13,359 nt of DNA from Chamaesiphon sp. Its GTDB lineage: Bacteria > Cyanobacteriota > Cyanobacteriia > Cyanobacteriales > Chamaesiphonaceae. A model generated the notes under the pieces. That model was given only the letters and a program-made list of their open reading frames with translations, had not been told where the DNA came from and did no database searches. The stretch spans positions 1 to 13,359 of the forward strand of contig JAJAYU010000087.1 in assembly GCA_026786125.1 (NCBI GenBank). The letters are read 5' to 3'. The position numbers and the translations under genes were made by a program. Positions 1 to 13,359 of this stretch are shown here, in pieces (positions within the stretch are counted from its first letter, which is position 1; the number at the start of each line of letters is the position of its first letter).

Positions 1-71
1 CCAAAGCTAAAATTGCCCAACATCTCAAAAAACGTATGATGCCGCGCCGTCCGCCCCACATTCTCGATATT
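1..71 (-). pseudogene. alaS: 5'-truncated alanyl-tRNA synthetase fragment (runs off the window)
   Basis: The minus strand reads [18 protein letters not shown] followed by GNFSFG. This is the highly conserved motif-2 region of alanyl-tRNA synthetase, the class II enzyme that charges tRNA-Ala. In known AlaRS proteins the stretch begins about 70-75 residues from the N-terminus. Here the preceding sequence is the hsdM end plus a short repeat. The AlaRS frame runs back from the match through unrelated codons to a TAG that overlaps the hsdM stop region, with no ATG, GTG or TTG before the conserved block. The gene therefore has lost its start and N-terminal part. What follows outside the window is unknown, so this could be a short scrap or an otherwise long gene. 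Because alaS is essential, an intact copy should exist elsewhere. The assignment is strong; the pseudogene call is inferred from the missing 5' end. Confidence 0.8.
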
Positions 72-81
72 ATATTCGTTC

Positions 82-154
82 GCAAAAGCGTTGTCTCTGG
101 CAAATTGATGACTCTTATTCTAACTCGCCCATCAGCCCCTCAATCTCACCTAAA
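82..154. repeat. Direct repeat copy A: hsdM 3' end plus downstream flank
   Basis: These 73 bp match 4385-4457 in the same orientation with about 6 mismatches by eye, including an identical 27-bp core. The copy covers the last hsdM codons ([12 protein letters not shown] and stop) and about 33 bp beyond, ending close to the alaS fragment. Confidence 0.85.
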
Positions 155-1572
155 GCCGATCGCAAGTAATCCGCAATCGCCGTCGCAATCTCCCCTGGCT
201 CCGTCATCTCATCTTCAGGATCGTTACTGGTATCCCGCAGCCAACTAATGTCAAGATTATCATTTCGATCGGCAATCTGCTCGCGGGTAAAACACCTAAA
301 CCGCCCTTCCTCGCCACCATCGATGCGTGGTGAATTTCCCCACGGATCTGCTCCAAACGCCGCTTCAAACTCGGCAAAATCTGCCAGAGTTAATTGGCGC
401 GTCTTGCCAAAGGTATTCATGTTGGATCGCATATCGTATACCCAGACAGCCTGAGTATTCGCCCGATCTGTTTCGCCGCGAGAGAGAAACAGCACATTGG
501 TTTTCACTCCCTGGGCGTAAAATATCCCCGTGGGCAGGCGTAAAATCGTATGGAGGTTACAAAGTTCCATTAGCTGTTGACGGAGCTTGCGTCCGGTATT
601 ATCCTCGAATAGGACGTTATCTGGTAGGACGATCGCGGCTCTCCCCTTCGGCTTCAGAGCGCGATAGATATGCTCGACAAATGCCAACTGTTTATTGGAG
701 GTATCCGCCGTCACCGAAAAATCACTCCGCGTCGGTTTTCCGCCGCCTTTTTTGGTGCCAAATGGTGGATTTGTCAGTATCACATCGGCTCTGCCCAATG
801 TCTCGCCATCCGGTGATAAACTATCTCCACAACTAACGCCACTTTCAATTCCATGTAAGATTAGATTCATCAAACAAAGGCGATGGGTATCCGGTACGAG
901 TTCCAATCCGGTAAAGGCTTGGTGGTGTTGAAAATGATTTTCGGCTTGGCTTAAAGTGTAGAAATCGTTAGTTTGTTCCCTAATATATTGATCGGCTGCA
1001 ACTAAGAATCCACCCGTACCTGCCGCCGGATCTTGAATTACTTCTCCCGCTTGTGGTTTCACGAGGCGAATAATCGCATCAATCAATGGGCGCGGTGTAA
1101 AATATTGTCCCGCACCAGACTTTTTCTCATCGGCATTTTTGGCGAGTAATCCCTCATAGAGATCGCCTAAACCTTCTTCCCGTGCGGAGAACCAATCAAG
1201 TTTATCGATCGCATCGCTCAAGGATTTCAGATTAGTCGGCTTGCGGAGTTTCGTCTGAGCATCCGTAAAAATTGCCAATACTACCCGATCGATCACTTTC
1301 TCAGGATTGCCCAAATCCAGCAACAACTGACGATAAAAATCTAACTGCAATAAACCTTCTTTAGCATCCAAATCTTGCCAATGATAACCATCAGGTAAAC
1401 GGCTTTCTTTCCCTGTCTCTGCCAACATTTTCAGGAATAATAAATAAGTCAATTCGGTGACATATTCGTTATAAGTAATCCCATCATCTCGCAGAATATT
1501 GCACAGATTCCACAATTTCGCCACGATATCGCGGGTGACATTGCCTTTACCAGTTGAGTTGTCTTTTGCCAC
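115..1572 (-). CDS. hsdM: Type I restriction-modification DNA methyltransferase subunit HsdM
   Basis: This is the modification subunit of a type I R-M complex. Two HsdM with one HsdS methylate adenine in a bipartite target using S-adenosylmethionine, and they join HsdR for restriction. The 485-aa product has the N-terminal helical domain (about residues 10-130), then [12 protein letters not shown] (153-164), the SAM-binding motif DPAAGTGG (181-188) and the catalytic NPPF (268-271) typical of N6-adenine methyltransferases. The length is normal for short HsdM proteins. The start is GTG giving [10 protein letters not shown]; no strong Shine-Dalgarno lies at ideal distance (AAGGAG is about 17 nt upstream). 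It is the last R-M gene of the minus-strand cluster and is separated from hsdS by toxin-antitoxin remnants. Its last 13 codons and about 33 bp downstream are repeated after hsdR. Identification is secure. Confidence 0.95.
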
Positions 1573-1611
1573 AGTTATTCTTAAATATTCTCCTTTACAT
1601 TTGTCCCGTAG

Positions 1612-1640
1612 GGTGTGTTATCGCGCCAGCATAACGCACC
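1612..1640. repeat. Short palindromic dispersed repeat upstream of hsdM
   Basis: GGTGTGTTAT and ATAACGCACC form a 10-bp stem with one G-U pair around the 9-nt loop CGCGCCAGC. The hairpin lies between the 56-aa ORF and hsdM. The motif resembles the GGTGCGTTA-type intergenic repeats I recall from cyanobacterial genomes; copy number cannot be checked here. It has no U-tract on either strand, so it is not a convincing terminator. Confidence 0.5.
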
Positions 1641-1674
1641 ATCATCAAATAATTCACTAGCCAGCAAGGTTCGT

Positions 1675-1845
1675 TCATTTAGCTAATTCAATCAACGCAT
1701 TGCGATATTTTATCATCCCTTTCCGTGCAGCTTCGATTTTGGCGACAAAAGTAGGATCGTATGGTGAAATTTCATAGCCTGATGGCGTTTTCGTAGCGAA
1801 TAAATCGTCTCCATCTTCTATATTCATACTGGCTGCCATTTTCAT
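1675..1845 (-). CDS. Small acidic protein, possible orphan antitoxin (56 aa)
   Basis: An open frame of 56 codons starts MKMAASMNIEDGDD and ends KYRNALIELAK. The central YEISPYDPTFVAKIEAARKG resembles the SPYDP.FV.KI motif I recall from small antitoxins paired with RelE-type toxins, but the similarity is from memory and modest. The N-terminal half is acidic and the C-terminal half basic and helical. The gene begins 34 nt after the truncated PIN toxin and lies upstream of hsdM on the same strand. There is no clear ribosome binding site; internal ATGs at codons 3 and 7 are alternative starts. No partner toxin gene follows it, only the palindromic repeat and hsdM. A real gene is likely, given family resemblance and operon position, but its function is uncertain. 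Confidence 0.5.
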   Translation of the reverse strand: MKMAASMNIEDGDDLFATKTPSGYEISPYDPTFVAKIEAARKGMIKYRNALIELAK

Positions 1846-1879
1846 TTAAGATTATCTACATCGATCGCTTTAAAATCAA

Positions 1880-2035
1880 TTACCATAAAATATTTACTTG
1901 ATAATCATTAAACAGCTTATCTTCCGATCTCAATGTTAATGACTCCGATCGAGCTTGAGCGATGAGTAGTCTATCGAAAAGATCTCGATGGTGTAGGGGC
2001 AAATCTCTCAGAACTAGCAGATGAGGAATTTCAAT
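1880..2035 (-). pseudogene. N-terminally truncated PIN-domain (VapC-like) toxin
   Basis: The frame reads IEIPHLLVLRDLPLHHRD then LFDRLLIAQARSESLTL and ends NDYQVNILW. This is the C-terminal part of a PIN-domain RNase toxin, including the conserved HRD.FDRLLIAQA segment with its acidic residue. The N-terminal portion, roughly 70-75 residues carrying the first catalytic aspartate (LLDTH-type motif), is absent. The upstream antitoxin ends EYMY-stop, and its ATG at 2039-2037 is where such toxins normally begin. After that ATG only one base (T) precedes the toxin remnant, so the joint is also out of frame. A 65-codon open frame continues upstream out of frame through the antitoxin end, but it cannot restore the missing domain. 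I infer a deletion from just after the toxin start codon; the toxin should be inactive. Confidence 0.75.
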
Positions 2036-2255
2036 ACATATACTCAGCAAAATCGCTAAGAGGTTCATTGAAGTCATCAGATATCTCTATCTGTCCGCGC
2101 AGACAACCGAATAAATCTTTACGACTAATCTTCGGCTTGGCTAATAAATCAGGCTGTTGTCGCCATCCAGGAACCAAATGAGCGACAATTTGGAGCCGCT
2201 CTTGAGGATCGAGCCGATCGATATCTGCTAAAACTTGCTCTAGTAAGGGACTCAT
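2031..2255 (-). CDS. VapB-like antitoxin of the second toxin-antitoxin module
   Basis: The 74-aa protein MSPLLEQVLADIDRLDPQER... ends with ISRKDLFGCLRGQIEISDDF and NEPLSDFAEYMY. The C-terminal pattern LFG.L.GQI...DDF.EPL.DF.EYM is typical of antitoxins that precede PIN-domain toxins in cyanobacteria (recalled family resemblance). The N-terminal helix probably mediates DNA binding or dimerisation, and the acidic tail binds the toxin. The chosen start is the ATG preceded by AAAGG; a GTG one codon upstream is possible. It follows hsdS by about 19 nt, so it is probably co-transcribed. Its stop overlaps the position of the toxin start codon, as expected for such modules, but only a C-terminal scrap of the toxin remains. 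The antitoxin appears intact and may still repress the operon. Confidence 0.7.
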   Translation of the reverse strand: MSPLLEQVLADIDRLDPQERLQIVAHLVPGWRQQPDLLAKPKISRKDLFGCLRGQIEISDDFNEPLSDFAEYMY

Positions 2256-2274
2256 CACAAACCTTTGAGATTAT

Positions 2275-3498
2275 CTACTTTGATTTTACCTTTTTTCCTT
2301 TCACCTGTGCCGATCTATCTGCCTGAATTCGCTCTAGCAATACTGCTGCGGGTTCATCATTAGGATCTTGGGGAACTAGTTCGCCGCGAAATGCTTTGGC
2401 GAGGATGGATCGATCAAGTCGATCGAGTAGTTTAATTGCTTGATGATATTCTTTGGCGATGAGATCGATCACTTTAAATAGTTTTTCAATTCGTTTAACT
2501 ATTTCTTCTTGTTCTACTAATGTCGGAAGTGGAATCTGAAAATTTCGTAATCCTCCGAGCGGTATAGTCAATTGTGCTGTCCCCGTTGCCACTTCCAGAG
2601 CTTGATTTTTTATTTCTGTACTTCCTAATATATAAAACAAGTATCTCTCAATAATTATATCTTTGTTTGTTTTTAAGATTGCGATGTGACGCTGAAAAAT
2701 AAATGGCTCATAAGTATCAACAATTACTGGAATACCAATCGAGCCAGTGACTGAAAATAAAATATCACCTTTTCCAGGCTTACGACTTAACGAGAGAGAG
2801 TTAAAATAACTATCTGGCACAAATCTAGTGGCTTTTTCAAGCCTTAGAAATCCATCATTTATCGCAGAAATTGTAATGAATGGTATTCCTTCATTTACTC
2901 TAGGTGGTGCTTGATGATCTCCATCTGTGATAGAAAGACATACTTTTGAAAGAGATACTTCTGTTAAGTCGCCGCTAAAAGCAGTAGAGAGGATGGCTTG
3001 TTTGTATCGATCGAGTAATTTAGGGATACGTTCTAGATCTTGACGGGCGCGGCGGGATCGATCGAGCAAACTATCCAACTTCGCAACTATTCGACGTTGT
3101 TCAGCAAGTGGGGGAAGCGGAATATTTATAGCATAAACATCATTTCGATTAATTCCTGGAATTCCTGTAGATCTATCGAGGGTATTAAGATTTAAGCTTT
3201 TAAGTAAACTAATTAAATATTTGTAGCTTATATGTTGAAAATCATCAATAAAGTATGTAGTATCTATCGGAAAACAAGGAAGTTGTGAAAAGACAACTTC
3301 TCCAATGCTTCCTTTTCTTCCTACTAAAATAGTCGATCCATCAGTCAAAGAGGTATTATGCCATCCGATTTGACCATTGGAACCATAAACAGGGATATCG
3401 CCATGTTGTCTATCTTTTGCTGGCAGACTTTTTCCATACTTTAGTTCAATAATTTTGCCTAAATTAGTCGTCGCCCACCCCTTCGGTAAATCGCTCAT
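2275..3498 (-). CDS. hsdS: Type I restriction-modification specificity subunit HsdS
   Basis: HsdS recognises the bipartite DNA target of the type I complex and binds two HsdM. The 407-aa protein shows two half-repeats: TRD1 (about residues 1-130, beginning SDLPKGWATTNLG), a conserved central spacer (PLPPLAEQRRIVAKLDSLL and following helix to about 185), TRD2 (about 195-335) and a distal spacer (PLPTLVEQEEIVKRIEKLF through LDRLDRSILAKAFRGELVPQ). The start is placed at MSDLPKGW, because AGGGGAA lies just upstream; 13 more codons are open to 3537 but look unrelated. The target-recognition parts are visibly more AT-rich and lack CGATCG, whereas the spacer-coding parts contain it, consistent with exchange of TRDs. 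It lies between two toxin-antitoxin modules. The protein is full length, with no interruption. Target sequence cannot be predicted. Confidence 0.93.
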   Translation of the reverse strand: MSDLPKGWATTNLGKIIELKYGKSLPAKDRQHGDIPVYGSNGQIGWHNTSLTDGSTILVGRKGSIGEVVFSQLPCFPIDTTYFIDDFQHISYKYLISLLKSLNLNTLDRSTGIPGINRNDVYAINIPLPPLAEQRRIVAKLDSLLDRSRRARQDLERIPKLLDRYKQAILSTAFSGDLTEVSLSKVCLSITDGDHQAPPRVNEGIPFITISAINDGFLRLEKATRFVPDSYFNSLSLSRKPGKGDILFSVTGSIGIPVIVDTYEPFIFQRHIAILKTNKDIIIERYLFYILGSTEIKNQALEVATGTAQLTIPLGGLRNFQIPLPTLVEQEEIVKRIEKLFKVIDLIAKEYHQAIKLLDRLDRSILAKAFRGELVPQDPNDEPAAVLLERIQADRSAQVKGKKVKSK

Positions 3499-3537
3499 AA
3501 TTCCCCTAATTCCGCACAGATTTCCAGCATACAGCAT

Positions 3538-3621
3538 CTAACACCATGTACCAGCGTACTTGCTGAGATATGCGATCGACAATATATCTGAAATTAACTC
3601 TTGATCGTTTCGCTTAGACAT
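3538..3621 (-). pseudogene. 27-codon ORF, possible HepT/DUF86 N-terminal remnant
   Basis: Between the broken PIN toxin and hsdS the minus strand has ATG followed by SKRNDQELISDIL, then SIAYLSKYAGTWC and a TAG that directly abuts the extended hsdS frame. AAGGGG lies about 10 nt upstream. The first 14 residues resemble the start of HepT-family (DUF86) HEPN toxins as I remember them (M..R.D..LL.DIL), but the rest does not continue the family. It could be a decayed toxin start or simply a chance ORF. Low certainty. Confidence 0.25.
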
Positions 3622-3635
3622 ACATAATTTGCCCC

Positions 3636-4049
3636 TTAATTCTCCATCTCTAATTCCCAATCTTCAAGCCGTAAGTTATCGATACGGCTAAACTCGCGGG
3701 TATTGTGGGTGACAAGAGTTAGATCGTTAGCTAGTGCAATCGCGGCTATTTGAAGATCGTAAGCTCCAATAGGCGTACCTTTCTTCTCTAACTGAGCGCG
3801 GATACTTCCGAATATAGTTGCCGCAGAATCATCAAATGGTATCGAGATGATGTGAGTCAGAAAGGTCTGTTGAATAGCTAGATTCTTTTCTGGGCTTGCA
3901 CTTTTCATCGATCCATAGTACAACTCCGACTTAACTACCGAACACACGGCAATATCTTGAATTGGAACAGATTTAAGTTTAAATCATAAACTTAAATTTC
4001 TCCCTTTTAGATAGACGATACAAACATTAGTATCTAGTAAAAATCTCAT
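3636..4049 (-). pseudogene. vapC: VapC-family PIN-domain toxin interrupted by one in-frame TGA
   Basis: Reading from the ATG at 4049 gives MRFLLDTNVCIVYLKGRNLSL, a TGA at 3986-3984 (codon 22), then, in the same frame, FKLKSVPIQDIAVCSVVKSE and onward to DLTLVTHNTREFSRIDNLRL and EDWELEMEN. In total there are 137 codons plus stop, the usual VapC length. VapC toxins are Mg-dependent RNases, often cutting tRNA. The acidic positions are all visible: LLDTN, KSELYYG and GAYDLQIAA. Only the nonsense codon separates the halves; no frameshift is needed. The ATG overlaps the antitoxin stop in ATGA, as in standard vapBC operons. The stop sits in the loop of a perfect 11-bp inverted repeat. Translation restarting downstream would lose the first catalytic aspartate. 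I call it a pseudogene; TGA readthrough is a less likely alternative. Confidence 0.85.
3971..3997. repeat. Perfect 11-bp inverted repeat centred on the vapC nonsense codon
   Basis: ATTTAAGTTTA and TAAACTTAAAT are exact reverse complements separated by 5 nt (AATCA on the plus strand), and the TGA stop of the interrupted toxin lies in that loop. It lies wholly inside the coding region and has no U-tract, so a terminator role is unlikely. Confidence 0.8.
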
Positions 4050-4303
4050 ATTAGTGGTTCTCGCTCTGATTGTTCTCCTTGTGGGTGACGAATGAATGTT
4101 TCATCTTGAATAGAGCCACAAAATTTTGCTAACGGATGATCTTCATCTGCGATTGGTTGTTCTACTGAAGACCGAACATTTTGAAGATTAGGCTGCAATG
4201 ATTCAATTAATATTTTAACTAGCCCCCATCGATCGTTAATCGGTAGCTGTGTAACTAGTTGTTGCAATTGTGGGATTGTTAAATTGACATTTGTTTCTAT
4301 CAT
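4046..4303 (-). CDS. VapB-like antitoxin of the first toxin-antitoxin module
   Basis: The 85-aa product begins MIETNVNLTIPQLQQLVTQL and includes PINDRWGLVKILIESLQ, then an acidic, hydrophilic tail. This fits small cyanobacterial antitoxins with an N-terminal helical repressor-like part and a C-terminal toxin-binding tail; the exact family is uncertain. The frame is open 27 codons further upstream to 4384, but that part derives from repeat-like sequence. The ATG at 4303 has AGGAG 7 nt upstream and is preferred. Its TGA overlaps the ATG of the following PIN toxin as ATGA, indicating translational coupling. The toxin is interrupted by a stop codon, so this is an intact antitoxin without a working partner. 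It lies between hsdR and hsdS on their strand. Confidence 0.75.
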   Translation of the reverse strand: MIETNVNLTIPQLQQLVTQLPINDRWGLVKILIESLQPNLQNVRSSVEQPIADEDHPLAKFCGSIQDETFIRHPQGEQSEREPLI

Positions 4304-4310
4304 GATGTTA

Positions 4311-4315
4311 CTCCT
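4311..4315 (-). promoter_or_regulatory. Ribosome binding site deciding the VapB-like start
   Basis: AGGAG on the minus strand, 7 nt before the ATG at 4303. It selects the 85-aa start over the longer 112-codon open frame. Confidence 0.65.
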
Positions 4316-4320
4316 GAATC

Positions 4321-4384
4321 GTTCATCGTCATTAGATTTGTTCGCGTAGGGTTTGCCTAATGCCAAAAGCAAGGCTACACCCAA
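4321..4384. repeat. Repeat-like intergenic tract next to the hsdM-end copy
   Basis: The tract between the antitoxin start and direct repeat B contains sub-motifs such as TTCGCGTAGGGTTTGCC and TGCCAAAAGCAAGGC that look like the small dispersed repeats of heterocystous and related cyanobacteria. This is pattern memory only; copy number cannot be tested here. Confidence 0.3.
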
Positions 4385-4457
4385 GCAAAAGCGTTGTCTT
4401 TGGCAAATCGATTACTCTTATTCTAACTCGCCCATCAGCCTCTCAACCTCGCCTAAA
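4385..4457. repeat. Direct repeat copy B: hsdM 3' end after hsdR
   Basis: Same-orientation match to 82-154 (about 67 of 73 positions by eye). Differences within the coding part include both silent and replacement changes (I to V, G to R), so the copy has diverged. Confidence 0.85.
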
Positions 4458-4462
4458 CTCAT
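4418..4462 (-). pseudogene. hsdM C-terminal remnant (14 codons)
   Basis: The minus strand reads MSLGEVERLMGELE-stop, matching the hsdM C-terminus [16 protein letters not shown] almost exactly. It begins 32 nt after the hsdR stop. The rest of hsdM is absent here. It is best read as a recombination scar of a second hsdM copy rather than a gene. Confidence 0.75.
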
Positions 4463-4494
4463 TGGAGCAGCATCCCGGAACGGGAATTGCCCAA

Positions 4495-7494
4495 TTAAGC
4501 TCTCTCCCGCCACAATTCCTCTTGAATATCCCCCAAAATCGCTTCTAACTGTCCATTAAATACCTTATCTAGTCTTTTAAACCCACCATCAGCTTGAAAG
4601 GGTTCCTGGTCGATTGCGGCTTGATCGACGATGATTTCACGAGCTACTTGAAGACCGATCTTTTGCAACCATTGCTGTTGTGGATATGTCCAATTCTGTT
4701 TGGCTAAAATCCGGCGAATTGCCTTCTTCACCCGCTCATCATAAGGGATCAGCGCATCACCCAGCGCAGCCTGACGGATGAAGCCGATAATTGACGCAGC
4801 CATGTCTTCATTTCTGGTATCTCGCCACGCTTGTTGTAAAGCTGTATCCGAGTATCCCAACTTATCCAACTCTAGCCGCAATTCCCGCAACTGAGCGCGA
4901 GTCAATTCGCGAGGACGTTGTAAGACTACGACGAGGGCGGCAATTTGATTCATATTATCCCGAACGTAGGCAGTAAAACTATCGAGAAAATCATCAGGTT
5001 TTTGTCCTAAACCATAGCCGCGCGTCACTGATATTACCTCATCGGGATGATGGGAAATCGGCAATAATCGCGCTCCATTTCCATCGGGATTCCAGTCTAA
5101 TATTTGCCCTAATTGTGGTCGATCTCGCACCCAATTCGCTGTCTCAGTCAGGGGTGCCGATTTGAAGCGTTGTAATGTCAGCTCGACAGTTTCCCCACTT
5201 TCAGACTCATAACTATCTTGGGCTAGTTGGGGAATATTTCGCATTTTACGCCGCAATTTAACTAAAATTTGGTCGCGAATTACTTGTCGATTTTCGTCAG
5301 TGGTTACTTGACTAAATTCAGCGAATAGCTGTTCTAAATCAATTTTTGGATTGACAATTATAGGTTTCATTTCTGAGACGGTTTGCATTTTGGCATACAC
5401 ATCGACAGCATCGAAAATTCTAAATGTCTCCTTCCCAATCTCGTCACATTGACGAGTTGCTCGACCGAGCATTTGTTCGTACAAGATGCGACTATTTACC
5501 CTTCTCAAGAATACCAGATTAGTGATTTTGGGAATATCAATTCCAGTGGTTAATAAATCTACCGTCACAGCAACGTTTGGCAATCTATCGTTACGATACT
5601 CTTTAATTAGTTTCCCAACTTGATCGATCAATCCTGTCAGTTTCTTCACCGCTCCATCTTCGATCTCACCATAAAATTTCTCAAATGCGGCTTTTAGTTC
5701 ATCGACGATAATATCCGCATGGGCATCAGTAGCCGCGAAAATTAATGTTTTCCCTGGTAAATTGGGGTCGATATAAATGGCTAGCTCATTCGCGATTGCC
5801 CGATTGAAAGGTACCGTAATCACCTGCTTATTAAACTTATCGACATCAAAATGCAGATCGTCAGGCGCATTAGTCAGATCGACAGTTCCAGTCACCGCAT
5901 CATAGACTTCCATCTCCTCTTGTGCCTGAAAATCAATTCCCGACCGACTTAATTCTGTACCGATCTGAAATGGTGGTTCGTGGTCGATTAAAAAGCCATC
6001 GATGACTGCTTCCCGATAGGAGTATTTATAAATCGGTTCGCCGAAAATTTCTTTGGTATGTAAAGCTGGAGTAGCCGTTAAACCAATCTTTACCGCATCG
6101 AAATGTTCTAATACTCGCCGATATTTAGAAATATAGTCATCCTGCGATCGAAAGCTCAATTCCGCATCCGACATTTCTCGATCGAGTAAATACCCCCGAT
6201 GGCACTCATCAATAATAATTAGATCGTATTGGTCTACCGTCGGCACATCCCCAGGTTCTTTAGCATATAATACCCGCTTCACCAATCCTTGAATCGTACA
6301 AATATGTACCTTCGTTTCCGATTCTGGTTCGATTTCCTTCAACCCTTGCAATCCAAAGATATCCGCAAAAGTCTTGCTCGAAACAACTTTAGTCGTCTTA
6401 AATTCATCCCCTGTCTGGGTACCCAACGCACTGCGATCGACCACAAAACATACCCGCCGAAACCGTTTCGCCGTCAATAACCGATACAATAATGCGATCG
6501 CCAGTTTAGTTTTACCCGTCCCCGTTGCCATCGCCACCAACATTGATCGGCGATCGCTCTCTAAGGCAGCCTCAATTGCTTTGATCGCATTTTGCTGATA
6601 ATAACGCAGTGGAAAGCCAAAGTTGAAAGATTGCGCCTTCAGAGCCGTATGAGCATCCTTTGCGTCGATCTTCAGTTGTCCGATTAGCCCATCGGGTGTC
6701 GGAAATCCTGTCAGAGCGCGGCGCAAATTAGTCGCCAACCGAACATCCCGAAACCAGATCCCACTCTCAGTTTCAATCTGTTTGAGATAAGGTCGTCCAT
6801 TGGTGGCAAATACAAACGGTACGCCATATTTACCCCAACTCTCCCCCGCAAATTGTAACCCCTTCGCGTATCTTTCTGCCTGATCGATCGCGCCTGACAC
6901 ATTCTTCCTGCGCCGTTTTGCTTCAACCACGCCGATACAAAAAGTCCCGACAAATAAAGCATAATCAGCAATACCATCTTGAGTAGGATACTCCGCGATC
7001 GCAATATTTCGTCCCTTCACTCCTCTTGTACCCGACTGATACTGTAGACTCTGAGTATCCGCTTCCCAGCCACAATCCCGCAACTGTCGATCGATTATCG
7101 CTCTTGTTTGCGCCTCATCTAAATCTAACTTCTGTGCCGCATCCGCCGCCCGTTGGAGAATACTCGTCGTTTGATAACTAGAAAACTTAGGTGTATTTGC
7201 CTGAAGTGTCGCTAATTGCTGTGTGAGAGTCGCAATCGAACTCTCTGCATCTAACGCCAACTGCTCCCAAACTAATCGCTCCTCATCGGCTATTTTTGCC
7301 TGCGCTTCAATATCTACTCTCGCTTGCGCTTGCGCTTCCACTTCGGCTTGAGTTTGGGCGATCGTCAGTTGGAGACGGGCTAATTCTGCGGTACGATTAT
7401 TCCGATCTTGATCGAAAAACCGCTCCGCTAATTGCCCCAACCTCACTAATTGCGGCTCGTGGGATGCTAAAAACTCAAAATTGCTAACTTGCAT
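4495..7494 (-). CDS. hsdR: Type I restriction endonuclease/translocase subunit HsdR
   Basis: HsdR is the ATP-driven motor and nuclease of the type I R-M complex; it pulls in unmethylated DNA and cuts at a distance. The 999-aa protein has an N-terminal Gln/Ala/Glu-rich coiled coil (about 30-100), a PD-(D/E)xK nuclease with D177 (GIADYAL) and E191-A-K193 (VVEAKRR), then superfamily 2 helicase motifs: Walker A TGTGKT (324-329), DECH (429-432), TATP (473-476) and QMLGRATRQ (about 674-682). The C-terminal helical region ends LGDIQEELWRERA. No interruption is seen. ATG at 7494 is the first usable start; no clear Shine-Dalgarno precedes it. It is the first gene of the minus-strand R-M cluster, about 85 nt after the psbA-type terminator, so it needs its own promoter. 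I could not identify a convincing one. Confidence 0.95.
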   Translation of the reverse strand: MQVSNFEFLASHEPQLVRLGQLAERFFDQDRNNRTAELARLQLTIAQTQAEVEAQAQARVDIEAQAKIADEERLVWEQLALDAESSIATLTQQLATLQANTPKFSSYQTTSILQRAADAAQKLDLDEAQTRAIIDRQLRDCGWEADTQSLQYQSGTRGVKGRNIAIAEYPTQDGIADYALFVGTFCIGVVEAKRRRKNVSGAIDQAERYAKGLQFAGESWGKYGVPFVFATNGRPYLKQIETESGIWFRDVRLATNLRRALTGFPTPDGLIGQLKIDAKDAHTALKAQSFNFGFPLRYYQQNAIKAIEAALESDRRSMLVAMATGTGKTKLAIALLYRLLTAKRFRRVCFVVDRSALGTQTGDEFKTTKVVSSKTFADIFGLQGLKEIEPESETKVHICTIQGLVKRVLYAKEPGDVPTVDQYDLIIIDECHRGYLLDREMSDAELSFRSQDDYISKYRRVLEHFDAVKIGLTATPALHTKEIFGEPIYKYSYREAVIDGFLIDHEPPFQIGTELSRSGIDFQAQEEMEVYDAVTGTVDLTNAPDDLHFDVDKFNKQVITVPFNRAIANELAIYIDPNLPGKTLIFAATDAHADIIVDELKAAFEKFYGEIEDGAVKKLTGLIDQVGKLIKEYRNDRLPNVAVTVDLLTTGIDIPKITNLVFLRRVNSRILYEQMLGRATRQCDEIGKETFRIFDAVDVYAKMQTVSEMKPIIVNPKIDLEQLFAEFSQVTTDENRQVIRDQILVKLRRKMRNIPQLAQDSYESESGETVELTLQRFKSAPLTETANWVRDRPQLGQILDWNPDGNGARLLPISHHPDEVISVTRGYGLGQKPDDFLDSFTAYVRDNMNQIAALVVVLQRPRELTRAQLRELRLELDKLGYSDTALQQAWRDTRNEDMAASIIGFIRQAALGDALIPYDERVKKAIRRILAKQNWTYPQQQWLQKIGLQVAREIIVDQAAIDQEPFQADGGFKRLDKVFNGQLEAILGDIQEELWRERA

Positions 7495-7576
7495 CTATGG
7501 CCACCATCGGCGATCTAATACACATATTATGCCCACCAGAATCCGCAAACATTAAATCTTGGCGGTTAATAACAAA

Positions 7577-7609
7577 ACAAAACCCCCTCACGATGTGAGG
7601 GGGTTTTGT
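7577..7609 (-). terminator. Rho-independent terminator behind the psbA remnant
   Basis: A 15-bp perfect stem (ACAAAACCCCCTCAC pairing with GTGAGGGGGTTTTGT) has a 3-nt loop. On the minus strand it is followed by TTTTGTTATT. It lies 22 nt after the psbA remnant stop, the expected place for a psbA terminator, and isolates hsdR from upstream transcription. Confidence 0.9.
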
Positions 7610-7631
7610 CTATCTCGAAATCAAATCGGAA

Positions 7632-7772
7632 TTAACCGTTGATGGAAGGAGCAGTCAAAGCAACAGGAGTAGCTTCACCAGCAGCTAGATCGAGAGGGAA
7701 GTTGTGAGCGTTGCGCTCGTGCATTGCGGAGAACAATGAACCACCGAATACACCAGCTACTCCCAACATGTG
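7632..7772 (-). pseudogene. psbA: psbA (photosystem II D1) remnant with 5' truncation and internal deletion
   Basis: The minus strand encodes [18 protein letters not shown] joined directly to [18 protein letters not shown] and [14 protein letters not shown]. In D1 numbering the first part is His198 to His215 and the second is Glu333 to Gly360 of a normal 360-aa cyanobacterial protein. About 117 codons are missing, and the joint lies at ATGCAC (7724-7719), which encodes Met-His at both 214-215 and 331-332. Everything before His198 is gone; an in-frame TAG lies two codons upstream. The coding frame from Met199 could make a 45-residue peptide, but no ribosome binding site is apparent. The mature C-terminus and terminator are preserved. 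D1 is the photosystem II core protein, so full psbA copies must be elsewhere. Identification is certain; loss of function follows from the missing helices. Confidence 0.95.
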
Positions 7773-7818
7773 GAGCTAACTCTATTGTTAACGTTTGTAA
7801 AGTTTTCTCATGTTTGTT

Positions 7819-7841
7819 AATCTGATGAGTTTCATCAGGTT
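7819..7841. repeat. Small hairpin between the DHH gene and psbA remnant
   Basis: CTGATGA and TCATCAG are exact complements around a 3-nt loop; the stem extends to 10 bp with one G-U pair. It lies 88 nt beyond the stop of the DHH gene. It lacks a U-tract, so a terminator role is weak. The rest of 7773-7928 shows no gene. Confidence 0.35.
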
Positions 7842-7928
7842 TACTTATGAGTTGTCGCTTGTCCTGGCTGGGTATGATTCTTGGTGAGATGATTGGGGAT
7901 CAAAACTTGACTACAACTATCAACCAAC

Positions 7929-9218
7929 TTAATAGCTATCAGTGGGGTTGACCAATTTCAACAACTTCTGCTTGATTTGATTATCAAACACTTCCCACTT
8001 CATCTTGGAAAATTCAGAGTTGTCATTGAAGCCACACAAGAACCCGACGGGAATCTCAAATCCGCCAGCGGTGAATCTACCACCACCAAAGAAACGACCT
8101 TCGCTATTTTTGCCAAATGCTTCTTTGATAAACTCATCCGGATCGAGGGTTAATTTGGACGTGCGGAGGGAGCCAATCACTAATTCCACTTCATCATCCT
8201 CATCGCGGACAATGCCATATACCATCGCCGTATGGACGTTCTCCTCTGTTACCAGGAAATCTGCCGCTTGGGGAATTGCATCGCGATCTTCATAGCGGAG
8301 ATAGCCGACACCTGCGATCGAGAAGTTATTTTGAACTACTCTATTAGTTAGGGATCTTTGAATCACTTCCATCACCCGTTTCGATCGATATACCTGTAAG
8401 ATAGCATTGAGCAATTGGGCATCATAAAAGCGACTGAGATATCCCGCCGCCAAAAAGTCTTCTTCTTGTGCCTGCATCAAGCGATTGGTATCGGAGCGTA
8501 AGCCGTGCATCAATGCCGTGGCACATTTGACATGTTCGGCAACACTGCTATCTAGTTTCAGTAGTCCTGCTTGGAGGTACTGGGTCAGAATTGTGGCAGT
8601 AGCACGAGTCGAAGGCCGAATATCGACAAATTCGGCATTGAGATCTTCTTGCAGACTATGGTGATCGATAATTACGGTAATCGGAATTTCCGCTTGTCTG
8701 ATGATATCTAATAGCTGACAGGTGGTGCCTTGATTATCAATCAGCACACAGCCTTGATAAGTAGCTAAATCTTTTTCTTTGAGACTCGCGCTAGAAATCT
8801 TTTTGGTTGGTAATCCAGTTAATTTAACTAGGGCAATATTTTCTTGGTGACTGAGGGCACCAGCATAGACAAGATCGCAAGTGATATTGTATTGTTTGGC
8901 GATCAGTTGGTATGCCCAAGCTCCAGATAGCGCGTCAGGATCGGGAAAGTCTTGTAATAGAACAATTTGGCGTTCACCCCGATGCCGTTCTAATGTTGCC
9001 TTGAGTGCAGCTACGCGAATATCCTCGGAAGGTAAATCGTAGCGATGCTCTGGAGATACATGTATAGAGGTCGCTTTACTATGGTCGCGATCCAATCTAT
9101 CTTCTGGATGTTCGACATCGGAATCTATCTGCTGTGTCATTTCGAGCAGTCCACGCATAGAATTTGTATCCATGTTTGAAGCTTGACCATTGAGAGGCTT
9201 AATCAACTTTGAAGACAT
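7929..9218 (-). CDS. DHH/DHHA1 phosphoesterase (NrnA/RecJ superfamily)
   Basis: A DHH-family protein, probably acting on short oligonucleotides, nucleotide phosphates or cyclic dinucleotides; the substrate cannot be fixed from sequence. From the ATG chosen (429 aa) the manganese-binding motifs are QDFPDPDAL (D90, D93, D95), LIDNQG (D161) and the signature DHH (185-187). The C-terminal DHHA1 part has FFGGGRFTAGGFEIP, with Arg where many family members have GGGH. The sequence matches from memory the conserved cyanobacterial proteins annotated as bifunctional oligoribonuclease/PAP phosphatase. The first ~75 residues are variable. A GTG at 9263 would add 15 codons; the ATG at 9218 or a later ATG at 9173 are alternatives, as no ribosome binding site decides. 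A candidate promoter lies 74 nt or so upstream. The gene is monocistronic-looking. Confidence 0.85.
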   Translation of the reverse strand: MSSKLIKPLNGQASNMDTNSMRGLLEMTQQIDSDVEHPEDRLDRDHSKATSIHVSPEHRYDLPSEDIRVAALKATLERHRGERQIVLLQDFPDPDALSGAWAYQLIAKQYNITCDLVYAGALSHQENIALVKLTGLPTKKISSASLKEKDLATYQGCVLIDNQGTTCQLLDIIRQAEIPITVIIDHHSLQEDLNAEFVDIRPSTRATATILTQYLQAGLLKLDSSVAEHVKCATALMHGLRSDTNRLMQAQEEDFLAAGYLSRFYDAQLLNAILQVYRSKRVMEVIQRSLTNRVVQNNFSIAGVGYLRYEDRDAIPQAADFLVTEENVHTAMVYGIVRDEDDEVELVIGSLRTSKLTLDPDEFIKEAFGKNSEGRFFGGGRFTAGGFEIPVGFLCGFNDNSEFSKMKWEVFDNQIKQKLLKLVNPTDSY

Positions 9219-9298
9219 GTATATATCACGCAAGGTAGTGCAGAAGACGGGAAGCTCTAGCACTCCAGTGTTGCGAGGAACGACGATCTCCCGTGGGT

Positions 9299-9328
9299 AT
9301 AATATCCCTAACAGTCCATCATAAACAA
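9299..9328 (-). promoter_or_regulatory. Candidate sigma-70 type promoter of the DHH gene
   Basis: On the minus strand TTGTTT, an 18-nt spacer and TATTAT precede the DHH phosphoesterase gene, giving a leader of about 75 nt. Consensus match only. The remaining 9264-9502 intergenic stretch shows no convincing gene. Confidence 0.45.
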
Positions 9329-9502
9329 CTGCGATCGGATTGGCAATTAGCGATTTTACTTAGCTTTGGAAATTATTTACTACAATCTCTTGATAGCAAC
9401 GGTTCTAGGTACTTAATTGTTTCTATTAAAATTTCGGGATTTCAGGAGTTAAGTGGATCAGTATGTTGGATTGATCGATGCAATATAAAGCACCCACGAC
9501 AC

Positions 9503-10168
9503 TTATAGTCGCTGTAACAAATTTAGCCCGTGAGTATCAGTACCACAAGTATGTAGCAAATTATAACTCTTGCCCAAGCGTTTGACTGTTTCTGTCTGTT
9601 CAAAACTGGGAATCCAGGGGATGGGATTGTTGTAAGCATAATAAGTCTCTACACCATCAATTCCTAATGATACAGCCGTCGGAATCAATTCTTCTGGCGA
9701 TCGACGATACCGAGATGGATGAGCCAATACAACTATCGCCCCAGCTTTGTGGAGTGCGGCAATTACCCGTTCAGCTCGCGCATCGACACCTCTGGGTTCG
9801 CGTCCAGTTAGGTATGGGGCTAGACTTGGCTCTAATGGGTTGAACCCATAGCCGAGAATATGTACATCTACAGGCGGTAGATATGCGGTAATTTCCATAC
9901 CTGTCCACAAATGAACTGAATCAATCGATTGTTCTTTTAGCCATTGGGCAGCACGATAGTAGCCATCAACACTGTGATGATCCGTGATTGCCATCCCTTG
10001 CAGCCCAATCCCCACCGCCTGGGACATTAGATCTTCTGGTGTGAGTTTGCCATCAGAACAATTGGTGTGCATGTGAAAGTTGTAGTGTTTTGGACAACTA
10101 TCAGCTTGAATATTGGTAAATACTTGGCGCAGTAAGGTGGTATTTTGGGCTGAGGGCTGGTTCTCCAT
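9503..10168 (-). CDS. PHP-domain metal-dependent phosphoesterase
   Basis: This is a 221-aa PHP-superfamily protein, of the stand-alone type related to the RNase AM/YciV group that hydrolyses 3',5'-nucleotide bisphosphates or RNA 5' ends; the substrate here is an inference. Metal ligands are visible: FHMHTNCSDG (H32, H34, D39), AITDHHSVDG (D63, H64), GMEI (E92), LAHPSRY (H150) and the C-terminal CGTDTHG (D211, H213). The protein ends about 8 residues after the last motif, so the domain is complete but short compared with YciV-type proteins near 280-290 aa. The product starts MENQPSAQNT; no strong ribosome binding site precedes the ATG. It stands alone on the minus strand between the DHH gene and a divergent plus-strand operon. 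A role in nucleotide recycling alongside the DHH enzyme is possible but unproven. Confidence 0.85.
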   Translation of the reverse strand: MENQPSAQNTTLLRQVFTNIQADSCPKHYNFHMHTNCSDGKLTPEDLMSQAVGIGLQGMAITDHHSVDGYYRAAQWLKEQSIDSVHLWTGMEITAYLPPVDVHILGYGFNPLEPSLAPYLTGREPRGVDARAERVIAALHKAGAIVVLAHPSRYRRSPEELIPTAVSLGIDGVETYYAYNNPIPWIPSFEQTETVKRLGKSYNLLHTCGTDTHGLNLLQRL

Positions 10169-10260
10169 AGCTTTGGGTGTATGAGTCTGGTAGTTTCCGA
10201 CGATTGTTGTATTTAAAAGTATGTGCTCTCTCTAAGATTACCCCAATCGTTGTAAAACTT

Positions 10261-10290
10261 CATGAGAATAGCTAGTGCTGCTCTCTCATG
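10261..10290. repeat. Inverted repeat in the divergent intergenic region
   Basis: CATGAGA and TCTCATG face each other across 16 nt in the 390-nt gap between the divergently transcribed PHP gene and the small membrane-protein gene. It could be an operator or chance. I see no RNA gene or coding sequence in the rest of 10169-10561. Confidence 0.25.
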
Positions 10291-10468
10291 ATTTAGCGGC
10301 TCGTGAGCATCTTCTCCTTCATTGTAGCGGTCTGCCGTCAACACAAGACCCCTCGTTTGGATTGAACAATGGCTACCACTCTATATCTATCCTGAGTTCT
10401 GGGCGAAGTGTATAGATTTTTAATCCATTATCAAAAAGTTTAAGGATATTTTAAGATTCCTTACAGAT

Positions 10469-10499
10469 TTGAACGATCACTAGATTGCTAATTTATGAT
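10469..10499 (+). promoter_or_regulatory. Candidate promoter for the membrane protein-gpsA operon
   Basis: TTGAAC (10469-10474) and TATGAT (10494-10499) are separated by 19 nt, about 60 nt before the GTG start at 10562. The spacer is slightly long, so confidence is low. Confidence 0.35.
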
Positions 10500-10547
10500 A
10501 TGTAGGTGAGCTAGATTTAGCCCCAGGTTCTTTCAGCCATCAGGCGG

Positions 10548-10553
10548 GTGAGG
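10548..10553 (+). promoter_or_regulatory. Ribosome binding site supporting a GTG start
   Basis: GTGAGG ends 8 nt before the GTG at 10562 and supports that non-ATG start. Confidence 0.55.
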
Positions 10554-10561
10554 TTACGATC

Positions 10562-10849
10562 GTGTCATCGAAATTACTACGTTCTTTATCCCTGGCGGTG
10601 GTGTTGAGTTTTTTTGCTCCCATGCTGCTGATGTCTGGTTCTCTAGCTAGCACTTGGTTGTTGACTTGCATTCCTGGGCTAGAATTTATCGGGCAAGTCC
10701 CAACAGATATGTTGCTGGATGTCCTTGGTACTTTTGGTGGTGGTTGTGCGTTCCAAGGCATGTTAACTATTGGTTTAGTCTGTGGATTCGTCGGCGCACT
10801 CTTTGATGTTTATGTTTTCTATAATTTTCAGACTCAGAAAGGAAATTGA
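10562..10849 (+). CDS. Small two-helix membrane protein of unknown function
   Basis: The 95-aa product starts at GTG (MSSKLLRSLSLAVVLSFF), supported by a ribosome binding site. Residues about 5-27 form a hydrophobic segment that could be a signal anchor. The middle contains TWLLTCIPGLEFIGQVPTD and LGTFGGGCAFQG with two cysteines about 27 residues apart, and residues about 66-88 (MLTIGLVCGFVGALFDVYVF) form a second membrane helix. The tail NFQTQKGN is polar. It could sit in the plasma or thylakoid membrane. Its stop TGA (10847-10849) precedes the gpsA ATG by 8 nt, or overlaps a possible TTG start of gpsA, so the two are probably co-transcribed. I do not recognise the family; codon usage and layout suggest a genuine gene conserved in cyanobacteria, but that is inference. 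Confidence 0.7.
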   Translation: MSSKLLRSLSLAVVLSFFAPMLLMSGSLASTWLLTCIPGLEFIGQVPTDMLLDVLGTFGGGCAFQGMLTIGLVCGFVGALFDVYVFYNFQTQKGN

Positions 10850-10857
10850 ATGAGCGG

Positions 10858-11772
10858 ATGCCCGATCGAATTACAATTATTGGTGCTGGTGCTTGGGGTG
10901 GGGCATTAGCCAATCTTACGCAAATCAATGGTTATGAACCAACAATTTGGTCGCGAAATTGTGGTCAGATCCTAACAGATACCATTGTAGATAAAGTAGC
11001 GATCGTTTCAGCAGTATCGATGTCAGGCGTTCGTTCAGTAGTTGAGCAGTTAGCTGGATCGATCGAGCCAAGTCAAATTATCGTTACAGCAACTAAAGGG
11101 TTAGATGCTAAAACTAATTTTACCCCTGCCCAACTCTGGCGAATCGCTTTTCCAAACAACCCCATTGTTGTCCTGTCAGGGCCAAATTTATCCCTAGAAA
11201 TTCAGCAGGGATTACCAGCGGCAACAGTAGTTGCTAGTCAAGATAGTTTGGCAGCTACCAAAATTCAAGAGATATTTTCTTCGCCAAAGTTTCGAGTTTA
11301 TACCAATGACGATCCAATTGGCGTAGAAATTGCCGGAACTGTCAAAAATGTGATTGCGATCGCCGCAGGTACTTGTGATGGTCTAAAATTAGGAAATAAT
11401 GCTAAGTCGGCTCTATTAACAAGAGGATTAGCTGAAATCATTCGGATCGGTCAATATTGGGGTGGCAAAACTGAAACCTTTTATGGCTTATCTGGGTTGG
11501 GCGATCTACTAACTACTTGTAATAGTCCCCTCAGTCGCAATTATCAAGTGGGCTATGGTTTAGCTCAAGGCAAAACTTTAACTCAAATCTTAGCTGATTT
11601 GCAGGGCACAGCCGAAGGAGTAAATACAACGAAGGTATTGATTCAGATTGCTAGCCAAAATCAGATTTACATGCCGATTACAGTATTAGTTGATCGAATG
11701 TTGCAAGGTCAAATCACTGCTCAGGAAGCAATTATTGCGCTAATGTCAAGAGATCGGAAATCGGAATATTAG
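10858..11772 (+). CDS. gpsA: Glycerol-3-phosphate dehydrogenase [NAD(P)+]
   Basis: GpsA reduces dihydroxyacetone phosphate to sn-glycerol 3-phosphate, the backbone for membrane glycerolipids, in the cytoplasm. The 304-aa protein has the Rossmann motif TIIGAGAWGGALANL, TATKGLD, the substrate-domain signature SGPNLSLEIQQGLPAATVVAS, the catalytic-lysine region IAGTVKNVIAIAAG, GLSGLGDLLTTC and EGVNTTKVL. These are the full family set, with length slightly under the usual 330 because the N-terminus is compact. ATG at 10858 is chosen; a TTG at 10846 would add 4 residues and overlap the upstream stop. It is probably the second gene of a two-gene operon with the small membrane protein. The motif GCGATCGC occurs within the gene, as expected for core cyanobacterial DNA. 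Identification is secure. Confidence 0.95.
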   Translation: MPDRITIIGAGAWGGALANLTQINGYEPTIWSRNCGQILTDTIVDKVAIVSAVSMSGVRSVVEQLAGSIEPSQIIVTATKGLDAKTNFTPAQLWRIAFPNNPIVVLSGPNLSLEIQQGLPAATVVASQDSLAATKIQEIFSSPKFRVYTNDDPIGVEIAGTVKNVIAIAAGTCDGLKLGNNAKSALLTRGLAEIIRIGQYWGGKTETFYGLSGLGDLLTTCNSPLSRNYQVGYGLAQGKTLTQILADLQGTAEGVNTTKVLIQIASQNQIYMPITVLVDRMLQGQITAQEAIIALMSRDRKSEY

Positions 11773-11776
11773 TTTA

Positions 11777-11879
11777 GTGAATGGTGAATGGTGGATGATT
11801 AAGTTTGATACAGGTAATTAAGACACACTAAATTTCTAAATGGATATTCCCTATCCACTATCCACTATTCACCATTCAC
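11777..11879. repeat. Heptamer tandem repeats arranged as a large inverted repeat
   Basis: The left arm (11777-11797) is three heptamers: GTGAATG, GTGAATG, GTGGATG. The right arm (11852-11879) is four: TATCCAC, TATCCAC, TATTCAC, CATTCAC. The arms pair over 20 bp with one G-U around a 63-nt middle, and they fill the gap between gpsA and the GTPase gene, ending 4 nt before the GTPase start codon. This resembles the short tandemly repeated heptamers (STRR) known in cyanobacteria, or a MITE-like remnant. Confidence 0.8.
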
Positions 11880-11883
11880 AAAA

Positions 11884-13290
11884 ATGAGTCAATCGCTAGA
11901 AGATTCAGATAATTTATCAACGACGATCAATAGTTTTAATACAATTCAATCGGAGCGAAATTATCAGCAAGCTCAGGATAGTTTGCGCCAAATCTTAGTG
12001 AATTTAGATCTGAGTCAGCGAGAAAGATTTGGGCTAGAAGCAGAGATTGCCGAGCTGAGCAATATGTTAATTAAGCTCGATCGATCGGTATTTCAAGTAG
12101 CTGTATTTGGGATGGTGGGGAGAGGTAAATCTTCACTCCTAAATGCTTTAATTGGACAAGAAATATTTCAAGCTGGGGCATTACATGGTGTGACAAAAGA
12201 ACGCCAGCAGGTAGTTTGGGAAATAGATAATTGGCAAGATGAATTCGATCTAGATAAAGATACCCCAGCGACATTGCAAGAAGCGATCGAATTTATTGAT
12301 ACTCCAGGAATTGACGAAGTAGAGGGAGTCGAGCGTCAACTACTTGCCCATGATATTGCGCGTCAGGTAGACTTGATTTTATTTATCATCGCTGGCGATA
12401 TTACTGAACTTGAATTGCAAACTCTTTCTCAGCTTAGATCTGCGGGGAAACCAATTTTACTAGTATTCAATAAAGTTGATCGATATCCCGATCAAGATAA
12501 GCTAGCAATATATGCCAAAATTTGCGATGATCGGGTGAGAGAAATTCTCAGTCCGAACGAGATTATCATGGTAGCTGCTGCACCAGTTGCAATTAGTGCC
12601 GATCGACGGGAAGATGGCAGTATGGGTGTGAGCTATGCTCCAGGTGTCCCCCAAGTAGCAGAGTTGAAATGGCGGATTGTCGAAATCCTCCAACGTGAGG
12701 GTAAATCTCTAGCTGCACTCAATGCGATGTTAGCAGCCGATCGAATCCAGCAGCAAGTGATTGCTCGCAAAATGGGTAGTCGCGAGGATGCCGCCAATGA
12801 TATTATCTGGCAATCTGTGATGACCAAATCGATCGCGATTGCCATCAATCCGATTACGGCTGCTGATATTATTGCAGGTGCAGCGATCGATATCGCGATG
12901 ATTATTCGACTCTCTAAGTTCTACGGGATGCCAATGACTCGATCCGGTGCAACAAAACTGCTCCAAAGCATGGCAATCGGCATGGGCGGACTGACAATTA
13001 GTGAATTGGCAGTCAACCTCGGATTAAGTGGAGTCAAAGGCTTGCTGGCCATCCTTGCACCTGCTACAGGTGGAATTAGTATCGCCCCCTACACTGCTGT
13101 TGCCCTAACTCAGGCTAGTATTGCGGGTGTTGCTACCTACACAGTCGGACAAGTCACCAAAACCTATCTAGCTAATGGTGCCTCTTGGGGCGACAATAGC
13201 CCCAAATCGGTGATTGCCCAAATTCTTGATACGATTGATAAACATTCGATCGTCGATCGAATTAAGCAAGAATTGGCAAATAAAACGTAG
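11884..13290 (+). CDS. Era-like GTPase with C-terminal DUF697-type membrane domain
   Basis: The 468-aa protein has an N-terminal helical region (about 1-65), then a TRAFAC-class GTPase domain: P-loop GMVGRGKSS (76-84), a switch-I threonine near HGVTKER (104), DTPG (139-142) and NKVD (196-199). The C-terminal half contains long hydrophobic and alanine/glycine-rich stretches (about 310-440: KSIAIAINPITAADIIAGAA, then DIAMII..., then GLLAILAPATGGISIAPYTA), matching the DUF697-type tail found in cyanobacterial GTPases, and ends with a helical IKQELANKT. It probably acts at a membrane; target unknown. ATG at 11884 is preceded by the heptamer repeat with no ribosome binding site, which is unusual; the repeat could affect expression. 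Family assignment is sure, function open. Confidence 0.85.
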   Translation: MSQSLEDSDNLSTTINSFNTIQSERNYQQAQDSLRQILVNLDLSQRERFGLEAEIAELSNMLIKLDRSVFQVAVFGMVGRGKSSLLNALIGQEIFQAGALHGVTKERQQVVWEIDNWQDEFDLDKDTPATLQEAIEFIDTPGIDEVEGVERQLLAHDIARQVDLILFIIAGDITELELQTLSQLRSAGKPILLVFNKVDRYPDQDKLAIYAKICDDRVREILSPNEIIMVAAAPVAISADRREDGSMGVSYAPGVPQVAELKWRIVEILQREGKSLAALNAMLAADRIQQQVIARKMGSREDAANDIIWQSVMTKSIAIAINPITAADIIAGAAIDIAMIIRLSKFYGMPMTRSGATKLLQSMAIGMGGLTISELAVNLGLSGVKGLLAILAPATGGISIAPYTAVALTQASIAGVATYTVGQVTKTYLANGASWGDNSPKSVIAQILDTIDKHSIVDRIKQELANKT

Positions 13291-13359
13291 TCAGCAATTC
13301 TAAATTCAAACTTGTTCAGACACCTCGTAGGGGCAGGTTTATGCTAGTAAGCCTCGATC

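Follow-up and report, generated by a model that had tools for sequence, protein, structure and literature searches.

Large internal losses of psbA have been described before. In barley chloroplast mutator seedlings a deletion of 620 bp (nt 217-836) is attributed, in the accessible part of the report, to illegitimate recombination (PMC12429641). A break of another type is found in phage S-PM2, where the end of psbA exon 1 adjoins the gene for the endonuclease F-CphI, according to the part of that source available (PMC6083498). In cyanobacteria, multi-copy psbA genes are reported, in the excerpt available, to be under concerted evolution (PMC6053082).

Here we describe a psbA remnant from Chamaesiphon sp., found in a stretch of 13,359 nt which is referred to below as the window. 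Like the barley case, it is characterized by a large internal psbA loss flanked by short direct repeats. The barley deletion differs, by its accessible account, in being from a plastid, in shifting the frame, in having imperfect repeats of 10 and 17 bp and in coming from living plants (PMC12429641). The psbA break caused by the S-PM2 intron with F-CphI is only about 6 nt away from the right joint of the remnant, but that intron is an insertion and, as far as the available text goes, involves no loss of sequence (PMC6083498). At the protein level, both retained coding pieces are identical to intact D1 from G006 C119 (a copy in the sister genome G006) and from G007_4376. With other cyanobacterial psbA copies the remnant shares the terminator and the promoter region, but it lacks the -10 box and is unable to make D1. 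The papers listed in literature searches include no account of this remnant.

The retained pieces and the two joints

The assembly contains the psbA fragment in minus-strand orientation (window 7772-7632); it consists of 46 codons and a stop codon. A sequence-only reading had given the same coordinates, while the strand had to be corrected to minus; the open 46-codon frame and the intact terminator which it had described were both found. By BLAST comparison to 60 relatives, the region 7570-7930 contains three psbA-like pieces rather than two, all in the correct order and on one strand. Direct reading of the sequence gives the pieces in their order, both joints and the intact terminator, together with their neighbours:

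7929..9263, minus strand: DHH-family gene, the upstream neighbour; psbA lies beyond the same gene in G006
7776..7849, minus strand: psbA promoter-region segment with a -35-like TTTACA at 7801-7796, ending after TTAG in the -10 hexamer; 86% identity over 74 bp to the region upstream of psbA on contig C357 of the same genome
7775..7775, minus strand: deletion 1 joint, with a loss of 648 bp; a single C (minus strand) belongs to neither side, by comparison to the C357 leader and to codons 196-199 of relatives
7718..7774, minus strand: inner psbA piece, codons 198-215 and a few flanking bases
7718..7725, minus strand: deletion 2 joint, with a loss of 351 bp, AATGCACG
7632..7724, minus strand: psbA codons 331-360 and stop, by sequence comparison
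7632..7769, minus strand: open frame of 45 aa starting at the ATG of Met199 and closed by the psbA stop
7575..7611, minus strand: psbA terminator hairpin with a 17-pair stem (shuffled sequences average 0.4 such sites)
115..7494, minus strand: type I restriction cluster, downstream, with hsdR (4495-7494), hsdS (2275-3537), hsdM (115-1572) and PIN-domain toxin-like genes

The first 18 residues of the remnant correspond to D1 His198-His215 and the others to Glu333-Gly360, with the Met-His at the joint common to both. Codons 198-215 are thus fused in frame to codons 332-360, which are followed by the stop codon and the terminator. As codons 1-197 and 216-331 are missing, a full-length D1 is not possible. 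Inspection by eye revealed no ribosome-binding sequence for the 45-aa frame.

The loss of 117 codons (351 bp), already noticed from the sequence alone, was confirmed by translation and by comparison to seven intact Chamaesiphon psbA genes, all of which have a spacing of 351 bp between Met214 and Met331. A direct repeat is present at both deletion ends in all seven genes, while the remnant has a single copy at its joint. The repeat is 8 bp long (AATGCACG) in four of the genes and 7 bp long (ATGCACG) in the other three, so that the microhomology of 6 bp reported earlier, while correctly recognized as shared, had been slightly under-called. In three of the seven intact genes we estimated how frequently random break pairs have at least 7 bp in common, and this was the case for 0.09-0.13% of pairs overall and for 0.16-0.31% when only in-frame pairs are counted. 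The repeat is therefore unlikely to be a bystander, and the earlier description of a slippage or end-joining footprint is supported in that the deletion occurred at a short direct repeat. In-frame direct repeats of at least 7 bp, spaced by at least 50 bp, number 40-54 in each of the same three genes, and the Met214/Met331 pair is thus one of many.

Because a promoter-region segment is retained at 7776-7849, a second deletion must be assigned, which had previously been overlooked. It removed the remaining promoter, the leader and codons 1-197, a total of 648 bp. The intact promoter of C357 reads TTTACA-17-TAGATT, with TTTACA being located 85 nt upstream of the start codon. The remnant is identical to C357 over 26 nt, from TTTACA through TTAG, and continues with one extra C and with TCCACATG of codons 197-199. 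The -10 hexamer is cut by this deletion and reads TAGCTC instead of TAGATT. No clear microhomology was detected at this joint, unlike at that of deletion 2. A promoter scan identified one site in intact C357 (0.6 in shuffled sequences) and none in the remnant (0.8 in shuffled sequences), which is weak evidence because both values are close to the shuffle expectation.

The locus and the origin of its pieces

On contig C181 of G006, the genes after the DHH gene (96% identity) encode an AAA-ATPase and a DUF2201 protein, and beyond them come the promoter, leader and start of a psbA gene, at which the contig ends. The AAA-ATPase gene has only weak matches in the genome carrying the remnant. Among named records, the closest match to the DHH gene is from a Chamaesiphon metagenome genome (95% identity). 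In the stretches read from five other genomes of the genus, psbA was not found close to the DHH gene (for G004, these extend only about 1 kb beyond the gene).

On the other side, the restriction cluster starts about 80 bp beyond the psbA terminator. PIN-domain toxin-like genes are encoded between its hsd genes, as is a small DUF2281-like gene, all on the minus strand at window 1880-4384. At the end of the cluster, hsdM is directly adjoined by codons 74-97 of alaS (window 1-74). The first 73 bases of the window are 98.6% identical to alaS on G006 C128, a contig opening with the 3′ end of a psbA gene, with alaS following after about 1 kb. As the psbA 5′ end is found beyond the DHH gene in G006 and as alaS occurs at the left end of the contig, we conclude that this locus held psbA before. 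By sequence comparison, the contig appears to represent the same locus as in G006, with a type I restriction cluster lying between the psbA terminator and alaS. The left end itself is doubtful because the first 73 codons of alaS are missing and no other alaS was found (one match in a genome which is 77% complete). This odd joint may reflect an assembly error or a second alaS copy.

The assembly consists of 415 contigs. A Pfam search of the genome detected one psbA fragment, the first 130 codons at the edge of C357, and one psbD. The comparison to psbA copies of the same genome, which had been suggested earlier, could thus be made in part, the sole other piece found being this 5′ fragment ending at codon 130. 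At another site, on C326 (contig positions ca. 13392-13504), 113 unrelated bases separate the two sequences that flank psbA on G006 C187. The gene downstream of this site shares 92% identity with the corresponding neighbour of G006 C187 psbA, and psbA of G007 adjoins the same neighbour. Judged by this comparison, psbA is absent from the C326 site in the assembly without having left a remnant, while two relatives (G006 and G007) have it there.

The coding pieces are closest to the HIT-linked copy on G006 C119, with differences in 2 of 54 bases (inner piece) and 2 of 93 bases (3′ piece), compared to 7 of 54 and 13 of 93 for G006 C187. There is no amino acid difference to C119 in the 46 codons, and thus nothing shows long decay. 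Unlike the 3′ coding piece, the promoter segment is similar to the other psbA type, as is the short loop of the terminator (judged by eye). However, C357, which has the same promoter type as the remnant, is 93.3% identical to C119, 93.6% to G004 C125 and 87.2% to C187 over its first 390 nt. As C357 combines this promoter type with C119-like coding sequence, the mix is explained by ordinary homogenisation of psbA copies. This fits concerted evolution as published in the portion available (PMC6053082), and no special chimera is needed. The sequence-only reading had considered the remnant to be a fossil of a psbA copy left by recombination among paralogues; the fossil stands, while recombination among paralogues is not required for the mix.

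The same joint in other sequences and alternative explanations

An identical Met214/Met331 joint, with 117 codons missing, occurs in P0002, a JGI metagenome protein of 61 aa which derives from a different psbA. It is 84% identical to the remnant over 45 aa and keeps 15 residues before His198. It is known here as a protein only (2 members, 3 contigs, the longest with 4184 bp). When the 45-aa frame was used as query, 938 matches were obtained and, among the 120 listed, the joint was found in the window's own sequence and in P0002. Because this query contained the joint, the search favours it and a frequency cannot be derived. With a query of 243 aa, scored on residues 184-243, the joint was found in none of the 120 matches listed of 3077, and with P0002 as query no further case was found among the 120 listed of 182. 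The pattern F-(S/T/C)-A-M-H-E-R-N-A-H occurs in one of 388 genomes of the class, which is the remnant's own. It was found neither in the set genome_contigs (from which the own genome was perhaps left out) nor in viral_contigs, and it would miss the form in P0002, which has V for A. A shorter pattern hit two viral stretches, which were rejected as they are short phage proteins with SFWAMHERN and not psbA. Plasmids yielded 12 records with psbA-like pieces, none covering 80% of the query. Among metagenome psbA proteins, P0205 and P0210 are fusions with other joints and P0276 has another internal loss, which suggests that broken psbA copies are not rare.

We consider it unlikely that the assembler stitched pieces of intact psbA at short overlaps or that reads were chimeric. 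The assembly is fragmented and of metagenome type, psbA is multi-copy, and contig edges interrupt psbA, or lie close to it, in C357 as well as in G006 C181 and C41; the odd junction with alaS on the left of the contig points in the same direction. However, a single short read would span both joints, which are separated by only about 50 bp, and random stitching would hardly leave an inner piece of 54 bp. Assemblers usually need a word length longer than an overlap of 8 bp. The same joint was also obtained from another source (P0002), even though a shared artefact is possible.

As P0002 has the identical joint in another psbA, deletion 2 may have occurred more than once. It is very doubtful, however, that the Met214-His215/Met331-His332 repeat is a recurrent psbA deletion site with independent losses here and in P0002, perhaps owing to a position of both ends at or close to targets of introns and homing endonucleases, where intron- or phage-borne nucleases would prune spare copies.

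Even less probable is an origin of deletion 2 from a double-strand cut that occurred at a psbA intron or homing-endonuclease target and was mended by microhomology. The end of the left repeat coincides with nt 645 of psbA, which in the accessible part of the source is a group IA1 intron site in Oedogonium plastid psbA (PMC2442088), but closeness to such a site is not rare because the same text gives ten for Oedogonium psbA alone. The right repeat stops 6 nt short of the end of S-PM2 psbA exon 1, which we place at about codon 334 (nt 1002) from the available part of PMC6083498; a cut at nt 1002 falls outside the deleted stretch. At least nine proteins among 357 matches listed leave psbA for other sequence right after Met214-His215, and the in-frame loss in P0276 starts directly after His215, but the queries behind these protein lists ended at His215, so that breaks at this position are favoured. 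No intron was seen in the intact psbA genes of the genus that were read, and a scan of viral contigs found no intron form at codon 215.

There is hardly any reason to believe that the remnant is a domesticated element with a functional short transcript or 45-aa D1 tail peptide. The frame is open without any amino acid change and the -35 element and the terminator are kept, but the -10 hexamer is broken with no promoter found by the scan, the window has no Rfam match at gathering thresholds (a small RNA was rejected on this basis), and the exact joint is restricted to the remnant's own among the 388 class genomes.

Probable loss of a spare psbA copy

We thus regard it as likely that one of several Chamaesiphon psbA copies, located beyond the DHH gene as in G006, has left this sequence as a non-functional remnant shaped by two internal deletions. 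The absence of psbA from the C326 site is in keeping with this view. The repeat of 7-8 bp would have given rise to deletion 2 through replication slippage or single-strand annealing, while deletion 1, which took part of the -10 box, the leader and codons 1-197, would have been joined without clear homology. The copy may have been dispensable, with other psbA copies making the same protein. Judged from the broken -10 box and the consensus scan, the remnant is presumably no longer usefully expressed. By itself it probably does nothing, and it is probably a well-preserved, ordinary dead psbA copy. Chamaesiphon minutus is said to lack recN in the available part of PMC5101192. Loss of recN was rejected as a cause of the deletions, as 6 of 9 genomes of the genus, including the remnant's own, have a recN above the cut-off. 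In G007, recN is apparently split by about 1.4 kb (C1:2879527-2882670).

The remnant illustrates how surplus psbA is lost from a cyanobacterium that has several copies, and it represents a clean case of short-repeat deletion in a photosynthesis gene that is among the most conserved. The joint in P0002 is the part most worth following and, if it arose independently, would indicate a fragile site in psbA.
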